Shown here piece by piece: positions 1 to 64,000 of a DNA stretch of 64,000 bases; the first letter of the stretch is position 1; every line of letters begins with the position of its first letter. A program made the translations under genes and the position numbers. The DNA lies in the NCBI RefSeq assembly GCF_013348785.1, contig NZ_CP054691.1:124001-188000 (forward strand). The letters are read 5' to 3'. This DNA comes from Gordonia sp. X0973 (GTDB taxonomy: Bacteria > Actinomycetota > Actinomycetes > Mycobacteriales > Mycobacteriaceae). Under the pieces are notes generated by a model, which had not been told where the DNA came from, did no database searches, and saw only the letters and a program-made list of their open reading frames with translations.

Positions 1-540
1 CAGTCCGCCATCACCCGACCCGCGACGGTGAAGGCCGCCCGCGGCCTCTCCCACTTCGGCGAGCACTCGCTCGGCTGGTTGGCGCTGGCCGGTGCCGGAG
101 CCCTGCTGGCGAGCCGTCGCGGGGACGAGACCGCCAAGCGCCGCTACATCGAGGCCGGCGTCGGCGCGTTCGGCGCGCATGCCGCGTCGGTGATCATCAA
201 GCGCGTGGTGCGCCGTCCGCGGCCCGACCACCCCGACATCAAGGTCGGCGTCGGGACGCCGAGCAAGCTGAGCTTCCCGTCGTCGCACGCCACGTCGACG
301 ACGGCGGCCGCGATCCTGCTCGGCCGCGCGGCCGGTCTCAAGCCGACCACGCTGCCCGCCGTGATCGTGCCGCCGATGCTGGTCTCGCGGCTGGTGTTGG
401 GCGTCCACTACCCGACCGATGTGCTGGCCGGGGCCGCGATCGGTGCGGCGAGTGCCGGCGCCGTGATCGTGGGTGACAAACTATTGGGCGACACAGCGTT
501 GGCACAGAAATTGTTCGCGTACAGAAAGCCGGGAGTCTGA
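1..540 (+). CDS. PAP2-family phosphatase, decaprenylphosphoryl-5-phosphoribose phosphatase (Rv3807c type), 5' end off window
   Basis: The frame is open to the left edge, so the true start may lie upstream; an in-frame GTG at 28 would give 170 aa. The three PAP2 phosphatase signatures are visible: KRVVRRPRP, PSSHAT and SRLVLGVHYPTD, with several hydrophobic segments between them. In mycobacteria the Rv3807c protein is the proposed membrane phosphatase that removes the 5-phosphate from decaprenylphosphoryl-5-phosphoribose, the product of UbiA. Here its stop overlaps the ubiA start by one base (TGATG), so the two are translationally coupled, which supports that role. The function is inferred from family and synteny; glf and glfT2 would be expected to the left, outside the window. 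Confidence 0.88.
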   Translation, partial: QSAITRPATVKAARGLSHFGEHSLGWLALAGAGALLASRRGDETAKRRYIEAGVGAFGAHAASVIIKRVVRRPRPDHPDIKVGVGTPSKLSFPSSHATSTTAAAILLGRAAGLKPTTLPAVIVPPMLVSRLVLGVHYPTDVLAGAAIGAASAGAVIVGDKLLGDTALAQKLFAYRKPGV

Positions 541-1487
541 TGAGCGAGGAGCCGATCGAGCACGGCAAGGTTGTGGGTCCCCCGAAGAACCTGGCGACCG
601 GTCTGGTCAAGGCCATCCGCCCGCGGCAGTGGGTGAAGAACGTCCTGGTCCTGGCGGCGCCGATCGTCTCCGGGAAGCTATCCTTCGACAACGCCGACAT
701 GTGGCGCGGGGCGGGCTTGGCGTTCGTGGCGTTCTGCCTGGCCGCGTCGGCGATCTACCTGCTCAACGACAGCCTCGACGTGGAGGCGGACCGCAACCAC
801 CCGACCAAGCGCTACCGACCGATCGCCGCCGGCGTCGTCCCCATCGGCCTCGCCTACGCGCTCTTCGTGGTGTTCGCGGTCGGTTCAATCCTGGTCGCGC
901 TGCTAGCCAATTGGCAGACCGCCGTCGTCATCGGCGTCTACCTGGCGATCCAGATCGCGTACTGCGTCGGCCTCAAGCACCAGGCGGTGCTCGACATCGC
1001 GATCGTCTCGTCGGGCTTCCTGCTACGCGCCATCGCCGGCGGTACCGCGACGTCGATCATCCTGTCCAACTGGTTCCTGCTGGTCATGGCCTTCGGCTCG
1101 CTGTTCATGGCGGCCGGCAAGCGTTACGCGGAACTGCAGCTCGCCGAACAGACCGGTGCGAAGATCCGCAAGTCGTTGGAGTACTACACCACGACCTACC
1201 TGCGGTTCGTCTGGACGCTCTCGGCCACGGCCGTCGTCGTGTTCTACGGCCTGTGGGCGTTGCAGTCCGAGGATGGGACCGGTCGTCCCAGCGACAACGT
1301 CTTCCGCACGCTGTCGATGGTCCCGTTCACCATCGCGATCCTGCGCTACGCCGTCGACGTCGACGGGGGCGAGGCCGGGGAGCCCGAGGAGATCGCCCTG
1401 GGCGACCGCGTCCTTCAGGTCCTCGCCGTCGCGTGGATAGTATGCGTGGGTGTCGCCGTCTACGCCTACCCGCACTGGCATCACTGA
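540..1487 (+). CDS. ubiA: Decaprenyl-phosphate phosphoribosyltransferase UbiA
   Basis: 315-aa polytopic membrane protein of the UbiA prenyltransferase superfamily. It transfers 5-phosphoribose from PRPP to decaprenyl phosphate, the first committed step to the arabinose donor DPA. The first aspartate-rich motif NDSLDVEADRNHPTKRYRP lies near residues 76-94, and the second region around KHQAVLDIAIVSSGF is also present. Synteny is that of Rv3807c-Rv3806c-Rv3805c. The ATG overlaps the upstream stop, and the next gene begins five bases after its stop, so this is a tight operon. Identification is firm from sequence plus context. Confidence 0.95.
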   Translation: MSEEPIEHGKVVGPPKNLATGLVKAIRPRQWVKNVLVLAAPIVSGKLSFDNADMWRGAGLAFVAFCLAASAIYLLNDSLDVEADRNHPTKRYRPIAAGVVPIGLAYALFVVFAVGSILVALLANWQTAVVIGVYLAIQIAYCVGLKHQAVLDIAIVSSGFLLRAIAGGTATSIILSNWFLLVMAFGSLFMAAGKRYAELQLAEQTGAKIRKSLEYYTTTYLRFVWTLSATAVVVFYGLWALQSEDGTGRPSDNVFRTLSMVPFTIAILRYAVDVDGGEAGEPEEIALGDRVLQVLAVAWIVCVGVAVYAYPHWHH

Positions 1488-1491
1488 GCCT

Positions 1492-3543
1492 GTGAGCACC
1501 GCACCTGCCGATTCGAGTACCCGGCCGCGCAAGCGCATCGCGATCGGCAGTTTCCTCGTCGGCGTGATCGCCGTGACGACGTTGTTCGCGATCGGCGGTT
1601 GGCAGCGTCGGTGGAATGCCGACGACGGTCTGATCGTCCTGCGCACCGTTCGCAACCTGCTGGCCGGCAACGGCCCGGTATTCAACGCGGGCGAGCGGGT
1701 CGAGGTCAACACGTCGACCGCGTGGACCTACGTGATGTGGTTCTTCTCCTGGATCACCGGCGGTCAGATCGAGTGGGTGGCGATCTGGGTCGCGTTCACG
1801 CTCTCGGTGCTCGCGATCCCGCTGGCGATGTACGGCACCGCACGGCTGTACTGGCCGTCGGTCTCGGCGGCCGGCGGCCTCTCGCTGCTGCTGCCGCTGG
1901 GCTCGATCATCTACATCGCCCTTCCGCCCGCGCGCGACTTCGTGACCAGCGGCCTGGAGAACGGGCTGACGATCTTCTGGGTGGCCGGGCTGTGGTGTCT
2001 CTTCCTCGCCTGGTCGCGGCGCGAGCCGGGCCGACGCGAGAACCTGCACATCCTGGTGCTGGCCTTCGTCGCGGGTCTGGCACCGCTGATCCGCCCCGAG
2101 ATCACCGTGCTCGGCGGTCTGGTCCTGTTGGTGCTGGTCTGCTCGCCGATGTCGTGGCGGATGCGGGTTGCCGTCGCCGCCGTCGCCGGGTTCCTGCCCG
2201 TCGCTTACCAGGTGTTCCGGATGGGCTACTACGCCGTGCTGGTGCCGAATCCGGCCATCGCGAAGGATGCCTCGGGCTCCAAGTGGGGGCAGGGCTTCAA
2301 ATACCTGGCCAACATGTTCGGCCCGTACGTCCTGCTGCTGCCGGTGGTGCTCGCCCTGGTCGCCGCCGGATGGTTGCTCTACGCGCGCCGCGCCAACCGG
2401 GCCGTCGCCGTCGATACCGCCCACCCCGGTTCCGATGCGGTGGCATCCTCGCGCGGGCGGCATGCCAAGCCCGACGAGGAGACGGTCGCGACGGCGATTG
2501 CCGACGACGAGACCGCTGCCGGTGGACGGCTGTCGCGGTGGCAGTCGCAGCTGCGCCAACCACGCACGGTCGTGTTGGTCGTGCTGGTCGCCGGCGTGCT
2601 GTTGACGCTCTACTGGCTGCGCCAGGGCGGCGACTTCATGCACGCCCGCGTGCTGCTCACCCCGCTGTTCATCCTGCTGCTGCCCGTCATGGTCGTCCCG
2701 GTGACGATCCCCGAGCACGTCCGTCTGGCCTGGCGCGCGCCGCAGAGCCCCGCCGACGAGGTGGTTCGGACCAAGACCCGCACCGCGCTGGGCGGGGCGG
2801 TGTTGCTGGGCCTCGTGTGGATCGCGACGGTGACCTGGGCAATCGTCGTCCACGAGAACACCCTGGAGGGCGAGGGCCTCGACATCGGCCGCGTCGGGAT
2901 CGTCGACGAACGCCGCTTCTACGCGGTCAACATGGGCAACCCCAACCCGATCACCGGGCAGGACTACCTCGAGTTCCCGCGCATGCGCGCGATGGTCGAG
3001 GCGATCGACAAGTTCCACGACGACGGCGCGGTCCTCATCGCGTCGCCGAACTACGACGAGTGGTATTTTGCCCGCCTGCCGGACAAGATGCCGCCGAATA
3101 CCAAGCGCCAGGTGACCGTGTACTTCCTGAACCTGGGCATGACGGGGATGAACGCGCCCCTCGACGTACGCGTGGTCGACCAGATGGGTCTGGCCTACCC
3201 GATCGCGGCACACACCGACCGTCTGTCCGACGGCCGTATCGGGCACGACAAGATCCTGCCGACCGAGTGGGTCGTCGCCGAGTCGGGCGGCGTCAACCGG
3301 TACCCGTACCTGCCGCTGTTCCTGAGCCAGGACAAGGTGCAGCAGGCACAGGTGGCGTTGACCTGCCCGGCCACGCGCGACCGCATCGCGTCGTACAAGG
3401 AGAAGCCGTTCACGCTCAAGCGGTTCAAGAGCAGCCTTCGCCAGTCCTTCGGGTTCACCGACTACCGGATCTCCCGGATTCCGGAGTACGAGATCGAGCG
3501 GTGCGGTCTGAAGATGCCGGAGTCGACCCTTCCGGCGAAGTAG
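1492..3543 (+). CDS. aftB: Terminal beta-(1->2) arabinofuranosyltransferase AftB
   Basis: 683-aa GT-C-fold membrane glycosyltransferase (Rv3805c type) that adds the terminal beta-1,2-arabinofuranose residues of arabinogalactan and LAM using DPA. The N-terminus has a basic stretch, one membrane segment, then WNADDGLIVLRTVRN with the acidic pair expected at the catalytic loop of this family. Many membrane helices follow, and a soluble C-terminal domain. I chose GTG 1492, five bases after the ubiA stop, over the in-frame GTG 1450 that would overlap ubiA by 38 bases. A hydrophilic, acidic/basic segment of about 55 residues (roughly residues 300-355) interrupts the membrane region and looks like a flexible loop. 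Confidence 0.92.
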   Translation: MSTAPADSSTRPRKRIAIGSFLVGVIAVTTLFAIGGWQRRWNADDGLIVLRTVRNLLAGNGPVFNAGERVEVNTSTAWTYVMWFFSWITGGQIEWVAIWVAFTLSVLAIPLAMYGTARLYWPSVSAAGGLSLLLPLGSIIYIALPPARDFVTSGLENGLTIFWVAGLWCLFLAWSRREPGRRENLHILVLAFVAGLAPLIRPEITVLGGLVLLVLVCSPMSWRMRVAVAAVAGFLPVAYQVFRMGYYAVLVPNPAIAKDASGSKWGQGFKYLANMFGPYVLLLPVVLALVAAGWLLYARRANRAVAVDTAHPGSDAVASSRGRHAKPDEETVATAIADDETAAGGRLSRWQSQLRQPRTVVLVVLVAGVLLTLYWLRQGGDFMHARVLLTPLFILLLPVMVVPVTIPEHVRLAWRAPQSPADEVVRTKTRTALGGAVLLGLVWIATVTWAIVVHENTLEGEGLDIGRVGIVDERRFYAVNMGNPNPITGQDYLEFPRMRAMVEAIDKFHDDGAVLIASPNYDEWYFARLPDKMPPNTKRQVTVYFLNLGMTGMNAPLDVRVVDQMGLAYPIAAHTDRLSDGRIGHDKILPTEWVVAESGGVNRYPYLPLFLSQDKVQQAQVALTCPATRDRIASYKEKPFTLKRFKSSLRQSFGFTDYRISRIPEYEIERCGLKMPESTLPAK

Positions 3544-3893
3544 GCCCGACCGGCGCGACAGGGTGGTTCGCGCGGCGGATGGGGCGGGAGTGATCGGATA
3601 CCTGCCGGTTTCCTGTCAACTTCGCGCCGGGGGCTATCGGGCGCGCACCTGGGACGATAGGTTTACCGAGGATGTTTTGCTGGCCAAAGTGTGTGCGGTC
3701 ACAGCTATGACGAGTTTGTGAGTAACAAACCCGTTGCAATACCATCCTTAAGCGTTGCGGTTCGCGACTTCGCCGTGCGCGGAAGCGTCGAACCGATGTG
3801 TAATCGACCGGAGCACCGGCGGCCCAGTGTCGACGGGAGCAAGGGAACCGAGCCGGGAAACCGGGCTCGGAGGAGATGGAGAGTTCAGCCGAT
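3544..3893 (+). other. 350-bp intergenic region upstream of the first mycolyltransferase gene
   Basis: No convincing gene. It separates the ubiA-aftB operon from the mycolyltransferase genes and most likely holds their promoter. A TAGGTT hexamer at 3658-3663 fits an actinobacterial -10. A small inverted repeat, GTTTGT at 3714-3719 and ACAAAC at 3725-3730 with a 5-nt loop, lies downstream of it. The stretch around 3700-3740 is clearly more AT-rich than its surroundings. I could not recognise a specific regulator site with confidence. Confidence 0.4.
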
Positions 3894-4865
3894 ATGTCGA
3901 AGACTGCGTCTAAGACGACGAAGATGAGGACGAGCCTGCTGGCCCTGACGGTCTCGGTGGCGACTGCCGTCGGACTGATCGGCGTCGGCGGTGGTGAGGC
4001 CTCGGCTCGCATCGGTGGAACGCAGGTGGGTCTGGAGACCTTCTACGTCAACGGTTGCGGCATGCCCAAGGTCAAGGTGCGCGCCTGGAAGCGCAAGGGC
4101 AACTACAAGACCGTCATCATGCTCGACGGCATGCGCGCCCAGTACGACTACAGCGGCTGGGAGATCAACACCAACATCCAGGAGATGGTCCGCTCGGGCG
4201 TCAACGTCGTCGAACCGATCGGCGGCCCCGCGAGCTTCTACACCGACTGGGTGGCCCCGAGTAACTTCAACGGGCAGCGCTACCGCTACCGGTGGAACTG
4301 TGTCATCACCAACACCCTGATCAAGGGCCTCGACCGCCGCGGCTACCGCGTCGGCCGCAGTAAGAAGTACGCGATCATGGGCCTGTCGATGGGCGGCAAC
4401 GCCGCGCTGTCGATCGGCGCGCAGAATCGTCGGAACTTCGACCGCGCCGGCTCGCTGTCGGGCTACAATTTCCTCTCCGCGCCCGGTATGCGCACGATGA
4501 TCCGGCTGGCGATGCTCGACGTCGACCCGAAGCCGTGGAACGTCGACTCGATGTGGCCGGTCTGGGGTCTGCAGTGGTTCCAGAACGACCCGATGTGGAA
4601 CATCGGCAACATGCACGGGATGAAGATCTTCGTCGGTTCGGGCAACGGCCTGTTCGGCAGGTACAACGCGCTGCCCAACGTCTTCGACGACCTGTTCAAG
4701 GGCTCCACGCTGGAGTTCCTGGCCTTCACGCAGGCCAAGGCATTCGAGGCTGCCGCGGCACTCTCGGGTCTGCCGGTGATGACCTACGACGCCAACGGCA
4801 CCCACGCGTGGGGCTACTGGCAGGACATGGTCTGGAACGCGAAGTCCCGCGGCTTCTTCCGCTAG
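3894..4865 (+). CDS. Antigen 85-type mycolyltransferase (secreted)
   Basis: 323-aa secreted alpha/beta hydrolase of the antigen 85 family, which transfers mycolic acids between trehalose monomycolates and onto arabinogalactan in the cell wall. I chose ATG 3894 because GGAGAG (3878-3883) is well spaced from it; the in-frame ATG at 3876 directly abuts GGAGGAG. The protein starts with a basic region and a hydrophobic core ending in ASA, a plausible signal peptidase I site. The nucleophile is S165 in GLSMGG and the catalytic histidine is H304 in GTHAWGYW. LDGMRAQ, GWEINTN and SFYTDW are typical family blocks. It lies after aftB as fbpA does in M. tuberculosis, and a strong terminator follows it. 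Confidence 0.93.
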   Translation: MSKTASKTTKMRTSLLALTVSVATAVGLIGVGGGEASARIGGTQVGLETFYVNGCGMPKVKVRAWKRKGNYKTVIMLDGMRAQYDYSGWEINTNIQEMVRSGVNVVEPIGGPASFYTDWVAPSNFNGQRYRYRWNCVITNTLIKGLDRRGYRVGRSKKYAIMGLSMGGNAALSIGAQNRRNFDRAGSLSGYNFLSAPGMRTMIRLAMLDVDPKPWNVDSMWPVWGLQWFQNDPMWNIGNMHGMKIFVGSGNGLFGRYNALPNVFDDLFKGSTLEFLAFTQAKAFEAAAALSGLPVMTYDANGTHAWGYWQDMVWNAKSRGFFR

Positions 4866-4936
4866 CGGTCCGGGCCACGTCGGCCCGCACCTCTAGTAAC
4901 AGAAATCCCACCTGTAACAGCGTGGCATAACCAAAT

Positions 4937-4980
4937 CAGCGCGCCCTCCGTGTATGAACGACACGGAGGGCGCGCTGTTT
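4937..4980 (+). terminator. Strong rho-independent-type hairpin after the first mycolyltransferase
   Basis: A perfect 17-bp stem (4937-4953 with 4961-4977), a 7-nt loop (atgaacg) and a short T run (4978-4980). It ends transcription of the first mycolyltransferase gene before the second. A GTG at 4950 that extends the next reading frame lies inside the stem, which argues against that start. Confidence 0.85.
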
Positions 4981-5018
4981 GGGCTGTGCGCGCGATAGGG
5001 GCTGGAGGAGAAGTGTCG

Positions 5019-6578
5019 GTGAGGATGCGGGGTGCTCGACCGTTGAGTGCGCGATGGGCGACCGCGGCTTCCGCGTGCGTGCTCTCGGCTGCGCTGACAC
5101 TGCCCCTCGTCGCGCCGACAATGGCCGCGCCGCCGGCTCCGGCTCCGGCCGCACCGCCGCCCGCCGCGGCCCCGGTACCCCCACCTGCACCGGCTCCGCC
5201 GCCGAACCCGTTGCCGGCGAATCCCGCGAACCCGGCCCCGCCGCCCGCGCCCAACCCACCGCCGGCCAAGCCCGGCCCGCCGGGTCCCGGACGTGCCGCG
5301 CCGAAACCGGGGCCAGCCGCACCGCCGGCCGCCGCACCGGCACCGTCGGATGTCCGAGTCACCAAGACCTACTGGTACAGCGATCGTCGCGTCGCGCTCT
5401 GGGTGCATTCCCCGGCGATGGACACCGACATCCAGGTGCAAGTGCTGCTCGCCCGGGACTGGTGGTCGCGCCCGACGGCCAAGTTCCCGCAGATGACGAT
5501 GCTCGACGGTCTGCGCGCCCAGGATGACCAGAACGGCTGGATCATCAACACGAACGTCGCCGATTTCTACGCCGACAAGAACCTCAACGTGATCCTGCCG
5601 GTCGGCGGCGAGTCGAGCTTCTACACCGACTGGCTGCAGCCCGACAAGGGCAAGAACTACAAGTGGGAGACCTTCCTCATCCGTGAACTCCCGACGGTGA
5701 TCGAGCGGGATTGGCGCAGCACCGCCGTGCGCGGCGTCGAGGGGCTGTCGATGGGCGGCACCGCCGCGATGATGCTCGCGGCCCGCAATCCCGGCTTCTA
5801 CAAGTTCGTCGCCTCCTTCTCCGGGATCCTGCAGATGACCTCCCTGGGGATGCAGCCGGCCATCCAGTTCGCGATGAACGACGCCGGTGGATACGACGCC
5901 CAGAAGATGTTCGGATTGCCCAGCAACCCGGCGTGGGCCGCACACGACCCGTATCTGCTCGCGGACAAGCTGAACGGGACGAGCCTCTACATCTCGTCGG
6001 GCAACGGCATCGTCGGCCCGCATGACAAGCCGACCGACATCCCGCTGTTGGCCACCAACTACTCCGGCGTCGGCCTGGAACTGCTCTCGCGCGTCACGTC
6101 GCAGCAGTTCGCCACCGAACTCAACCGCAAGGGGATCCCCGGGCAGGCGGTGTACCGCCCGTCGGGCACGCACACGTGGCCCTATTGGCAGTTCGAGATG
6201 ACGCAGGCGTGGCCGCAGGCGGCCAGCGCTCTCGGCCTCGCCGAGGACCGACCCGCCTGCCGCACCTCGGGTGCCATCAAGAAGGTCTACAACGCGAACA
6301 AACGGCTGCTGGGCGAGTGCTTCACCCCCGAGTATTCGGTGGCCGGTGGTCGCGCACAGGACTTCCGCGGCGGGCGCATCATCACCGGGCCGAAGGGGCC
6401 CAAGATCGTCGGCGGCGCGATCGGCGGCGCCTACGTCTCGGCGGGCGGCCCCGGCGGCAAGCTCGGCCTGCCGGTCAGCAGCGAGCGGATGACCAAGGAC
6501 CGCAAGGGCAAGGTCAGCGAGTTCCAGCGCGGCAAGATCACCTGGACCCCGTCGCGCGGCGCGTCCGTCGGCAAATAG
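5019..6578 (+). CDS. Antigen 85-type mycolyltransferase with Pro/Ala linker and C-terminal LGFP-like repeat
   Basis: 519 aa. GGAGGAG at 5004-5010 has ideal spacing to GTG 5019; the longer frame from GTG 4950 starts inside a terminator stem. A signal peptide (cleavage near TMA-AP) is followed by a Pro/Ala-rich linker of about 80 residues. The esterase domain has nucleophile S244 in GLSMGG and histidine H385 in GTHTWPYW. The C-terminal ~65 residues contain GGAYVSAGGPGGKLGLPVS and EFQRGKITW, resembling the LGFP repeats that anchor corynebacterial mycolyltransferases to the wall. It probably acts as a wall-attached mycolyltransferase, complementing the diffusible one upstream. Two fbp genes in tandem match the fbpA-fbpD arrangement in M. 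tuberculosis. Confidence 0.92.
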   Translation: MRMRGARPLSARWATAASACVLSAALTLPLVAPTMAAPPAPAPAAPPPAAAPVPPPAPAPPPNPLPANPANPAPPPAPNPPPAKPGPPGPGRAAPKPGPAAPPAAAPAPSDVRVTKTYWYSDRRVALWVHSPAMDTDIQVQVLLARDWWSRPTAKFPQMTMLDGLRAQDDQNGWIINTNVADFYADKNLNVILPVGGESSFYTDWLQPDKGKNYKWETFLIRELPTVIERDWRSTAVRGVEGLSMGGTAAMMLAARNPGFYKFVASFSGILQMTSLGMQPAIQFAMNDAGGYDAQKMFGLPSNPAWAAHDPYLLADKLNGTSLYISSGNGIVGPHDKPTDIPLLATNYSGVGLELLSRVTSQQFATELNRKGIPGQAVYRPSGTHTWPYWQFEMTQAWPQAASALGLAEDRPACRTSGAIKKVYNANKRLLGECFTPEYSVAGGRAQDFRGGRIITGPKGPKIVGGAIGGAYVSAGGPGGKLGLPVSSERMTKDRKGKVSEFQRGKITWTPSRGASVGK

Positions 6579-6785
6579 TCGCGATCTCTTAGGCGTTTGG
6601 TTCGGAATCCGGACGAAACGCCAAACAGGCGCCAAACTGGTTAGTCGCTGTCCGCGATCTGAGACTTAGCAAAGAATCTGACGCGTACTGCCAGTTCAGT
6701 GTTGCCGGTGCACGGTTTACCCGCCGAACGCAGGTAACCTGGGCGATTGAGAATCCCGGGATTTGGCATAGCGAAAGTGGGAAAT

Positions 6786-7313
6786 GTGAACGGGTGGCAG
6801 CGAGTCGCACTCGCCGCATCTGCGGCGGCGTTGGTCGCGGGCGTGTGCTCTGGATGCGGTGGCGACGATTCGACGGCGTCGGCACCGATCACCGGTGCGC
6901 AGGTGACGACGACGCATTTCGAGTCGCCCGCGATCGACCCGCCGTCGGGCACCGACACCGCCAAGCCGGGTATGCCGGCGACGGCGCCGAATCCGTCGAC
7001 GACCCAGCCCAGCGACTTCCCCGGTTCGAAGACGCCGGCGTCCAGCCCGAAGACCACGCAGCCGATCAGCAGCAAGGCCCAGCGCTACCTGGACGCGCTC
7101 AAGCGCGAGAAGGTCACCATCATGGGTGACAGCGACGACACCATCGCCCTGACCATGGCCCAGTTCGTCTGCGACCAGCGCGGCAAGAACGGCGATCCGA
7201 CGTCGATGAAGGCTTTCGTCGTCGCGGCCGTCGGTCCCGGCGAGAAGACTGTCGAGCAGGCAAACATCAAGGCGGACAAGGTTATTCGGGCCGCCCAAGA
7301 GAATTACTGCTGA
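6786..7313 (+). CDS. Probable secreted/lipoprotein with DUF732-like C-terminal domain
   Basis: 175 aa from GTG 6786; a TTG at 6747 and GTG at 6777 are alternative in-frame starts. A hydrophobic N-terminus ends in GVCSGC, which resembles but does not perfectly fit a lipobox. A Ser/Thr/Pro-rich, low-complexity stretch follows. The last ~80 residues (SKAQRYLDALKREKV, AQFVCDQ, terminal NYC) look like the small DUF732 domain common in exported mycobacterial proteins, with two cysteines that could pair. Its stop is six bases before the Culp6-type gene, so they are probably cotranscribed. Its role is unknown; position suggests an accessory part in mycolate metabolism. Confidence 0.7.
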   Translation: MNGWQRVALAASAAALVAGVCSGCGGDDSTASAPITGAQVTTTHFESPAIDPPSGTDTAKPGMPATAPNPSTTQPSDFPGSKTPASSPKTTQPISSKAQRYLDALKREKVTIMGDSDDTIALTMAQFVCDQRGKNGDPTSMKAFVVAAVGPGEKTVEQANIKADKVIRAAQENYC

Positions 7314-7319
7314 TCTGAG

Positions 7320-8279
7320 ATGAGTAAGAACCGCGGCCGGGTGCGCCGTTGGCTGCTGCTAGCGCTCCTGTTGATCGTGATCATCGCGATCATCCTGTGG
7401 GTGATGCGGGCGTGCGCGCCGAAGCGGCCCGGTCCGCCGCCGACCCCGCCTCCACCGCAGCGGCCGACGGCCCAGGCGGCCGATTGCCCCGACGTCGAGG
7501 TCGTGGTCGTCCCGGGGACGTGGGAGTCCAGGGCGAACGACGACCCCTTCCAGCCGAGGGCCAACCCGAAGTCGCTGATGCTGCGGGTCTCCTCGGCGTT
7601 GAGCGACAAGTACCCGGCCAGCCGGGCGCGGATCTACACGATCCCGTACACGGCCGAGTTCCGGAACCCGACAAACCTGACCGATCGGCAGGCCGACTAC
7701 GACGTGTCCCGGCGCCAGGGGTACGCGCGCACCGCCGGGCACATCACCACGCTGCACAAGCGCTGCCCGATCACCTCCTTCGTGATCATGGGCTTCTCCC
7801 AGGGCGCGGTGATCGGCGGCGACGTGGCGAGCATCATCGGCAACGGGCGCGGCGTCCTCGACGCGGACTACGAGGACCTCGTCCGCGGCGTCGGGCTGAT
7901 CGCCGACGGTCGTCGGCTCGCCGACCAGCAGACCAACATCGGGCCCAATCCGCCCGGGGTCGGCGCCGAAGTCGCACTCGGCGCATTCCACAACCTGGTG
8001 CCGGGTATCACCATGAACGGGCAACGCGTCGACGGATTCGGCACGCTGCGCGACCGCGTGGCGGAGATCTGCGCCCCCGGCGACCTCATCTGCGATTCGC
8101 CGACGATCGCCAACCCGCTGCGCGCGGTGGGGCAGCTCGTCAACGCCGCGCACAACCCGATTCATGCGATGTATGCCACACCGAAGTATTGGCAGCTCAA
8201 CGGTGCGACGGCGACACAATGGATGTACGCATGGGCCGTGCGCACCATCGATGCGTCCCCACACCCAAAACACTTCTGA
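7320..8279 (+). CDS. Cutinase-like mycolate-locus (phospho)lipase/thioesterase, Culp6 (Rv3802c) type
   Basis: 319 aa. It has an N-terminal membrane anchor (residues ~10-30), a Pro-rich linker, then a cutinase-fold domain with the GFSQG nucleophile motif (S160). The acid is probably D in CAPGDLICD and the histidine in NPIHAMY. Rv3802c is an essential envelope esterase with phospholipase and thioesterase activity, linked to mycolate homeostasis and located upstream of fadD32 in mycobacteria. Here an F420-type oxidoreductase gene intervenes before fadD32. The motif, anchor and synteny together make the call firm; the physiological substrate is not settled even in the family. Confidence 0.9.
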   Translation: MSKNRGRVRRWLLLALLLIVIIAIILWVMRACAPKRPGPPPTPPPPQRPTAQAADCPDVEVVVVPGTWESRANDDPFQPRANPKSLMLRVSSALSDKYPASRARIYTIPYTAEFRNPTNLTDRQADYDVSRRQGYARTAGHITTLHKRCPITSFVIMGFSQGAVIGGDVASIIGNGRGVLDADYEDLVRGVGLIADGRRLADQQTNIGPNPPGVGAEVALGAFHNLVPGITMNGQRVDGFGTLRDRVAEICAPGDLICDSPTIANPLRAVGQLVNAAHNPIHAMYATPKYWQLNGATATQWMYAWAVRTIDASPHPKHF

Positions 8280-8385
8280 TCTGCGATTCCCAGTTCACTA
8301 TCCGGCACATTTGGCCGGTCGGTGGACTCCCGCGTACCGTATCGTCGGTTAAGTTTGTGTACGCGATTCCCAGGAGTGGTAGCGG

Positions 8386-9357
8386 ATGACCCGGAAGTTC
8401 CGTTTCGGTGCGGGTGGTGAGGGCAATAAGGAAGAGGGCGGCGCGCGCAAGTTCGTCCAACTCGCCCAAACGGCCGAGGAGTACGGCTTCGACGTCTTCG
8501 CCATCCCCGATCACCTGGGCAACCAGGTCGGCCCGCTCGCCGCGCTCGGCGCGCTGACGCAGGCGACGAGCACGATCCGCCTCGGCACCTCGGTGCTCGC
8601 CAACGGATTCCGGCACCCGGCGATCCTCGCCAAGGAGGCCACCACCATCGACGTCCTGTCGAAGGGGCGGCTGGAGCTGGGCATCGGCGCCGGATGGATG
8701 AAGGACGAGTTCGACAAGGCCGGGATCGAGTTCGAGTCGCCCGGAAAACGCATCCGCCGACTCGACGAGGCGCTGACGATTCTCGACGGGCTGATGCGCG
8801 GCGAGACCGTCGACTTCGACGGCGAGTTCTACCAGATCAAGGGCCTCGAAGGCAGCCCCCGACCGCGTCAGGGCCCGCGCCCGCCGATCGCCGTCGGCGG
8901 CGGCGGCCCCAAGATGCTGGCATTGGCCGCGAAGCACGCCGACATCATCTCCGTCGCCCCGGGCACGACGCCGGACGGCAAGATGAAGCTCTCCGACATG
9001 ACCCTGGACAAGACGGCCGCCCGCGTGGACCGCATCCGCGAAGCGGCCGGCGACCGGTTCGACGACATCGAGCTGAACTGGACCATCGCCGTCATCGTCA
9101 TCACCGACGACCGGGAGGCCACCGCGGAGATGGCCCTCAAGGCCCTCGCGCAGGGTTACCCCCCCAACATCGAGCGCGACTGCGAGTTCACCGTCGACGA
9201 CGTCCTGAACTCGCCGTATATCGCGATCGGCTCCTTCGAGCAGATCGCCGACCAGATCCGCAACGTGCGCGAACGGACGTCCATGTCCTTCGTCGGGGTC
9301 TTCCCGACGCAGATGGATGCGTTCGCACCGATAATTCCGATTCTTAAGGGAGAGTAA
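8386..9357 (+). CDS. LLM-class F420-dependent oxidoreductase
   Basis: 323 aa. It has the luciferase-like monooxygenase fold, with conserved blocks FAIPDHL, LGTSVLANGFRHP, GRLELGIGAGW and GGGGPKM typical of F420-dependent actinobacterial members. ATG 8386 has CAGGAG (8371-8376) upstream. It sits between the Culp6-type gene and fadD32, where mycobacteria have no such gene. This raises the possibility of a redox step on a mycolate or acyl intermediate, but the location may be incidental. The substrate cannot be deduced from sequence. Confidence 0.85.
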   Translation: MTRKFRFGAGGEGNKEEGGARKFVQLAQTAEEYGFDVFAIPDHLGNQVGPLAALGALTQATSTIRLGTSVLANGFRHPAILAKEATTIDVLSKGRLELGIGAGWMKDEFDKAGIEFESPGKRIRRLDEALTILDGLMRGETVDFDGEFYQIKGLEGSPRPRQGPRPPIAVGGGGPKMLALAAKHADIISVAPGTTPDGKMKLSDMTLDKTAARVDRIREAAGDRFDDIELNWTIAVIVITDDREATAEMALKALAQGYPPNIERDCEFTVDDVLNSPYIAIGSFEQIADQIRNVRERTSMSFVGVFPTQMDAFAPIIPILKGE

Positions 9358-9569
9358 GATAGCCGGAGATCCGCACCCGACCGGCAGACCGCGGAACCCT
9401 GCGGCGCTGCTGGTCGTACTGCGTGATAGACCGGGGACCGATCTCGAACCGACCTGACCGACTTCCCCAGCCCGGGCGTCACGATCCAACCGATCGTCGT
9501 CGCCGTATGGCCACGGGACCGACCAAGCGCCGCCCCGCCGATCGGGAGGCATCCCCCAGGAGTGAACGA

Positions 9570-11477
9570 ATGCTGAACACCGAGTTTGAACAGTTCCTCG
9601 ACGAGGAAGGCAACCTCTCCTTCAACGAGGAGGCGACCCTCGTCGACTACGTCGAGCGCAACGTTCGCGACCAGGCCGACACCCTGGCGTACCGCTTCGT
9701 CGACTACTCCCGTGAACGCGACGGGGAGTACCAGGATCTGACTTGGTCGCAGTTCGGCAAGCGCCTGCGCGCCGTCGCCGCCCGTCTGCAGCAGGTCACC
9801 AAGCACGGCGACCGCGTCGCGATCCTGGCCCCGCAGTCGCTGGAGTACGTGATCGGCTTCTTCGCGGCGCTGTACGCGAGCAATATCGCGGTGCCGCTGT
9901 TCTCGCCCGACGAGCCCGGCCACACCGACCGCCTGCACGCCGTCCTCGACGACTGCAAGCCGACGGCCATCCTGACCTCCACCAAGTCGGCCGAGGCCGT
10001 CCGAGACTTCTTCGCCGACCGCCCGGCCAAGGAGCGCCCGCGCGTCATCGCCGTCGACGCGGTGCCCGACTCGGTCGGATCCACCTGGGTCGCCCCGGTC
10101 GCCGGCAAGGACCACAACAAGGACACCGTCGCCTACCTGCAGTACACCTCGGGCAGTACGCGCGTCCCGGCCGGCGTGGAGATCACCTACCTCGCCGTCG
10201 CCGCGAACGCCCTGCAGATCTACGACACCATCGAGATCGACCTCAACTCCCGCGGCGTGACCTGGCTGCCGATGTTCCACGACATGGGCCTGATCACGGT
10301 GATCCTCCCCGCGCTCGGCGGAAAGTTCATCACGATCATGAGCCCGGCGGCCTTCGTGCGCCGCCCGAGCCGCTGGATCAAGGAACTCGCCGCCCACACC
10401 GACGGTGCGGGCACCTTCGCGGCGGCCCCCAACTTCGCCTTCGAGCACGCCGCCGCCCGCGGGTTGCCGAAGGACGGCGAGGAACTCGACCTGTCCAACG
10501 TCATCGGCCTGATCAACGGCTCGGAGCCGGTCACGGTCAGCTCGATGAAGAAGTTCAACGACGCCTTCGCCCCGTACGGCCTGCCGAAGACCGCGATCAA
10601 GCCCTGTTACGGCATGGCCGAGGCCACCCTCTTCGTCTCCGCCACCGCGCGTGAGAACGAGGCCAAGATCATCTACGTCGACCGCGAGGACCTCAACGCC
10701 GGGCACCTCACCGTCGTCGACGAGGATGCGCCCAACGCCGTCGCGCAGGTCTCCTGCGGCCAGGTCGCGATGAGCCAGTGGGCCGTCATCGTCGACCCGG
10801 AAACCGGTGCCGAGCGCGCCGACGGGGACATCGGCGAGATCTGGCTGCACGGCCTCAACATCGGCAAGGGCTACTGGAACAAGGTCGACGAGACCGAGGC
10901 GACCTTCCACAACAAGCTGCGCAAGCCCCTGGAGTCGGGCAGCCACGCCGAGGGCACCGAGCCCGACGACATGTGGATGGCCACCGGCGACTACGGCGTC
11001 TGGCTCGACGGCGAGCTGTACATCACCGGTCGCGTGAAGGACCTCGTCATCGTCGACGGTCGCAACCACTACCCGCAGGACCTGGAGTTCAGCGCGCAGG
11101 AGGCCAGCACGGCCCTGCGCCCCGGCTTCGTCGCCGCGTTCTCCGTCCCGGCCAACGAGTTGCCGCAGGTGGTCTTCGACAACGCCGCGAGCGGCCTGAA
11201 GTTCGATGCCGACGACGCCGCCGAGCAGTTGGTGATCGTCGCCGAGCGCGGCCCGGGCAAGCGCACCGACCCGCAGGAGGTCGCCGACACCGTCCGCACC
11301 GCGATCGCCTCGCGTCACGGAGTGATGGTCCGCGACGTGCTGCTGGTCCCGGCCGGATCGATCCCGCGTACGTCGAGCGGCAAGATCGCCCGTCGTGCGA
11401 CGAAGGCGGCCTATGTCGACGGCACGCTGCGTGGTGGTTACCAGCAGACCGCGTTCCCGGATGCGCCCGACCAGTAG
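9570..11477 (+). CDS. fadD32: Long-chain fatty-acyl-AMP ligase FadD32
   Basis: 635 aa. It activates the very-long meromycolate chain as acyl-AMP and loads it on the N-terminal ACP of Pks13. AGGAG at 9558-9562 is seven bases before ATG 9570, which I prefer to a GTG 147 bases upstream. It has the adenylation motifs [11 protein letters not shown] (core A3), [20 protein letters not shown], and the C-terminal [20 protein letters not shown]. The region around residue 350 carries the insertion typical of fatty-acyl-AMP ligases. The order fadD32-pks13-accD4 is the invariant mycolic-acid condensation cluster. Confidence 0.96.
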
Positions 11478-11480
11478 GCT
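11475..11480 (+). promoter_or_regulatory. TANNNT -10 hexamer for a leaderless pks13 transcript
   Basis: TAGGCT ends eight bases before the pks13 ATG at 11489, and no Shine-Dalgarno is visible. This is the spacing expected when transcription starts at the start codon itself. The hexamer overlaps the fadD32 stop codon region. Confidence 0.5.
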
Positions 11481-11488
11481 GGGCTGCG

Positions 11489-14400
11489 ATGTCTGAATTG
11501 AATAACGCCGGCGACGGCGAGTCGACCACTGCCCCCGATGCCACCGGCACCGACGGGGAGACCATCGGCGACCTCACCGTCGCCGAACTCCGCGATTGGC
11601 TCCGTGAGTGGGTGTCGCAGGCGACGGGTATGCCCGTCGACCAGATCTCCGAAGACCGCCCGATGGAAGAGTTCGGGTTGTCCTCGCGCGACGCGGTCGC
11701 CCTGGGCGGCGACATCGAGGACAAGACCGGGGTGGTGCTGACGGCGACCGTCGTCTACAACCACCCGACGATCGCCTCGTTGGCCAAGCGCATCATCGAG
11801 GGCGACCCCGACGAGCACCTGCACGAGGTGGACGCCTTCTGGGAGCGCGAGCGCAACCCGGACGACGACATCGCGATCGTCGGTTTCTCCACCCGTTTCC
11901 CGAAGGCCGGTGAGACGCCGGAGTCGACGTGGGAGGCCCTCATCGAGGGGCGCGACGGCATCTCCGAGCTCCCCGACGACCGTTGGCTCGAGTTCAAGGC
12001 CGATCCGCGGATGCTGGAGGTGCTCGAGAAGCGCAACCTGCGCGGCGGCTACCTCGACAACGTGAAGGCCTTCGACGGCGACTTCTTCCAGATGAGTCCG
12101 CGCGAGGTCGAGATGGTCGACCCGCAGCAGCGCCTCGTGCTGGAGCTGACGTGGGAGGCGCTCGAACACGCCCACATCCCGCCGAGCGACCTCAAGGGCG
12201 GGCGCGTCGGCGTCTTCGTCGGCACCTCCACCAACGACTACCAGCTGCTCGCGGCGCTCGGCCTCGGCGAGGGCTCCGACGAGACGGCGGCCTACGCCCT
12301 GACCGGTACCGCCACCTCGATCATCGCCAACCGCACGTCGTACTTCTTCGACTTCCACGGCCCCTCGATCGCGGTCGACACGGCCTGCTCGTCGTCGCTG
12401 GTCTCGGTCCACCAGGCGGTGCAGAGCCTGCGCGACGGGGAATCCGACGTCGCCGTCGCCGGCGGCGTCAACATGATCCTCACCCCGGCCGCGACGGTCG
12501 GTTTCGACACCATCGGCGCCGTCGCCAAGGACGGCCACATCAAGGCCTTCTCGTCGGATGCCGACGGCATGGTGCGTTCCGAGGGCGGCGGCATGTTCGT
12601 CCTCAAGCGGATGGCCGACGCCCGCCGCGACGGTGACCAGGTCCTCGCCGTGATCGCCGGCTCGGCGGTGAACTCCGACGGCCGGTCCAACGGCATCTTC
12701 GCGCCGAACCCGGAGGCACAGGTCGAGGTGTTGCGCGACGCGTACACCGACGCCGCCATCGATCCGCGCACGGTCGACTACGTGGAGGCGCACGGCACCG
12801 GCACGATCCTGGGTGACCCGATCGAGGCCGACGCCCTCGGGCGCGTCGTCGGCAAGGGCCGTGAACTCGGCAAGCCGGCGCTGCTCGGCTCGGCCAAGAC
12901 CAACTTCGGGCACATGGAGTCCGCCGCCGGTGCGGGTGCGCTGGCCAAGGTGGTGCTGTCGCTGACCAAGGACAAGCTGCCGGCCTCGCTGAACTACGCC
13001 GGGCCCAACCCGTACATCCAGTTCGAGGCCACGAGCCTCAAGGTCAACACCGAGGTCTCCGACTGGCCGCGCTACAGCGGGCACGCCATCGCCGGCGTCT
13101 CCGGCTTCGGCTTCGGCGGCACCAACGCGCACCTCGTCGTGCGCGAGGTCCTCGACAGCGATCTCCACCCGGCGCCGCCCGTCGTCGCCGACGATGAGGA
13201 AGCGGCCAACGCCGTCGTCCCGGCGGGGGTCGATGTCGACGATGACGACGACGAGGAGTTCCTGACCGAGGCCGAGCGCGCCGTCCTGGCCGCGCAGGCG
13301 AAGAAGGAAGAGGCCCCGACCGAGGAGGTCGAGGTCGATCCCGCCGACGGATTCGCCCCGTGCGCGGCCGAGGGAAGCGTCATCCCGCTCGTCGTCTCCG
13401 GATTCGTCTCCTCGCGTCGCCGCAAGGCGGCCGCCCGCCTGGTCGAATGGTTGGAGTCCGACGAAGGGCAGGCCACGCCGCTCGTCGACATCGGTCGCGC
13501 GCTGGCGCACCGCAACCACGGTCGCACCCGCAGCGTCGTCATGGCCCGCACCCACGAGGATGCGATCAAGGGCATGAAGGCGGTTGCCGAGGGCAAGAAC
13601 AACCCGATCGTCTACACCGCCGACGCCCCCGACGCGGCGTCGGCCGTGTGGCTACTGTCCGGGTTCGGCTCGCAGCACCGCAAGATGGCCAAGCAGCTGT
13701 ACCTGGAGAACCCGGTCTTCAAGAAGAACGTGGACCGCGTCGACGAGTACGTGCAGCGCGAGCTGGGCTACTCGATCGCCGAGATGTTCCTCGACGACGA
13801 GCAGACCTACGGCATCGAGACCAGCCAGGTCGGCATCTACACGATCCAGGTGGCGCTCGCCGACACCATGCGTCACTTCGGTGCGCAGCCCGGCGTGCTC
13901 GTCCCGCACTCGATGGGCGAGGCCTCGGCCGCCTACATCAGCGGCGGACTCTCGCTGGAGGACGCCACCCGCGTCATCTGCCAGCGATCGCGCCTGATGG
14001 GCGAGGGCGAGTCGATGCTGGAGGGCGACGACATCCGCCTCATGGCGCTCGTCGAGTACAGCGCCGAGGACATCGAGGGCGTTCTCGCCGATTTCCCCGA
14101 CCTGGAGATCTGCGTCTACGCCGCACCCACGCACACCGTGATCGGTGGGCCGGAGCCGCAGGTCGACGCGATCGTCGCCCGCGCAGAGTCCGAGGGCAAG
14201 CTGGGCCGCAAACTGCAGACCAAGGGCGCGAGCCACACGTCGCAGATGGATCCCCTGCTCGGTGAGCTGGCCTACGAGCTGACCGGTATCGACCCGCAGC
14301 GCCCCACGGTCGGCTTCTACAGCTCGGTGGACCGCGAGACCTTCTACCGGGCGGGCCACGAGCCGGTCCACACCATCGACTACTTCCTCAAGGGGCTGCG

Positions 14401-16888
14401 CCACAGCGTGTGGTTCAGTCAGGCGATCGCGAAGTCGGTGGAGAACGGCCACCGGACCTTCGTCGAACTCTCGCCGAACCCGGCCGTGCTGATCTCCGTC
14501 GCCGCGGTCACCTTCAGCGCCGGATTGCACGACGCGGAGCTGGTGGAGACGCTCAAGCGCAAGGAGGACGAGAGCTACGGCCTCGTCAACGCGCTGATGA
14601 AGCTGTACGTCCACGGGCACCCCGTCGACGTGGCGTCGCTGTACGGGACCGGCGATTTCGCCGACATCCCGCGCACGCACTTCGACCGTCGCGACTATTG
14701 GCTCAAGGCCGAACTCGCCAGCGGTTCGGGTGCCGGGCGGGTTCCGGGCAGCCACGTCGCGCTGCCGGACGGCCGACACGCCTGGGAGGTCAACGCCTCC
14801 GCGGTCGACGATCCGCGAGCGCTCGTCGCGGCCGCCGCCTCGCAGGTCTTCGCCGACGCGACTGTCGGGGCCAGCGAAGCCCATGGCGACTTCCCGACGT
14901 CGGGCACCCTCACCACGACCCTGAGCCCGCACCCGGGCGGCGGATCGGTCTCGGTCTACGCCCCCGAGGGCAAGCAGTACCGATTGGTCTACGAGGCCGT
15001 CGTTTCCGGCTCCGGCGGTGGTCGAGAGTCGACCGACGGTGGTCGAGTGTCGACCGACGGTGGTCGAGTGCCGGGCGAGGCGCTAGCCGAGAACGGTGTA
15101 TCGAGACCCGGTGAGCCGAAGTCGGAACGTACGCATGGAGCCGCCGCCTTCGCTGACGACAATGTGGTCATCGAGGACGAGGTCGTCGACAACATCGGTG
15201 ACAAGTGGGACCCGGCGTCGGGTGAGAAGGTCGGCGACCGGCTCGCGGTCATCGTCGGCGAGTCGATGGGCTATGACCCGGAGGATCTGCCGCGCGAGGT
15301 CGCGCTGATCGAGCTGGGCCTGGACTCGTTGATGGCGGTGCGCATCAAGAACCGCGTCGAGTTCGAGTTCGACATCCCGCAGCTCCAGCTGCAGGCGATG
15401 CGGCAGGCGAGCCTGGCCGACGTCGAGAAGTTCGTCTCCTTCGCCGTCACCCACCGCGATCAGCTCGACATGCTGAACGAGAACGCGGCCGGCGAGGGCG
15501 AGCTCGATACCGCGGCCCTCAACGCCTACATCGACGAGACGCTGGCCAAGGAAAAGGCCGAGGGTATCGAGGCGAAGGCGACCAAGGCCGCGCCGACCGA
15601 GCCCAAGGAGTCGTCGACCGACGGCGAGGCGCCAGCTGATGGTGGTCGAGTGCCCGACGAGGCGCTAGCCGAGGCGAGCGTATCGAGACCAGGCGAGCCG
15701 AAGTCGGAAGCCGGCACGAAGACGAAGAAGCCGGAACCCGACGCCAAGCTCGACCTGACCAGCCAGGCGGCGGTGGCGGAGGCGGCCGGCTCGGACGTGC
15801 CGCCGCGTGATGCGGCCGAGCGCCTCACCTTCGGTGTGTACGCGCAGATCACCGGCAAGTCCGCGGGCGGCATCTTCAACAAGCTGCCGGTGCTCGACGA
15901 GGCCGTCGCGCAGAAGCTGACCGACAAGCTCAACGAGCGCACCGGCGGCGACGTCGACGTCGAGGACATCCTCGATGCGGAGACCATCGAGGAGATGTCG
16001 GAGTACGTCCGGCAGTACCTCGACGCGGGTGCGGCCACGGACGGGTTCCTGCGCTACCTGCGGCTGGTGCCGGATGGCAAGAAGTCCTACGACACCGCCA
16101 AGGGCGACCCGGTTCCGGTGCTGCTGTTCCACCCGGCTGGCGGCAACACGTCGGCCTACGAGGCACTGCTGAAGCGCCTGCCCGACGACCAGCCCGTCAT
16201 CGGCTTCGACCGCGGCGTCGAAGGGTCGATCGAGGAGCGGGTCCGGGAGTACATGCCCAAGCTGCGCGAAGTGCAGCCGCACGGCCCGTACGTCCTGGTC
16301 GGCTGGTCCTTCGGCGGTGCGCTGGCCTACGGCGTGGCGCAGATCCTGCGCGAGGAGGGCGAGGAGGTCGCCTTCATCGGCTTGATCGACGTGGTCCGGC
16401 CGAAGGAGGATCTGGTCGAGACCCCCGATTCCAAGCGCGAGCGGTTGGAGCGGTGGAAAGACTTCGCCATCCGCAACTACGACCTCGATCCCGACGTGCC
16501 GATCCCGATGGACCGCCTCGTCGAGGCCGACGACGAGGGGCAGTTCGCGATCATCATGGAGATGATGGCGATGAGCAACACCAAGATTCCCGGCGGCATC
16601 ATCGAGCACCAGCGGACGTCGTTCATCGAGAACCGGATCCTCGACCAGATCGAGCCGGCACCCTACGACGGCAAGGTGATCCTGTACCGCGCCGACCGTA
16701 TGCACGACGGCGCTATCGAGCTGGAGCCCAAATGGGCCGAGATCGACGAGGACGGTCGCTGGAGCGAGGTCGTCGACGACCTCGAGATCGTCCACGTCGG
16801 CGGTGATCACCTGTCGATCGTGGACGAGCCGTTCATCAGCAAGATCGGCAAGGACCTGACCGGCCGTATGAAGGGACTCGGGTCATGA
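11489..16888 (+). CDS. pks13: Polyketide synthase Pks13 (mycolic acid condensase)
   Basis: 1799 aa, longer than the ~1733 aa of M. tuberculosis Pks13. It performs the final Claisen condensation of meromycoloyl and carboxyacyl chains. Domains: N-terminal ACP with S66 in GLSSRD; KS with C300 in DTACSSSL plus HGTGT and NFGH; AT with S808 in PHSMGEA; C-terminal ACP with S1280 in LGLDSL; thioesterase with S1607 in GWSFGG. The ORF continues far upstream, but ATG 11489, directly after fadD32, gives the natural start. Two linkers, residues ~1177-1212 and ~1385-1408, are encoded by a REP-like repeat and contain near-identical peptides ([20 protein letters not shown] and [20 protein letters not shown]). 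They flank the second ACP and probably account for most of the extra length. The stop overlaps accD4 (ATGA). Confidence 0.97.
15017..15124 (+). repeat. REP-like element inside pks13, AT to ACP linker
   Basis: GGTGGTCGAG occurs at 15017, 15038 and 15059, an exact 21-bp spacing. The third copy runs into the element core, with GAGGCGCTAGCCGAG, GTATCGAGACCCGGTGAG and CCGAAGTC. The same core makes up the 102-bp repeats at 31.4-31.85 kb and the second pks13 copy. It is read in frame as residues ~1177-1212. Confidence 0.85.
15641..15712 (+). repeat. REP-like element inside pks13, ACP to TE linker
   Basis: Starts with GGTGGTCGAGTGCCCGACGA, then GGCGCTAGCCGAG, GTATCGAGACC and GAGCCGAAGTCGGAA, collinear with the copy at 15059. 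Read in frame as residues ~1385-1408, in the same register as the first copy. Confidence 0.85.
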
Positions 16889-18435
16889 GCATGACGACGG
16901 CGCAGAAGCTGGCCGACCTCCGCGAGAAGCTGGAGGCCTCCAAGGAGCCCGGCGGCGACAAGGCGATCGCAAAGCGGGCGGCCAAGGGCATCGCCTCGCC
17001 GCGTGAGCGCCTCAACATGCTGTTCGACCCGGGGACCTTCGTCGAGACCGGCGCCCTGGTCAAGGCGCCCGGTGCGGGGGAGACGGGCTACGGCGACGGC
17101 GTCGTCACCGGCCACGGCCTGGTCAACGGGCGTCCGGTCGCCGCCTTCTCCCACGACCAGTCGGTCATGGGCGGCTCGGTCGGGGAGATGTTCGGCCGCA
17201 AGGTGTCCACGCTCATGGAGTTCGCCGCGCGGACCGGCTGCCCCGTCGTCGGCATCAACGACTCGGCCGGAGCGAGGATCCAGGACGCGGTCACCTCGCT
17301 CGCCTGGTACGCGGAGATGGGTCGGCGCAACGAATTGCTGTCGGGTCTCACCCCGCAGGTTTCGATCATCCTCGGCAAGTGCGCCGGCGGCGCGGTGTAC
17401 ACCCCGGCGAACACCGACATCCTCGTCGGCGTCGAGGACAAGAGCTACATGTTCGTGACCGGCCCGGACATCCTCAAGGCCGTCAACGGCGAGGACACCT
17501 CCGCCGAGGACCTCGGCAGCGCGCACAATCAGGCGCGATGGGGCAATATCCACCACGTCGCAGCCGACGAGAAGGCCGCGTTCGACTGGGTCCGCGAATA
17601 CCTCGACTACATGCCGTCGACCTGTCACGAGAAGCCACCGGTGATCAACCCCGGTCTGGAGCCGGAGACCACCGAGAACGATCTGGCACTCAACGACTTC
17701 ATGCCCGACAGCGACAACGCCGGGTACGACATGAAGGATCTGATCCTCCACCTGTTCGACGACGGCGCCTTCCACGAGATCGCCGAGCTGTTCGCACCCA
17801 ACCTGATCACCGGGTTCGCCCGCGTCGACGGGCAGAGCGTCGGGATCGTCGCGAATCAGCCGAGCGTCATGGCCGGGACCCTGGACACCGACGCCTCGGA
17901 GAAGGCGACACGGTTCGTCCGCATCTGCAACGCCTTCAACATCCCGTTGGTCTTCCTGGTCGACACCCCGGGCATCCTGCCGGGCGTCGTGGAGGAGGCG
18001 AAGGGCACGATTCGCCGCTCGGGCAAGTTCCTCTACGCCTACGTCGAGGCCGACGTCCCCAAGATCACCGTGGTGCTGCGCAAGGCCTACGGCGGCGCGT
18101 ACGCGGTGATGGGCTGCAAGCAGCTCGGCGCCGACCTCAACTTCGCGTGGCCGTCGGCGAAGATCGCGGTGATGGGCGCCGAGTCCGCCGCCGTGCTGCT
18201 GACGCGTCGGCAGACCGAGGGTCTCTCCGCACACGACGCGGACAAGGTGCGACGGGACTTCATCGACTTCTACAACGTGATGATGGCCAACCCGTATCTC
18301 GCGGCCGAGAAGGGCTACATCGACGCGGTGATCGAGCCGTCGCAGACGCGTCTGATGCTGCGCAAGGCGCTGGCCCAGCTGCGCGACAAGCAGGTCATCC
18401 GCGCCCCGCGCAAGCACTACCTGATGCCGATTTAG
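16885..18435 (+). CDS. accD4: Acyl-CoA carboxylase beta subunit AccD4
   Basis: 516-aa carboxyltransferase subunit. With AccA3/AccD5/AccE it carboxylates the long-chain acyl-CoA that becomes the alpha branch of mycolic acid, supplying Pks13. N- and C-terminal crotonase-fold halves are visible: [13 protein letters not shown] and [13 protein letters not shown] in the first, and [10 protein letters not shown] and GGAYAVMG in the second, with GG pairs forming the oxyanion holes. ATG 16885 overlaps the pks13 stop (ATGA), so translation is coupled. It ends the mycolate operon. Confidence 0.96.
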
Positions 18436-18559
18436 GGCCCGTCACCCGCGGCAGCGGCGATTCGGGCGAAAACCGGCATAGGGGGCAGGAGAGCCGATAG
18501 CGTCAAGAGACACGATGTCTTTTCGAGTGCTCCACAGCACTCGGCGCGGAAGGTGGCTC

Positions 18560-19198
18560 ATGAAACGCATGATCGGTGTGCTGGCGGCAGTGGCCGCGAG
18601 CGGTCTGTTTCTTGTCGGATGCTCGTCGGACGGTGACACGGCGACATCGTCGTCGACGATCGCCTCTGCGCCCCGCCCGTCGAATGTCACTCCGGGGGAC
18701 CCGGCCAAACCGCACCCGAAGTTTCACGGTTGGGATATCCACGGCAATCCGATCAACGGCGGTCCGGTCGGCGCCGACGGGTCCACCGGCAACAATCTGA
18801 CGCACGAATACTGTGCGCGCCACCAGGATCCGGGATGCCCGGCGGGTAGCTATGTCGGACCCAATGCGCAGCGTGACCCGAAGGGCGGACCCGGGTACGT
18901 GCCGTGCGAGGGGACCATCTGTACCAACCCGAACCACGGCGCGGGAAATCCGCAGCCGGCGCCGCGGCAGAACCAGCAGCCGCCGCAGAACAACAACCGA
19001 CAGGCCCCGCCCGAACCGGGCCAGAACAACTTCCGGGGCCCCAACGGGAATCAGGGCGGCAACGACGATCAACAGGGTCCGCCGGAGCCCGGCCAGAACG
19101 ACTTCCAGGGCCCCAATGACGATCAGGGGCCGCCGGAGCCTGGTCAAGACAACTTCCAAGGGCCCGGCGGGGACCAAGGGTCCGATGACGACAACTGA
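18560..19198 (+). CDS. Hypothetical lipoprotein with Pro/Gln/Asn-rich repeats
   Basis: 212 aa. ATG 18560 follows GGAAGG (18548-18553) with good spacing; the frame also opens at ATG 18515. The signal peptide ends in a clear lipobox, LFLVGC. The middle part has four cysteines (HEYCARHQDPGC, VPCEGTIC). The C-terminal ~80 residues are disordered, with three imperfect repeats of PPEPGQ-(N/D)-(N/D)-F-(R/Q)-GP followed by Asn/Asp/Gln/Gly runs. I do not recognise the family. It is a surface lipoprotein next to the mycolate genes; a wall-spanning or binding role is only a guess. An 8-bp hairpin (18524-18531/18536-18543) lies in its upstream region. Confidence 0.75.
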   Translation: MKRMIGVLAAVAASGLFLVGCSSDGDTATSSSTIASAPRPSNVTPGDPAKPHPKFHGWDIHGNPINGGPVGADGSTGNNLTHEYCARHQDPGCPAGSYVGPNAQRDPKGGPGYVPCEGTICTNPNHGAGNPQPAPRQNQQPPQNNNRQAPPEPGQNNFRGPNGNQGGNDDQQGPPEPGQNDFQGPNDDQGPPEPGQDNFQGPGGDQGSDDDN

Positions 19199-19281
19199 TT
19201 GACCGGGCGTAGTCCCTCGGCGTTGTCCGGGCCCGCCGAAATCCGGTGGTCGGCCCGTTCGGAATCGGGCATGCTCGTGCG

Positions 19282-20580
19282 ATGAGCACCATCGCCCCGC
19301 AGCCCCAAGAACCGATGGTGCTGCCACGTGCGATGGCACCGTTCGCCCATCGCCAATACCGGTGGCTGGCCTACGGTCTCATCCTCTCGATGTTCGCCGA
19401 CGGGGTGTGGGCCATCACCCTGGTCTGGCAGGTCATCGGGCTGGGCGGCAAACCGGTCCAGGTCTCCACCGCGACGGCTGCCGCCGCGGTGGGGATGGTC
19501 GTGTCGACCCTGGCCGGCGGCGTGCTCGCCGACCGTGTCTCGCAGCGCCGCATCGTCATCGCCCTCGAGGCGGCCAAAGCCCTCGTCTTCGGGGTCGTCG
19601 CCCTCGCGTCGCTCACCGGGCATCTGCGGCTCTGGCAGGTGATCGTGGCCGCGATGCTCGCGGGCGTCACCACCGGCATGTACTACCCGGCCTACTCGGC
19701 GATGCTGCCCTCCGTCCTGGCCCCGTCGGAGCTACAGGCGGCCAACGGCATCGAGGGCTTCTTCCGGCCGGTCGCCTATCAGGCGATCGGCCCGATGATC
19801 GCCGGTTGGGTCATCGCGGCCACCGCCCCCGGATACGCCGTGCTGCTCGCCGCGATCGCCTCCGTACTGGCCGGGTGCTGCTATCTGCGGATGCAGCCGG
19901 TACCACTGCGCCGCGACCCGGAAGCGTTGCGGGGCAACCCGATTCGCGGCGTGGTCAGGGATCTTGTCGAGGCATTCGGCTATCTCGTCCGCACGCCGTG
20001 GCTGTGGGCGACGCTGTGCTACTCGACGGTGCTGGTGCTCGCCACCCTCGGCCCGATCGAGGTGCTCATCCCCTTCCTGCTGCGCGAGCGGTTCGGCGGC
20101 AACGCCGCCGACCACGCCCTGGTGCTCGGCGCCTACGGCATCGGCGCGGCGCTGACCTCACTCGTCTTCGCGTCGCTCCCGATGCCGCGCAGGTACCTCA
20201 CGGTCATGTTCGCGATCTGGGGGGTGTCCAGCCTGCCGCTGGTGCTGATGGGCGTCGGCAACGCGGTGTGGGTGATCGTCGTCGCCGGATTCGTCATGGG
20301 CGTGCTCTTCGACGGCCCGATGGTGCTGTGGGGCACCCTTCTGCAGCGACGGGTGCCGCCCGAACTGCTCGGCCGGGTGGCCAGCCTCGACTTCTTCGTG
20401 TCGATCGCGTTGATGCCCGTCTCGATGGCCATCGCCGCACCCGTCGGCCAGGCCTTGGGCCTCACGACGACCTTCGTCGCCGCCGGCCTGCTGCCGGTAC
20501 CTATCGCGGTGGTGTTCTACCTCGCCGCACGCCTGTGGCGCGACGAGGTAGAACACCCGCTGACCGTCGAATCCGACTGA
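19282..20580 (+). CDS. MFS transporter (EntS/MFS_3-like)
   Basis: 432 aa with about 12 hydrophobic segments. GGVLADRVSQRR between the second and third helices is the MFS loop motif. The proportions and the MYYPAYSAMLPSVLAPSELQAANG segment resemble the EntS-like exporters of drugs or siderophores. ATG 19282 is preferred to GTG 19246. The gene ends one base before the embB stop on the other strand, so the two converge without spacer. Substrate unknown. Confidence 0.82.
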   Translation: MSTIAPQPQEPMVLPRAMAPFAHRQYRWLAYGLILSMFADGVWAITLVWQVIGLGGKPVQVSTATAAAAVGMVVSTLAGGVLADRVSQRRIVIALEAAKALVFGVVALASLTGHLRLWQVIVAAMLAGVTTGMYYPAYSAMLPSVLAPSELQAANGIEGFFRPVAYQAIGPMIAGWVIAATAPGYAVLLAAIASVLAGCCYLRMQPVPLRRDPEALRGNPIRGVVRDLVEAFGYLVRTPWLWATLCYSTVLVLATLGPIEVLIPFLLRERFGGNAADHALVLGAYGIGAALTSLVFASLPMPRRYLTVMFAIWGVSSLPLVLMGVGNAVWVIVVAGFVMGVLFDGPMVLWGTLLQRRVPPELLGRVASLDFFVSIALMPVSMAIAAPVGQALGLTTTFVAAGLLPVPIAVVFYLAARLWRDEVEHPLTVESD

Positions 20581-20581
20581 C

Positions 20582-23500
20582 TCAGTAGCCCGTCGCCCGG
20601 ATCGGTCCGAGGTTCCACAGACCCTGCTCGCGCTGGGTGCCGAGCTGGATCTGAGCCGGCGGGGCCGGATCGATCTCGGTGAACCGCTGCAGCCCACCCC
20701 AGTCGCGACCCCAGTTGTTCCGCAGGTAGGTCGGCTGCAACGTCGGGGTCAACAGCGCTTCGGTGATACCGAGCGGACCACCGGCCTTGCCGGCCATCCA
20801 CGTCTGGCTGTTCTTCCGCGTCGCCTCGGCCTCCGGCATGATGCGCCACTTGGGCACCTCCAGCACGCCGTTGCGGACGGCGATCGGCCGCTGGCACGGG
20901 AACACGAAGCCGGGCAACCAGTCGATGAACACCGGGTCGGTCTGTCCCACAACGTCGTTGAGGGTGCGCAGCTCATTCACCCGCGGCGGGGTCACGGCGA
21001 GCCATTCCTTCGTCGCGTCCGACTCGTCGTCGGCGACGATGCGCACCACGTCGGCATTGCCCGGGGCCTTGGCCAGCGGGAAACGCAGGTCGCGCCAGGC
21101 GGGGGCGCCACCGGCGTCGAGCGGGGCCATGCGGCCCAACGGCTTCACCGAGCCGTTGGCTTCGCGCCGGCCGAACTCGACGACGAGCTTCTGGCCCTTC
21201 TGCTCGATGTTGTCGTGGTCGCGCGCCTCGACGGAACCGGCGACGGCGACGGTGAGCAGCGGCCGGTCGGCCGGAGCCTGCGACGCGGCGAACGGCAGCT
21301 GGTACCAACCGGTGGTCAGCGATGCCTTGCCGCCCGGCGCGTTGTAGGAGCCGAGGACCGGTGTGCGCGCCGGATCGAGGCCGAAGGGCAGGTTCTGGCG
21401 CGAGCCGTTGACGCCGGTCTTCGCGCCCTGACCGCCCCAGGTGCCGCCGGCCGCGGACTCGTTGACCGCCGCCCCGGGGTTGTCCTGGGAGGGGAGATCG
21501 GTGCCGTCGGTGGTCGTCGACGACATGATCGGATCGGGCAACCCGTCGGGGGTGAACCCGGCGCCGGCGCCGAGCCCGGCCGCGACCGGGGCGGCCGGCC
21601 GCCCGTCGACCGCGGCGGGCAGCAGGATGCCCTGCGAGGGGTCCGGTGCGACGAGGACATCGTTCGCCAGCGCGCAGGCGTTTCCGGCCATGGCCCGGGC
21701 ATTGGACTTGGTCCAGGACCAACTGTCGCGCTGAACCCAGGCACCCTTCGCGAGGCTGGCGACCATGAACAGGACCAGCAGCGTCGCGATCGTCGGCATC
21801 GGGGCGAACTTGAACGGTCCGCCGAGCACCGGTCCGGTGCGCGTCTGCTCGTCGGTGTAGTCGTCGCGGAAGTGGTAGTAGAGACCCAGCAGCGCGGTCG
21901 CCACCGCCAGCGCCAGGAAGAGCCAGCTGACGTTGACCCCGCCGATCGCGACCGGACGGTCGCGCCACGGCACGCCGTAGTTGCCGACGAACCACCACAT
22001 GTTGATGCCGGCCATCGACATCGCCGTCACCAGGAAGACGCCCGCCGCGGCGAACGCCCGGTTGCGACGCGAATGCAGCAGCGCGGGTGCCATGAGGGCC
22101 CCGGCCGCGGCGGCCAGACCACCGGCGATGCCCGCGTAGACGCCGAAGTGGTGGGTCCACTTGGTCGGGGTGAAGGCGATGAAGAACATCGTGCCGAGGG
22201 TGACGGCGATCAGACGCCAGATCGGTGCGCGGGCGACGCCGTTCGGATGCCGGCCGCGCAGCAGGCGGAACATCACGAAGAACAGCGCGAACAACATCAG
22301 CAGGATGCCGATGCGGCGCGACAGCGTGCCGTCGCCGGTCTGCAGGATCAGGTAGTAGTACCGGATCGGTTCCTGCCACCACTCCAGCGTCGGGCCGACC
22401 TGGGCGGCGACCTGATTGCCGGTGATCAGCGGCATCACCGACTGGTCGGCGAAGATCATGAACAACACCGACGTGCCGGCGGCCAGGATCGGCGCCAGCA
22501 TCGGCAGCCATCCGTCACGCTCATGCCGCGAGACCAGGGTCTTCACGATCGGGCGCAGCCCGGCCAGGAGGGCGGCGGCGGCCATGAGGCCACCGGGGGC
22601 CAGGGCCAGGGTGAACGCCGCGAAGATCGCGGCGATCGCATACGGCAGCAGGCGGCGTGTGGCGATGGCGCGCTCGACACAGCACCAGGTCAGCAGTGCG
22701 CCGATGGCCTCGGCCGGCTCCGGCCGGATGCCGTTGTTGTAGGGCAGCCAGATGGCCAGGAACACGAAGGCGCCCGACCACATCGCCGGGGTGCTGTTGC
22801 GCACCGCGCGGCCCAACCGCGGGATCACCTCGCGGCTGATCAGCCACCAGCCGAGCAGGCCCAGCAGCAGCGCGGGCAGACGCATGAACCAGGCGGCCAC
22901 GCTGACGTGGGTCATCCAGGAGATCACCTGGAAGTGCCAGCCGAACGGGTCCTGCGGGACGCCGAAATAGCGGAAGTAATTGTCGGCGTAGCCGGCACCG
23001 CTGGTGATGCGGCCGACGGTCATGTTGTAGCCGTCGTCGGAGGTGTTGGCCCCGCCGAACCACCAGAACAGCAGGATCGCGGTGACCAGGCCGTCGAGCC
23101 ACGTCAGCTTCCACCAGCCGGCGGGCAGCAGTCGTCGATGGCGCAGACCGTCGCGGGAATCCAGGATCGCCAGCGCGACCAGCGACACCAGGGTCGCGAT
23201 GATGCCGATGACCATCAGCCAGAACTTCAGCGACGTCGGGCTGGTGACGTACCGCGTGTCGATGCTGGCGGTGAACGTCATCCCGGCGGGCGCGGCCCCG
23301 GTCAGATCCGAGTAGACGCCGACGATCTGCGGGCGCATCTCGTGGTCGTCGGTGGCGTAGGTGAGCAGGGCGCCGGGGTGGGCCTTCGCGTCGAGCCCCT
23401 CGATGGCAGCGTGGACGCCGTGGATGTCGCCGCGGAAGACGACCCGGCAATCCGGCGCGGCCTGGGCCGCGGCACGCGGGGCGCTCAGGATCACGACGTT

Positions 23501-23902
23501 GCGATCGATGACGATCAGCGACTCGGCGTTGGCCTGGATGAACAACCCGCGCGCGGTGGCCGCGAGGCCGTCGGTGGGGATCGTCGAGAGCAGGACGCCG
23601 CCGTCGGGACCCAGACGGGTCGCCGCCGAACACGGCACCGCCGTCTGCATGTCGGTCGCCACGTAGGACACCAGCGGTGCCACCACCGACGACGCCGTGT
23701 TGTTCTCCGGCCAGGCGATCTTGGCGGTGGTGCGGTCCACCGGCAGGACCATCATGGCGATGGCCAGCACCGCGCCCAGCAGTCCGGAGACCACGGCGAG
23801 GATCTTCGCCCCGCGATAGCCGTTGGACGTCAGGAATTCCGGTGCCCGGCGCTTGCCGTCCGAGTCCTCGCGTTCGGTTGTCGTCATCTTCTCGCTAGTC
23901 AT
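20582..23902 (-). CDS. embB: Arabinosyltransferase EmbB (by order)
   Basis: 1106-aa GT-C arabinosyltransferase with an N-terminal carbohydrate-binding-like periplasmic domain, ~15 membrane helices and a large C-terminal carbohydrate-binding domain. It extends the arabinan of arabinogalactan. The catalytic loop TSDDGYNMTVGR has D289-D290. The residue aligning with M. tuberculosis EmbB Met306 is V296. It is the third gene of embC-embA-embB; its ATG overlaps the embA stop by 8 bases, so expression is coupled. The name rests on position; its N-terminal part is about equally similar to EmbC and EmbB by eye. Confidence 0.9.
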   Translation of the reverse strand: MTSEKMTTTEREDSDGKRRAPEFLTSNGYRGAKILAVVSGLLGAVLAIAMMVLPVDRTTAKIAWPENNTASSVVAPLVSYVATDMQTAVPCSAATRLGPDGGVLLSTIPTDGLAATARGLFIQANAESLIVIDRNVVILSAPRAAAQAAPDCRVVFRGDIHGVHAAIEGLDAKAHPGALLTYATDDHEMRPQIVGVYSDLTGAAPAGMTFTASIDTRYVTSPTSLKFWLMVIGIIATLVSLVALAILDSRDGLRHRRLLPAGWWKLTWLDGLVTAILLFWWFGGANTSDDGYNMTVGRITSGAGYADNYFRYFGVPQDPFGWHFQVISWMTHVSVAAWFMRLPALLLGLLGWWLISREVIPRLGRAVRNSTPAMWSGAFVFLAIWLPYNNGIRPEPAEAIGALLTWCCVERAIATRRLLPYAIAAIFAAFTLALAPGGLMAAAALLAGLRPIVKTLVSRHERDGWLPMLAPILAAGTSVLFMIFADQSVMPLITGNQVAAQVGPTLEWWQEPIRYYYLILQTGDGTLSRRIGILLMLFALFFVMFRLLRGRHPNGVARAPIWRLIAVTLGTMFFIAFTPTKWTHHFGVYAGIAGGLAAAAGALMAPALLHSRRNRAFAAAGVFLVTAMSMAGINMWWFVGNYGVPWRDRPVAIGGVNVSWLFLALAVATALLGLYYHFRDDYTDEQTRTGPVLGGPFKFAPMPTIATLLVLFMVASLAKGAWVQRDSWSWTKSNARAMAGNACALANDVLVAPDPSQGILLPAAVDGRPAAPVAAGLGAGAGFTPDGLPDPIMSSTTTDGTDLPSQDNPGAAVNESAAGGTWGGQGAKTGVNGSRQNLPFGLDPARTPVLGSYNAPGGKASLTTGWYQLPFAASQAPADRPLLTVAVAGSVEARDHDNIEQKGQKLVVEFGRREANGSVKPLGRMAPLDAGGAPAWRDLRFPLAKAPGNADVVRIVADDESDATKEWLAVTPPRVNELRTLNDVVGQTDPVFIDWLPGFVFPCQRPIAVRNGVLEVPKWRIMPEAEATRKNSQTWMAGKAGGPLGITEALLTPTLQPTYLRNNWGRDWGGLQRFTEIDPAPPAQIQLGTQREQGLWNLGPIRATGY

Positions 23903-26900
23903 CGTTGCGGGGCTCCAACCTGATGGATCCGGTCCGCGACCAGCCCCATTGCTTGCGTTCTTCAGTAGTCACGGTGGCGGGCACGGCGTTCGGGTCCCGT
24001 GGCTCGAGGCGTTCGAGCGCGCCCCAGCCCCGGTACCAGTCGCCGTCGAGGTAGCTCGGCACGGTCTCCGCCGTCGTCGTCGCCTCGGAGACGGCCAGCG
24101 GTCCGCCCCCGCTGGTGCTCTGCCAGGTGCGCGACTGGCTCAACGCCATCGCGTAGTCCGGCAGGATGCGCCACTGCGGGATCTCCGCCACGCCGTGGCG
24201 CAGCGCCATCGGACGCTGGCAGGGGAAGTGCGCGGCCACCATGAAGTCGATCAGCGTCGGGTCGGTGGAGCCGACGAGGTGCTGCAGGGTGACGACCTTG
24301 GGGGCGCGCGGCGGGGTCAGCATGATGAACTGCGAGGAGCCCAGGTTGTTGTCGAGCGCGAAGATGCGGACCACTTCCGCGCCGCGCGGGACGGCCGACA
24401 TCGGGATGCGCAGGTTGCGCCACGGGCGGTTGGGGATGACCGGACCGGGGTCGATGGGGATCGCACCCGGGCCCATCTCGACGAACTCGCCATTCGGCCC
24501 GCGCTTGCCGAATTGGAAGCGCATCGTCTGCCCGAACACCTTCGCGCCAAAGGCGTCGATGGTGGAGATCGCGCCGGCCGCGGTGACGACGAGCAGCGGC
24601 GACGAGTTGCGCGGCGGCAGTCGGTACCAGTCCGAGGTCAGACGGGCCTCGGACTGCCAGCCGTAGCTGCCCAGCACCGGCGTCGTCGCGGGGTTCAACC
24701 CGTACGGCAGCGCCGCGCGGGAACCGTTGACGGTCCGCGGGCCCACACCGCCGGTGGTGCCGGCCTCCCACGTGCCCAGGACGGCGAACGGCTTGGACGA
24801 CGAGCCGGCGACATTGGCCTGGCCCGGCCGCGAGCTGCCCATCTCGGCGGAGAGGTTGGAGGTGATGCCGTCGGGGGTGAATCCGACCGATGTCCCGGCG
24901 AGTGCCTGCGACGCGGAGCGTCCCGATTCCGGGACGAGCATGCCGTCGTTGGCGTTCGGCTCGACGAGAACCTTGTCGGCGAGCGCGCACGGCTGCCCGC
25001 GCAGCGTCGCGACGTTGGTCGAGAAGGCGGTCGCCATCGGGTAGCGGGTGACCGCGGCCTTCGCGAACAGGGCGAGCTCCAGCAGGACCAGGCCACCCGC
25101 GATGACGGCCAGCGGGGTGCCGGCCAGGATCAGCCGGACGCGGTTGCCGGTCTCCTCGTGGTGGGCGGCGTCGTCGGTGTGCTCGAGCCCCTTGTTCTCG
25201 ACGTAGTCCAGGCGCAGGTGCTGCCAGGCCGCCAATGCTCCGGTCACGACGGCGAGGACCAGGAAGATCGTCGACATCGGGATACCGGCGATCACCGGGG
25301 CGCGGTCGAACCAGGCGATACCGGTGTCGTAGAAGTAGGGCCAGGCGTTCTTGCCCGCGGTGGCGGCGGCGAGGGCGAACATCAGCCCGGAGACGAAGAC
25401 GGTCAGGTTTCGCGTGGAGCGGGCGGCGGACTGCGCGACGGCGAGGGTGGCCGTCGCGGCGACGGCGGTCGCGAGCCCGGCGTAGACACCGAACTGGATG
25501 GTCCACTTGGTGGGGGTGAAGATCAGCAGCACCATCGTCACGCCGATCGCGCCGACCGCCCGCCACACCGGTCCGTTGTTGACGCCGTCGATCCGGCCGC
25601 GGCGCAGCAGCACCGCGATGGTCACGAACGCGGAGGCGAACAGCAGCAGCACCGGGACGCGGCGGGCGACAGAGGCGTCGGAGGTGGTGACGGTCAGGAA
25701 GTAGTAGCGCAGGTACTCCTGGAACCACGGCAGGTTGGGGCCCACCTGGTAGCGCAGCTTCGTCGCCTCGGCCACGGTCGCCAGGGTCTGGTCGCCGAAC
25801 ACGACGAGCAGGACGGCGACAGCGGCGGCGGCCAGTGGGGCCAGGATGGCGGCCCAGCCGATCTCGCGACTGCGGGCCACGCCGTTGGCGAGCAGGGCCC
25901 GGGCGCCGACGAGCAGGATCGCGATGCCGATGACGCCCTGCGGCGCGGCGGCGAAGGTGAATGCCGCCGCGACGACGGCCAGGCCGACGGGGAGCAGCCG
26001 CTTGGAGGTGATCGCCGACTCGACGGCCCACCAGGTCAGCAGCGAGCCGAGGACGATGACCGATTCGCTGCGCAGGCCGCTGCAGAACGGCATCCAGAAG
26101 GCGCAGAACACGGCTCCGGCGGTCCAGATCGGCCAGCCGTGCGACACGGCCTTGCCCATCCGCGGCAGCAGGATGCGACTCAGGATGTACCAGGACAGGA
26201 GGCCGAAGGCGAGGCTGGGCAGGTGCATCCACAGCATGGACGCGGAGACCGACGACCAGTGGGAGAGGAACTCGTAGTACCAGTTGAACGGCGCCTCGGC
26301 GATGCCGTAGAAGCGGTAGTAGTTGGGCAGGTATCCGGCGTCGGCGGCCGCGCGGCCCATCGTGAGGATGTAGCCGTCGTCGGGGCCGCCTGCACCCAGC
26401 ATCGCCCACACCAACAGCACCGCGGTGACGGCGAGGTCGGACAGCCGGGGGCGCAGGGAGGAGAGGAATCCACCGCGGCGGGAGGCATGCGCCGTCGCAT
26501 CGTCGGCGTCGGCGTCGGCGTCGGCAGCTGCGGCTTCGGCCTCGGCACGTGCGGCGGCGACCGTCGGCGAGTGGCGGTCGAGCAAGGCCAGCGCGACCAA
26601 GGAGGCGATCACGGCGAGCAGGCCGAGGATCATCACCAGGCTCTTCAGCAGCGTCGGCGACGACTCGTAGCGGTCGTCGACGGCGATCGTCGCGCTCAGG
26701 CCCTGCTGTGCGGCGCGCTGCACGGTCTCCGGCGGAAGCGGGGAGAAGATGCCGTCGATCTGCGGGGCGACCTCGGGGGCGGCCGTCGTCGCCGGTCCGA
26801 GACCGACGAACTGGGCGCTCGGGCCGGCCGGGCCGGAGTGGAAGACCAACTTGGTGCAGCGCTTCAAATCGGCGCGCGGAGCACTGGCCAGCAGGGTGTT

Positions 26901-27281
26901 GCGGCTGGTCACGGTGACGGTCTCGCCGCCCTTGATCGAGAGCCAGCGACCGCCGGTGACACCGGCGGGGGCCGTCGAGAGGATCGTCTTGGACTCGCCG
27001 GACAGCTCGTCGAGGACGGCGCACGGAATCGCGATGTCGACCGACTTCGCGGTCTGCGCGATGAGTGGCGCGGAGACCGACGACGAGGTGGTCAGCGCCT
27101 GACCGTGCGGCCAGGAGATCGACGCCTGGACGGCCTTGACGGGGAGGAGCGGCGTCAGCGCGCAAGCAAGGATGCCGACGATGCCGGCGATGATCGCCAG
27201 CAGGCGAAGGGGGGCTTGGCGCGTCGACTCATCGGCATCGGAGTGCTCGGGCTCGACCGATTGCGTAGAAGACACAGACAC
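23895..27281 (-). CDS. embA: Arabinosyltransferase EmbA (by order)
   Basis: 1128 aa, same architecture as its neighbours. The catalytic loop is PDDGYILTMGR. TPTKWTIQFGVYAG and the terminal KQWGWSRTGSIRLEP are family blocks. An Ala/Glu/Asp-rich cytosolic insertion with alternating Ala-Asp lies near residues 240-265 and is absent from the two paralogs. GTG 27281 is the best start, 86 bases after the embC stop. In mycobacteria EmbA pairs with EmbB to make the terminal hexa-arabinofuranoside of arabinogalactan. Identification as an Emb is certain; A versus B or C rests on gene order. Confidence 0.9.
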   Translation of the reverse strand: MSVSSTQSVEPEHSDADESTRQAPLRLLAIIAGIVGILACALTPLLPVKAVQASISWPHGQALTTSSSVSAPLIAQTAKSVDIAIPCAVLDELSGESKTILSTAPAGVTGGRWLSIKGGETVTVTSRNTLLASAPRADLKRCTKLVFHSGPAGPSAQFVGLGPATTAAPEVAPQIDGIFSPLPPETVQRAAQQGLSATIAVDDRYESSPTLLKSLVMILGLLAVIASLVALALLDRHSPTVAAARAEAEAAAADADADADDATAHASRRGGFLSSLRPRLSDLAVTAVLLVWAMLGAGGPDDGYILTMGRAAADAGYLPNYYRFYGIAEAPFNWYYEFLSHWSSVSASMLWMHLPSLAFGLLSWYILSRILLPRMGKAVSHGWPIWTAGAVFCAFWMPFCSGLRSESVIVLGSLLTWWAVESAITSKRLLPVGLAVVAAAFTFAAAPQGVIGIAILLVGARALLANGVARSREIGWAAILAPLAAAAVAVLLVVFGDQTLATVAEATKLRYQVGPNLPWFQEYLRYYFLTVTTSDASVARRVPVLLLFASAFVTIAVLLRRGRIDGVNNGPVWRAVGAIGVTMVLLIFTPTKWTIQFGVYAGLATAVAATATLAVAQSAARSTRNLTVFVSGLMFALAAATAGKNAWPYFYDTGIAWFDRAPVIAGIPMSTIFLVLAVVTGALAAWQHLRLDYVENKGLEHTDDAAHHEETGNRVRLILAGTPLAVIAGGLVLLELALFAKAAVTRYPMATAFSTNVATLRGQPCALADKVLVEPNANDGMLVPESGRSASQALAGTSVGFTPDGITSNLSAEMGSSRPGQANVAGSSSKPFAVLGTWEAGTTGGVGPRTVNGSRAALPYGLNPATTPVLGSYGWQSEARLTSDWYRLPPRNSSPLLVVTAAGAISTIDAFGAKVFGQTMRFQFGKRGPNGEFVEMGPGAIPIDPGPVIPNRPWRNLRIPMSAVPRGAEVVRIFALDNNLGSSQFIMLTPPRAPKVVTLQHLVGSTDPTLIDFMVAAHFPCQRPMALRHGVAEIPQWRILPDYAMALSQSRTWQSTSGGGPLAVSEATTTAETVPSYLDGDWYRGWGALERLEPRDPNAVPATVTTEERKQWGWSRTGSIRLEPRNDD

Positions 27282-27367
27282 GAAGTCTCATCGTAGGCGA
27301 CGCACCTGAGTATTTGTTTATTAGCTCCGGCTCAACCGGCGGTATGCCCGATGCGCCAACCGTGCGG

Positions 27368-30300
27368 TCAGTGGCGGATCGGCGCAGGTTGCCACAGCCC
27401 GCTGCGGGTCTGGGTGCCGGTGATGATCTCGGCCGGCGCGACGCTGCTCGGATCGAACGGCCGGTACGCCTCCAGGGCGCCCCAGTCGCGGCCGATGTCG
27501 TTCTTTAGGTACGTCGCCACCGTCTCCGGTTGCTGCGACACCTCCAGCCAGCCGAGCGGTCCGCCCCCGGCGCTGCTCTGCCATGCGGAGACGGCCGCGG
27601 CCAGGTCGGCTCCCGGTCGGATGCGCCACTTCGGGATCTCGGCGACGCCGTAGTGGTGGTCGAATGGCCGCTGGCACGGGAACACCAGGCCCGACGTCCA
27701 GTCGACGTGGGTGGGCGCTTCCTTGCCGACGACCTCCTCGAGGGTCTTCAGTTGCGGCAGGCGCGGCGGGGTGAGCACCACGTAGCGGTCCGCGGCCAGG
27801 TTGTCGTCGCGGGCGACGATGCGGATCGCGGTGGTGTCGGCGGGCAGCGCGTCTGTGTTGAGCCGCACGTTGCGCCACGACGGGCGCGGACCCGGGTCGA
27901 TGAGCGGGATGGACCCCGCCACGGTGAGATCGCCGTCGCGGGTCTGCGGTGCCACGGGGGTCGTCGAGTATTCGAAGACCAGGTCGGGGCGCTCGAACCA
28001 GCCGGCCGCGGAGAAGGTGATCAGCGGGCGGTCGCGGAAGTCGCGCGGCAGGGCGTACCACCCGGAGCGCAACCGGGCCGGTGCCTGCACCGTGCTGGAG
28101 TAGCTGCCCAGGACGGGGGTGCGCGCCGGGTCCAGGAAGAAGGGCAGACGGGCGTGGCTGCCGTTGATCCCCGGGCGCTCGGTGATACCGCCGGAGGTGC
28201 CGCCGCTGTTGGAGGCGAGCACGCCGGGATCGTCGTTGGCGGTGTCGGACAGGACGCCGAGGGAGCCGGCCGACGCGTTCGCGACCATCCCCGTCGGCAC
28301 GCCGTCGGGGGTGAAGCCGACCGTCGGGTCGGCGCTGGGATCGCTGCCGGGTGCCGGGCGCGGGCCGGCCAGCGCCTGCGCCGGGCTCAGCGACTTGTCG
28401 ACCGGGGACAGCTGGAAGTCCGACGGATTCTGCTCGGTCCAGATCTTGGTGGCCATGCCGCACTCCTCGCCGCGCAGCGCCTCCAGGTTGGAGCGCGGCA
28501 CCGAGTACGAGGACGACTGGTGGATCCCGGCGAACACCGCGGTGATCACCTCGAACAGCACGACGCTGGCCACGACGAACACCAGCGGCTCGGAGACCAG
28601 CGTCGAGCGCAGCTTGGCCCACCGGCCGTCGGGTGTCGCGGCAGCGGTGCCGGGGGCATCCTCGTCGTCGGAATGGGGGTCGATCCCGGTGAACGGTTCG
28701 CGCAGGTGGAAGTAGAGGGCGAGCGCCAGCAGGGCCAGCGAGGCGACGAGCAGCACGCTGGCGATGCGGAAACCGAAGGTCACCTGCTCCACACCCCACG
28801 GCATCCCCCACGCCGACGAGTAGAAGTACGAGTTCGGGGCGGTGAAGGCCAGGCCGGCGACGAACAGGGTCAGCGCGGCGAAGATGGTCCGGTTGCGCCG
28901 CGAATGCAGGGATTGATGGCCGACGGCGATCGCGGCGATCGCCGCCAAGGCCGCGCCGAGCCCGGCGAACACGCCGAAGTGGTGGGTCCACTTGGTGGGG
29001 GTGAACATCAGGAACAGCAGCGAACCGAAGACGATCCCGACGATGCGCCCGGTGGGACCGCTCGCCGTGCCGGGGATGCGGCCCTTGCGCAGGAGCATCG
29101 CCGCCGAGACGGCCAGCGACAGCAGCAGGATCAGCACCGCGAACCGCCGGGCGATCGAACCGTTCGCCGAGTATTCGAACAGCGAGGAGTAGCGGTCGAT
29201 CTCGTTGTACCAGTGCAGCGACGGGCCGAGCGCGGTCTTCATCGTCGACGCGTCCATGAAGGCGCGCAGCGTCAGATTGGAGAACACGATGAAGATGACG
29301 AAGGTGCCGGCCGCGAGGATCGGGGCCAGCAGGGAGACATAGGTCCAGATGGTGCGCCAGCGGGTCTTCCCGGTGTCCCCGGCGCCGAGCTGCCCGTCGA
29401 TGTCGCGGGCGCGCTTGATCAGGGCGAGGATCATCGGTCGCGCACCGGCGATGAGCGCTGCGACGGCGAGCAGGCCGGTCGGCCCGGCGGCGAGGCTGAA
29501 CGCGCCGATGGTGCAGGCGATCGCCGCGGGGAGGAGTCGCCCGGTGGCGATGGCGCGCTCCACCGAGCACCAGGTGAGCAGTGCGCCAAGGCAGATGATC
29601 GGCTCCGGGCGCAGGCCGTTGTCGAACGGGAACCACATCACCAGGAAGGCCGCGGCGGCGGTGGCGCCGACGACGGGACGGCTCGCCGCCCGCCCCAGGC
29701 GCGGAAGGACCTCGTGGCTCAGGATCAACCAGACCGCGACCCCGCACGCCAGGGCCGGCAGTCGTAGCCACGGGCTGGACAGGTTGATCTCGGAGAGCCA
29801 GCCGAATACGGCGTAGTACCAGCCGAAGGGGGCCTCGGGGGCGCCGAACCAGCGGAAGTAGTTGGCGGTGTACCCGCTCGCCTGGCCGACCCGGCTCATG
29901 GTGAGCAGATAGCCGTCGTCGGAGGTGTTGGGGCCGACGAAATGCCAGACCGCCAGCATCCCCAGGACCACGTAGTCGCGCGGCATCAGCCGCCACCAGC
30001 GGGCCGGCAGGATGCGGCGGTGCCCGCGACGGTCGCTGCCGTCGAGGAAGGCCAGGGCGATCAGGGAGCCGATGGTCGCGAGGATGCCGACGATGAGCAC
30101 GATCCGCTTGAGCAGCGTTCCCGGCGTGTTGTAGCGGGTATCGATGGTCGCGTGGGCGCGCATGCCCGGCTGGCTCGACGCCGGGCCGGTGAGATCGGTG
30201 AAGAAGCCGGTGAGCTGGGGGCGCTGGTCGGCGTCGACGTGGTCGGCGTCGCGCCCGGCGGTGGTCCCGCTGATCGGCTGACCGTCGGAGCCGCGGAGTC

Positions 30301-30742
30301 CGGTGAAAGTGGCGGTCACGGCGTCGGCCGTGGCCTTGACGTCGATGGTGCGGCAGTCGGGGCCGGCGACGTCGCCGGCCGGTGCCGTTGTCACCTGGAT
30401 GTTGCGGACGTTGACGGCCACCGCGGACTTGTCGGCGCTGCGGGAGATGAACAGGCCGCGCTCGGGGGAGGGGGTGGCCTGCTTGGGCACCGTCGAGAGC
30501 AGCACCGAACCGTCGGGTCCGAGGTCGTTCACCGCCGAACAGGGGATGGAGACCTCGAGGTCGATCGGGACATAGGAGACAAGTGGGGCGTTGACGCTGG
30601 TGAGCGTGCCCTTCTGGGGCCAGTCCAGCTGCGCGGTGGTTTGGTTCACCGGCATCAACGGGGTGGCGAGTGCCAGGAGGAATCCGAGCAATCCGGTGAC
30701 TATGGCGGCGACGCGGGCTCGGCGGATCGTCTGGGCTGACAC
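27368..30742 (-). CDS. embC: Arabinosyltransferase EmbC (by order and sequence)
   Basis: 1124 aa. Many blocks read like mycobacterial EmbC: PVNQTTAQLDWPQ, TSDDGYLLTMSR, RPEPIICLGALLTWCSVERA and FTPTKWTHHFGVFAG. EmbC builds the arabinan of lipoarabinomannan in mycobacteria. GTG 30742 begins the operon; the 41 bases to aroQ hold a divergent promoter region. In M. tuberculosis aftA directly precedes embC; here aroQ and a repeat block separate them. Met is kept at the position equivalent to EmbB 306. Confidence 0.92.
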   Translation of the reverse strand: MSAQTIRRARVAAIVTGLLGFLLALATPLMPVNQTTAQLDWPQKGTLTSVNAPLVSYVPIDLEVSIPCSAVNDLGPDGSVLLSTVPKQATPSPERGLFISRSADKSAVAVNVRNIQVTTAPAGDVAGPDCRTIDVKATADAVTATFTGLRGSDGQPISGTTAGRDADHVDADQRPQLTGFFTDLTGPASSQPGMRAHATIDTRYNTPGTLLKRIVLIVGILATIGSLIALAFLDGSDRRGHRRILPARWWRLMPRDYVVLGMLAVWHFVGPNTSDDGYLLTMSRVGQASGYTANYFRWFGAPEAPFGWYYAVFGWLSEINLSSPWLRLPALACGVAVWLILSHEVLPRLGRAASRPVVGATAAAAFLVMWFPFDNGLRPEPIICLGALLTWCSVERAIATGRLLPAAIACTIGAFSLAAGPTGLLAVAALIAGARPMILALIKRARDIDGQLGAGDTGKTRWRTIWTYVSLLAPILAAGTFVIFIVFSNLTLRAFMDASTMKTALGPSLHWYNEIDRYSSLFEYSANGSIARRFAVLILLLSLAVSAAMLLRKGRIPGTASGPTGRIVGIVFGSLLFLMFTPTKWTHHFGVFAGLGAALAAIAAIAVGHQSLHSRRNRTIFAALTLFVAGLAFTAPNSYFYSSAWGMPWGVEQVTFGFRIASVLLVASLALLALALYFHLREPFTGIDPHSDDEDAPGTAAATPDGRWAKLRSTLVSEPLVFVVASVVLFEVITAVFAGIHQSSSYSVPRSNLEALRGEECGMATKIWTEQNPSDFQLSPVDKSLSPAQALAGPRPAPGSDPSADPTVGFTPDGVPTGMVANASAGSLGVLSDTANDDPGVLASNSGGTSGGITERPGINGSHARLPFFLDPARTPVLGSYSSTVQAPARLRSGWYALPRDFRDRPLITFSAAGWFERPDLVFEYSTTPVAPQTRDGDLTVAGSIPLIDPGPRPSWRNVRLNTDALPADTTAIRIVARDDNLAADRYVVLTPPRLPQLKTLEEVVGKEAPTHVDWTSGLVFPCQRPFDHHYGVAEIPKWRIRPGADLAAAVSAWQSSAGGGPLGWLEVSQQPETVATYLKNDIGRDWGALEAYRPFDPSSVAPAEIITGTQTRSGLWQPAPIRH

Positions 30743-30771
30743 AAAGGTTCATCGTAGCCGGTGGTGCCGCC

Positions 30772-30777
30772 TAGGCT
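30772..30777 (+). promoter_or_regulatory. TANNNT -10 hexamer for a leaderless aroQ transcript
   Basis: TAGGCT ends six bases before ATG 30784. GGAGG at 30778-30782 is only one base from that ATG, too close to act as its ribosome site; it is 10 bases from the in-frame ATG at 30793, which remains an alternative. Confidence 0.45.
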
Positions 30778-30783
30778 GGAGGC

Positions 30784-31251
30784 ATGGCCGACATGGAACC
30801 GCCCCCCCTGCTGCTGCTCAACGGGCCGAACCTGAACACCCTGGGATTGCGCCAACCCGACGTGTACGGATCGAAGACGCTCGCCGAGGTGGTGCGCGAC
30901 GCCGAGCGCATCGCCGCCGAGCTCGGCTACGGCCTGCGCGCCGCGCAGACCAACCACGAGGGCGAGATGATCGACTGGTTGCACGAGGCGCGCGGACAGG
31001 TCAGCGGCATCGTCATCAACCCGGGCGGCTGGACTCATACCTCGGTCGCGCTGGCCGACGCGCTCGTCATCCCCGAGGTGCCGATCGTCGAGGTCCACAT
31101 CAGCAACATCCACCGTCGTGAGCCGTTCCGCCACCACTCGTACGTCTCACCGGTGGCGCACGGCGTCATCGCCGGTCTCGGCGTGCGTGGCTACGAATAC
31201 GCCCTGCGCTACCTCGCCGACCTGCTCGCCCGGGCGGACGAGGCCGAGTAG
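30784..31251 (+). CDS. aroQ: Type II 3-dehydroquinate dehydratase AroQ
   Basis: 155 aa, the usual length for the dodecameric type II enzyme of the shikimate pathway. Key residues are visible: the substrate loop with Y in PDVYGS, NPGGWTHTS, the histidine in EVHISN, and the arginine-rich REPFRHHS. The start is ATG 30784 (likely leaderless) or ATG 30793. It is placed on the opposite strand between aftA and embC, which are normally adjacent, so the arabinan operon is split here. In M. tuberculosis aroQ lies with aroB/aroK elsewhere; whether a second aroQ exists in this genome cannot be seen. Confidence 0.95.
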   Translation: MADMEPPPLLLLNGPNLNTLGLRQPDVYGSKTLAEVVRDAERIAAELGYGLRAAQTNHEGEMIDWLHEARGQVSGIVINPGGWTHTSVALADALVIPEVPIVEVHISNIHRREPFRHHSYVSPVAHGVIAGLGVRGYEYALRYLADLLARADEAE

Positions 31252-31279
31252 CGCGGTCTCGACCCAAGTCGACTAGCGA

Positions 31280-31327
31280 GGTCTCGATACACCGGCTCGG
31301 CTAGCGCCTCGCCAGCACTCGACCACC
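31280..31327 (-). repeat. Single inverted REP-like element
   Basis: On the - strand it reads GGTGGTCGAGTGCTGGCGAG, then GCGCTAGCCGAG and TGTATCGAGACC. This is the core of the element used in pks13 and in the adjacent tandem block, in opposite orientation to that block. Confidence 0.75.
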
Positions 31328-31355
31328 GTCTTACGGCGCTCGACCATCGGTGGAT

Positions 31356-31853
31356 CTACTCGACCGTCGCCGGCACGCGACCATCGGTGGTCGAGTGGAT
31401 CCGAGGCGCTAGCCGAGGAACCGTATCGAGACCCGGTGAGACGACGTCGATACGGCACTCGACTACCGTCGCCGGCACGCGACCATCGGTGGTCGAGTGG
31501 ATCCGAGGCGCTAGCCGAGGAACTGTATCGAGACCTGGTGAGACGATGTCGATATGGCGCTCGACGACGGTCTTCGGCGCTCGGCCATGGGTGGTCGTGT
31601 GGATCCGAGGCGCTAGCCGAGGAACCGTATCGAGACCCGGTGAGACGACGTCGATACGGCGCTCGACTACCGTCTTCGGCGCTCGGCCATGGGTGGTCGT
31701 GTGGATCCGAGGCGCTAGCCGAGGAACCGTATCGAGACCCGGTGAGACGACGTCGATACGGTACTCGACTACCGTCGCCGGCACGCGACCATCGGTGGTC
31801 GTGTGGATCCGAGGCGCCAGCCGAGGAACCGTATCGAGACCCGGTGAGACTAC
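31356..31853 (+). repeat. Five tandem 102-bp repeats between convergent aroQ and aftA
   Basis: GGATCCGAGGCGC occurs at 31397, 31499, 31601, 31703 and (as GGATCCGAGGCGCC) 31805, an exact 102-bp period. Each unit holds GGTGGTCG-(A/T)-GTGGATCC, GGCGCTAGCCGAGGA, CGTATCGAGACCCGGTGAGA and TCGATACGG plus CTCGACTACCG. So the unit is a nested inverted repeat: CGTATCGA with TCGATACG, and GGTGGTCGAGT with ACTCGACTACC. Because 102 is divisible by three, open frames run through on both strands, but their 34-residue repeats look like by-products, not proteins. The block fills most of the 612-bp gap 31252-31863. It may serve as a bidirectional terminator and is likely variable in copy number. Confidence 0.9.
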
Positions 31854-31863
31854 GTCGCCAGCG

Positions 31864-33831
31864 TCAGCGCACCGGCCGGTTGCGCACGACGAGGACGAAC
31901 GGGCCGATCTCGGTGACCCGGAACTCCGGTCCGGCGAAGGCGGCTTTGTCGAAGGTGACGGTGTAGCGCTTCACGTTCGGGTCGTTGGGGTAGACGTCGC
32001 GGGCCAGCTTCAGCGAGTACCCGTCGTCGCTGTAGCGGAACAGGAAGGCGTCGGGTGCGCGCCACGGCGACGTGTCCAGGTTGTGGACCATGTCCGCCGG
32101 CGTGGTCGCCTTCGCCCACTGCTCGATGGCGGCGGAACGCTTGTCGAACTCGGCAAGCGGATTCGCATAGTGCGACGTCAGGCCCTGGAATCCCCAATAC
32201 GGGTAGACGGACAGGAAGTCGAAGTCGGCGGTCAGCACGACGGTGTCGGTGGCCGGTTTGCCGGTCTGCTCGGTGATCGCCCGATGGATCTGCGGGTAGT
32301 ACGATTGCGCGCCGGCGGGTCGTTTGTCGGCGCGCTGCCCGGACCCGTCGGTGTCGGAGTAGGCGAGCGTGATGTCGCCGCTCAGCATGGACGGGACGTG
32401 CTGGGCGGTGGCGATCGCGGCGACCGTCGCGACCGCGCCGATGACGAACCGCACGTCGCCCATCCGTCCGACGAGCCAGCTGGAGAGCTGCGCCAGCCCG
32501 AGCACCCCGCCCGCCGCGAGCACCGCGGTGAGCACCGGTTCCAGGCGGAAGGCGAGCAGCGTCGTGCCGGTGGCGGTCAGCGCCATCGACGCGAGGCAGA
32601 CGAGGTACACCGCGACGACGAGTGCGGCGAAGGCCAGCGCGATGGTCCGCTCCCGGAAGCGCCAGAGGATCCAGACGAACCCGATCAGGGCCAGCAACCC
32701 GAACACGGAGAGCCGCAGCATCGGGAACGGCAGTTCCGACCCCGACTCGGGCAGGTAGTGCTCGTAGGTGCCGCCGCTGGCCGGTTCCTTGCGCGCCCGA
32801 GCCAGCAGGTACGGAGCCCACACCAGCAGCGCGACCGCCCCGGCGACGACGCCCATCAGCGCCAGGCGCCCGATGTAGGTGAGAGCGAGGCGGGTCCGGA
32901 TGCGGCGCACCGTGCCCGAGGGGACGGCCGCGTTGGACGCGTCGATCCACCCCTTGACCAGCAACCACAGCACCAACAGGCCGGCGGTGAACGCGAAGAC
33001 GCCCGCGTACAGGGTGTAGAAGGTCGCACACGCGCCGAGGAAGACCCCCGACGCGAGCAGGGCGATCCACCGCGTCGACGAGAAGCGCACCGCGTCGACG
33101 GGGGTGTCCTTCTCCCCGCGCAGGGCGTGCAGAATCGTCGGCAGCAATGCGACGCCCACGATGATCAGCACGGCCGAGTAGGGCTCCGGCGCGGCGAGGG
33201 CGAGGGCGGCCAGCGTCACCGCCAACGACACGGCGATCCCGCGGTCGGCGCCGATCATCCGGTTCCAGAGCACCGCGGCGAGCGCGGCGGCGGCGGCGAT
33301 GGAGATGATCGCCCACGGCTTGTACGCCTCCCACCCGGGTTGTCCGGCGAGGTTCGCGTAGCGCCCGCCCAACCAGAACCAGCCGGCCGGGTAGAACGGC
33401 GGGAGGTCGAAGTAGGTCATGTCGGCCAGGCGATGCGTCGATGTCAGGCGCGTCAGGTATTCGACGCGGAACTGCTGGTCGACGGATAGGCCGAAGAGGT
33501 ACAGCTTCGTGGCGGCCAGCGGCATGCCCAGGGTGACGGTGACCAGCCCGGCAAAGCCGATAGCGGTCAGGGCGTCGACGAGGATCCGCCGCGACCCCGG
33601 CCGCCGCCGGTAAAGGAGGACCGCGACGAGGAGCACCGCGATGGCGAAGACCTGCCCGACCGTTGTCAATGCGCGCAACACGTTCGACGCGTTGTACGCG
33701 GGCCAATGGACCGTCGCGATGACGCGCAGGCCGATCCAGGCGACGACCGCGCCGCCGAGAACCGCGGCGAGCAGGCGCACCGCGTCGAGGGTCAGGCTGG
33801 CGCGGGGGGTGGCGGTCGTCGAAGTGCTCAC
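31864..33831 (-). CDS. aftA: Galactan 5-O-arabinofuranosyltransferase AftA
   Basis: 655-aa GT-C membrane protein that adds the first arabinose residues from DPA to the galactan. The block YFDLPPFYPAGWFWLGGRYANL and EAYKPWAIIS is characteristic of AftA; many membrane helices and a C-terminal soluble domain follow. The frame opens at 33876, but I choose GTG 33831, which lies eight bases after a TAGATT hexamer; the longer frame runs into a long inverted repeat. It lies downstream of dprE1-dprE2 as in mycobacteria, while embC has been separated from it by aroQ and repeats. Confidence 0.92.
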   Translation of the reverse strand: MSTSTTATPRASLTLDAVRLLAAVLGGAVVAWIGLRVIATVHWPAYNASNVLRALTTVGQVFAIAVLLVAVLLYRRRPGSRRILVDALTAIGFAGLVTVTLGMPLAATKLYLFGLSVDQQFRVEYLTRLTSTHRLADMTYFDLPPFYPAGWFWLGGRYANLAGQPGWEAYKPWAIISIAAAAALAAVLWNRMIGADRGIAVSLAVTLAALALAAPEPYSAVLIIVGVALLPTILHALRGEKDTPVDAVRFSSTRWIALLASGVFLGACATFYTLYAGVFAFTAGLLVLWLLVKGWIDASNAAVPSGTVRRIRTRLALTYIGRLALMGVVAGAVALLVWAPYLLARARKEPASGGTYEHYLPESGSELPFPMLRLSVFGLLALIGFVWILWRFRERTIALAFAALVVAVYLVCLASMALTATGTTLLAFRLEPVLTAVLAAGGVLGLAQLSSWLVGRMGDVRFVIGAVATVAAIATAQHVPSMLSGDITLAYSDTDGSGQRADKRPAGAQSYYPQIHRAITEQTGKPATDTVVLTADFDFLSVYPYWGFQGLTSHYANPLAEFDKRSAAIEQWAKATTPADMVHNLDTSPWRAPDAFLFRYSDDGYSLKLARDVYPNDPNVKRYTVTFDKAAFAGPEFRVTEIGPFVLVVRNRPVR

Positions 33832-33839
33832 GAGAGCCG

Positions 33840-33845
33840 AATCTA
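33840..33845 (-). promoter_or_regulatory. TANNNT -10 hexamer for a leaderless aftA transcript
   Basis: TAGATT on the - strand ends eight bases before GTG 33831, with no Shine-Dalgarno. This gives aftA its own promoter downstream of the hairpin at 33862-33919. Confidence 0.5.
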
Positions 33846-33861
33846 TCCGATCGGGCCAAGA

Positions 33862-33919
33862 GCTACCGAAACCCACAACATCTACCGTTGCTTCGGTAGC
33901 CGTTGTGGGTTTCGGTAGC
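33862..33919. repeat. Long nested inverted repeat between dprE2 and aftA
   Basis: Outer arms of 18 bp (33862-33879 and 33902-33919; GCTACCGAAACCCACAAC and its complement) are perfect. Between them is a second hairpin, CTACCG (33882-33887) with CGGTAG (33894-33899). CTACCG/CGGTAG therefore occurs twice per arm. It follows the dprE2 stop and precedes the aftA promoter, so it may terminate dprE1-dprE2 transcription, although no T run follows. It could also be a mobile palindromic element or operator. Confidence 0.75.
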
Positions 33920-33933
33920 GAATGTGTCGGTGC

Positions 33934-34695
33934 CTAGATCGGGAGCTTGCGGAAGATCGCGCGCGGGATGTGGCGCAGCACCATCATGATGAACCGGAAC
34001 GGGCCGGGCGCCCAGACGACTTCCTTGCCGGCACCGGCCGCGGCGACGGCGAGCTGGGCGACGTCCTCCTTGTTCACCGTCAGCGGCGCTTCCTTCACAT
34101 GCGCCGAGAGGCGGGTGCGGACCTGGCCGGGGCGGATCACCAACACGCGCGGGCCGAATTCGCGCAGCGCCTCGCCGAGGCCGAGGTAGAAGCCGTCGAG
34201 ACCGGCCTTGGTGGAGCCGTAGACGAAGTTGGAGCGGCGCACGCGCTCACCGGCGACCGAGCTCATCGCGATGATCTGGCCGTGGCCCTGGGCGCGCATC
34301 TTCTCACCCAGCAGCACGCCCACCGAAACGGCGGCGGTGTAGTTGATCTGCGCCTCCAGCACGGCCAGGCGCTGGTCCTGCCAGGCCTGCTCGTCGTCGC
34401 CCTGGATACCGAAGGCGACGATCGCCACGTCGATGTCACCTTCGGCGAAGGCCTGGTCGATGACGGCGGGGTGGGTGTCGGTGGCCAGCGCGTCGAAGTC
34501 GATGACCGACACGTCGGTGGCGCCGGCCTCCTTGAGCGCGGTGACCGCGGCCGGGGCGGCGTCGTCGCCGGGGACGCAGGCGAGCACGACGCGCGCCGGG
34601 CCGAGCTTCAGGTACTCGGCGGTGATGGCCAGGCCGATCTCGGAGCTGCCCCCGAGGACCAGGATGGACTGGGGGGCGCCGACGGCGTTGATCAT
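33934..34695 (-). CDS. dprE2: Decaprenylphosphoryl-2-keto-ribose reductase DprE2
   Basis: 253-aa short-chain dehydrogenase that reduces the keto intermediate made by DprE1 to decaprenylphosphoryl-arabinose (DPA), the donor for AftA, AftB and the Embs. It has the nucleotide loop LGGSSEIG, active-site serine in MSSVAGE and YGSTK. ATG 34695 has AAGGAA upstream and lies 43 bases after the dprE1 stop. The C-terminal hydrophobic/basic tail may contact the membrane. Confidence 0.94.
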
Positions 34696-34738
34696 GGTGG
34701 TTCCTTCAGTGCGGTGTTGCGGTGTCAGGCTGCGCGGG

Positions 34739-36160
34739 TCAGGCGAGGTCGAGGCGACGGCCCATGTCGGACATGAAGACGCCGTTCGGGTCGACGGCGC
34801 GACGGGTCGCGCGCCACTCGTCGATCCGCGGGTACATGGCGTGGAAGCTCTCCGCCGACGTGCGGGAGTCCTTCGCGGTGTAGAGGCGTCCGCCCATCGA
34901 CATGACGCGACGGTCCAGGTCGTTGAGGAATTCGGCCAGGCCGCGCTTGACTGGGAAGTCCAGGCAGACGTTCCAGCCCTTGAACGGGAAGCTCAGCGGG
35001 GCTTTGTTGCCGTCGCCGAAGAGCTTGATCACGTTGAGGAAGCTGACGTGGCCCGACGCCTGGATGTGCTCGATGAGCCGGATGAACTCCGGCTCGTTCC
35101 CCGTGGGGACGATGAACTGGTACTGGGCGAATCCGCCGCCCCGACCGTAGGCGTTGTTCCAATCGCCGAACACGTCGAGCATGTGGTAGAACTGCGCCAA
35201 ATTCTTGACCTTGCCCTCGCTGGGCGGGCCCATCCGGTAGTAGGCCTCGCCGACCGCGGAGAAGCTCAGCTTGTTGGCCAGCCCGCGCGGGAAGACGTCG
35301 GGGAAGGTGATCAGCGGCTTGTTGTTGAAGCTCAGCGGATCCTTGCGGTACTTCTCCGGCAGCTCGTCGAGGGTGGCCAGGTTGCCCCGCGAGAAGGTGC
35401 CGCGACCCAGCTTCGGCGGCGCGCTGATGGTGTCGAACCAGCCCGAGGCGTACTCGTAGCCGTCCTCGAAGCCGTCCTGCAGGTGCAGGTCGATGGTCTC
35501 CTGGAGATTGGCGGTCTGCGCGGTGTCGGCGATGAAGTAGGCGCTCTCGGTGCGCTTCATCGCGATCCTCGCGCGCAGGATGATGCCGGTCAGGCCGATG
35601 CCGGCGACCGTCGCCCAGAACAGCGAGCCGTCCTTGTCGTCGTCGGAGCCCTCCGGCTTGAGCGTGAGGATGCGGCCGTCGGCGACCAGGAGCTGCATCT
35701 CGACGACGTGGTTGCCGAAGCTGCCCTGGCTGTGGTGGTTCTTGCCGTGGATGTCGTGGGCGATGGCACCGCCGATCGTCACCTGGCGCGTGCCGGGCAG
35801 CACCGGGACCCACAGACCCGACGGCAATGCGGCCTGCATCAGCTCGTCGAGGCTCACCCCGGCGTCGACGTCGACGATCGCGGTGTCGGCGTCGATGTCG
35901 TGGATGCGGTTCAGCGGCGTCATGTCGACGGTGAGGCCGCCGGTGTTCTGCGCCGACTCGTTGTAGGAGCGGCCCAGGCCGCGGGCGATCACGCCGCGGC
36001 GGAGGTACGACGGCTTATCGGCATCGTCGTCGGCGACCTGCGCGACGGCCTTGGCAATGACCTCGACGTCGGGCGTGGACAGCACGTGTCCGGTGACCGG
36101 CGTGGTGCGCGACCAGCCGACCAGGCGTCGGGTCTCGATGGGAAGTTCACTGGTAGACAT
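34739..36160 (-). CDS. dprE1: Decaprenylphosphoryl-ribose 2'-oxidase DprE1
   Basis: 473-aa FAD enzyme of the VAO fold. It has [12 protein letters not shown] and [20 protein letters not shown] in the FAD-binding half. C399, in GWNVCLDFP, aligns with M. tuberculosis Cys387, the residue attacked by benzothiazinones. It oxidises the 2'-OH of decaprenylphosphoryl ribose, and DprE2 completes the epimerisation. ATG 36160 is preceded by TACCCT eight bases away, which suggests a leaderless mRNA. The upstream neighbour in mycobacteria, the GtrA gene, lies 3 kb away here, beyond three unrelated genes. Confidence 0.95.
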
Positions 36161-36168
36161 CGCTGAGT

Positions 36169-36174
36169 AGGGTA
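36169..36174 (-). promoter_or_regulatory. TANNNT -10 hexamer for a leaderless dprE1 transcript
   Basis: TACCCT on the - strand ends eight bases before ATG 36160; there is no ribosome-binding site in between. Confidence 0.5.
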
Positions 36175-36232
36175 CCCGCGTCCGGCTGAGAGTGATCTGT
36201 GCTCGGTCAGGTTGTGACTTAGTCGACGCGGG

Positions 36233-37420
36233 TCAGCGCATGATCCGGGCCAGGAACGGCGTGGAGTCGCGGATCGAGGCGTAGACGGTTCCGGAATGGT
36301 CCCGGTCCGGGTAGACGAACAATTTCACCGGTTGGTCGTTGGTCCGCAGCTGCGTGTACAGCAGCAGTGCCGACGGTGCGGGGACGTCGATGTCGCGCAG
36401 TCCCTGGCCCAGGAAGATCGGCCGGTCGTAGCCGGTGACGGGTGTGCCCATGTAGGCGGTCAGGGCGGGTAGGACACCCGGGATCGAGCGCAGCGGCGCG
36501 GAGAACCAGCGGCCGATGTCGCGGGGCACCCATTCGGCCATCTCGGGGTAGCAGCGTGTGCGAGCCTGCCGCACGACGCGTCGACCGAGCGGGGTGAGCA
36601 CTCTTTCGACGTGCAGGTCGGGACGCGCTTCGCTGAACCCGGCGAGGATGTAGCCCGTGTAGGTCGCGAGTCCGACGGGGAGCGGCAGGGTCTCCCACGG
36701 GCCCGTCAACGCGACGACGTGCTCGATATTGGCCGGCGTGCCGGTGGCGACGACCCCGCGATAGTCGAGTGCGGTCCCCCGCGCGAGTCGGGTGGCGGCG
36801 TGCGCCCCGGCCATCGCGGCGCCCGCTCCCTGCGACTGCCCGACGATGGCCCACCGCCGCGCCAACGGCAGACCGAGACGATGGGCCGCCTTCACCGAGT
36901 CGACGATCGAATGCGCCTCGGTGTTGCCGTTGAGGTAGCTCATCAGGCCGGGCGTGCCGAGACCGACGTAATCCGTGGCGACGACCGCGTACCCCTGGTT
37001 GAGCCAGTGGGAGAGATAGAAGGAGTCCCGGTCGCTGCGCGGCTGCGCCGACGGGGTGCAGGTATCACCCAGGCCGACGGTGCCGTGCGCCCATGCGACG
37101 ACCGGCCAGCCGCCGTGCGGCGGGGTTCTGCGCGGAAGGAAGACCGCGCCGGTGCTCGACGCCGGTCGGCCATGCTGGTCCGGCGTGCCGTAGTGGATTC
37201 GGATCGCCCTCGCGGCGCCGGGAACGCTGAGGCGCGGCGCCATCGGAGCCTGGCCGAGTAGTTCGCCCGGGGCCCCTGCGGCAGCGTCGCGGACATCCAT
37301 CCCGGACCAGTCGGGGGCGCCGGTAGGCGGTACGACGTCGGCGTGGGCCTGGCCGAGGGACGGAAGGAGAACCGCGGTGGCCGCCAAGGCGACCACCGCG
37401 GTGAGGCGTCGTGTGATCAC
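36233..37420 (-). CDS. Secreted lipase (LIP family)
   Basis: 395 aa from GTG 37420. A signal peptide ends at AHADV. An alpha/beta hydrolase domain of the secretory lipase family follows, with AWAHGTVGLGDTC and nucleophile motif GQSQGAG. The acid/histidine region is GQGLRDIDVP and YPDRDHSGTV. Homologs are common in lipid-degrading actinobacteria. It probably hydrolyses extracellular acylglycerols or esters. It lies between dprE1 and the GtrA gene, as an insertion relative to mycobacterial synteny. Confidence 0.88.
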   Translation of the reverse strand: MITRRLTAVVALAATAVLLPSLGQAHADVVPPTGAPDWSGMDVRDAAAGAPGELLGQAPMAPRLSVPGAARAIRIHYGTPDQHGRPASSTGAVFLPRRTPPHGGWPVVAWAHGTVGLGDTCTPSAQPRSDRDSFYLSHWLNQGYAVVATDYVGLGTPGLMSYLNGNTEAHSIVDSVKAAHRLGLPLARRWAIVGQSQGAGAAMAGAHAATRLARGTALDYRGVVATGTPANIEHVVALTGPWETLPLPVGLATYTGYILAGFSEARPDLHVERVLTPLGRRVVRQARTRCYPEMAEWVPRDIGRWFSAPLRSIPGVLPALTAYMGTPVTGYDRPIFLGQGLRDIDVPAPSALLLYTQLRTNDQPVKLFVYPDRDHSGTVYASIRDSTPFLARIMR

Positions 37421-37442
37421 GACGGGCAGACTACGCCCGTCG

Positions 37443-38597
37443 TCAGTACCCGGGCGCCATCGTGATGATCTTGCCGTCGGAGTTCATCGTGCCGGTGTTG
37501 ATCTCCACCGATCGATCTCGTTTGAGGGTTCCGTTCGGCATCACCCAGAAGCGTTGCAACACACAGAAGCCGCCGTTTGCCATGTTCTGGCCGAGAGACC
37601 ACAGCGCCTTGCCGCTCGGTGAGAGCGAGACCGATTCGGGCATCGGGCCGATCGGTCCGTCGGCCGACGGGGCGTTGGCGAGAGCCCGCAGGGTGCCGTT
37701 GGCGTTGATGGCGAAGGCGCTGATGTAGGTCGACATCAGGTTGGGCACGTAGAGGTGTCGACCATCCGGGGTGATGGCGGGGACGTGCGGAAACAGTCCG
37801 GTGGGCATAGGTGCCTGTCCGGTGTGGACCAGCGTTCCGTTGCCGAGGATGTTGAAACTGGCCACCGTGTTGGCAGTCTCGTTCGGGATGTAGATGTGCC
37901 TTCCGTTGGGCGTGATGACCGGGAAGATCGGGCCGGCGCCACCAGTGGAGATGCGCTGTCGAAGGGGGCCGAGCGAACCGTTCGGCAGGATGTCGTAGCG
38001 AAGTAGTTGGCCGAGGTGATAGGTGCCGACGTAGAGGGACTTGGCGTTCGGAGCGATCGCGAGCGTCGAGAGACCGTCGGTGAACTTACCGAGGCTCTTT
38101 GCCGGACCGATCTTGCTGAATCTTCCGTCGGACCCGAGGCGGTAGGCCTGGATACGGCTGTTGACGGCCCCCTGGGTCAGGTAGAAGACCTTGCTGTCCG
38201 GCGTGAACTCGAGCCCGACCGGAATATCGGACAACGGCACCGATTGCCGCAGGTGGAGCCGGCCCGCGCGGTCGATGGCGTAGCTCTGGAGAGCCAGGGG
38301 CGCGCCGGCGCCGACGAGGAGGAACCTTCCGTCAGGGGTTGCCGTTTTCGGCCAGGTTCCGATACCGGTCGCGGGAGTACCGGCGATGGGGCGGACCGGG
38401 CCGTGGTCGGTTGCTCGATACCCAACGGTCTGCGGGCTCAAGAACCCGTGCGCGTACAGGTTGTACGGCTTGGTGCCCACGACGTTGCCCGCGGGTGGCG
38501 GGTCTGCTGCGGCGTTGGGTGAATGGGCCGGCAGCACCGTCCCGACGAGGGCTGCTGCCGCGAGCGCGGCAGTGACGAGCGTTACACGAAGTTTCAT
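37443..38597 (-). CDS. Secreted seven-bladed beta-propeller (YncE/lactonase-like)
   Basis: 384 aa from ATG 38597; the frame stays open further upstream, but a signal peptide (KLRVTLVTAALAAAALVGT) begins here. The mature protein repeats a blade pattern of about 45 residues ending in (I/A)TP(D/N)GRH(L/I)Y(I/V)PN and similar strings, as in 6-phosphogluconolactonase-like propellers. TACGTT, six bases upstream, could be a -10 of a near-leaderless mRNA. Such proteins are often binding scaffolds rather than enzymes; no substrate can be named. Confidence 0.82.
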   Translation of the reverse strand: MKLRVTLVTAALAAAALVGTVLPAHSPNAAADPPPAGNVVGTKPYNLYAHGFLSPQTVGYRATDHGPVRPIAGTPATGIGTWPKTATPDGRFLLVGAGAPLALQSYAIDRAGRLHLRQSVPLSDIPVGLEFTPDSKVFYLTQGAVNSRIQAYRLGSDGRFSKIGPAKSLGKFTDGLSTLAIAPNAKSLYVGTYHLGQLLRYDILPNGSLGPLRQRISTGGAGPIFPVITPNGRHIYIPNETANTVASFNILGNGTLVHTGQAPMPTGLFPHVPAITPDGRHLYVPNLMSTYISAFAINANGTLRALANAPSADGPIGPMPESVSLSPSGKALWSLGQNMANGGFCVLQRFWVMPNGTLKRDRSVEINTGTMNSDGKIITMAPGY

Positions 38598-38662
38598 CCT
38601 GTGAACGTAAGCAGCGGCGTTAAGGACTGGCTGTCTAAATTCTTGGACACTCTTCGATTCGG

Positions 38663-39373
38663 CTACTTCGCGTTCGCGGCGCTCCCCGGAATCGCGTAGA
38701 CGTCGACGTAGTCCTGGCCGGTCTTCGCCCGGATCGCCCGCATCATCTCGTCGGTGGCGGCGCGGATCTTCTCGTGGTCGTCGGGACCGATGCCGCTCAG
38801 GTCCATCGCGGGGAGGATGTCGATCCGCACCCGGCTCTTCCAGAAGTTGCGCAGCGTCCGATTGTCGGTGCCGGTCAACGCGATCGGCACGATCGGCGTA
38901 CCGGTGGCCACCGCGACGCGCATGGCACCGGTCTTGCCCTTGTGCATCGCGCCGTTGGGCGAGCGGGTGCCCTCCGGATGGATTCCCCAGGCGCCGCCGC
39001 CCTCGACGATCTTCGTCGCGGCCGTGATCGCCGGCGACGACGCGTCGCCGCCGCTGCGGTCGACCGGGATCTGGCCCATGCCGCTGAAGAAGATCTTCTT
39101 CAGCCGCCCGCGCAGCCCTGGCTGGGTGAAGTAGTCCGACTTGGCGAGGAACATCACCGGCCGCCGCGCGCACTGCACCACGTAGAAGGAATCGCTGATC
39201 GCGAGGTGGTTGGCGGCCAGGATCACCGGTCCCTTGCGCGGGATGTTCGCGCGGCCGGTGGTCTTCGGGCGTCCCCAGACGAAGAGGAACGGGCCGATCA
39301 ACAGGTGGCGGGCGACCCGGTATCGGAAGGCGGCTCGCAGATCGCTGATGGACATGTTCTCAGGGTCTACCAC
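38663..39373 (-). CDS. 1-acylglycerol-3-phosphate acyltransferase (PlsC-like)
   Basis: 236 aa from GTG 39373, or 230 aa from ATG 39355. It has the acyltransferase motifs NHLAISD (H-x4-D) and EGTRS, with FLAKSDYF and GQIPVDR between them. It probably acylates lysophosphatidic acid or a glycolipid at the inner membrane face. It is divergent from the gtrA gene; the two start codons are about 15 bases apart, so their promoters overlap. Confidence 0.88.
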   Translation of the reverse strand: MVDPENMSISDLRAAFRYRVARHLLIGPFLFVWGRPKTTGRANIPRKGPVILAANHLAISDSFYVVQCARRPVMFLAKSDYFTQPGLRGRLKKIFFSGMGQIPVDRSGGDASSPAITAATKIVEGGGAWGIHPEGTRSPNGAMHKGKTGAMRVAVATGTPIVPIALTGTDNRTLRNFWKSRVRIDILPAMDLSGIGPDDHEKIRAATDEMMRAIRAKTGQDYVDVYAIPGSAANAK

Positions 39374-39374
39374 T

Positions 39375-39380
39375 TAAGGT
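39375..39380 (+). promoter_or_regulatory. TANNNT -10 hexamer for a leaderless gtrA transcript
   Basis: TAAGGT ends seven bases before GTG 39388. It also overlaps the first codons of the divergent acyltransferase gene if that gene starts at 39373. Confidence 0.45.
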
Positions 39381-39387
39381 GGTCTGC

Positions 39388-39888
39388 GTGCCTGATTCTG
39401 TGAACCCCGACGATGTCTTCCCCGAGGGGAGCGCCCACGACCCGCATATCCCGACGCCGGTCGAGTTGCCCGTCGGCGCGGAGGAGATGTCCGACGACGT
39501 CGATCTGAAGACGGCGATCTTCCGCTTCGTCGTCACCGGCGCCGGCTCGGCCGTCCTCGACTTCGGGCTGACGATGCTGCTGCAGCGCGGCCTGGGCTGG
39601 GACCCCGCCTTCGCCAAGGCGCTGGGGTTCATCCTCGGCACCACCACCGCCTACCTGATCAACCGGCGCTGGACCTTCAAGGCCGAGCCGAGCGCCGCCC
39701 GGTTCGTCGCCGTCATGGTCCTCTACCTCGTGACCTTCGCCGTCCAGGTCGGCATCTACGCCGTTCTCGAGCACGTCTGGTCGTCGTCGAATTGGCTCGT
39801 CTCGGCGCTGTCCTTCGTCATCGCGCAGGGCACGGCGACCGTCATCAACTTCGTCGTGCAGCGCGCGGTGATCTTCAAGATGCGCTAG
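39388..39888 (+). CDS. GtrA-family membrane protein (Rv3789 type)
   Basis: 166 aa with four hydrophobic helices and the GtrA block AYLINRRWTFK. The homolog Rv3789, next to dprE1 in M. tuberculosis, has been proposed to be a DPA transporter or, alternatively, a protein that recruits AftA. I use GTG 39388, which fits the upstream hexamer; a GTG at 39379 is possible. A 40-residue acidic N-terminus precedes the first helix. The gene converges on the SDR gene, with 7 bases between stops. Confidence 0.88.
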   Translation: MPDSVNPDDVFPEGSAHDPHIPTPVELPVGAEEMSDDVDLKTAIFRFVVTGAGSAVLDFGLTMLLQRGLGWDPAFAKALGFILGTTTAYLINRRWTFKAEPSAARFVAVMVLYLVTFAVQVGIYAVLEHVWSSSNWLVSALSFVIAQGTATVINFVVQRAVIFKMR

Positions 39889-39895
39889 CCGCGCA

Positions 39896-40645
39896 TCAAC
39901 TCGACGGCGCGTTGAACGGGACCGTCGCGGTGAGCCCGCCGTCGACGGGGTATTCGCCGCCGGTGCAGTAGGAACTCTCGTCGGAGGCCAGGAACAGCAC
40001 CAGGTTGGTGATCTCGGCGGGGTCCGCCGCGCGCCCCAGCGGCGTCTGCAAGAAGGTCTCGGGGATGCCCGCGGCCATGTCGGTGCGGGCCTGCGCCGGG
40101 TGGATCGAGTTGCACCGGATGTTGTGTGGTGCGAGTTCGACGGCCACCGACTTGGTGAGACCGCGGATCGCGAACTTCGTCGCGCAGTAGCCGTGCGTGC
40201 CGACGGATCCCAGCATCCCGGAGATCGACGAGGTGTTCACGATCGAGCCGCCGTTGCCCGCCGCGATCATCGGATCGGCGACGGCGCGGCAGCCGAGGAA
40301 GGTCCCGGTCAGGTTGATCGCGACGATGCGATCCCATTCGCCGAGGTCGAAGGAGCCGATCAGCCCGCCGTTCTGGATGCCGGCGTTGTTGACGAGGACC
40401 GTCGGGGTGCCGAACTTGTCGGTCGTCGTCGCAACGGTCTTCGCCCACGAGTCGGCGGAGGTCACGTCGAGTTCGGTGAACTCGACCGCGTCGCCGAGTT
40501 CGGCTGCCAGGGCCAGCCCCTCGTCGACGAGGATGTCGCCGACGACGACGCGGGCGCCCTCCTCGACGAATCGCCGCGCGTGCGAGGCGCCCAGTCCGCG
40601 GGCCCCGCCGCTGATGATCGCGACCTTGCCGTCGAGACGCCCCAT
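39896..40645 (-). CDS. Short-chain dehydrogenase, 3-alpha/20-beta-hydroxysteroid dehydrogenase-like
   Basis: 249-aa classical SDR: ISGGARGLG cofactor loop, NNAG, serine in NTSSISG, and YCATK. D39 region (VGDILVDEG) favours NAD. The closest family I recognise is actinobacterial 3alpha(20beta)-hydroxysteroid dehydrogenase. Its ATG overlaps the upstream oxidoreductase stop (ATGA), so the two form an operon, and a KstR-like operator precedes it. Together this suggests a role in steroid or related isoprenoid catabolism; the substrate is inferred. Confidence 0.87.
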   Translation of the reverse strand: MGRLDGKVAIISGGARGLGASHARRFVEEGARVVVGDILVDEGLALAAELGDAVEFTELDVTSADSWAKTVATTTDKFGTPTVLVNNAGIQNGGLIGSFDLGEWDRIVAINLTGTFLGCRAVADPMIAAGNGGSIVNTSSISGMLGSVGTHGYCATKFAIRGLTKSVAVELAPHNIRCNSIHPAQARTDMAAGIPETFLQTPLGRAADPAEITNLVLFLASDESSYCTGGEYPVDGGLTATVPFNAPSS

Positions 40646-41523
40646 CAGCCGTTCACCTTCGCGATGATGTTCTCCCCGTACCAGTTCAGGTGGTCGATCT
40701 TCGTCTGCAACGGTTGGTCGTCGGCGCCCATGACGTAGGGCATGCGGAAGCCGACGATGACGTCGGTGATCCCCTTGTCCTCCAACCGTTTACACCCGTC
40801 GACGGTGTAGGCGTCCATCGAGATGACGTGGATCTCGAAGGGGTCGTTCTCCTTGCCCTCGGCCTTGCGGATCGCGGCGATCTTTCCCAGCAGCTCGTCG
40901 AGTTCCTCCGGCGGACCGCCCCCGTGCATCCACCCGTCGCCGCGCCGGACCGCGCGCTTGAGTGCCAGGTCGGCGTGGCCGCCGACGAGCAGCGGGATGT
41001 GTTCGGTGGGGGCCGGGCTCATCTTGATCTTCGGGATGTCGTAGAACTCGCCGTGGAACTCGAAGTACTCGCCGGTCTCCAGGCCCTTGATGATGTCCAT
41101 GCACTCGTCCATCCGCTTACCGCGGCGGGCGAAGTCGACGCCCATGATCTCGTAGTCCTCCGGCCACGGGCTGGTGCCGACGCCGAGTGCGAGCCGGTTG
41201 TTCGTCAGGTACGCCACCGACATGGCCTGCTTGGCGACGAGGGCGGGCGGTCGGATGGGCAGCTTCACCACGAACGGGGTGAACCGGATCTTCGACGTGA
41301 CGGCGCCGAGTGCGGCCGCCTGGATGAAGGTTTCGATGAAGGCCTTGCCCTCGAGGAACTCGCGGTTGCCGTCGGGGGTGTAGGGATACTTCGCGTCGGA
41401 TTGCTCCGGATAGGCCACGGAATCGGGAATCGTCATCCCGTCGTATCCGGCGGCCTCGGCGGCCTGCGCGAGCGGCGCGTAGTAGGCGGGGTCGGTCATC
41501 GCCTCGGCGAACGTGAACCGCAT
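40645..41523 (-). CDS. LLM-class F420-dependent oxidoreductase
   Basis: 292 aa with the luciferase-like fold: MTIPDSVAYPEQ, RFTPFVVKLPIRPP, NRLALGVGTSPWPEDYEIMG and LLVGGHADLALKRA. GAGGAG lies seven bases before ATG 41523. A small hairpin (GGGGAA/TTCCCC, 41534-41552) precedes the ribosome site, and a perfect KstR-like palindrome is centred about 41 bp upstream of the start. It is first in a two-gene operon with an SDR. F420 enzymes under KstR are known in the mycobacterial cholesterol regulon, so a steroid redox step is plausible. Confidence 0.86.
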   Translation of the reverse strand: MRFTFAEAMTDPAYYAPLAQAAEAAGYDGMTIPDSVAYPEQSDAKYPYTPDGNREFLEGKAFIETFIQAAALGAVTSKIRFTPFVVKLPIRPPALVAKQAMSVAYLTNNRLALGVGTSPWPEDYEIMGVDFARRGKRMDECMDIIKGLETGEYFEFHGEFYDIPKIKMSPAPTEHIPLLVGGHADLALKRAVRRGDGWMHGGGPPEELDELLGKIAAIRKAEGKENDPFEIHVISMDAYTVDGCKRLEDKGITDVIVGFRMPYVMGADDQPLQTKIDHLNWYGENIIAKVNG

Positions 41524-41556
41524 GATGCTCCTCGGGGAATCGGCGTTTCCCCAAGA

Positions 41557-41572
41557 CTAGAACATGTTCTAG
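41557..41572. promoter_or_regulatory. KstR-like operator palindrome
   Basis: CTAGAACATGTTCTAG is a perfect 16-bp palindrome. Its inner 14 bases fit the published KstR motif TNNAACNNGTTNNA exactly. It sits 33-49 bp upstream of the oxidoreductase/SDR operon. KstR is the TetR-type repressor of cholesterol catabolism, released by a steroid-CoA ligand. Confidence 0.75.
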
Positions 41573-41656
41573 TTCTGTGGCCCGCTTTCCCGTCCGCCGG
41601 GCTCGACGACGGGGCGACGCCGCGCCTGCGACGCGACCACGTCTACCGGGGGGGCG

Positions 41657-42046
41657 TCAGCCCCAGGAACACACGCTGTTGACGCGGGAGACCCATCCGC
41701 CACCGATCTCGTCGATCGCGGCGCGTTTGGCCGCGGCATGGCTCGGCGCATTCCAGGCCCGACCGACTTCGGTGCGGCCGTAGGTGAACCGATAGGCGAC
41801 GGCTCCGCAGGAGTCGTGGAAGGTGAAGTAGCCGCATCCCGGGCCGCAGCGGCGCATCGCCTCGCGGATCGCGGGCCCCGGGGTGGCCGAACCGTATCCG
41901 CCTCCGGCCCGGCCGTAGCGGTTCCAGGCGATGGCTCCCCAGGTGCCCGCCGCTTGGGCGTGCGGAACTGCCGCGGGCACCAGGGTGACACCGGTCGCGA
42001 GGGCCCCGGTGACGCCGATTGCTGCGAGTAAACGTCGAATTGCCAT
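41657..42046 (-). CDS. Small secreted DUF4189-domain protein
   Basis: 129 aa. A signal peptide ends near AQA-AG. The mature part begins WGAIAWNRYGRAGGGYG and contains paired cysteines (CGPGCGY, DSCGAV, VNSVCSWG), the pattern of DUF4189 proteins common in exported proteins of this order. Function unknown. It stands alone between the KstR-type operon and glfT1, 26 bases from the glfT1 stop. Confidence 0.82.
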   Translation of the reverse strand: MAIRRLLAAIGVTGALATGVTLVPAAVPHAQAAGTWGAIAWNRYGRAGGGYGSATPGPAIREAMRRCGPGCGYFTFHDSCGAVAYRFTYGRTEVGRAWNAPSHAAAKRAAIDEIGGGWVSRVNSVCSWG

Positions 42047-42072
42047 GCGCGGATTCTATTGGATTCGGGCTG

Positions 42073-42996
42073 CTAGGGCCGGTCGAACCGCTCGGTCCGG
42101 CCGAGCTTGCGCAGTCGCAGCCATTCCCGGAATCCGGCGACGTCATGCTGCTGGACCAGGAAGAACCAGGCGAACCGGGCGTACTCCTGCGGCAGCAGCT
42201 TGCGCATCCCGGGCTGGGCCATCAGGTAGCCGCGGTTGCGGTAGGTGAAGTACCGCTTCGCCTCGTTGTCCGGGTATTGCGTGTGCATCCGGCCACGCAG
42301 GATCGGGCGGAACTCGTCGCTGCCGTCCGGGTGCAGATAGGCGGTGGTCAGGCAGGTGCCGAAGGCGATCCCCGAACGCGCCAACCGCCGGTGCATCTCC
42401 ACCTCGTCGCCGCGGACGAACAACCGCAGATCCGGGACGCCGACCTTGTCGATCGTGTCGGCGGCGAACAGCGCTCCGTTCATCAACGACGCGATGCCGG
42501 GCAGCAGGTCGTCGGAGGAGTCCTCGCCCGGTGCGAACAGTTCCGACCGCTTGCGCCGCCACACCAATCCGCGGCGCAGCGGGAAGGCGAGCGCATCGGG
42601 ATCGTCGATATTGGCGACGACGGGTGACACCTCGCCCAGGCCGTGCCGATGCGCGCAGTCGAGCAGCGTCGCGAGGACGTCGGGGCCCTCGGGCCGCCCG
42701 TCGTCGTCGGCGCACCACACCCAGTCGGCGCCGAGCGCGAGCGCGTACAACATGCCCAACGCGAAGCCGCCGGCCCCGCCCAGGTTGTGCTTCGACCCCA
42801 GGTAGGTGGTCGGGATGCCGAGGGAGGCGACGTGATCGGCGACCACCTGCTCGTCGGCGTTGTCCACGACGACGAGGTGGTCGACCGGGCGCGACTGGTC
42901 GGCGATGATCGCCGTCGACGCCTGGAGGAGTTCGGCGCGGCGATGGGTCACGATGACCGCGACGACGCGCTCGCGCGAGCGGTCCGGTGCGGTCAC
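42073..42996 (-). CDS. glfT1: Galactofuranosyltransferase GlfT1
   Basis: 307-aa GT2-family enzyme that adds the first galactofuranose residues to the decaprenyl-linked rhamnosyl-GlcNAc primer. GT-A elements: VVAVIVTHRRAELL, VVVDNAD, GGAGGFALGM, and the metal-binding WCADDDGRPEG; RGDEVEMHRRL is the likely acceptor-site block. The open frame continues upstream through the ABC gene, but GTG 42996 overlaps the wzt stop (GTGA) and is the real start. Order wzm-wzt-glfT1 resembles Rv3783-Rv3781-Rv3782. Confidence 0.92.
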   Translation of the reverse strand: MTAPDRSRERVVAVIVTHRRAELLQASTAIIADQSRPVDHLVVVDNADEQVVADHVASLGIPTTYLGSKHNLGGAGGFALGMLYALALGADWVWCADDDGRPEGPDVLATLLDCAHRHGLGEVSPVVANIDDPDALAFPLRRGLVWRRKRSELFAPGEDSSDDLLPGIASLMNGALFAADTIDKVGVPDLRLFVRGDEVEMHRRLARSGIAFGTCLTTAYLHPDGSDEFRPILRGRMHTQYPDNEAKRYFTYRNRGYLMAQPGMRKLLPQEYARFAWFFLVQQHDVAGFREWLRLRKLGRTERFDRP

Positions 42997-43886
42997 TCGC
43001 CAGCCTCCATGCGGGCCAGCGTCTTGCGCACCTGGGCGGCGGCGTCCGGGCCCTCGTAGGCGCCGACGACCTCCTCGATCCCGCCCTCCATCTTGATCTC
43101 GCCCTTGTCGATCCACAGCGCGCGGTCGCACAGCTGGGCCAGGAACTCGTTGGAGTGGCTCGCGAAGACGAGGATGCCCGAGCGCTCGACCAGCGCCTGC
43201 AACCGCACCCTGGCCTTGCGCATGAAGTCGGCGTCGACGGCGCCGATCCCCTCGTCGAGAATCAGGATCTCCGGGTCGATGCTGGTGACGACGCCCAGCG
43301 CCAGGCGCACGCGCATGCCGGTGGAGTAGGTGCGCAGCGGCATCTGCAGGTGATCGCCGAGCTCGGTGAACTCGACGATGTCGTCGGTCTTGGCCAGCAT
43401 CTCCTTGCGCGACATGCCCAGGAACATGCCGCGGATGATGATGTTCTCGTATCCGGAGATCTCCGGGTCCATGCCGACGCCGAGGTCGAAGACGGGGGCC
43501 ACGCGGCCGCGCACCCGGCAGGAACCGCGCGTCGGCTCGTAGATGCCCGAGAGCAGACGCAGCAGCGTCGACTTGCCCGCGCCGTTGTGCCCGACGAGGC
43601 CGACGCGGTCGCCGTGCTCGAGGTGCAGGTCGATGTTGCGCAGCGCCTCGACCATCGGCACACCCGAGTCCGAGGCCCCGATGACGCCGCCGGCGCGACC
43701 GAGCACCGACTTCTTGAACGAGCGGGTCTTCGCGTCGAAGATCGGGAAGTCGACGCAGGCGTCCCACGCGTCGACGCGGACGTCGGAGGCGTCGACGATG
43801 CTGTTCTTGGAGCGGGCGCCGTAGACGGGGCGCTCGGGCAACGCCTTGCCGGTCTCGGGCTGCGGTACGGGTTGGTGCTCGGACAC
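42993..43886 (-). CDS. wzt: Galactan ABC exporter, ATP-binding protein (Wzt/RfbE, Rv3781 type)
   Basis: 297 aa. Walker A GHNGAGKST, signature block YSTGMRVRLALG (degenerate, as in this subfamily), Walker B EILILDEGIG and switch H in FASHSNEF. An ~85-residue N-terminal extension precedes the core. GTG 43886 follows AGGAG by five bases. With the permease it is proposed to flip lipid-linked galactan across the membrane. The frame is open for 750 bases further upstream as an artefact of high GC. Confidence 0.9.
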   Translation of the reverse strand: MSEHQPVPQPETGKALPERPVYGARSKNSIVDASDVRVDAWDACVDFPIFDAKTRSFKKSVLGRAGGVIGASDSGVPMVEALRNIDLHLEHGDRVGLVGHNGAGKSTLLRLLSGIYEPTRGSCRVRGRVAPVFDLGVGMDPEISGYENIIIRGMFLGMSRKEMLAKTDDIVEFTELGDHLQMPLRTYSTGMRVRLALGVVTSIDPEILILDEGIGAVDADFMRKARVRLQALVERSGILVFASHSNEFLAQLCDRALWIDKGEIKMEGGIEEVVGAYEGPDAAAQVRKTLARMEAGE

Positions 43887-43894
43887 TTCGACTC

Positions 43895-44752
43895 CTAAAC
43901 CCAGTACGCCACGCGTGAGCGGTAGTTGCGCATGATGACCATCGCCACCAGGCAGCCGATCGCGGTGCACCCGAGCACGACGAGCCAGTGGTAGAACTCC
44001 ACGTGCTCGCCGAGCAGCGGGGCGCGCCCGATCTCGATGTAGTGGTACAGCGGGTTGAGTTCGACGAGCTTGGTCCGCGTGCCCATGCTCTGCTTCATCG
44101 TCGGCGTGATCATCCAGATGATCGGCGTCATGAAGAAGACCAGCTGCACGATGGTCGACATCAGCTGCGAGATGTCGCGGAAGCGGGTGGAGAGGATGCC
44201 GAACACGATGGTGATCCACACGGCGTTGAGGATGTAGAGCGCCATCGCCGGGAAGAACAGCAGCGCCTCCCAGCTGATCTTCGGCCGGAAGACGGCCAAC
44301 ACGATGAGATAGATGACGACGTTGTGCGCGAAAATGATCAGCTGCCGCCACACGACGCGATAGACGTGCACGCTCACCGGCGCCGGGAGCTGCTTGATCA
44401 AGCCCTCGTTGGTGGAGAACACGACGGTGCCCTCCAGGATCGACATCTGGATGAAGTTCCAGAAGATCAGACCGAGGGTGATGTACGGCAGGAAGGTCGA
44501 ATACGGAACGCCGATCAGCTTGCCGTACAGCAGGCCCATGGAGATGGCCATGACGCCGGTCGCGATGGTGATCCACAGCGGTCCCAGCAGCGAGCGGCGG
44601 TAGCGCTGCTTGATGTCGGTCCACCCCAGGTGCAGCCACAACTCCCAGTTGTAGAGCCCGTCGATGAGGTCGGCGAACCCGCGACGAAACGTGCGGGAGT
44701 CCGACGACTCCGGCGGGGGCGGGATCACCCGCTCGTTGAGTGAGGCAGACAC
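43895..44752 (-). CDS. wzm: Galactan ABC exporter, permease (Wzm/RfbD, Rv3783 type)
   Basis: 285-aa ABC-2-type permease with six predicted helices; WTDIKQRYRRSLLGPLW near the N-terminus is the typical interfacial motif of polysaccharide exporters. GTG 44752 has TATCCT eight bases upstream and no ribosome site, suggesting a leaderless mRNA that begins the wzm-wzt-glfT1 operon. It lies eight bases from wzt. Confidence 0.92.
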   Translation of the reverse strand: MSASLNERVIPPPPESSDSRTFRRGFADLIDGLYNWELWLHLGWTDIKQRYRRSLLGPLWITIATGVMAISMGLLYGKLIGVPYSTFLPYITLGLIFWNFIQMSILEGTVVFSTNEGLIKQLPAPVSVHVYRVVWRQLIIFAHNVVIYLIVLAVFRPKISWEALLFFPAMALYILNAVWITIVFGILSTRFRDISQLMSTIVQLVFFMTPIIWMITPTMKQSMGTRTKLVELNPLYHYIEIGRAPLLGEHVEFYHWLVVLGCTAIGCLVAMVIMRNYRSRVAYWV

Positions 44753-44760
44753 GGGTTATC

Positions 44761-44766
44761 AGGATA
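44761..44766 (-). promoter_or_regulatory. TANNNT -10 hexamer for a leaderless wzm transcript
   Basis: TATCCT on the - strand ends eight bases before GTG 44752. Confidence 0.5.
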
Positions 44767-44772
44767 CAGCCG

Positions 44773-45306
44773 CTAGAGGTACTGCCCCTGCCCCGGCGGG
44801 TGGGCCTGAGGTCCGGCCGGTCCGGGCAGCGCTCCCTGGCGCATCTGCTCCAGTTGCGCGCGGGCCGCCATCTGCTGGGCGAACAGTGCGGTCTGGATGC
44901 CGTGGAACAGTCCCTCGAGCCAGCCGACCAGCTGCGCCTGCGCGATGCGCAGCTCCGCGTCGGAGGGGGTGGCGTCGTCGGTGAAGGGCAGTGCCAGCCG
45001 CTCCAGTTCCTCGCGGAGTTCCGGGGCCAGGCCGTCCTCGAGTTCGCGGATCGACGACTGGTGGATGTCGCGCAGGCGGTTGCGCGATGCCTCGTCGAGC
45101 GGGGCGGCCTTCACCTCCTCCAGGAGCTGTTTGATCATCGTGCCGATGCGCATGACCTTGGCCGGTTGCTCGACCATGTCGGCAACCGTCGAGGAGTCGT
45201 CGCCCGGATTCTCGCCCCCGTTGCCCACGACGATGATCTGCTGTGGGGCATCTGGGTCGTCCGGGGAGGGGAGGGGGTTTCCGAAGCCGTGACTCATGCC
45301 GACCAT
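44773..45306 (-). CDS. bpa: Bacterial proteasome activator Bpa (PafE, Rv3780)
   Basis: 177 aa from ATG 45306 (174 from ATG 45297). The central block VEQPAKVMRIGTMIKQLLEE and the run through WLEGLFHGIQTALFAQQMAA match Rv3780 almost residue for residue. The C-terminus is GQYL, the motif that docks into the alpha-ring pockets of the 20S proteasome and opens its gate without ATP. Bpa forms a dodecameric ring and delivers unfolded substrates. It is conserved at this place in mycobacteria although it has no obvious link to wall synthesis. Confidence 0.95.
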   Translation of the reverse strand: MVGMSHGFGNPLPSPDDPDAPQQIIVVGNGGENPGDDSSTVADMVEQPAKVMRIGTMIKQLLEEVKAAPLDEASRNRLRDIHQSSIRELEDGLAPELREELERLALPFTDDATPSDAELRIAQAQLVGWLEGLFHGIQTALFAQQMAARAQLEQMRQGALPGPAGPQAHPPGQGQYL

Positions 45307-45334
45307 TGTGTCAGGAGTCGTCGTGGGGTGCGGT

Positions 45335-45340
45335 TATCGT
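45335..45340 (+). promoter_or_regulatory. TANNNT -10 hexamer for a leaderless class-V-like transcript
   Basis: TATCGT ends seven bases before ATG 45348. The 41 bases between bpa and this gene hold both divergent promoters. Confidence 0.45.
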
Positions 45341-45347
45341 TACTGGC

Positions 45348-46544
45348 ATGCCGTTCGACGTCGCCCATGCCAGGGGGCTGTTCCCCGTGTTGGGCGACGG
45401 TTGGATCCGCCTCGATCCGCAGGCCGGGATGCCCATTCCGGCGTCGGTCTCGATGGCGGTTTCCTCGGGTTTTCGTGAACTGACGAGTGACCCGGGCACC
45501 TTCAATCCGGCCTCGCGCACCGCGGCCGAGGCACTGGTCGCGGCGCGTCGGGCGGTTGCCGACCTGGTCAAGGGCGATCCGGCCGGCGTGGTGATCGGGC
45601 CGTCGGCGGCGCATCTGGTGTCGCTGCTCGCCGACTCCTTCGGCGCCCAGTCGTGGTGGGGCACCGAGGTCGTCCTGTCCCGCGACAGTGATCCCGCCAA
45701 CATCGGCCCCTGGGAGCGTCGAGCCGTGGCGTCGGGGGCCCGTGTCCGCTGGGCCGACGTCGACATCGAGACCGGGACGGTTCCGGTGGAGCAGTACACC
45801 GAGGCGATCCGCGAGGCGACCAAGGTGGTGGCCGCACCGCTCGGCTCGTCGACGACCGGGGCGGTGACCGATCTGGCGCAGGTGAGCGGCAAGGCGCACG
45901 CGGTCGGGGCGCTGTTCGTCGTCGACGCGACGGCCGCCGCGCCGTATCTCCCCCTCGACATCGCCGACTCGGGGGCCGACGTGATGATCGTCTCGGCCCA
46001 CCGCTGGGGCGGGCCGCGGTTGGCGGCGATGGTGTTCACCGACCCGGCGCGCATCGACCGGCTCGACCGGATCGCCCTCGACCCGCGCGCCACCGGTCCG
46101 GCACGTCTGGAGCTGGAACCCCCGGCGGGCGGACTCTTGGCCGGGTTGGTGGCCTCCGTCGAGCATCTCGCCGGGCTCGACGAAGCGGTGCTGGGGAAGC
46201 GTCGCCGCCGGTTGGGCACCTCGATGGACGGGCTGTACGAATACCTCCAGCGGCTCGACTTCTACCTGGTGAACTCGCTGCAGAGCCTGTCGGCGGTGCG
46301 GGTGTACGGCGTCACCGAGCAGCGCATCCCGATCGTCAGCTTCATGGTCGACGGGGTGCCGGCCGAGCAAGTCGTGAGCCGACTCGCGGGCAACGGCGTG
46401 CGCGCGCTGGCGAATCTGCCCAGTGCCGCGCTGGAGCGGATCGGCGTCGGCGACGAGGGTGGCGCGGTCACCGTCGGCCTCGGTCCGTACTCGACGCCGT
46501 ACGAGGTCGACCATCTGGTGCGCACACTCGGGTCCCTCGCCTGA
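45348..46544 (+). CDS. Class V aminotransferase-fold protein (Rv3778c type) lacking the PLP lysine
   Basis: 398 aa of the cysteine desulfurase/kynureninase fold: FNPASRTAAEALVAARRAVADL, PLGSSTTGAV, FVVDATAAAPYLPLDI. At the place where the family has S-x-H-K it reads SAHRWGGPRL, so H218 is followed by R219, not the Schiff-base lysine. ATG 45348 is preferred over a longer frame. The mycobacterial homolog Rv3778c sits at the same place and is also poorly characterised. It may be a non-PLP or regulatory paralog; catalytic desulfurase activity is unlikely. Confidence 0.85.
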   Translation: MPFDVAHARGLFPVLGDGWIRLDPQAGMPIPASVSMAVSSGFRELTSDPGTFNPASRTAAEALVAARRAVADLVKGDPAGVVIGPSAAHLVSLLADSFGAQSWWGTEVVLSRDSDPANIGPWERRAVASGARVRWADVDIETGTVPVEQYTEAIREATKVVAAPLGSSTTGAVTDLAQVSGKAHAVGALFVVDATAAAPYLPLDIADSGADVMIVSAHRWGGPRLAAMVFTDPARIDRLDRIALDPRATGPARLELEPPAGGLLAGLVASVEHLAGLDEAVLGKRRRRLGTSMDGLYEYLQRLDFYLVNSLQSLSAVRVYGVTEQRIPIVSFMVDGVPAEQVVSRLAGNGVRALANLPSAALERIGVGDEGGAVTVGLGPYSTPYEVDHLVRTLGSLA

Positions 46545-46593
46545 CAAGGGGTTGCCCGGCGCCAAACCGGGTCGGTTGTCCGGCCGACGCTTG

Positions 46594-46611
46594 TATTATT
46601 GCGAACTGCAA
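46594..46611 (+). promoter_or_regulatory. Promoter and possible autoregulatory site of the marR-pnuC-nadR operon
   Basis: TATTAT (46594-46599) is a strong -10, in an AT-rich spot. It runs into TTGCGAACTGCAA (46599-46611), an imperfect inverted repeat (TTGC...GCAA) of the kind bound by MarR proteins. A repressor here would block transcription initiation of its own operon. Inference from pattern only. Confidence 0.45.
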
Positions 46612-46629
46612 ACGAGATGGAATGGGCGG

Positions 46630-47109
46630 ATGACTGCGGTACGCGAACACGACCACGGAGACGGACCCGACGCAGAGGGGACCCCTCTGACCGATGAGCA
46701 GCGGACGACTTGGGATGCCGTCGTCGACGGCGGCTGGAAGCTCTTCGCCACCGTGAACCACTACCTCGCCGACGCGGGGTTCACCTCGACACCGGATCTG
46801 CGGGTGATGGAAGCGCTCGGCCGGGAATCGCAGATGCGCATCTCCGACATCGCCGCGGCGACCCACATCCAGATGAGTACCGTCTCCCGTCAGATCAGCC
46901 GACTCATCGAGCAGGGGATGGTCGAGCGGGTCACCGAGATCGACGAGGACGATGCCCGGCATCGGTGGGTGCGCCCGACCGCGGAGGGGAGCGACTACCT
47001 CGACGGGTTGGTGCGCTGCCGCGACGCCGCGCTGCGCGAACACGTTCTGAGCGTCCTCGACGAGGAGGAGTTCCGCCGCCTCGGCGAGATCTTCCGCAAA
47101 CTCGCGTAG
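46630..47109 (+). CDS. MarR-family transcriptional regulator
   Basis: 159 aa. The winged helix-turn-helix is at about residues 65-120: LRVMEALGRESQMRISDIAAAT, MSTVSRQISRL and the wing EIDEDDARHRWVRP. An acidic/histidine-rich N-terminus of ~25 residues precedes it. ATG 46630 is used; the frame is open upstream. It is six bases before pnuC, so it probably controls the NAD-salvage genes and itself. Its ligand is unknown. Confidence 0.88.
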   Translation: MTAVREHDHGDGPDAEGTPLTDEQRTTWDAVVDGGWKLFATVNHYLADAGFTSTPDLRVMEALGRESQMRISDIAAATHIQMSTVSRQISRLIEQGMVERVTEIDEDDARHRWVRPTAEGSDYLDGLVRCRDAALREHVLSVLDEEEFRRLGEIFRKLA

Positions 47110-47115
47110 CTGTCG

Positions 47116-47709
47116 GTGGGGACGTGGATGGCGGCCCACTGGGCCGAGGTGGTCGGGTTTGCCACCGGCGCCGGCTGCGTCGTACTCGCGGCCCGGCGGA
47201 ACATCGCGAACTTCCCGTTGGGAATCGCCAACAATCTCGTTTTCCTCGCGCTGTTCATCCACAACGGCGTCTACGCGAACGCGGGTCTGCAGGTGGTCTA
47301 TCTCGTGCTCGGCGTGCACGGTTGGCTGAACTGGCGGGCCCAGCGCGACGATTCCGAGTTCGTCCAGCACGTTCCGCGGCCGATGGTCCCGATCCTCGTC
47401 GGCGCCGGCGTGGTCGGCACGGCCGCGCTCTGGTGGGTGCTGCGGGACTTCACCGATTCGAAGGTCCCACTCGCCGATGCGGCGACGACGGCGGTCAGCC
47501 TCGTCGCCCAGTACATGCTGAATCGTCGGTGGCTCGAATGCTGGTACGTCTGGATCGCCGTCGATGTCGCCTACGTGGTGATGTACGGCGTGATCGGGTT
47601 GCCGATCACCGCCGCGCTGTACCTGCTGTTCATCGGGTTGTGCGTGCAGGGATTGCTCGGCTGGCGCAGGCACCGGGCGCAGACCGCAGCCGTCGGAGCG
47701 GCCGCGTGA
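47116..47709 (+). CDS. pnuC: Nicotinamide riboside transporter PnuC
   Basis: 197 aa, seven hydrophobic segments. NFPLGIANNLVFLALF, VYLVLGVHGWLNW and CWYVWIAVDVAYVVMY are PnuC signature stretches, including the WxxxD facing the substrate. It takes up nicotinamide riboside by facilitated diffusion with metabolic trapping by the kinase encoded next. GTG 47116 or ATG 47128 may be the start. The stop overlaps the nadR start (GTGA). Confidence 0.92.
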   Translation: MGTWMAAHWAEVVGFATGAGCVVLAARRNIANFPLGIANNLVFLALFIHNGVYANAGLQVVYLVLGVHGWLNWRAQRDDSEFVQHVPRPMVPILVGAGVVGTAALWWVLRDFTDSKVPLADAATTAVSLVAQYMLNRRWLECWYVWIAVDVAYVVMYGVIGLPITAALYLLFIGLCVQGLLGWRRHRAQTAAVGAAA

Positions 47710-48782
47710 CCGCCCGGTTCGGGCACGGCCTGATCATCGGTAAGTTCTATCCGCCGCACTGCGGGCACGACCACCTGATCCGTACGGCCGTCCGCGACTG
47801 CCGCCGTGTCACCGTCGAAGTCATCGCGTCGTCGGTCGAGACGATCCCGGTCGAGGAGCGGGCCGCGTGGCTACGGCAAACCCATCCGACGGTCGACGTG
47901 ATCGCCACCGTCGACGACACGCCCGTCGACTACGGGTCGACGGCCGCCTGGGATGCGCACACCGCGATCATCACCGGGCTGCTGCGGGATTTCGGCACGT
48001 GTCGAGACGACGTCGACGCGGTGTTCACCAGCGACGACTACGGTGCCGAACTCGCCCGACGCCTGGACGCGACCTGGGTCCAGGTGGACCCCGGGCGAAT
48101 CGACAACCCGGTGTCGGGAACCCAGGTGCGCGAGGACCTGTTCCGGTGGTGGCCGATGCTGTCGCCGTCGGTGCGCGGGGACATGGTGCGGCGTGCCGTC
48201 GTGGTCGGCGCGGAGTCGACCGGCACGACGACGCTGGCCCAGGCGTTGGCTCAGCACTACGGGACGTCGTGGGTGCCGGAATACGGGCGGGAATACTCGG
48301 TGACGCGCGCCGGCGGGCTCGGTACCCCGTGGCGCAGCGACGAGTTCGATCTCATCGTCGACAGGCAGCAGCGCAACGAGCGTGCGGCGGCGCGGACCTC
48401 CCCCACGCCGCTGTTGATCTGCGACACCGATGTACTCGCCACCTCGGTCTGGCACGAGCGGTACGTCGGGTCGGCGTCGCCGACGGTCGTGGCCGCGGCG
48501 GCCAGTCACCGCCCGCTCTGTTACGTCCTCACCGGTGACGAGATCCCGTTCGTCGACGACGGGCTGCGCGACGGCGAGCACATCCGGCACGGCATGGCCC
48601 GGCGCTTTCGGGAGGTCTTGGCGGCACAACCGGTCCCGTGGATCGAGGTATCGGGTGAGCCGGAGGCGCGACTGGCGCAGGCCGTCGCCTTCATCGACGA
48701 GCAGAGTGGTGCGGCCTTCACGTTTGCGCAGCCGTTGGATCAGGTCGGCCAACCGTCGTCGTCGGCTACTCGTCGACGGTGA
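47706..48782 (+). CDS. nadR: NadR-type NMN adenylyltransferase / nicotinamide riboside kinase
   Basis: 358 aa. Residues 1-150 form a nucleotidyltransferase domain with GKFYPPHCGH (HxGH) and a late SGTQVRED (ISxTxxR-type). Residues 160-330 form a P-loop kinase domain: GAESTGTTTLAQAL at 168-181, EYGREY, and the CDTDVLATSVW Walker-B-like block. T174 stands where the Walker A lysine is expected. There is no N-terminal HTH, unlike enterobacterial NadR. It traps imported nicotinamide riboside as NMN and converts it to NAD. Its last 17 bases overlap the convergent quinone oxidoreductase gene. Confidence 0.9.
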   Translation: MTARFGHGLIIGKFYPPHCGHDHLIRTAVRDCRRVTVEVIASSVETIPVEERAAWLRQTHPTVDVIATVDDTPVDYGSTAAWDAHTAIITGLLRDFGTCRDDVDAVFTSDDYGAELARRLDATWVQVDPGRIDNPVSGTQVREDLFRWWPMLSPSVRGDMVRRAVVVGAESTGTTTLAQALAQHYGTSWVPEYGREYSVTRAGGLGTPWRSDEFDLIVDRQQRNERAAARTSPTPLLICDTDVLATSVWHERYVGSASPTVVAAAASHRPLCYVLTGDEIPFVDDGLRDGEHIRHGMARRFREVLAAQPVPWIEVSGEPEARLAQAVAFIDEQSGAAFTFAQPLDQVGQPSSSATRRR

Positions 48783-49737
48783 GCAAGACCTTCCCGATGG
48801 CGTCGCCGCTGTCGAGGCGGTCGTGGGCGGCGGCCGCGTCGGCGAGGGGGAAGCTCGAGTCGATGATCGGTTTGATCGTCCCGTTGGACAGCAGGGGCAG
48901 GGTGAGTTCGAGTGTCTTCGCGACGACTTCCGCCTTGCCGCCCGGTCCGTAGGTGGGGCGGGCGCGCAGCGTGGTGCCGATGACGCTGGCCCGTTTGCCC
49001 ATCAGCTGCGCGATGTTCAGCTCGCCCTTGACCCCGCCCTGCATGCCGATGATCACCAGGCGGCCCCCGGTGTTCAGCGCCTCGACGTTGCGCTCCAGGT
49101 ACTTCGCCCCGATGATGTCGAGGATGACGTCGGCACCGCCGGCCTCCTTGATCACCTCGACGAAATCCTCGTCGGCATAGTTGATCAGGATGTCGGCGCC
49201 GAGTTCGCGGCAGAAGTCCAGTTTGTCCCGGGTGCGCGCGGTGACGGCGACGCGTGCTCCGAGGTGCTTGGCGAGTTGGATCGCGTGTGTCCCGATCCCG
49301 CTGCTGCCGCCGTGGATGAGTAGCAACTCGTCGCGCTGCAGATGCGCGGTGAGGATGAGGTTGGAGACGACGGTGCACGCGACCTCCGGGATCGCCGCCG
49401 CGTCATGCAGCGAGATGCCGGTGGGCAGCGGGATGACCTGCGCGGCCGGCACCGCGACGAACTCGGCGTAGCCGCCGCCGGCGAGGAGCGCACAGACCTG
49501 GTCGCCGACGCGGAACTCGGTGATGTGCGCGCCCACCTGTGTGATCGTCCCCGAGACCTCCAGGCCGATGATGGCGCTCGCCCCCGGCGGCGGTGGATAC
49601 AGGCCGCGTCGTTGCAGCAGGTCGGCGCGGTTCACCCCGGCAGCGGCCACCCGGATGAGTACCTCGTTGTTCGCGATCGCAGGCGTCGGGACGTCTTCGA
49701 CGGTGAACTCGCCGTCGTGACAGGCAATGGCACGCAT
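48766..49737 (-). CDS. NAD(P)H-quinone oxidoreductase (zinc-independent MDR, Rv3777 type)
   Basis: 323 aa from ATG 49737; the frame also opens at 49767. N-terminal GroES-like half with NEVLIRVAAAGVNRADLLQRRGLYPPPPGAS, then the Rossmann half with HGGSSGIGTHAIQLAK. No zinc ligands are seen. It resembles the PIG3/QOR family of one-electron quinone reductases. In M. tuberculosis Rv3777 lies beside Rv3778c and a tRNA-Ser, as here. Confidence 0.9.
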   Translation of the reverse strand: MRAIACHDGEFTVEDVPTPAIANNEVLIRVAAAGVNRADLLQRRGLYPPPPGASAIIGLEVSGTITQVGAHITEFRVGDQVCALLAGGGYAEFVAVPAAQVIPLPTGISLHDAAAIPEVACTVVSNLILTAHLQRDELLLIHGGSSGIGTHAIQLAKHLGARVAVTARTRDKLDFCRELGADILINYADEDFVEVIKEAGGADVILDIIGAKYLERNVEALNTGGRLVIIGMQGGVKGELNIAQLMGKRASVIGTTLRARPTYGPGGKAEVVAKTLELTLPLLSNGTIKPIIDSSFPLADAAAAHDRLDSGDAIGKVLLTVDE

Positions 49738-49879
49738 GTCTCCGATGCTCGCATAGGTCGACGGCAAAGTCCCGCGCCCTCGTTTCGGTCCCGCTCGATC
49801 GGTCCGATTGAGGGATCAGAACGGTGGAGCGGAATCCCGTCGCCGACGGTGCTGGCGGTCGGCTAGCCTTGTCGCTCAG

Positions 49880-49964
49880 GGAAGCGTGGCAGAGCGGCCG
49901 AATGCACTCGCCTTGAAAGCGAGCGTGGGTAAAACCACCGGGGGTTCAAATCCCTCCGCTTCCG
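49880..49964 (+). tRNA. serU: tRNA-Ser (anticodon UGA)
   Basis: Acceptor stem GGAAGCG (49880-49886) pairs with CGCTTCC (49957-49963), discriminator G. The anticodon stem CTCGC/GCGAG encloses the loop CTTGAAA with anticodon TGA, reading UCA. A long variable arm (GTGGGTAAAACCAC) and the T-loop GGTTCAAATCC confirm a class II tRNA. CCA is not encoded. TAGCCT at 49864-49869 is a plausible -10. This tRNA also sits next to Rv3777 in M. tuberculosis; accessory genes follow it here. Confidence 0.96.
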
Positions 49965-49989
49965 CAGTAGACCTAGCTTGCGGCGAGGA

Positions 49990-50304
49990 TCAGGCCGCGA
50001 GTTTCAGCCCGACCACGCCGCCCACGATGGCGATCAGGCAGACGATGCGCATGAGGTTGGCGGCCTCCGCTCCAGAAGCCATCGCGTACATAACCGTCAC
50101 CGCTGCGCCGATGCCGACCCATACCGCGTAGGCCGTCCCGGTCGGGATGTCGCGCATGGCGTACGCGAGTCCGGCCATGCTGACGAGCAGCGCGACGCCG
50201 AACACGATCGACGGGGTGGCCTTCGACAACCCGTCCGACCGGCCGAGTGCTGTCGCCCAGACGGCCTCCATCAGACCCGAGACGATCAGCATGATCCAGG
50301 ACAT
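49990..50304 (-). CDS. gdx: SMR-family guanidinium exporter Gdx (SugE type)
   Basis: 104 aa with four hydrophobic helices. The first helix carries the essential glutamate, GLMEAVWATALGRSDG, followed by KATPSI; this W-A-x-x-L/G-x-S-x-G pattern is that of the Gdx (guanidinium) subtype rather than EmrE multidrug pumps. Gdx is a dual-topology homodimer that exchanges guanidinium for protons. The gene is preceded by a guanidine-III riboswitch, which independently supports the substrate. Confidence 0.92.
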   Translation of the reverse strand: MSWIMLIVSGLMEAVWATALGRSDGLSKATPSIVFGVALLVSMAGLAYAMRDIPTGTAYAVWVGIGAAVTVMYAMASGAEAANLMRIVCLIAIVGGVVGLKLAA

Positions 50305-50322
50305 GTGGACTCCTCATCCACC
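50305..50322 (-). promoter_or_regulatory. Ribosome-site hairpin of gdx
   Basis: On the - strand GTGGA-TGAGGAG-TCCAC directly precedes ATG 50304. The Shine-Dalgarno GAGGAG lies in the loop and stem. The left arm overlaps the 3' end of the riboswitch aptamer, so ligand binding would free the ribosome site. Confidence 0.65.
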
Positions 50323-50358
50323 GTCTTGTCGCGCTCCGGGTACGGCGGGCTCGTCCGG
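50318..50358 (-). ncRNA. Guanidine-III (ykkC-III) riboswitch aptamer
   Basis: The - strand reads CCGGACGAG, GCCGTACCCGG, GACAAGACGG in order and spacing as in the ykkC-III consensus, which folds into a compact pseudoknot of about 41 nt. CCGG at the 5' end pairs with CCGG in the middle, and CCGCCGT pairs with ACGGTGG across the pseudoknot. The class senses guanidine and is mostly found ahead of Gdx/SugE genes in actinobacteria, exactly as here. Confidence 0.85.
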
Positions 50359-50564
50359 AAGCCCGTGAGCCGGGCTCCATTTCGACGGTACCGTCGCGTC
50401 CCTCGTCTGTCCGGCATAGCCGTGGTGATCTCGCGCCGACAATCGACGCTGCGTGAGCCGAATAACCTTCCGGGAGGAGGCTCCAACCGTCGACTGACTT
50501 CGGACAAATCGCCTTTTTGGTAAAGTCGCGGCAATTCGCTGAGCCCAAGTCTGGGGAGATCTTG

Positions 50565-50951
50565 ATGGCACCGAAAACACCGCCTACGACGCCGCCGCGT
50601 GCGCCGATGCCCGCAGAGCCCGGTGTGGTGCCGGCCCCGCCCGGCCAGCCGGTTCAGAAGTCGGCCCAGTTTGGAATCCTGCCGAGCCAGGTGTCTGACA
50701 TTGCCAACAAATGGAAGAACGAAGGCGACGCTGTCAACGGCCTCGACTTCTCTGCGCTTGGCGCGGCCAAGGGTGAGGGCAGCACTACCTTCGCAGCCGT
50801 GCGCGCCGTGCAGGGGCCGGCGAAGAAAGCGACGGATTCGATCGGTGAGCGCCTCAAGACCTTGGGAACGAAACTCGAGGCGTTCAACTCGCGGGTCGTC
50901 GAGACCGACGCGAGGGTCGCGGCCGACATCCGAAGCGTCGCGGAGCGGTAG
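50565..50951 (+). CDS. Small helical WXG100/Esx-like protein, first gene of a putative T7SS lipase module
   Basis: 128 aa from ATG 50565 (GGGGAGA upstream); a longer frame is open. The first ~45 residues are Pro-rich. The rest is predicted as two long helices: IANKWKNEGDAVNGLDFSAL, then AKKATDSIGERLKTLGTKLEAFN. W at residue ~59 and the ~75-residue helical hairpin resemble WXG100-type secretion partners, but no strict WxG is present. There is no signal peptide. The stop overlaps the GTG of the hydrolase gene (TAGTG). I infer a chaperone or co-secreted partner; the family is not recognised with certainty. Confidence 0.65.
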   Translation: MAPKTPPTTPPRAPMPAEPGVVPAPPGQPVQKSAQFGILPSQVSDIANKWKNEGDAVNGLDFSALGAAKGEGSTTFAAVRAVQGPAKKATDSIGERLKTLGTKLEAFNSRVVETDARVAADIRSVAER

Positions 50952-52660
50952 TGCGACCCACTATCGACCAACTCCGAGGATGGGACATCGGTTCGTTGGA
51001 GAGCGCGCGAGCGGCGCTGGGTGGCAATACGCCGAAGCTCGACGGGTCGATTGATGCGGCGTATCGAGCGATCGACAAGGCCGATTCGTGGTACGGGCTG
51101 GTGCGGGACGCAGCCAACGAACGGATGACCCAGGAGTACGACCACGCGCAGGAGGTGCGCAACGTGCTCAATCAGATCGAAGACGAGGTCGACGACGCCG
51201 CCACCGATCTGGGATATGCCAAGTCACATGTGCTTCGAGCCGTCGACGACGCGATGGCCGAAGGGTTCACCGTCGGGCCCGACGGAACTGTTTCCCACCC
51301 GGACGAGGACAAGCAAGACGAGGCGCAGACCCGGCAGGCGGTGATCACAGCCGGACTCAACACGGTTGATGATCTGGACGAGAGGTACGGGTCGAAGCTG
51401 AACGGGTTGGTTGCCGACCTCGGATCGATGGTCAAGGGCCAACCGGATATGCAGATTCCGGGGATCGGATCGATAGATCCCGACGCGCTGGTCGGTCGTC
51501 TGGAACGGATGACGCCCGACGAACGCGCGGATCTGTTGGGGAAACTGACCCCTGAGCAACTGCGCCGCCTCTCGCAGGCCGATCCGGACAAGATTGGCAA
51601 TATGGACGGAGTCCCGTTCCAGACGCGGATCGACGCGAACGAGACGAATATCCGCAACGCGCTGCAGGACGAGAGGCAGAAGCAGCCGCGGGACCAGGCT
51701 CGAATCACGGCATTGCAGGGGATGCTAGATCCGATCCCTGATCCACTCCACGTGTCGAACGGTGGGTATGACGGCCAAATTGAACGGACTTTTCTCGCGT
51801 TCAAGAACAACGGAAACGGGCACATGATCGAGCTAGTTGGCGCGATCGGTCGGGATACCAGGAATGCCGCGGTGTATGTGCCCGGAACGAACTCGAATAT
51901 GAACGGGAGTCAGACCAACCACGATGCGGCCTGGAACCTGGCCAAGAAGTCGGGGGCGCCTGTCATCCTCTATATGAACGGTGACCTTCCGCAAGACATG
52001 TGGCCGACGTTCGGTGACTCCGACGCATTCGACACGACACCCGCCAAGCAGATGGCGCCGGGGCTGGTGAGTTTCGGGAAGGAACTGGACCGCACTCTGG
52101 ACGGCGTGGCACCGGATGCGAAGACCACGTACATCGGCCACTCCTATGGGGGCTCTGTCGTGGGAACTGCCGAACAGTTGGGGCTGAATGCCGATCGGGT
52201 CATCTACGCGTCGTCGGCGGGGACCGGAGTCATCGACGACCAACCGTGGACTAACCCCAATCACGACGTCAAGCGGTACTCCCTGACTCCTCCCGGTGAT
52301 CCCATCCATCTCTCGCAGGATGCTCCCATGCAGCACGGTGGCGACCCGGACACGGCGCCGGGAGTCACTCGGATCGACAGCGGCTACTACTCCAACGGCT
52401 CGCTCGTCGCTGGTAGGGAATCACACGGACATTACTGGGACGACCCCGGTTCCGATGCCTTCGAAAACATGGTCAAAGTGATCAAGGGCGACGAACCGAC
52501 TCCGTACGTGAAACGCGCCCCTGACTATGCCTTCGCCTACAACCAGGGCATCGTCGACTTCTTCAACGATCCATTTAGCATTTTCCATGATGACGACGAC
52601 ACAACAATCTTGGCTCCAGGGCCATTGGGAGAGCCGCCGCCGGGGCGGCCGGTGGCGTGA
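50951..52660 (+). CDS. DUF1023-type alpha/beta hydrolase with helical N-terminus; candidate T7SS lipase effector
   Basis: 569 aa from GTG 50951. Residues 1-~110 are helical and resemble WXG100/LXG-type leaders (IDQLRGWDIGSLESARAAL, SWYGLVRDAANERMTQEY). A second helical region reaches to ~260. The hydrolase domain spans ~280-480: VYVPGTNSNM, nucleophile S398 in IGHSYGGSV, and a late H in RESHGHYW. There is no classical signal peptide. The tail is Asp- and Pro-rich. In DUF1023 proteins this fold is a lipase/esterase; the N-terminal helices, small helical partner and downstream lipoproteins suggest a secreted toxin. The stop is coupled to the first lipoprotein (TGATG). Confidence 0.8.
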   Translation: MRPTIDQLRGWDIGSLESARAALGGNTPKLDGSIDAAYRAIDKADSWYGLVRDAANERMTQEYDHAQEVRNVLNQIEDEVDDAATDLGYAKSHVLRAVDDAMAEGFTVGPDGTVSHPDEDKQDEAQTRQAVITAGLNTVDDLDERYGSKLNGLVADLGSMVKGQPDMQIPGIGSIDPDALVGRLERMTPDERADLLGKLTPEQLRRLSQADPDKIGNMDGVPFQTRIDANETNIRNALQDERQKQPRDQARITALQGMLDPIPDPLHVSNGGYDGQIERTFLAFKNNGNGHMIELVGAIGRDTRNAAVYVPGTNSNMNGSQTNHDAAWNLAKKSGAPVILYMNGDLPQDMWPTFGDSDAFDTTPAKQMAPGLVSFGKELDRTLDGVAPDAKTTYIGHSYGGSVVGTAEQLGLNADRVIYASSAGTGVIDDQPWTNPNHDVKRYSLTPPGDPIHLSQDAPMQHGGDPDTAPGVTRIDSGYYSNGSLVAGRESHGHYWDDPGSDAFENMVKVIKGDEPTPYVKRAPDYAFAYNQGIVDFFNDPFSIFHDDDDTTILAPGPLGEPPPGRPVA

Positions 52661-53208
52661 TGACTGACATGCGAACTACTACTGGGCGAACGGTTAGACG
52701 AGTTATCGCGTCGACGGCTTTCGCCAGTGTGCTCGCGACACTCTTGGGAGGTTGCACCGTGGATGCCAAAGATGTTCCGGCACTGGATATGTCGCGAGCC
52801 GAGGTGTGGCGCACGATCAACGAGAATCTGCATGTCGTGGACCCTGATTGGGTGGTAACGCCGTGGCCGGAGAGTCGCGTACTCCGTTACGGCTGTGCGA
52901 CTAACCCGGACAATTTGATGTCGATGGGTCCACCGTGGAAGTACGAGGTGACTCGGTGGGTGGACGACCCCTCGGCGGAGCACATCGCTATGGTTCGGGC
53001 CGGTCTCGATGACCTGGCGCGCTACGGCTTCACCGTCGCTCCGCCGCCGCGACCCGATGACCCGCGGGATCTGACCGCGAAGGACGCGCGAGGGTTTACC
53101 GTCGTTGTCACCTATGAGACGGAGGGCAGCACGACGTCGAGGGTTGATGTTCGGTCCTTGTCTCCCTGCGTGCGGCACCCCGGTGAGGTCGACGATTGGC
53201 CCCGATGA
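52660..53208 (+). CDS. Lipoprotein, tandem copy 1; candidate immunity protein
   Basis: 182 aa from ATG 52660, overlapping the hydrolase stop. The signal peptide ends in the lipobox LLGGC. The mature part (DVPALDMSRAEVW to PGEVDDW) has no family I recognise. It aligns without gaps to copy 2 with about 30 mismatches in ~142 positions by hand count. Two conserved cysteines (YGCATN, SPCVRH) may form a disulfide. Translational coupling to the hydrolase and lipid anchoring outside the cell fit an immunity protein against a membrane-attacking lipase. Confidence 0.78.
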   Translation: MTDMRTTTGRTVRRVIASTAFASVLATLLGGCTVDAKDVPALDMSRAEVWRTINENLHVVDPDWVVTPWPESRVLRYGCATNPDNLMSMGPPWKYEVTRWVDDPSAEHIAMVRAGLDDLARYGFTVAPPPRPDDPRDLTAKDARGFTVVVTYETEGSTTSRVDVRSLSPCVRHPGEVDDWPR

Positions 53209-53224
53209 GATATCGGCGATTCCA

Positions 53225-53764
53225 ATGACGCTTAGAAGGCTGCGCAGGCGGTCACGACGTGGTGTGACGGCGATCGTCGTTACTGTCAGTGCGCTGGCCG
53301 CATCCCTCGGCGGCTGTGTGACGAACGCTGAAGATGTCCCGGCTCTTGATATGTCGCGAGGCGAAGTGTGGCGCACGATCAACGAGAATCTGCATGTCGT
53401 GGACCATGATTGGGTGGTGACACCGTGGCCGGACTCCCTCGTGCACCGCTACGGTTGCGCGACCAACCCCAAGAGCATGATGCCGATGGGTCCGCCGTGG
53501 AAGTACGAGGAATTGCAGTGGAAGCGCGATCCCTCGCCGGAATATCTCACCCGGATCGGGGCGGGACTCGACGACTTGGCGCGCTACGGGTTCACCGTCG
53601 CCCCGCCGCCGCGACCGGATGATCCGCGGGACTTGACCGCGAGGGATACGCAAAGCTTCTCCGTGATCGTCACCTACGGGACGGAGGGCAGCGCGACATC
53701 GCGGGTTGATATCCGCTCGTTGTCGCCGTGTGTTCGACACCCCGGCGAGGTCGACGACTGGTGA
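53225..53764 (+). CDS. Lipoprotein, tandem copy 2; candidate immunity protein
   Basis: 179 aa. A distinct signal peptide (RRLRRRSRRGVTAIVVTVSALAASL) ends in SLGGC. The mature region is near-identical to copy 1 in three blocks (EVWRTINENLHVVD, RYGFTVAPPPRPDDPRDLTA, SLSPCVRHPGEVDDW) and differs mainly in patches around ATNP-xx-M and WKYE-xxxW-xx-DPS. The signal peptides are unrelated in detail, but the mature parts are clear duplicates. Its stop overlaps the GTG of the kinase gene (GTGA). Confidence 0.78.
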   Translation: MTLRRLRRRSRRGVTAIVVTVSALAASLGGCVTNAEDVPALDMSRGEVWRTINENLHVVDHDWVVTPWPDSLVHRYGCATNPKSMMPMGPPWKYEELQWKRDPSPEYLTRIGAGLDDLARYGFTVAPPPRPDDPRDLTARDTQSFSVIVTYGTEGSATSRVDIRSLSPCVRHPGEVDDW

Positions 53765-54669
53765 TCCCCGAGGGTCTGCGGGCACAACGCCGACTCGGCC
53801 CCGACTGGGCGCGCTGGCTCGACGGGCTGCCCAAGCGGTGCGACGATCTGCTCGCCGACTGGGACCTCGTCATGGCTGGCGATCCCATGCACGGCTTCGC
53901 GTCGATCGTCATCCCGGTCCGGTCCGACGGGCTGGACGCGGTACTCAAGATCGGCTTCGACTCTGCTCCCGACACCGCCCAAGAACATCTCGCGCTGCAG
54001 GAGTGGGCGGGCGACGGCGCGGTCCGCATGTACCGCGCCGACCCGGGCCGGCGGGCGATGCTGCTCGAGCGCCTGAGCACCGTCGACCTCACCGGCGAGT
54101 GGGATCTGGCGGCGTGCGAGGTCGTCGCCGGCTTCTACCCGCGCCTGCATCGCCGCGCGGGTCCGCGGTTCCGCCCGCTGAGCGGCTTCCTGCGAACCTG
54201 GCTCGACGAGATGGCCGCCGACGCCGACGACCTGCCCGTCCCGCCGCGCCTGCTCGACCGTGCAGTGGCGCGCGGCCGCGAGTTCGTGGCCGACCCCGAC
54301 TGCGACGGCCGGATCATCCACGGCGACCTGCACTACGAAAACGTGTTGGCCGCGCAGCGCGAACCCTGGCTCGTCATCGACCCGCAGCCGATGTCGGGCG
54401 ACCCGCACTACGAGATCGCGCCGCTGCTCTGGAACCGCTGGGAGGAGATGGACGGCTACCTGCGCGAATCGATCCGCCGTCGCTTCGCCACCGCCGTCGA
54501 AGCGGCCGGATTCGACGAGGATCGCGCCCGCGACTGGGTGATCGTGCGGATGGTCGTCAACGCACACTGGAGCCTGCAGGACGCCAAGCGGATGAACCGC
54601 CCGCTCGACGCCGGCGAGCGCGACTGGATCACCAAGTGCATCAGCGTCGCCAAGGCGGTCCAGCGCTAG
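53761..54669 (+). CDS. APH(6)/hydroxyurea-type antibiotic phosphotransferase
   Basis: 302 aa from GTG 53761. Kinase-like fold of the APH_6_hur family: HGDLHYENV catalytic loop, IDPQPMSGDPHYEIAPLLWNRW metal site, LKIGF lysine and HLALQEW near the N-lobe. Members phosphorylate streptomycin (APH(6)) or are uncharacterised actinobacterial paralogs such as Rv3817. It is translationally coupled to the second lipoprotein, which may be fortuitous. Substrate cannot be told from sequence. Confidence 0.85.
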   Translation: MIPEGLRAQRRLGPDWARWLDGLPKRCDDLLADWDLVMAGDPMHGFASIVIPVRSDGLDAVLKIGFDSAPDTAQEHLALQEWAGDGAVRMYRADPGRRAMLLERLSTVDLTGEWDLAACEVVAGFYPRLHRRAGPRFRPLSGFLRTWLDEMAADADDLPVPPRLLDRAVARGREFVADPDCDGRIIHGDLHYENVLAAQREPWLVIDPQPMSGDPHYEIAPLLWNRWEEMDGYLRESIRRRFATAVEAAGFDEDRARDWVIVRMVVNAHWSLQDAKRMNRPLDAGERDWITKCISVAKAVQR

Positions 54670-54691
54670 CGGCGAGGCAGCCGGAACCTTC

Positions 54692-55999
54692 TCAGGCGTC
54701 CGCGACGGCAGCCTGGGTGAGCACCGCGTCGAACGCGGCGCGGAACTTCTCGCCGTAATCCGGCAGCGCCTGCCCGTCGTACACGATGCCGAAGCTGGTC
54801 CGTGTTCCGAGGATCAGGATCGTCACCGAGAAGGAGTATCCGACCAACGGGGAGAGCGCCGTCAGGTCGTTGATCGGCGCTCCGAGCACGGTGCGCACCC
54901 GGGTGAAGCCGGGATTGACGCCGATGTGGATGTCGGGGGACATCTTCTTCATCGAGGCACCGGAGAGCACGCGGAAGATCGGCCACGGGGCGCGCGGCGC
55001 GTCGTCGGCGGCAGCGAGATACAGCTCGGGGCGGTCGCGTTCGATCCGCTTGAGTTGGTCCTGGATCCCGGGTAGCTGCTCCTCGACGGAAGCACGGTCG
55101 CCGGCGAGGTTGAGCAAGGAGACCGAGACGGCGTTGCCGGTGTGCCGGAACTCCTTGTCCAGGGTGACCGGGAGGGTGACGCGGATCGACGACGAAGAGA
55201 CCGCCCCGCCGTCGACCACCGGCGGTGCCGAGCTGATCGTCGTGCCGATGGCGGCGAGAAGGTATTCGTGGACCGATGCGCCGGAGCGTTTGGCCGCGCG
55301 GCGCAGGTCGCGGGTCGAGACGCTGTGCCAGCCCGCCTCGCGAGCACCCGAGCCGGAGAGCTTGGGCCAGTGGCGCCCTTCCTGGCCGGTCTCCCAAGAC
55401 TCCTCGAACGCCGCCTTCGCGGTCGCCAGCTCGTCGCGGTCGATCCCGCTGATGTGAAAGCGCGGACTCGTCGCGAAGCGGTCGAACTCGTCGAGCGAGT
55501 CCCCCTCCTCGTCGGCGAGCAAGGCCGAGAACGCGGCACCGGCGATGCCGTCGGAAAGGCTGTGGTGGACCCGCAGCAGGAGGAATTGCCGTCCGCCGAG
55601 TGTCGCGGGACTCAGAAGTGTGATGTGCCAGAACGGTCGGCCGCGTTCGAGATGTGCTCCCATCAACTCGCCGACCTGGCGGTGCAGGTCGGCGTCGTCG
55701 GCATAGCTCGCCGACGCGACCTGTGTGAGAACGTCGACCTCGTCGACCTCGATCACGCGCGGGCGCCGCCAGCGACCGCCGACGATCCCGGTGCGGAACA
55801 GTCGATAGCGCTTGGCCCGCGCCGCGACCCGCTCGCGCACCGACTCGACGTCAATCGACGTCTGGCCGCCGAGTTCCAGGAGCATGGCCCAGTGCATCGG
55901 CGCGCGCGGGGTGTCCAAGTGCAGGTAGGTGCAATCCTGGGGACCCAGCTCGATGGCCGCGTGGACGGGCGCGTCGGTCTCGACGGGGGAGGCGCTCAT
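54692..55999 (-). CDS. WS/DGAT-like O-acyltransferase
   Basis: 435 aa. The N-terminal half has the WS/DGAT opening block QDCTYLHLDTPRAPMHW and the catalytic RVHHSLSDG (HHxxxDG). The C-terminal half has PVTLDKEFRHTGNAVSVSLLNL and VNPGFTRVRTVLGAPIND, as in wax-ester synthase/diacylglycerol acyltransferases, a branch of the condensation-domain superfamily. Its ATG is 4 bases after the ACP gene stop, so both are one operon starting at the iron-box region. It may use the acyl-ACP as donor to esterify a siderophore or lipid alcohol; that is inference. Confidence 0.85.
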   Translation of the reverse strand: MSASPVETDAPVHAAIELGPQDCTYLHLDTPRAPMHWAMLLELGGQTSIDVESVRERVAARAKRYRLFRTGIVGGRWRRPRVIEVDEVDVLTQVASASYADDADLHRQVGELMGAHLERGRPFWHITLLSPATLGGRQFLLLRVHHSLSDGIAGAAFSALLADEEGDSLDEFDRFATSPRFHISGIDRDELATAKAAFEESWETGQEGRHWPKLSGSGAREAGWHSVSTRDLRRAAKRSGASVHEYLLAAIGTTISSAPPVVDGGAVSSSSIRVTLPVTLDKEFRHTGNAVSVSLLNLAGDRASVEEQLPGIQDQLKRIERDRPELYLAAADDAPRAPWPIFRVLSGASMKKMSPDIHIGVNPGFTRVRTVLGAPINDLTALSPLVGYSFSVTILILGTRTSFGIVYDGQALPDYGEKFRAAFDAVLTQAAVADA

Positions 56000-56003
56000 C
56001 GGG

Positions 56004-56249
56004 TCACACCGTCGCCATGCGCGAACGGACCAACTGCTCGAGGTCGTCGACCGACTTGGCCTCCAACATCTCGCGCTCGGTGAGCTTCACACCCAGCCGC
56101 TCCTCGATCGCGACGACCCCGATCGCCAGGGCGACCGAATCCAGACCCAGGTCTTCGACGAGGCGCGAGTCGCCGGAAACGTCGTCCAAGGAGAGGTCGA
56201 GATCCTCGACGAGGATCTCCTTCAGCGTGGTTTCGACATGGTCGGACAT
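56004..56249 (-). CDS. Acyl carrier protein (MbtL-like)
   Basis: 81 aa. ATG 56249 follows AGGAGG; the longer frame from 56285 is unlikely. The phosphopantetheine serine is in DLGLDSVAL. Next to it, divergently, is a fatty-acyl-AMP ligase of the MbtM type, and in mycobacteria MbtL and MbtM load fatty acids for transfer to the lysine nitrogen of mycobactin. The same use is likely here. Confidence 0.88.
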   Translation of the reverse strand: MSDHVETTLKEILVEDLDLSLDDVSGDSRLVEDLGLDSVALAIGVVAIEERLGVKLTEREMLEAKSVDDLEQLVRSRMATV

Positions 56250-56350
56250 GGGTCCTCCTGGGGGCTCGGGAAATGGCGCTATCACGGTCCGCGCAGAAGG
56301 CCGACCGTGGCGAGAGTCACCGCAACCGTAGTAGACGTTCAGGCAAGGTG

Positions 56351-56369
56351 CAAGGTATACCTAACCTAA
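56351..56369. promoter_or_regulatory. Iron box (IdeR/DmdR-like) in the divergent siderophore promoter
   Basis: On the - strand TTAGGTTAGGTATACCTTG matches the IdeR consensus TTAGGTTAGGCTAACCTAA at 14 of 19 positions, with one perfect half. It lies between the leftward ACP gene and the rightward fatty-acyl-AMP ligase gene, so iron-bound IdeR could repress both operons. Confidence 0.75.
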
Positions 56370-56454
56370 ATCAATCCAGGATAGCCTTCGTTACGGCAAT
56401 CCGGTGGATAACTATCAAAAAGCATCGCGCGTTTCTTACTTGGAGGCCAACCGC

Positions 56455-58107
56455 ATGAGTACCTCGGTCCATACGTGGCTCACCAGCCCGGCGTCGGAGA
56501 TCACCGGCCTGCACAGCGGCGACGATCCCTCCGATCTGCGGTTCCGCACCTGGGCGCAGGTCCGCGCGGCCGCCGCGGAAGTGGCTGCCGGTCTGGCCGC
56601 CGCCGGTGTCGGTCCGGGGGATTCCGTCGCGATCCTGGCCGGCGACCCGGGGGATGTGGCCGACCTGGTCCAGGCCATCTGGATGCGCGGGGCGAGCTTC
56701 ACCATGCTGCACCAACCGACCCCGCGCACCGAGCTGCCGACGTGGCTGGAGGAGACCAAAGAGGTCATCGCGATGCTCGGCGCCCGCGCGGTCGTCGTGG
56801 GGGAGCCCTTCGCCGAACCCCTCGCCGGACTCGATCTGGGCACCACGGTGCTGCCGATCACGGGCCTCGCCGGCCACGACCCGGTGCAGCCGGTCCCCCT
56901 CGACGACGACGACCTGGCCATCCTGCAGCTCACCTCCGGCAGCACCGGGACGCCCAAGGCCGTCGCCATCACCTTCGGCAACGTGCAGGCCAACCAGGAG
57001 GCCATGCTCGCCGGCGTCCAACCCGCCGCCACCGACGTTGCCGTCAGTTGGCTGCCGCTCTACCACGACATGGGCATGATCGGGCTGATGGTGATGCCGA
57101 TGCTCGCCGACGCCGTCGCGGTCGTCACCACGCCGCTGGCCTTCCTGCGCAAGCCGCAGTCGTGGGCCGAACTCATCACGCGCTTCGGCGGCACTTGCAC
57201 CGCCGCCCCGAACTTCGCCTACGCGGTACTCGCCAAACGTCTGCGCCGCGCCCCCGAGGGCACCTACGACCTCTCCTCGCTGCGCGTGGCCATCAACGGC
57301 GCCGAGCCCATCGACGAGGCCTCGGCCGAACTCTTCCTCGCCGAGGGCGCCCGGTTCGGCCTCCGCCCCGAGGCGATGATGCCGTGCTACGGGATGGCGG
57401 AAACGACCCTGGCCGTCTCCTTCGACGACAAGGAGCGCCGCTTCACCGTCGACACCATCGACTCGGGTGACGCCGAATCCACCGCGACCGCCCGCCGCGT
57501 CGACCCCTCGGACATCGAGACGCGCAGCCGCACCCACGTCCGTCTCGGACGCCCGGTGGTGGGGATCGAACTCGTCGTCGTCGACGACGAGGGCGCACGC
57601 CTGCCCGCGGACCGGATCGGCACCCTGCTCGTGCGCGGTCCCGCGGTGACCCGCCGCTACTTGAAGCCGGGCGGATTCGTCGACGCCGTGGATGCCGACG
57701 GCTGGCTCGACACCGGCGACCTCGGCTACGTCACCGAATCGGGCGAGATCGTCGTGACCGGCCGGAAGAAGGACGTGATCATCGTGTCCGGCCGCAACCT
57801 CTCGCCGACGGTGATCGAGCGGGCGGCCACCTCCGTCGAGGGCATCCGCGCGGGCAACGCCGCCGCGGTCTCGTACCGGCGCCTGGACGGCCGCGAGGGC
57901 ATCGCTGTCGTCGCCGAGTCGGAATTCGCCGACGACGACGAGCAGGCCCGGCGCATTCACGACGAGGTAGCGCGCGCGGTCTTCGAGGCGGTCGGGGTCT
58001 CCGTCTCGGCCGTGACCCTGATCGGGCGCGGTGAACTGCCGAAGACCCCGTCCGGGAAAATCCGCCGCCACAGCGCGGCCGAGTTGGTGGGGGTTACTCA
58101 AGAATGA
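56455..58107 (+). CDS. Fatty-acyl-AMP ligase (MbtM/FadD33-like)
   Basis: 550 aa. GGAGG (56442-56446) is eight bases before ATG 56455; an upstream GTG at 56404 is less likely. Adenylation motifs: LTSGSTGTPKA, WLPLYHDMGMIG, CYGMAETTLA, GRKKDVIIVSGRNLSP and PKTPSGKIRR. The YHDMGM block is typical of ligases that make acyl-AMP and pass it to an ACP. With the divergent ACP it supplies the fatty acyl group of the siderophore, as MbtM does for mycobactin. Its stop overlaps the next start (ATGA). Confidence 0.92.
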   Translation: MSTSVHTWLTSPASEITGLHSGDDPSDLRFRTWAQVRAAAAEVAAGLAAAGVGPGDSVAILAGDPGDVADLVQAIWMRGASFTMLHQPTPRTELPTWLEETKEVIAMLGARAVVVGEPFAEPLAGLDLGTTVLPITGLAGHDPVQPVPLDDDDLAILQLTSGSTGTPKAVAITFGNVQANQEAMLAGVQPAATDVAVSWLPLYHDMGMIGLMVMPMLADAVAVVTTPLAFLRKPQSWAELITRFGGTCTAAPNFAYAVLAKRLRRAPEGTYDLSSLRVAINGAEPIDEASAELFLAEGARFGLRPEAMMPCYGMAETTLAVSFDDKERRFTVDTIDSGDAESTATARRVDPSDIETRSRTHVRLGRPVVGIELVVVDDEGARLPADRIGTLLVRGPAVTRRYLKPGGFVDAVDADGWLDTGDLGYVTESGEIVVTGRKKDVIIVSGRNLSPTVIERAATSVEGIRAGNAAAVSYRRLDGREGIAVVAESEFADDDEQARRIHDEVARAVFEAVGVSVSAVTLIGRGELPKTPSGKIRRHSAAELVGVTQE

Positions 58108-59780
58108 CGACCGACACGACGATCGACGACCTGACCGCGGACCTGCGCGACGGTTTCGCTCCGCATCCCTCGGCGGCGGCGCAGCGCTATCGCCAGGCCG
58201 GCGTCTTCGCCAACCGGGCCCTGTGGCAGTTCGTCGAACAGGCGGCGGCTGCTGCCCCGACGGCGCCCGCGGTCACCGATGCCTCCGTCGACGGCCCGCG
58301 CACGCTGACCTACGCCGAACTCGACGCCGCCGTGCGCTCCCGCGCCGCCGGTCTCATCGCCGCCGGTCTGCGGCCCGGGCAGCGCGCGGTGTTGCAGCTG
58401 AACAACTCCGCGCAGTTCGCGATCACCCTGCTCGGTCTGCTGCGCGCGGGTCTGGTGCCGGTGATGGCGTTGCCGGCGCATCGCATCGCCGAGATCGCCC
58501 ACCTGGCCGCTGCGGCCGGTGCGGTCGCCTATCTCACCGAGGACGGTCGCCGCGGCTTCGACTACCGCGAGCTCGCCACGGAACTGCGACGACGCGTGCC
58601 CGGCGTCGCACATGTCTTCATCGACGGCGACCCGGGGGAGCACGACAAGCTCCCGGATGCCGATCCGCAAGATGCCGCTTCCATCGAGTCGACCCTGCCT
58701 GCTCCCGCCGACCCGGAACTCCCCGCTCTGCTGTTGGTCTCCGGCGGCACCACCGGGCTGCCGAAGCTGATCGCCCGAACCCACAACGACTACATGTACA
58801 ACGCGCGGCAGTCGGCCGCGGTCACCGCGCTCACGCGCAACGACACCTATCTCGCCGCGCTGCCCGCGGCGCACAACTTCGCGCTGTGCTGCCCGGGACT
58901 GCTCGGGGTGTGGTCGGTCGGCGGGCACGTGGTCCTCACCGACAACCCGAGCCCGGACGCGGCCTTCGATCTGATCCAGGCGCACCGGGTCACCGTCACC
59001 GCGCTCGTTCCCGCACTCGCGCAGGTGTGGTGCGCGGCCACCGAGTGGGAGCCGGCCGACGTCTCGTCGCTGCGGCTGCTGCAGGTCGGCGGTGCCAAGC
59101 TCGCCCAGGCCGATGCCGCGGCGCTCGACGCCGCGCTCGGCCCGATCACCCAGCAGGTCTTCGGGATGGCCGAGGGCCTCATCTGTTACACCCGGCTCGT
59201 CGACGACCGCGATCTCGTCCACCGGGTGCAGGGGATGCCGATGTCGGAGTTCGACGAGGTGCGCGTCGTCGACGAGAACGGCACTGACGTCCCCGACGGC
59301 ACCGACGGCGAGCTGTTGGTGCGCGGCCCGTACACGATCCGCGGGTATTACCGCGCGGACGGGAACGCCGCGCGGTCGTTCACCCCTGACGGCTTCTACC
59401 GCTCCGGCGACCGTGTGCGGCGCCTGCCGTCGGGACACCTCGCGGTCACCGGCCGGATCAAGGACACCATCGTGCGCGCCGGTGAGAACGTGGCCGCCGA
59501 CGACGTCGAGGAGAACCTCGCCGCCCACCCGTCGATCCGGCAGGCCGCGGTCATCGGGCTTCCCGACGACAGTCTCGGCGAGCGGATCTGTGCGCTGGTC
59601 GTCGCGTCGCACGAGCACCCGCCGGGGCGGCCGCTGGAGCTGGCCGAGGTGCGGGGTTTCCTCTCGACCCGCGGGATGGCCCCGTTCAAACTCCCCGACG
59701 AGGTGCGGCTGGTGCCGTCGTTGCCGGCCACCGCCGTCGGCAAGGTCGACAAGCAAGCCCTGCGCGCCCAGTACGCCTGA
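58104..59780 (+). CDS. Aryl acid (salicylate) adenylating enzyme, MbtA/DhbE family
   Basis: 558 aa. It activates an aryl acid as acyl-AMP and loads it on the ArCP at the start of the next protein. Motifs: [54 protein letters not shown]. In the substrate pocket [12 protein letters not shown]257-N258 match DhbE H234-N235. C263 takes the place of DhbE S240; a cysteine there is characteristic of salicylate-specific enzymes (MbtA, YbtE, PchD), whereas serine marks 2,3-dihydroxybenzoate. So salicylate is predicted. No salicylate synthase gene is within the window. Confidence 0.92.
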
Positions 59781-59809
59781 TCCCAATTCTTCTAAGCGAG
59801 GTAGTTCCC

Positions 59810-62800
59810 ATGTCGGTTGTCAGTTCGGACACCGCGACGCAGATCGACGTGCGCGCCGAAGTCGCCGCCGTTCTCGGCGTCGAGGCCGATTCGCTGAACC
59901 GCGACGCCGACCTCGTCATGCACGGCCTCGATTCGCTGCGCGTGATGCGATTGGCGGGGCAGTGGCGCAAGCGTGGCTTCGACGTCGACTTCGCGCGCCT
60001 CGCCGCCGACCCGACCCTCGACGCCTGGGCTGCTCTCCTGGGTGCCGACGCCGCCGAGTGGGCACCCCAAGTCCGCCGAGTGGGCACCCCAAGCGCGCCG
60101 AGTGGGCACCCCGGGGGCACCGAGTGGGCGTCGGGCACCTTCCCGCTCGCCCCGATGCAGCACGCGTACTGGGTCGGGCGGTCCGACAGCCACGCGCTCG
60201 GCGGGGTCGCCGCCCATCTCTACGTCGAGTTCGACGGGGATTCGCCGGTCGACGCGGCAGACCGGTTCACCGCGGCGGTCGACGCCCTCGCGCAGCGCCA
60301 CCCGATGTTGCGCACCCGGGTGAACGCCGACGGCACCCAGACCGTCGGCAACCCGCACCCGGAGTGCAGCGCGGTGTACGATCTGCGCGCCTCGACGGTG
60401 GAAGAGGTCGACGCGGAGCTGGCACGCCGGCGCGAGCAGGGGACGCACCGGATGCTGCCCGTCGAGGAGGGGGAGATGTTCCGCGCCGAGTTGACGCTGC
60501 TGCCGGGCGGGCGCAGCCGGATCCACCTCGACGTCGACATGCTGGCCGCCGATGCGATGAGTTATCGGGTCCTCGTCGACGATCTGGCTCAGCTCTACCG
60601 CGGAGGAGAGCTGAAGCCGCTGACCAGCACCTACGAGGAACTGAGCCAGACGCGCTCGGCGCAACCGGCCCGCGAGGCCGACATCGAGTGGTGGCGTGCC
60701 CGTCTGGCCGACCTTCCCGGTGCCCCCGAATTGCCCAGGACCGAGGCTGCACTCCAGGACGGACACGCCCGTACCGTGCGCCTGCACCACCGCGTCGACG
60801 CCGCCGACTGGTCGCGGCTGGAGACACACGCCCGCACCCGCGGCGTGACCCCGGCGGCCGCCGTGGCCGCGGCCTTCGCCGAGGCGGTCGGCACCCGCTC
60901 CGCCTCGTCACGCTTCCTGCTGACCGTCCCGATGTTCGACCGCGACACCGCCGACCCGAACGGCGAGCACCCCGACCTCGAGCGGGTCGTCGGCGACTTC
61001 ACGTCGTCGATCCTCGTCGCCGTCGACCTGAGCCGTCCCGCCACTTTGGCCGAGCGCGCCGCCGCGATGCGCGACGAGATGCACGACGCGATGGCGCACG
61101 GATCCTTCGGCGGACTCGACGTGCTGCGCGAACTGTCCCGCTTCCAGGGCGAGCCGGTGGTGTCGCCGGTCGTCTTCACCAGCGCACTCGGACTGGGCGA
61201 GCTGTTCTCCGACGCGGTGCGCCGCGACTTCGGCTCCCCGTCATGGATCGTCTCGCAGGGACCACAGGTGCTGTTGGACGCACAGGTGACCGAGGTCGAG
61301 GGCGGCCTGCTCCTCAACTGGGATGTGCGGACCTCGGAGTTGCCGCGCGAGGTCGCCGAGGCGATGTTCGCCTACTACGTGCGCGCACTGGACCAGCTCG
61401 TCGCGGGAGAGTGGGATGCCCCCGCGCCGGATCCCGTCGACGAGCCGACGCGCGCGGTGCGGGCTGGCGTCGAAAAGCCGCTGCCGCGGACCGATGTCTT
61501 CGACGGCACCCTGCACGGAAGATTCGTCGAACTCGCCGCGCAGCGCGCCGAGGCGCCCGCACTGATCACCGACGCGAGGACGTGGAGCCATGCCGACCTC
61601 GTCGACGAGGCGCGTCGGGTCGCCGGCGCGCTGATCGAGGCGGGGGTGTCGCGCGGCGATACCGTCATCGTGAACCTGCCCAAGGGCGGGCAGCAGGTGG
61701 TCGCGGCGATCGGCGTGCTGCTGGCCGGCGGCGCCTATGTGCCGATCAACCCGAACCAGCCGGCTGCGCGTCGCGAGCGGATCCTCACCGTCGCCGAGCC
61801 GGCCGCGATCCTGACCGATGACCCATCGCGGTGGCCCGCGGCCGCCGGCGTCCTCGACTTCGCCACCGCCGTCGCGCACACGCCGGCCGAACCGGTGGAG
61901 GTGACCGGCGACGACCTCGCCTACGTGCTCTTCACCTCCGGGTCCACCGGGTTGCCCAAGGGAGTCGAGCTGCCGCACCGGGCGGCCGTCGCGACACTGA
62001 CCGACCTCGTGGAGCGCCTCCGTCTCACACAGGGCGACCGGTCGCTCATGGTCTCCTCGCTCGAATTCGACCTCTCGGTCTTCGACGTCTTCGCCCTGCT
62101 CGCGGTCGGCGGATCGGTCGTCGTCCCCGACGACGCCGGTGCGGGCAAGGCCGACGATTGGGTGCGGCTCCTCGCCGAGCAGCAGGTCACCGTCCTCAAC
62201 TGCGTCCCCTCGATCCTGGGCATGATCCTCGACCTGGGTCCGCTGGCGCCGTCCGTGCGCGAGATCATCATGGGCGGCGACAAGGTCGATGTCTCCCTGC
62301 TCGAGCGTGTCGCGCAGCAGTCGCCGCATTGCCGCGCCGCCGGACTGGGCGGCACCACCGAGACGGCCATCCACTCCACCTACTGCGCGGCCGCCGACAT
62401 CCCGCCGGGCTTCGCATTCGTGCCCTACGGCTTCCCGCTCGCCGGTGTGGCATGCCGCGTCGTCGACGAGCAGGGTCGCGACCGGCCCGACTTCGTGCCG
62501 GGCGAACTCTGGATCGGTGGGGCCGGTGTCGCCGCCGGCTATCGCGCCGACGCGGAGCGCACCGCCGACCGCTTCGTCGAGCACGACGGGCAGCGCTGGT
62601 ATCGCACCGGCGACCTCGCGCGCTACCTCCCGGGCGGATTCCTCGACTTCCTCGGCCGCGCCGACCACCTGGTCAAGGTGCGCGGCTACCGCATCGAACT
62701 CGGCGAGGTGGAGGCCGCGCTGCTGCGACAGGCGGTCGTCACCGGTGCCGTCGCCTGGTCGGACGGTCGGGACCTGCGCGCCGCGATCACCGTCGACGAT

Positions 62801-63910
62801 GAGGCGTCCACGGCCGACGAGGTGCGCGCCGCGCTGGCCGCCGATCTGCCCGAGCACATGATCCCGCGCTCGGTGATCGCCCTGTCCGAGCTGCCGCTCA
62901 CCGGCAACGGGAAATACGACCGCAAGAAGGTCGCCGAACTCTCCGTCGCCGACGAGCCGACCGGGGCTGCGGCCCCGCGCACACCCGTCGAAGAGGTCCT
63001 CGTGGACGTCCTCGGCGGAGTCCTCGGCACCGATCGCATCGGCGTCCACGACGACTTCCTCGCCCTCGGCGGCGATTCGGTCCTCGCCACCCGCTTCGTC
63101 GCGCAGACCCGCGAATGGCTCGACGTGCCGCGGCTGTCGGTCGCCGACGTCTTCGCCAACCGCACCGTCGCCGGGCTTGCCGAGCGGATCGTCGGACTCG
63201 ACCCCGACGTCGAAACGGCCGCGGCCGAGTACCTGGAGGTCATGGCGATGTCCGACGACGAGGTCGCCGCCGAGCTGCAAAGCGCCGAGTGGGCACCCGA
63301 ATCCCCCCGAGTGGGCACCTCATTGTCACCGACTGGGCACCCGGAGCGCCCACTGCGCGAACGGCTCACCCACGTGCCGATGGATGCCGACGCCCATACG
63401 GCGATCATCCGCGAATGGCTCAACCATCCGAAGTCGAAGTACTGGGAGATGCTGACCGCCTCGCACGAGGAGGTCGCGACAATGATCCGCGACGCCCAGA
63501 CCGGCGAGCCCTACGGCATGCGCCTGGGCCTCTTCGACGGTCAGCCGCAGTTCCTCTTCGAGCTGTACGACCCGACGGTCAGCGAACTCGCCGATCCGAG
63601 CACCGGGTACGTCCACGCCGACGGCGACATCGGGATGCACCTGCTGGTCGCGCCGACCGACGAGCCGATCGCCGGCTTCACCGCCGAGGTCATGCTCCAC
63701 ATCATTTCGACGGCGTTCTTCGCCGCCGGTGCCCAGCGCGTCGTCGTCGAGCCCGACGTCCGCAACAGCCACGTGCAACGACTCAACGCCGGGGTCGGGT
63801 TCACCGTGGCCGGTGACTACCCCGTCGGCAAGAAGACCGCGCGCCTGAGCTACTGCACCCGTGACGACTTCACGAGGCTCACCGACAACGGACGGCGGAT
63901 CGCGCAGTGA
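59810..63910 (+). CDS. Siderophore NRPS: ArCP-Cy-A-PCP fused to an IucB/MbtK-like N-acyltransferase
   Basis: 1366 aa. An ArCP (S42 in HGLDSLRV) is followed by a repeat-derived linker (82-109). A cyclization domain follows, with D243, D248 and S251 in DMLAADAMS. The adenylation domain has SGSTGLPKG near 708; hand-aligned pocket residues D754, L755, F758, then N, I, G, L, I, H suggest a heterocyclisable Cys/Ser/Thr. The PCP has S1090 in LGGDSV. A second repeat-derived linker (1159-1179) leads to a GNAT domain with [25 protein letters not shown] and [14 protein letters not shown], typical of enzymes acylating N-hydroxylated lysine or diamines. The first half resembles MbtB; the GNAT is normally separate. 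GAGGTAG precedes ATG 59810. Confidence 0.93.
60054..60135 (+). repeat. 22-bp tandem repeat in NRPS linker 1
   Basis: CCGAGTGGGCACCCC starts at 60054, 60076 and 60098, with a partial copy at 60120; the period is exactly 22 bp. Because 22 is not divisible by three, each copy is read in a new frame, giving EWAP, RVGTP, SGHP, then EWA again. It encodes the ArCP-Cy linker. Confidence 0.9.
63285..63345 (+). repeat. 22-bp tandem repeat in NRPS linker 2
   Basis: CCGAGTGGGCACC at 63285 and 63307 and CCGACTGGGCACCC at 63329, again 22 bp apart. Translated as EWAP, RVGT, TGHP in succession. It encodes the PCP-acyltransferase linker. Confidence 0.9.
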
Positions 63911-64000
63911 ACGAGATGTGGACCGTCTACCGCGGGCGCATGACCGCGAAGATCCTGGCCGAGCTGTGCCACGAGCAGGTCATCACGCCCACCCGCACCG
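63907..64000 (+). CDS. Start of a probable IucA/IucC-type NIS synthetase (truncated by window)
   Basis: Only 31 codons are present, beginning GTG 63907, which overlaps the NRPS stop (GTGA). The visible [18 protein letters not shown] resembles the N-terminal helix of IucA/IucC synthetases (pattern LxAKxLxELxxEQxxxP), which join a carboxylic acid such as citrate to an amine or hydroxyl. The GNAT domain just upstream is the usual partner of such enzymes. The evidence is short, so the call is provisional. Confidence 0.5.

Follow-up and report, generated by a model that had tools for sequence, protein, structure and literature searches.

A probable nocardichelin-type siderophore operon with an NRPS-fused GNAT domain in Gordonia sp. 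X0973

Gene content and homology indicate that Gordonia sp. X0973 very probably carries a nocardichelin-type (ncd-type) siderophore cluster, which begins near the end of the window (the whole stretch of DNA that was analysed, 64,000 nucleotides) and continues beyond it. Nocardichelin logic joins mycobactin-style and desferrioxamine-style chemistry in one fatty iron-scavenging molecule. An earlier note on the window had proposed a hybrid NRPS/NIS cluster for a lipid siderophore around an iron box, a reading which holds with the box as a likely one. The two logics that it saw combined are those of nocardichelin, and in Nocardia carnea NcdE likewise belongs to a chain in which NRPS and GNAT are fused. 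Nocardichelin biosynthesis was reportedly published by Fisk et al. in 2025; the Gordonia cluster is thus a further example of an already known kind and its NRPS/NIS combination is not new.

Ten genes run in the same direction from FAAL to MbtN, with 4-base overlaps at seven of the nine junctions by gene coordinates, and the operon continues 11 kb beyond the window end. Past the NRPS the order is NIS synthetase, penicillin-amidase-family protein, stand-alone condensation domain, decarboxylase, N-hydroxylase, salicylate synthase and MbtN, the six genes after the NIS synthetase all lying outside the window. The ACP and WS/DGAT-like genes lie upstream of FAAL and point away from the operon. The features within the window are as follows.

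54692..55999, minus strand: WS/DGAT-family acyltransferase-like protein, 435 aa, HHxxxDG intact; candidate fatty N-acyltransferase
56004..56249, minus strand: acyl carrier protein for the fatty chain, PF00550 on ORF 56004-56285, LGLDS motif
56351..56369, no strand: likely iron box of DtxR/IdeR type, lying where the ACP and FAAL genes diverge, by pattern match
56455..58107, plus strand: fatty acyl-AMP ligase (FAAL), 550 aa, NF005850
58104..59780, plus strand: putative salicyl-AMP ligase (substrate by inference), 558 aa, TIGR02275
59810..63910, plus strand: NRPS, ArCP-Cy-A-PCP with fused C-terminal GNAT, one chain of 1366 aa, Pfam domains
59810..60049, plus strand: ArCP domain, GLDSL motif, presumably one of the two PP-binding stretches
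60134..61405, plus strand: cyclisation domain, PF00668, Cy-type DxxxxDxxS motif present
61532..62914, plus strand: adenylation domain, AMP-binding, pocket signature approximately DLFNIGLIHK
62996..63190, plus strand: PCP domain, PP-binding
63380..63907, plus strand: GNAT domain (Acetyltransf_8), residues 1191-1366
63907..64000, plus strand: start of NIS synthetase, NcdF/DesD type, IucA/IucC family; the gene ends at genome position C1:189706

The iron-box pattern TTAGGTTAGGNNNNCCT, built on what we take to be the consensus, occurs once against 0.00 expected from 100 dinucleotide shuffles, and the identical 19-mer is present in the Gordonia araii locus (L066). A looser scan, accepting at least 13 of 19 positions, found one match in the window against a mean of 1.4 in its mononucleotide shuffles and so gave no separation, and the best match in the Gordonia UBA5067 locus (L067) is 13/19 with a different sequence. 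The strict pattern and G. araii speak for the box proposed earlier, the loose scan and UBA5067 against it; the box is a likely one.

The salicylate-type ligase, ArCP-Cy-A-PCP, fatty-acyl-AMP ligase and ACP that had been read from the window were all recovered by Pfam, NCBIfam and motifs. On the 1366-aa chain Pfam places PP-binding (two stretches), Condensation, AMP-binding and Acetyltransf_8, the last at residues 1193-1335 with 107 bits (cut-off 27), in agreement with the GNAT domain that had been noticed there. This domain is the sole Acetyltransf_8 match above the family cut-off in the genome and its top PDB match is NcdE (230 bits). Of the 16 nocardichelin-type loci that could be assessed, 11 have the fusion; the five Gordonia loci whose genes are split encode the GNAT in a frame of its own. 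The aryl-AMP ligase matches TIGR02275 (2,3-dihydroxybenzoyl-AMP ligase) best, with 567 bits and below the cut-off of 723.55, while the salicylate synthase scores above the cut-off of TIGR03494; ORF L003:8297-9712 was set aside, as it covers the salicylate synthase gene in the wrong frame.

The closest comparison is the ncd locus of N. carnea. Over the 572 residues compared, PDB NcdF (9nom) and the protein of N. carnea NBRC 14403 differ in the initial residue alone, where a start codon is read as M, and PDB NcdE (9nij, 9nik, 9nil, 9nim) matches the last 198 residues of the N. carnea NRPS-GNAT chain with 445 bits. The two clusters have the same enzyme set, NRPS-GNAT fusion, NRPS-to-N-hydroxylase order and A-domain pocket, with NIS proteins 58% and GNAT domains 61% identical. 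They differ in arrangement: in Gordonia, salicylate synthase and MbtN stand at the operon end with ACP and WS/DGAT-like genes divergent upstream of FAAL, whereas in N. carnea the genes for ACP, MbtN, the WS/DGAT-like protein and FAAL come after that for the N-hydroxylase, and those for aryl ligase and salicylate synthase come before that for the NRPS. The pocket signature, approximate in being positioned by motif anchors, is identical to its N. carnea counterpart, a resemblance from which we infer serine as the probable A-domain substrate.

Gene content and homology are observed directly; the chemistry that follows is proposed from enzyme families. Salicylate made by the salicylate synthase would be loaded on the ArCP by the aryl-AMP ligase, and Cy-A-PCP would add serine, the presumed substrate, and close the salicyl-oxazoline. 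Decarboxylase and N-hydroxylase would supply N-hydroxycadaverine for two separate N-acylations, one with succinate and one with a fatty acid that FAAL activates, the ACP carries and the MbtN-like enzyme desaturates. The NIS synthetase would couple succinyl-N-hydroxycadaverine with fatty-acyl-N-hydroxycadaverine, and the stand-alone C domain would transfer the salicyl-oxazoline from the PCP to the free amine. That C domain has distant solved relatives, at most 41 bits among the matches listed, and VibH is absent among the 17 solved matches listed. The predicted product comprises a salicyl-oxazoline, two N-hydroxycadaverines, succinate and a 2-enoyl fatty acid, and would chelate through the phenol-oxazoline and two hydroxamates (hexadentate), with a fatty tail in addition. 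With the building blocks connected in the manner that we take to be correct, the formulae of nocardichelins A and B equal, by arithmetic, Ser-oxazoline, two N-hydroxycadaverines, succinate and C16:1 or C14:1 less four water. Both formulae are those of the literature; the sources on nocardichelin and DesG are PMC12161575, PMC6467163, PMC10920908, PMC13036778 and PMC10264631. A literature search for NcdF returned no siderophore title among the matches listed.

A pathway of the same kind could make another congener: threonine could replace serine, the diamine or the acyl set could differ, or capped desferrioxamines could be made alongside; this is unlikely, yet it is the alternative that fares best. 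In its favour, the NIS tree separates the window lineage from that of N. carnea and from other Gordonia lineages, the NIS proteins of the five split-gene loci forming another clade. Within the same genus, G. rubripertincta CWB2 has a related locus in which DFO genes accompany a salicylate synthase and an NRPS of mycobactin-like type, with desG but not desH and with a distinct GNAT gene in contrast to the fusion seen here; it makes acetyl-capped DFO B and A1 (PMC12161575). Against another congener stand the pocket signature shared with N. carnea and the NIS, hydroxylase and decarboxylase proteins, all nearest the desferrioxamine/ncd side in PDB.

The amidase bears on whether the product keeps its tail. 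As a PvdQ-like maturation enzyme it would strip the fatty chain and leave a non-lipidic final product, a reading rejected as improbable. The PvdQ model does match, weakly (35.7 bits, cut-off 950), but by eye the sequence has no evident signal peptide, and among solved structures its nearest relatives, 35sz apart, are glutaryl-7-ACA acylases and D-succinylase. Moreover, Streptomyces DesG is proposed to de-succinylate N-hydroxy-N-succinylcadaverine.

An aryl-azoline joined to a citrate-type core, as in aerobactin logic, was likewise considered and rejected, and is very improbable. Its attraction is the presence of an IucA/IucC-family enzyme together with a GNAT, and the earlier note, which had suggested such a core, was correct that the gene at 63907 is a NIS synthetase (IucA/IucC family, E 5e-75, 599 aa, in 4-base overlap with the NRPS stop). 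However, against PDB this protein scores best with NcdF (749 bits) and then DesD (546), IucC reaching only 213 and IucA 37. The single NIS gene is thus of DesD/NcdF type by sequence, not the citrate type nor an aerobactin-type IucA/IucC, so a citrate core is not expected and a succinyl-hydroxycadaverine core is. A diamine-type hydroxylase with an adjoining decarboxylase also argues against citrate.

Sequence to the right of 64,000, which the earlier note had named as the place to look for an IucA/IucC gene and an N-hydroxylase, holds both. The N-hydroxylase scores 319 bits against 6xbb, which we take to be DesB, 301 against the desferrioxamine enzyme 5o8p, 287 against a putrescine hydroxylase and 157 against MbtG. 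No second Lys/Orn-type N-hydroxylase in the genome matches strongly: this one reaches 339 bits, and the remaining six matches stay under 30. The top PDB match of the decarboxylase is the desferrioxamine enzyme 5o5c (253 bits), though diaminobutyrate decarboxylases also score well (226 bits), and the RhbB model gives 335 bits (cut-off 900). Cadaverine supply and a diamine N-hydroxylase therefore appear to be present, with desferrioxamine-type enzymes closest. Decarboxylase, N-hydroxylase, GNAT, DesD-type NIS synthetase and amidase are common to the Gordonia cluster and desferrioxamine desABCD (with desG). To our knowledge, the DFO pathway has no NRPS, salicylate or FAAL/ACP arm, whereas the NRPS arm here lies inside the operon.

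Mycobactin mbt loci comprise salicylate activation, ArCP-Cy-A-PCP, FAAL, ACP and MbtN, and the Gordonia cluster resembles them in each, with an MbtN-like protein; the difference is that a NIS synthetase appears to stand in for further NRPS/PKS. A standard mycobactin pathway whose other mbt genes lie elsewhere in the genome, the alternative allowed for earlier, has its salicylate synthase, FAAL, ACP and MbtN-like proteins, but fails on the hydroxylase, no MbtG-type lysine N6-hydroxylase being found in the genome and the one strong hydroxylase being closer to desferrioxamine-type enzymes, and was rejected as the least probable reading of all. Other large NRPS frames (2678, 6297 and 6742 aa) lie at 2.82-2.87 Mb, and Condensation-domain mapping gave 22 matches.

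Within the nocardichelin-type reading, the fatty-acyl arm consists of FAAL (NF005850, 675.6 bits, cut-off 572; MbtM model 296.7, cut-off 621), the presumably MbtL-like ACP at 56004-56249 (NCBIfam NF004533, 85.2 bits, cut-off 72) and the MbtN-like protein (MbtN model, 600 bits, below the cut-off of 700). Nocardichelin needs two kinds of N-hydroxycadaverine N-acylation, succinyl and fatty. Since one strong Acetyltransf_8 GNAT is present in 15 of the 17 cluster genomes examined, the WS/DGAT-like protein may attach the tail. This protein matches PF03007 (59 bits) and TIGR02946 (116 bits, below the cut-off of 310), and its HHxxxDG is invariant across 14 aligned sequences; its AlphaFold model is poor (mean pLDDT 59.4, 14 sequences). 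We tentatively suggest, while leaning somewhat against it, that it moves the ACP-bound fatty enoyl group onto the hydroxylamine nitrogen while the NRPS-fused GNAT makes the succinyl monomer.

These results place a nocardichelin-type pathway in a Gordonia lineage, shared with G. araii and Gordonia sp. UBA5067, that is apart from the Gordonia lineage with a separate GNAT, and provide one long operon for it. As nocardichelins are reported to inhibit human tumour cell lines, further producers are of some use. The cluster also raises a testable question, namely which enzyme attaches the fatty tail; if the WS/DGAT-like protein does so, an enzyme of the wax-ester-synthase family would be an N-acyltransferase acting on a hydroxylamine nitrogen.

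Family-profile matches and translation placed the ACP (window 56004-56249, - strand), FAAL, aryl-AMP ligase, ArCP-Cy-A-PCP chain and C-terminal GNAT domain where an earlier note on this DNA had described them, and the gene at 63907, which that note had tentatively read as the start of a NIS synthetase, does encode one. The genome is a single contig of 3.75 Mb in which the window corresponds to bases 124001-188000, and the operon extends beyond it, on the + strand throughout, with the following genes (contig coordinates).

187907-189706, +, NIS synthetase, 599 aa
189703-192054, +, penicillin-amidase-family protein (PF01804, 492.6 bits)
192051-193583, +, stand-alone condensation (C) domain
193580-195130, +, PLP decarboxylase
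195123-196460, +, N-hydroxylase
196457-197854, +, salicylate synthase (TIGR03494, 465.9 bits, cut-off 325.15)
197851-199056, +, MbtN-like dehydrogenase (600.5 bits, below the cut-off of 700)

Between FAAL and MbtN there are nine junctions. With start codons picked by eye, the coordinates give 4-base overlaps at seven of them (FAAL/ligase, NRPS/NIS, NIS/amidase, amidase/C, C/decarboxylase, hydroxylase/MbtI and MbtI/MbtN), the remaining two being an 8-base overlap and a 29-base gap. Beyond MbtN, the opposite strand carries a thioesterase-family gene and a ribonucleotide-reductase-small-chain-family gene. The sole transporter matches among the ORFs scanned near the operon are an ABC-2 membrane protein (window 43895-44752) and an SMR protein (49990-50304, - strand, 104 aa). 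The top model for the latter is SugE, at 98.7 bits and below the cut-off of 126, and a guanidine-III riboswitch (50315-50380, - strand; 58.4 bits, gathering 36) is located directly upstream of its gene.

Judged from sequence, this is a real nocardichelin-type cluster with the full set of expected genes. In the cluster of Nocardia carnea NBRC 14403, the NIS protein is identical to the solved NcdF bar the first of 572 residues compared, and the solved GNAT protein NcdE corresponds to the 198 residues at the C-terminal end of the NRPS-GNAT chain (445 bits). As both proteins map to this cluster, an acyltransferase fused to the NRPS belongs to the ncd layout, which the window cluster shares. Among solved proteins, the NIS synthetase of the window cluster scores 749 bits against NcdF, 524-546 against DesD, 509 against DfoC and 484 against the alcaligin enzyme, compared with 213, 178 and 37 bits against IucC, AsbB and IucA, respectively. 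The N-hydroxylase matches 6xbb, which we take to be DesB (319 bits), the desferrioxamine enzyme 5o8p, presumably DfoA (301), the putrescine hydroxylase 7us3 (287) and MbtG (157), while the decarboxylase matches the desferrioxamine enzyme 5o5c, presumably DfoJ (253), and a diaminobutyrate enzyme (226). For the amidase, 35sz ranks first, followed by glutaryl-7-ACA acylases and D-succinylase, and residues 1191-1365 of the fused chain match NcdE at 230 bits.

Distribution was followed in 201 genomes drawn from the family, using the stand-alone C domain as query. Matches of at least 225 bits were obtained in 21, Gordonia sp. X0973 included; weaker matches in 105 more are of general condensation-domain strength. 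Neighbourhood DNA was examined for 16 of the 20 other strong-match genomes (G200, G096, G082 and G109 being left out), and each of the 16 contains exactly one NIS gene, a gene absent from all eight same-genus genomes drawn that were without a strong C match. When contigs were searched with the fused NRPS and the best 80 of 352 relatives kept, a NIS match was detected at 16, with a similar, cut piece at the locus L077, and none in the fetched, partly short DNA of the other 63, which resemble mycobactin/nocobactin loci or salicylate NRPS loci of other kinds. The GNAT lies in the NRPS frame at 11 of these 16 NIS-bearing loci and in a separate frame at five, all Gordonia. On the NIS tree, the window sequence groups (100/100) with Gordonia araii (the named species with the closest cluster), Gordonia sp. 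UBA5067 and one genome from a different genus, outside the split-gene Gordonia clade, and fused and split GNAT states require at least two changes (28 rows, two given no label).

A second architecture occurs at L045, L052, L054, L056 and L057, where the GNAT occupies a separate short frame and a more distant ArCP-Cy-A-PCP (40-51%) adjoins the N-hydroxylase; it may yield a different product. The GNAT is also separate at L041, with no Cy match in the fetched DNA. In the Nocardia group, G048 (L043, 17279-19429, - strand) has the GNAT fused to ArCP-Cy without A or PCP in a 722-aa frame, likewise present in G144 (L049), and a second, complete ArCP-Cy-A-PCP (44-50% identity) lies alongside, possibly a variant pathway.

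The A-domain pocket, located via motif anchors, reads DLFNIGLIHK in five of seven aligned fused chains, including those of N. carnea and the window, and DLFNLGLIHK in two. The published nocardichelin formulae, in the part of the source available, are C40H65N5O8 and C38H61N5O8. By arithmetic, both are reproduced by a salicyl-oxazoline built on Ser, succinate, a fatty acid (C16:1 or C14:1) and two N-hydroxycadaverine units minus four waters, linked as the compounds reportedly are; because of this fit, the A-domain substrate is probably serine. The free-standing C domain would release the chain onto an amine, by analogy with VibH. VibH is not among its 17 PDB sequence matches listed, and no close relative was found among solved structures (top match 41 bits). 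The HHxxxD motif of this C domain is present in all 16 relatives.

Which enzyme attaches the fatty tail was addressed by counting GNATs of the Acetyltransf_8 family. The Gordonia sp. X0973 genome has a single domain above the cut-off of 27 bits, at 112 bits, with two further matches at 24-25 bits, and the cluster of each of the 16 relatives likewise contains one, at 99-129 bits. G031 and G094 have a second strong match (74-75 bits), and weak above-cut-off matches are present in G174 (34 bits), G182 (29, 29) and G074 (28), all others being below cut-off. Thus, 15 of 17 cluster genomes have one strong candidate of this family for two kinds of N-acylation, so either the single GNAT performs both or another protein, for example the WS/DGAT-like protein, performs one. 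The latter is present in 15 of 16 relatives; it was not seen in G117, where the contig stops soon after the N-hydroxylase. At most 105 bases separate its gene from the ACP in six relatives; the distance is approximately an MbtN gene length in five by scripted count and in G031 by the match table, and 8 kb in two; in G012 the gene is present and the ACP was not seen. HHxxxDG is invariant in 14 of 14 aligned sequences, the L045 match being a fragment without this stretch. The argument for a second acyltransferase is weakened because only Acetyltransf_8 GNATs were counted and because the WS/DGAT model score is below its cut-off. An APH_6/hydroxyurea-kinase-family protein (window 53728-54669, + strand) adjoins the WS/DGAT-like gene. 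For Streptomyces, the available part of the source proposes that DesG removes the succinyl group from succinyl-N-hydroxycadaverine; by analogy, the amidase here, whose GSNAW motif occurs in 16 of 16 relatives, could turn this compound back into free N-hydroxycadaverine, available for fatty capping.

Other loci were observed in the genome. A second siderophore-type locus (contig ~1,074,200-1,083,650; L017:10211-19632) encodes an isochorismatase, an SDR, an aryl-AMP ligase with a fused carrier domain and a C-A-PCP-TE chain of 1687 aa that also bears an enterochelin-esterase-like region (Enterochelin_N + Esterase), a synthetase-esterase fusion that looks unusual. Genes for NaeI and NgoMIV family restriction enzymes adjoin at 205381-207477 (L003:17381-19477), and a large NRPS locus at 2,822,000-2,866,000, with open frames of 6742, 6297 and 2678 aa, accounts for 16 of the 22 condensation matches in the genome.

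A study on nocardichelin biosynthesis, named in a review's reference list, is reportedly that of Fisk et al. 2025. The window cluster is a further example of a kind already published in that year. In the part of PMC12161575 available, nocardichelins are the only NIS/NRPS hybrid family identified to date, and a G. rubripertincta CWB2 cluster is judged consistent with nocardichelin production.
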